Shown in pieces: positions 1 to 5,896 of a stretch of DNA of 5,896 nt. Source of the stretch: Desulfobulbaceae bacterium. Lineage in GTDB: Bacteria > Desulfobacterota > Desulfobulbia > Desulfobulbales > Desulfocapsaceae. How positions within the stretch are numbered: position 1 is the first letter of the stretch; each line of letters opens with the position of its first letter. The position numbers were made by a program, and so were the translations under genes. The notes under the pieces are model-generated. The model was not told the DNA's origin. It was given only the letters and a program-made list of their open reading frames with translations, and did not search any database. Location: assembly GCA_003509305.1 (NCBI GenBank), contig DOMU01000121.1, forward strand, positions 5,330-11,225. The letters run 5' to 3'.

Positions 1-852
1 GGGAGTGGGAACGGCGGCCAGAACGCCACAACCACGAATAGCATCATAAACGGCGGCGATGAGGGAAAAACCAGCTACGACCCGGCGGCAAATATAGATA
101 AGGAAAATTTCTTCAGAAGGGCCGATACGGCGGGCGATACCGGCGCGGGCTGGCTGTCGCGCTACACGAGAGAGGCCGGGCGGGAACTGGAAATCAAGAC
201 CGGAACCGTCATTCCGGCGGTGCTGGTGACAGGCATCAACTCGGATTTGCCAGGCGTCATGATCGCCCAGGTGAGCCAGAACGTTTTCGACACGGCATCG
301 GGCAAATACCTTCTGATCCCGCAGGGGGCCAAACTCTACGGCATGTACGACTCGCGGGTGGTCTATGGCCAGGAGCGCGTTTTGGTCGCCTGGAACCGCG
401 TCATTTTCCCGGACGGCTCAAGCGTCACCTTAGGATCGATGCCGGGCGCCGATATGAGCGGTTACGCGGGTTTTCATGACAAGGTGAACAACCACTATAT
501 CCGGGCTTACTCGAACGCTTTTCTCATGTCGATTGTCACGGGATCGGCGGCGTACATGGTCGATTACTTTGATAACAGCAATAGCAGTTATGACGCCTTT
601 GGCAATCGTCAGCCTTCATTTGGCGATGAGATTGGCCGGGCCATGGCCCAGCAGATGAGCCAGGCGACAATCAGGATTTTAGAGAAGAACCTGAATATTT
701 CGCCGACGTTAGAAATCCGGCCCGGCTACCAGTTCAACGTCATCTGCACCAAAGATGTCGCTTTTACCGAGCCGTATTCCGATCAGTTCACCCGCCCCGG
801 TGAAGGACAAGTTACGGAGGCCAGCCATGCAAGCGGCACAGTACGGCCATAA
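1..852 (+). CDS. trbI: TrbI/VirB10-like conjugal transfer protein, C-terminal part (5' end outside window)
   Basis: The frame is open from base 1 and ends at TAA 850-852, giving 283 visible residues. TrbI/VirB10 spans the cell envelope and forms part of the outer-membrane core channel of the conjugative type IV secretion system. A low-complexity Gly/Asn/Thr linker occupies residues 1-30. The conserved VirB10 C-terminal domain follows, with the signature GTVIPAVLVTGINSDLPG at 68-85, then AQVSQNVFD (89-97), YLLIPQGAKLYGMYDS (103-118) and PDGSS. The hydrophobic stretch AFLMSIVTGSAAYMV fits the outer-membrane antenna region. The N-terminal cytoplasmic and transmembrane part lies outside the window. 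The last eight codons lie in a 27-bp sequence that recurs at 1493-1519. In that sequence the trbI end overlaps the traG start in another frame, so the ancestral genes overlapped by 26 bases. Family assignment is secure; the exact name (trbI versus virB10) rests on the traG/traF context. Confidence 0.93.
   Translation, partial: GSGNGGQNATTTNSIINGGDEGKTSYDPAANIDKENFFRRADTAGDTGAGWLSRYTREAGRELEIKTGTVIPAVLVTGINSDLPGVMIAQVSQNVFDTASGKYLLIPQGAKLYGMYDSRVVYGQERVLVAWNRVIFPDGSSVTLGSMPGADMSGYAGFHDKVNNHYIRAYSNAFLMSIVTGSAAYMVDYFDNSNSSYDAFGNRQPSFGDEIGRAMAQQMSQATIRILEKNLNISPTLEIRPGYQFNVICTKDVAFTEPYSDQFTRPGEGQVTEASHASGTVRP
816..829 (+). promoter_or_regulatory. Orphaned traG ribosome binding site and start codon
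   Basis: GGAGG at 816-820 stands six bases before ATG 827-829. The codons after this ATG match the traG N-terminus (MQAAQYGHK) and then run into the hicAB insertion. It is evidently the ancestral traG initiation site, left behind when the cassette was inserted. It now opens a 231-codon reading frame antisense to hicAB that ends at 1519, inside the second repeat copy. Confidence 0.7.
826..852 (+). repeat. 27-bp direct repeat, left copy (trbI end / old traG start)
   Basis: This copy is identical over 27 bases to 1493-1519 (it begins CATGCAAGCGGCAC and ends GGCCATAA). The flanking bases differ on both sides. It contains the trbI stop and, in another frame, the first codons of traG. The two copies lie 667 bp apart and bracket only the hicAB pair, so it behaves like a duplicated target of the insertion. 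27 bp is unusually long for a common transposase duplication. Confidence 0.92.
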
Positions 853-853
853 A

Positions 854-1198
854 TCAGGCGTGTTGTTCGACCGATTCCGCCAGCGCCGCAATCATCCAGG
901 CGTTCAGGCTTTCGCCTTTAACCTCGGCCATCACCGCCAATTGGGCGTGCAGATCAGGCGGCATCCGCAAAGTGACCCGACCGGAATATGGCTTGTTCGG
1001 CTGCCGTCCCAGCTTAGCGCAGGTTTCAAGATAATCATCAACGGTTTCCTCAAAAACCGTGCGGATTTCCGCAACGGAATCGGCATGAAAACCGATGATG
1101 TCGTTAATGCCCATGATATGGCCGACAAGACAGGTATCTTCGGCGCTATAAGCGATATGGGCGGTGTAGCCTCTGTAAGTCATGGCACTGTTGGTCAT
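854..1198 (-). CDS. hicB: HicB-family antitoxin (cassette 1)
   Basis: A 114-residue protein. The N-terminal part has the partial RNase H-like HicB fold (MTYRGYTAHIAYSAED, then GHIMGINDIIGFHADS). The segment FEETVDDYLETC is typical of this HicB subfamily. The C-terminal part (about 72-108, RVTLRMPPDLHAQLA, SLNAWMIAALAE) is a ribbon-helix-helix DNA-binding domain. In the family, HicB binds and neutralises the HicA RNase and represses the hicAB operon. The start ATG 1198-1196 overlaps the hicA stop (ATGA), so the two are translationally coupled; an internal ATG at residue 6 is an alternative start. The stop (854-856) is one base beyond the trbI stop in convergent orientation, so antitoxin-operon transcripts will run antisense into trbI unless terminated. 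The gene appears intact. Confidence 0.88.
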   Translation of the reverse strand: MTNSAMTYRGYTAHIAYSAEDTCLVGHIMGINDIIGFHADSVAEIRTVFEETVDDYLETCAKLGRQPNKPYSGRVTLRMPPDLHAQLAVMAEVKGESLNAWMIAALAESVEQHA

Positions 1199-1449
1199 GG
1201 CCGTATCCCTAATTTTTCCAGAAATGACTTTGCGTCCCCCACCTGGTATGCGGCGGCTTCCTTGTTGGGATGCGGGCGATGGAAATACGCCATCACCTCA
1301 TCCTTAATAAACCGCACCCGTGAGCCATCGCCTTCAATCACCAGGCATCCGGCGGCAATCAGCAGAGTTTCAATATCGGCCCACGGTAAGGATTTTGGGG
1401 TTGGGCTGCTAAAAATGGCGGCAAGGGTTTTTCGGTGTTTGCTGTTCAT
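1195..1449 (-). CDS. hicA: HicA-family toxin, putative mRNA interferase (cassette 1)
   Basis: An 84-residue protein beginning MNSKHRKTLAAIF. It belongs to the longer HicA subfamily that pairs with HicB proteins of the neighbouring type. A dsRBD-like core is visible: WADIETLLIAAG (23-34), GDGSRVRF (40-47) and YFHRPHP (55-61), with the probable catalytic His in the last motif (H57). HicA toxins cleave mRNA and are held inactive by HicB. I chose ATG 1449-1447 because homologs of this subfamily begin MNSKH. A start five codons upstream at 1464 is possible but would cover the candidate operator. No clear Shine-Dalgarno precedes 1449. Gene order is toxin first, with ATGA overlap into hicB. The gene appears intact. 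Confidence 0.85.
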   Translation of the reverse strand: MNSKHRKTLAAIFSSPTPKSLPWADIETLLIAAGCLVIEGDGSRVRFIKDEVMAYFHRPHPNKEAAAYQVGDAKSFLEKLGIRP

Positions 1450-1455
1450 GCGCCA

Positions 1456-1477
1456 TGATGTCATTTTGTGGTGTCAT
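1456..1477 (-). promoter_or_regulatory. Candidate hicAB-1 operator (repeated half-sites)
   Basis: Immediately upstream of the chosen hicA start, TGATGTCAT (1456-1464) and TGGTGTCAT (1469-1477) form a direct repeat with 8 of 9 matches at 13-bp spacing. The first copy is also within a short palindrome (ATGA-TG-TCAT, 1455-1464). This placement suits autoregulation by the ribbon-helix-helix domain of HicB. Promoter boxes on the minus strand are weak (TTGATT then CATCAT at 17-bp spacing), so this is a suggestion only. Confidence 0.35.
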
Positions 1478-1481
1478 AATC

Positions 1482-1486
1482 AAGGG
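1482..1486 (+). promoter_or_regulatory. Replacement traG ribosome binding site from cassette 1
   Basis: AAGGG at 1482-1486 lies seven bases before traG ATG 1494. It differs from the GGAGG used at the ancestral start (816-820), so insertion exchanged the translation signal of traG. A 231-codon frame starting at the old site also ends at 1519, 23 bases past this ATG, which could couple translation. Confidence 0.45.
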
Positions 1487-1492
1487 AAAAAT

Positions 1493-1519
1493 CATGCAAG
1501 CGGCACAGTACGGCCATAA
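1493..1519 (+). repeat. 27-bp direct repeat, right copy (current traG start)
   Basis: Second perfect copy of 826-852. Here it supplies the traG start (ATG 1494) and continues into the true traG coding sequence, whereas the left copy continues into hicB. The bases before it (AAGGG at 1482-1486, seven bases before the ATG) come from the inserted cassette and give traG a replacement ribosome binding site. Confidence 0.92.
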
Positions 1520-3177
1520 GAAGCGGGAAAAAGGGCCGGGGAAGGCGGCAATCTGGCTGTCCCTGACCGCTCTGGCGTTGTGGGTGGCGCTGACCCTGGC
1601 CTGGACGGCGGGGCGGATAGCGGCCCTTTACGGCTATAACGAAAGACTGGGCCAGCCTTTCGTCATCGAAGGCGTGGCTTTTTACAATCCTTTCGCCATG
1701 CTCTCCTGGCCAGAAGAGGTTCTCTCTGATTCGGAAGCGGACAAACTTTTTCAAATTGGCCTGGCGGTGAGTGTCCTTGTGCCGCTGGCCTTGGCCGGAC
1801 TGATTGCTGTAGCAAGAAAGCCTCACGTCTATGACGACCTGCACGGTTCGGCCCACTGGGCGGATAAAAAGGAAATCGAGGGTATGGGCTATCTGGAGGG
1901 CAAAGGCGTCTATACCGGCGGCTGGTGGGATGAAAAGAAAAAGGCGCAGATGTACCTGCGCCATGACGGGCCGGAACAACTACTGGGAGAAGGTGGCTTT
2001 CGGCTTTTTTCCCGGCGTTGTCCTGCACACCCTGATCAAAACCCGGCATGAGGAAGGCCGCTGCGCCAGCCTCTACGATGTCAGTCTGATGCTCGAAGAC
2101 CCCAAACGGGAAGGCGGGCCGAAAGAACTGTTCAAAGAGATGATCGCGGCCAAGCATGAGGAATGGCTGAAAAACATTTTCCCTGAAATGAGCCTGGAAC
2201 AGCGGCAGGCGATGCACATTTTCTGCGCTTCGGCGGCGAGCGGGATGTTGGCCAAAGCGGACAAGGAGATGGCGGGCGTGGTCTCGACCGCTACCGCGAA
2301 CCTTTCGCTCTACCGCGACCCAGTGGTCTCCTATAATACCGGGGCCAGCGACTTCCGTGTTGCCGACCTGATGAACCGCGATGAGGCGGTGAATCTTTAT
2401 CTCGTCGTCTCACCCGCCGATATTGACCGGCTGCGCCCGCTGCTGCGCATTTTTGCCTCACAGCTTTTAGGCCGTCTGACGGAGAAGATGGAATTCGGCG
2501 GCGGTGGCACCAAGGCCAGCTACAAGCACCGCCTGCTCTTGATGCTTGATGAGTTCACGAGCCTCGGCAAACTGGCCATTATCGAGCGGGCGATTGCCTA
2601 CATGGCCGGATACGGCGTCAAAGGTTATTTTATTGTTCAGGATACAAAACAATTAAACGGTGTATACGGGCAGGACAACGCGCTGATGGCCAACTGCCAT
2701 GTGCGCATCGCCTACGCGCCGAACCTGCCGGAGACGGCGGAATACCTGTCGAAACTGGCTGGCACCACCACGGTCGTTCAGAAAAAGAAATCCATTTCCG
2801 CTGGCAAAGGCGGGCGGAGCGTTTCGCGAAGCGTCCAGGAAACGGCCCGGCCTCTTTTAACCCCGGACGAATGCCTGCGCCTGCCGGGCATCAGGAAGGA
2901 ACATGGCCGCATCGTGCCTGGCGATATGCTGATCTTCACGGCTGGCAATTCGCCGATCTACGGCAGGCAAATCCTGGTCTTCCTCGACCCGGTTTTCCTG
3001 GCCCGCGCCTCTATGCCGCCCGCGCCTGCCGACAGCTTTTATTTCGAGCGGGAACAAGCCCCGAAACCAGCCAGACCGAAAGCGGCAAAGCCTGAAGAAC
3101 TCAGCCAGGAAACAATCGAAAACGCTTTCCTGCGCTACCTCGATGATTTGCCCGAAGGCATCCAGGGGGCGGCATGA
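1494..3177 (+). pseudogene. traG: TraG/VirD4-like coupling protein, broken by internal out-of-frame deletion
   Basis: TraG is the inner-membrane ATPase that links the relaxosome to the conjugative secretion channel. The first frame (from ATG 1494) gives the N-terminal domain: membrane helices at about residues 18-40 and 86-107 around a periplasmic loop, then DLHGSAHWADKKEI (115-128) and MYLRHDGPE (153-161). The family should continue here to the Walker A P-loop, but the sequence jumps to NYWEKVAFGFF in the +1 frame at about 1975-1981. The first frame then ends at 2051. From there about 400 residues of the ATPase domain read intact to TGA 3177, including Walker B LLLMLDEF (Asp-Glu codons 2548-2553), FTSLGKL and FIVQDTKQLNGVYG. 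Roughly 100-150 codons, including Walker A, are missing compared with typical TraG length (about 630-670 residues, from memory). Even a ribosomal frameshift could not restore a P-loop. Confidence 0.87.
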
Positions 3178-3188
3178 AGGCAAGAACA

Positions 3189-3437
3189 TCAAGGATACCC
3201 GGCGGCCTGTTCCAGGGCTTTGGTCACCCATTTATTGAGGCTGATACCGTCTTTAGCGGCCCGCGCCGCGATGCGCTGGTGTGTCTCCGGCGGAATACGC
3301 ACGTTGAAGTTGCCGGAAAAGGGCTTTTGCGGCTCCCGCCCTTTTTTCGCGCAGTATTCCAGATAGACCTCAATCGAATCAGCCAGGGCTGTTTTCAACT
3401 GGTCGAGAGAGCGCCCCTGGACTTTCTCCCTTTGCTT
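3189..3437 (-). pseudogene. HicB antitoxin remnant lacking its N-terminal region
   Basis: Directly after the stop of the upstream hicB, and in the same frame, the reading continues as QGRSLDQLKTALADSIEVYL, then EYCAKKGREPQKPFSG and a ribbon-helix-helix domain (NFNVRIPPETHQRIAARA, SLNKWVTKALEQ) to TGA 3191-3189. This is the C-terminal two-thirds of a HicB of the same subfamily as the cassette 1 antitoxin, which shares the EYC/ETC-AK-GR-P-KP-SG pattern. The N-terminal 35-45 residues and any partner hicA are gone. The only nearby start is a TTG at 3398 with no good ribosome binding site, so it is probably not translated on its own. It lies 11 bases past the traG stop in convergent orientation. 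Confidence 0.8.
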
Positions 3438-3836
3438 TCAAAGCCTCAAAGCTTTGGCGGCAGAATCGGCAAGAAAGGCGGAGCGGCTTTTCGCTTTGCC
3501 GCTGGCGACAGCGGCATCAATTTTTCTGATCAAAAGCCTCGGCAAGGTGACGGTGGCTTTTTCGGAACCGCCCAGAAACGGAGTGATGTCCACTTCGACA
3601 AAGGCCCAGACCGCCCCTTGGTATTCAGGCAGGCCGCTGTGCTTGTCAATCGTGGACGGCGCCGGTGCGATAATACCGTCTTCAGCCAGGATTTCGAGAT
3701 GGCCCGCTATGGCTTCCCCAGCGCTGGCAATGGCCTCGTCAACGCTTTCCCCTGCCGAGAAACAGCCGGGAATATCCGGCACGGAGACGCCATAACAAGA
3801 GTCCATGTCCTTATGAAGAGCGATAGGATATTTCAT
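3438..3836 (-). CDS. hicB: HicB-family antitoxin (cassette 2)
   Basis: A 132-residue full-length HicB. The N-terminal HicB fold is clear: MKYPIALHKDMDSCYGVSVP, DIPGCFSAGESVDEAIASA and EAIAGHLEILAEDG, followed by P-S-ID, GAVWAFVEVDITPFLG and a C-terminal ribbon-helix-helix segment (ATVTLPRLLIRKIDAAVA, SRSAFLADSAAKAL). In the family it neutralises HicA and represses its own operon. ATG 3836-3834 overlaps the hicA stop (ATGA). It belongs to a different subfamily from the cassette 1 HicB, so the two pairs are not copies of each other. Its TGA stop (3440-3438) is followed in frame by the hicB remnant. The gene itself looks complete, because the ribbon-helix-helix domain ends just before the stop as usual. 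Confidence 0.9.
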   Translation of the reverse strand: MKYPIALHKDMDSCYGVSVPDIPGCFSAGESVDEAIASAGEAIAGHLEILAEDGIIAPAPSTIDKHSGLPEYQGAVWAFVEVDITPFLGGSEKATVTLPRLLIRKIDAAVASGKAKSRSAFLADSAAKALRL

Positions 3837-4015
3837 GGCAAGCCCGCCTGTTTCAAAATGTTTGCGATGGTGCCTTTCGGCAATGTTCTTTTGGGATGCG
3901 GCACGGTGACCACACCTTTTTTAATTGGGTGTTTGAAATGATGATGACTTCCCGTGACCCGGACAAGATGCCAACCATCGGCTTCGATCATTCTGATGAT
4001 GTCTTTACTGTTCAC
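3833..4015 (-). CDS. hicA: HicA/YcfA-like toxin, putative mRNA interferase (cassette 2)
   Basis: A 60-residue HicA of the short, common type. It begins GTG AAC AGT (xNSKDIIRMIEADGWHLVR), continues with the hallmark GSHHHFKHP (22-30), which holds the likely catalytic His (H24), and ends VTVPHPKRTLPKGTIANILK. Such toxins are small dsRBD-fold RNases that cleave mRNA when unbound by HicB. GTG 4015-4013 is chosen because GGGAGG stands five bases upstream on the minus strand (complement of about 4021-4026) and because length and N-terminus match the family. It ends in an ATGA overlap with hicB. It looks intact. Confidence 0.9.
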   Translation of the reverse strand: MNSKDIIRMIEADGWHLVRVTGSHHHFKHPIKKGVVTVPHPKRTLPKGTIANILKQAGLP

Positions 4016-4027
4016 CGGAGCCTCCCT

Positions 4028-4591
4028 TTGCGGATAACGATATACCTCTGGCGGTATCTTTTCAAGATCAAAACGAAGTTCAAATATATGGGAGGAACGG
4101 CTTTGGTGATTTTGTCTGTCCTCTTTGCCGCCAGGATTTCCGGATTTGTCATTAACACGACCACGAGCCTGCCGGTTGGCCTTTACCGGCTGGTGGATGA
4201 ACCGCTCCGGCGCGGTGGACTGGCCACCTTCTGCCTGGAGGATAAGCCCTTCATCCAGCTTGCCAGAGAGCGCGGCTATCTGGGGAATGGTTCATGCCCA
4301 GGCGGCATCCAGCCTCTCGGTAAGGAGATATTCGGCCTGCCAGGCGATGTGGTCAGCCTGAGAGATGGATTGATTGCTGTAAATGGCGCGATTATGCCGC
4401 TTTCTGGAGCAAAAAGTACCGACAGCCAGGGCCGGCGTATGCCGGCGCCGGCGAAGTTTGGAAATGGCACAATTCCGGAAGGTTACGGACTGATGCTGTC
4501 GCCACGTCACGCGGGCGGCTTTGATTCTCGATATTTCGGCCTGGTCAGGCTTTCGCGCCTGCATCCGGTCAAGCCGGTTTTCACCTGGTGA
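4028..4591 (+). CDS. traF: TraF-like conjugative transfer signal peptidase (S26 family)
   Basis: TraF is an inner-membrane Ser/Lys protease; in RP4 it matures the TrbC pilin. From ATG 4088 the protein has 167 residues: a hydrophobic anchor (about 3-20), then TSLPVGLYR with the presumed nucleophile Ser27, LGKEIFGLPGD with presumed Lys79, and FDSRYFGLV with an Asp (146) that fits the third conserved residue of RP4 TraF. Cys49 and Cys70 could form a periplasmic disulfide. The start is uncertain. TTG 4028 has GGAG seven bases upstream and includes the basic stretch KIKTKFKY expected before the anchor; ATG 4088 has only weak GAAG and loses that stretch. The original start was probably the ATG at 3174 overlapping the traG stop, now separated by the hicAB-2 insertion. 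The catalytic domain is intact; expression may be impaired. Confidence 0.85.
   Translation: MRITIYLWRYLFKIKTKFKYMGGTALVILSVLFAARISGFVINTTTSLPVGLYRLVDEPLRRGGLATFCLEDKPFIQLARERGYLGNGSCPGGIQPLGKEIFGLPGDVVSLRDGLIAVNGAIMPLSGAKSTDSQGRRMPAPAKFGNGTIPEGYGLMLSPRHAGGFDSRYFGLVRLSRLHPVKPVFTW
4037..4065 (-). promoter_or_regulatory. Candidate hicAB-2 promoter and operator
   Basis: On the minus strand TTGAAA (4065-4060) is followed after 17 bases by TATCGT (4042-4037); TATATC at 15-bp spacing is an alternative -10. Between and overlapping the boxes is an inverted repeat, ATACC (4042-4046) and GGTAT (4053-4057), with a six-base centre. This is a fitting place for a HicB dimer to block transcription. Start of hicA lies about 22 bases downstream of the -10. 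Promoter calls by eye are weak; the palindrome is directly visible. Confidence 0.45.
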
Positions 4592-4605
4592 ATGAGGGGT
4601 AAAGC

Positions 4606-4635
4606 CCGCCGCTCGCGGTAAACCGTTCGCGGCGG
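4606..4635 (+). repeat. GC-rich imperfect hairpin with internal direct repeat between traF and the acidic ORF
   Basis: CCGCCGC (4606-4612) pairs with GCGGCGG (4629-4635), and CGG (4616-4618) pairs with CCG (4623-4625), across a three-base internal loop and a TAAA terminal loop. The same bases also form a direct repeat, CCGCTCGCGG (4609-4618) and CCGTTCGCGG (4623-4632), with 9 of 10 matches. No T-run follows, so it is not a standard intrinsic terminator. It stands 15 bases before the ribosome binding site of the next gene and could be an mRNA-processing or stability hairpin, or a protein-binding site. Confidence 0.5.
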
Positions 4636-4663
4636 CAAATCCAAAAAGAAAAGGAGGAACACC

Positions 4664-4852
4664 ATGGACGAACAAGAAAAAGCCTATCTTGAAGCGGCTG
4701 CAAAAGAAGTCTACCGGCAGATGGAAGAGAACCCTGGCCTCGCCATCCCGGTTGACCCGGAGGTGGCGGAATACATGGGGGCTTTTACCGACGATGCCAT
4801 GGATTTGACCGATGCCATTGAAGGCGCGGAACCGATGCCAGAGGAAGACTGA
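4664..4852 (+). CDS. Small acidic protein of unknown function, upstream of ArdC-like gene
   Basis: I do not recognise this 62-residue protein. It begins MDEQEKAYLEAAAKEVYRQM. It has about 19 Asp/Glu and only three Lys/Arg, with an acidic C-terminal tail (DDAMDLTDAIEGAEPMPEED). The first 20 residues look helical and no membrane segment is visible. It is well supported as a gene by AAGGAGG at 4651-4657, six bases before the ATG, and by its stop lying one base before the next ATG, implying an operon with the ArdC-like gene. Its strong negative charge beside an antirestriction-type gene recalls acidic DNA-mimic antirestriction proteins, but that is speculation from charge and context only. Confidence 0.75.
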   Translation: MDEQEKAYLEAAAKEVYRQMEENPGLAIPVDPEVAEYMGAFTDDAMDLTDAIEGAEPMPEED

Positions 4853-4853
4853 C

Positions 4854-5896
4854 ATGGCGGAAGAGAAAAAGCCGTACTATCAGCGGATGGCCGATGAGGT
4901 GATCGAGGCCCTGGAAAAAGGCACGGCGCCCTGGGTGCAGCCCTGGCAGCCAGGCGAAATGCCGGAGGCCCCGGTCAACGCCGTCACCGGCAAACCCTAT
5001 CGCGGCATTAACCGTCTCCGGCTGAGCATGAGCGAAGATTCTCTCGGTACCGGTGACCCGCGCTGGTGTACCTATAAGCAAGCCCAGGAACTGGGCGGCC
5101 AGGTGAAACGGGGCAGCCACGGCATGAGCGTCCAGTACTGGCAATTCGAGGAGGAACGGCTGAAGCGGGACGGTGAGGGCAAAGCGGTTCTGGGTGAAGA
5201 TGGGCAAAAACAATACGAGACGGTCCGCCTGGAAAAACCACGGGGCTTTTTTACCACTGTCTTCCACGCCTCGCAGATCGAGAATCTTCCGCCCTTGCCG
5301 CCGAAGGAGAGGCAAGACAGCCCGGAAGTGGCCTGGGAGCGCCATGAAAAGGCGGAAAAGATTCTCGAAAATTCCGGGGCGGAAATCTTTAATGACCAGC
5401 GCGACCGGGCCTTTTACCGACCACTGGAAGATACAATTCACCTGCCCAAACGGGAACAATTCCCGACCCAGGATGGCTATTACGCCACGGCCCTGCACGA
5501 ACTTGGTCATTGGACGGGCCACGAGTCCCGGCTGAACCGGGACATCAGGAACCCTTTCGGCAGTGAAAAATACGCCCGTGAAGAGCTGCGGGCGGAACTG
5601 GCAAGCTACATGCTGGGCGCTGACCTTGGTATTGGCCATGATCCTGGCCAGCACCAGACCTATGTCGCGAGCTGGATCAAAACGCTGAAAGAAGACCCAC
5701 AGGAGATCATCCGGGCGGCGAGGGACGCCGACAAGATTATGGAATATGTCAAGGGGCTGGAATTAGGAAAGGATCAGGAGGAGGAAGCATCCATGGCGGC
5801 GGGAGAAAATGGGCAGGGACTTTCCCAGGCTGCTACCCCAGCCACCGAAAAAACCTGGCTGAAGGTACATTTCAAAGAAAAAGAGGCGGCGAAAGC
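4854..5896 (+). CDS. ArdC-like antirestriction protein with zincin metallopeptidase domain (3' end outside window)
   Basis: The frame is open from ATG 4854 to the window edge, 347 codons, with GAGGAAG at 4841-4847 as ribosome binding site. The N-terminal ArdC-type ssDNA-binding domain shows GTAPWVQPWQPG, NAVTGKPYRGINRLRL, DPRWCTYKQAQELGGQVKRG and FFTTVFHASQIENLPP. The following metallopeptidase domain has HELGHWTGHESRLNR (zinc-site His215, Glu216, His219), with EELRAEL (243-249) offering the third acidic ligand. After a polar linker, residues 333-347 (KTWLKVHFKEKEAAK) look like the beginning of a DUF5710-type domain, cut by the edge. ArdC proteins of conjugative plasmids help incoming single-stranded DNA survive restriction in the recipient. 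All visible catalytic residues are intact. The substrate is unknown, and a further C-terminal domain may lie outside. Confidence 0.88.
   Translation, partial: MAEEKKPYYQRMADEVIEALEKGTAPWVQPWQPGEMPEAPVNAVTGKPYRGINRLRLSMSEDSLGTGDPRWCTYKQAQELGGQVKRGSHGMSVQYWQFEEERLKRDGEGKAVLGEDGQKQYETVRLEKPRGFFTTVFHASQIENLPPLPPKERQDSPEVAWERHEKAEKILENSGAEIFNDQRDRAFYRPLEDTIHLPKREQFPTQDGYYATALHELGHWTGHESRLNRDIRNPFGSEKYAREELRAELASYMLGADLGIGHDPGQHQTYVASWIKTLKEDPQEIIRAARDADKIMEYVKGLELGKDQEEEASMAAGENGQGLSQAATPATEKTWLKVHFKEKEAAK

Follow-up and report, generated by a model that had tools for sequence, protein, structure and literature searches.

A hicAB toxin–antitoxin (TA) pair in a conjugation operon of a Desulfobulbaceae bacterium is bracketed by two identical copies of a 27-bp sequence, the left of which completes trbI and the right of which starts traG, and comparison with relatives lends good support to a history in which the two genes first overlapped and the pair was inserted later. 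The window, that is, the whole 5,896-nucleotide stretch analyzed here, comprises bases 5330–11225 of an 11,225-bp contig from a 1.77-Mb, 79% complete metagenome assembly of 237 contigs, and the duplicated overlap is a single case from this fragmented assembly.

The 27-bp repeat and the hicAB unit

No other exact direct repeat in the window is as long as this one (positions 826–852 and 1493–1519, plus strand; 27 of 27 bases identical), and the longest among 300 dinucleotide-Markov surrogates is 16 bp. As described in the initial annotation, the left copy completes trbI and the right copy starts traG. The two are read in different frames: the left copy encodes SHASGTVRP followed by the stop codon of trbI, whereas translation of the right copy from the traG ATG at position 1494 gives MQAAQYGHK. 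The repeat is one base longer than the 26-bp trbI–traG overlap; the true duplication could span either 26 or 27 bp, its first base, a C, possibly being a chance match.

The 640-bp insert between the copies (853–1492) is antisense to the operon and, as delineated from its open reading frames (ORFs) and sequence, corresponds to a hicAB transcription unit that extends 1 bp beyond the hicB stop codon. By ORF and Pfam analysis, it contains only the hicA toxin gene (1195–1464, minus strand; 84–89 aa, with a start conserved among relatives at 1449; PF07927, E = 4.1e-9, 36.8 bits vs. a cut-off of 27) and the hicB antitoxin gene (854–1198, same strand; 114 aa; PF05534, E = 9.2e-19, 67.6 bits vs. a cut-off of 21), which overlap by 4 bp, plus a leader that measures 28–43 bp according to where hicA is taken to start. 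The initial annotation had correctly described a perfect repeat around a unit holding these two genes, with a leader put at about 45 bp. The hicA leader (1450–1492, minus strand), compared by eye with those of related hicAB modules, appears to contain operator-like half-sites in the order seen in the other leaders, namely, a TTGAC-like element followed by paired TATCA-type half-sites. A consensus sigma-70 scan of the insert yielded no promoter match, and the two terminator-like sites in the insert are no more than shuffled sequences yield. At one end of the insert, trbI and hicB are convergent, and a single base separates their stop codons; the other end lies about 9 bp outside the −35-like TTGATT of hicA (reverse complement of 1478–1483). 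Each joint coincides with a functional boundary, be it of trbI, hicB, the hicAB leader, or traG. Within the leader, AAGGG on the plus strand (1482–1486), located seven bases 5′ of the traG ATG, is a possible ribosome-binding site for traG. The G + C content of the insert is 52.7%, compared with 56.4% for trbI and 58.3% for traG. Among the protein matches listed, the best for HicB of the insert was P0001, a protein of equal length with 89% identity; sequence searches of the PDB with HicA and HicB retrieved no useful relative at the limits used. We regard hicAB as a putative addiction module embedded in the conjugation operon. It resembles known HicAB type II modules in that hicA (PF07927) comes first and hicB (PF05534) second, the genes overlap, and the compact leader appears by eye to carry paired half-sites, but differs from them in being bounded by a duplicated host-gene overlap with almost no surplus flanking DNA.

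On the left, the window holds the 3′ part of the VirB10-like gene trbI (1–852, plus strand; PF03743, E = 1.5e-63), the ORF of which is open at the window start and ends in the left repeat copy. On the right, traG is split between two frames on the plus strand, the first of which (1494–2051) matches residues 3–166 of TraG from Desulfosarcina sp. OttesenSCG-928-A07 (locus L002), whereas the second (1969–3177) matches residues 261–652 and positions 142–458 of the PF02534 profile (E = 1.6e-66). The frame changes near position 1978, and about 94 codons, approximately residues 167–260 of the L002 homolog, are missing, a stretch that presumably includes the P-loop motif of TraG. Farther downstream on the plus strand are traF, coding for an S26-like transfer peptidase (4088–4591; PF10502, E = 8e-12; 68% identical to L002 TraF), and an ArdC-like antirestriction gene left incomplete where the window stops (4854–5894; PF08401, PF18818). 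The proposal that the TA pair entered with neither neighbor cut is borne out at the joint itself, where both genes are intact, but traG is broken further in, which the initial annotation had missed. In addition, assembly gaps (NN) fall within trbG and trbI. The conjugation operon may be decaying, and if so, the TA genes may be passengers rather than guards.

The trbI–traG junction in relatives

In a survey of empty sites, TrbI relatives were retrieved from genome collections and the ends of the respective trbI genes were read. The uninterrupted overlap expected under the proposal that trbI and traG formerly shared bases was found: L002 carries a single copy of the repeat, differing at 2 of 27 bases, in an uninterrupted 26-bp trbI–traG overlap, and in two Desulfobulbaceae MAGs (L004 and L005, the contigs of which recur as L073 and L084), the genes overlap by 23 bp, the shared stretch ending in CAGTACGGCCATAA, as in L002. 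The L002 operon shares with the one studied here the gene order trbF-trbG-trbH-trbI-traG-traF along with the 26-bp overlap, but has one overlap copy, a traG in a single reading frame, and no matches to the TA proteins of this contig. In five other loci (L003, L072, L075, L076, and L078), trbI and traG adjoin with a short overlap or none, and the start of traG still encodes QYGH.

The tails VRP, IRP, and LRP are those that such overlaps impose on TrbI. Among the best 120 of 1950 TrbI matches, which include the protein encoded in the window, 18 of the 119 others end in VRP, and IRP or LRP tails occur among the 60 ends that were read. The overlap is not universal, given that P0122, the nearest TrbI relative among the matches listed (85%), ends in VRR. 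Because single-copy, uninterrupted overlaps and VRP-type tails occur in relatives, the overlap most probably predates the insertion, and this order of events is well supported by the sequence comparison. Furthermore, the two copies in the window agree with each other throughout and differ from L002 at two positions, so that the duplication is most simply placed after that split.

Other DNA of approximately 0.4–2 kb lies at the trbI–traG junction in L006 (4702–5379), L008 (4700–6660), and L009, of which L006 and L008 were inspected. Given this extra DNA, the junction may be a common landing place.

Origin of the duplication

We searched the unit for signs of mobility. As terminal inverted repeats, the insert ends match each other no better than chance (62% of 500 random placements reach the same score); when read directly, they show no TGT/ACA, and neither a transposase nor an integrase is found in the 640 bp by ORF and Pfam analysis; the initial annotation had likewise seen no transposase or terminal inverted repeats. 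A strict search for abutting repeats was performed on 34 hicAB modules, the window's included (one of them, L054, with only 9 bp of upstream sequence). These 34 were left after removal of second records of a place already represented (L001, L031, L032, L034, L040, L086, L091, and L092), of the three loci fetched only for the L057 repeat (L093–L095), of the TrbI loci (L070–L085), and then of the loci that lacked usable matches to both hicA and hicB. Only the window's module has a long abutting repeat, and none of the 33 others has one longer than 9 bp.

When wider flanks were inspected, repeats of 32 bp (L044), 22 bp (L057), 19 bp (L052), and 13 bp (L046, of which L034 is a second record) came to light, but were rejected as module-bounding duplications because none abuts its module. 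For the 22-bp repeat of L057 (G049:C48), five copies were counted in that genome when two mismatches were allowed, four of these on one contig, and it is thus a dispersed repeat near TA genes; by likeness to it, the L044 and L052 repeats look dispersed as well.

As for wider distribution, 13 plasmid records match part of hicAB at 60–80% identity, none over 80% of the unit, and no match to the unit was found in phages. HicB-like proteins in general are common, being encoded in 71 of 257 genomes of the order (E ≤ 1e-15) and in 1108 plasmid records, all of the latter at less than 60% identity; no relatives of HicB or TrbI were found in viral contigs. Among the titles and abstract openings listed in a literature search, largely outside subscription journals, none concerned a TA insertion that doubles a gene overlap.

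We consider illegitimate, repair-type copying to be the leading explanation, with about an even chance of being correct: hicAB would have been inserted into the trbI–traG overlap, which was doubled in the process and kept since each gene needs its own copy. Such an insertion with local duplication could occur, for example, through a template switch resuming upstream, possibly followed by trimming, and the surplus flanking bases would either never have been there or have been trimmed. On this reading, the extent of the shared bases and selection, rather than the constant stagger of some enzyme, would have determined how long the repeat is, because it exceeds the overlap by a single base and all joints coincide with functional limits. 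The doubled overlap was probably kept by selection, as neither gene is cut at the joint. Recombination between the 27-bp copies would excise hicAB scarlessly and restore the overlap, and cells losing hicAB would be poisoned by leftover HicA, keeping the module in place. The mechanism of duplication is predicted from sequence, and illegitimate insertion is preferred because no terminal inverted repeats, transposase, or Xer-like site were found in the unit and its repeat, nor abutting repeats longer than 9 bp in the 33 other modules. Against it, having zero or one surplus base is unexpected of a process yielding random lengths, unless trimming followed.

The length of the repeat also fits another mechanism. 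Elements of the IS1202 group generate target duplications of 16–28 bp (PMC10132070), and the 27 bp found here lie within this range, which counts against illegitimate insertion. A trans-acting transposase with a fixed long stagger, like those of this group, might have moved a non-autonomous hicAB unit, in which case the 27 bp would be a target site duplication and only insertions that duplicated the whole overlap would have survived; a stagger of 27 combined with selection for intact genes predicts the same exact fit to the overlap. However, IS1202-group elements possess terminal repeats and a transposase (PMC10132070), whereas the unit described here has no transposase, terminal inverted repeats, or TGT/ACA ends. 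Together with the lack of long abutting repeats at the 33 other modules and of a near copy of the unit in the plasmid and phage collections, this makes transposition a serious but clearly less probable explanation. The idea that the cassette of the initial annotation is a mobile one making its own duplication is not supported either, given the lack of terminal inverted repeats and of long abutting repeats at the 33 other modules, and the merely partial matches of the unit in plasmids and none in phages.

Integrase elements are typically flanked by direct repeats that restore the gene they enter, and the repeats here do rebuild their target genes. Under site-specific recombination, the 27 bp would be the attL/attR core of a tiny element mobilized by an integrase in trans, with an attachment site mimicking the overlap. 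Tyrosine recombinase matches in the genome number six and are spread over five contigs, which do not include this one, and the unit itself encodes no integrase. The 27-mer occurs only twice in the assembly with up to three mismatches allowed, i.e., nowhere else in the genome, and was not found in viral contigs. A parallel exists with the pdif (Xer) modules of Acinetobacter plasmids, small units that often contain TA pairs and are bounded by 28-bp sites (PMC13141974, PMC6449649); hicAB is likewise a small TA unit bounded by sites of nearly equal size, but here the direct repeat is coding sequence of both neighbors. Moreover, a Xer (pdif) site consists of two 11-bp arms with palindromic inner parts and a 6-bp spacer, whereas the 27-mer contains no arm-type palindrome (4 of 11 pairs, a level reached by 95% of random windows in this crude pairing count). 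We therefore regard this explanation as unlikely. A trans-acting enzyme of some kind is possible; nothing points to one.

Slightly less likely again is that two related elements, one with hicAB near traG, first formed a cointegrate or some other larger duplication, from which deletions trimmed all but the doubled overlap. This would account for all joints being at functional limits, and the extra DNA at the same junction in L006, L008, and L009 agrees with it, but no remnant of a longer duplication is present on either side, and copies that are still identical throughout allow scant time for a series of trimming events. Finally, an assembly artefact, in which short reads of two variants were merged through 27 shared bases, is highly improbable: this is a metagenome assembly, 79% complete, with two NN gaps on the contig (3043–3044 in trbG and 5328–5329 in trbI, in the coordinates of locus L096, the window starting directly after the second), but there is no N in or near the insert, and the joint would still need reads placing the 27-mer on both sides of hicAB.

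Antisense TA-type genes at other junctions

Antisense TA-type genes lie at three further junctions of the same operon, one of which, traG/traF, is inside the window; these had been overlooked in the initial annotation. In the rest of the same contig (L096, contig G000:C127), a minus-strand brnTA pair is located between trbL and trbF (L096:729–1263), and a helix-turn-helix (HTH) gene with a putative RelE-like gene between trbF and trbG (L096:2086–2740, minus strand). The latter product is tentatively named for its place beside the HTH gene; it has no Pfam or NCBIfam match, and a PDB sequence search retrieved no useful relative. The traG/traF junction (3189–4015) contains, all on the minus strand, a truncated hicB (3189–3398; PF05534, E = 7.1e-24; approximately 41% identical to HicB of the insert), the stop codon of which faces that of traG at a distance of 11 nt, followed by a second hicBA pair, which is complete and has a different type of HicB, comprising a hicB of the HicB_lk_antitox type (3438–3836; PF15919, E = 1.1e-42) and a hicA (3833–4015; PF07927, E = 2.3e-23). 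In the incomplete assembly, HicA matches (two) and BrnT matches (one) were found on this 11-kb contig alone.

At all four junctions (trbL/trbF, trbF/trbG, trbI/traG, and traG/traF), the TA-type genes are antisense with the toxin gene first, such that the antitoxin stop faces the stop of the previous gene and the presumed toxin promoter backs onto the start of the next one. In operon order, the antitoxin stop lies 238, 13, 1, and 11 nt from the preceding tra stop, and the toxin start 95, 65, 44, and 72 nt from the next tra start. The shared orientation of four of four units is not significant alone (2 × 0.5^4 = 0.125). A repeat comparable to the 27-bp one was not found at the other three junctions (20 of the 30 repeat families listed; sequences inspected by eye). 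In L002, the genes do not overlap at trbL/trbF, trbF/trbG, or traG/traF, which agrees with a repeat length set by the overlap, but the contrast between junctions is weaker than this locus alone suggests because the genes share 4 bp (ATGA) at both of the latter two junctions in L004 and at trbF/trbG in L003. Searching 44 fetched trb loci, some from the same genome twice and many not spanning the whole operon, with the TA proteins of this contig only gave no tblastn match at E ≤ 1e-3.

It is conceivable, albeit doubtful, that the antisense TA units cut the operon into separately guarded blocks, with wide overlaps doubled so that both genes survive, the units punishing deletion of their neighborhood, and the autoregulated leader acting as the local promoter or ribosome site of the next transfer gene. 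Of more interest than the duplication is the wider pattern, in which antisense TA-type genes occupy four junctions of a single conjugation operon, and their clustering poses a testable question, namely, whether they guard or regulate the transfer genes. The relatives with empty sites show that a gene pair can settle where two genes share bases, the shared bases being doubled and the joint harmless. This bears on how TA pairs spread when no mobility genes are visible, and the trbI–traG junction offers a clean site for weighing scarless loss against addiction.
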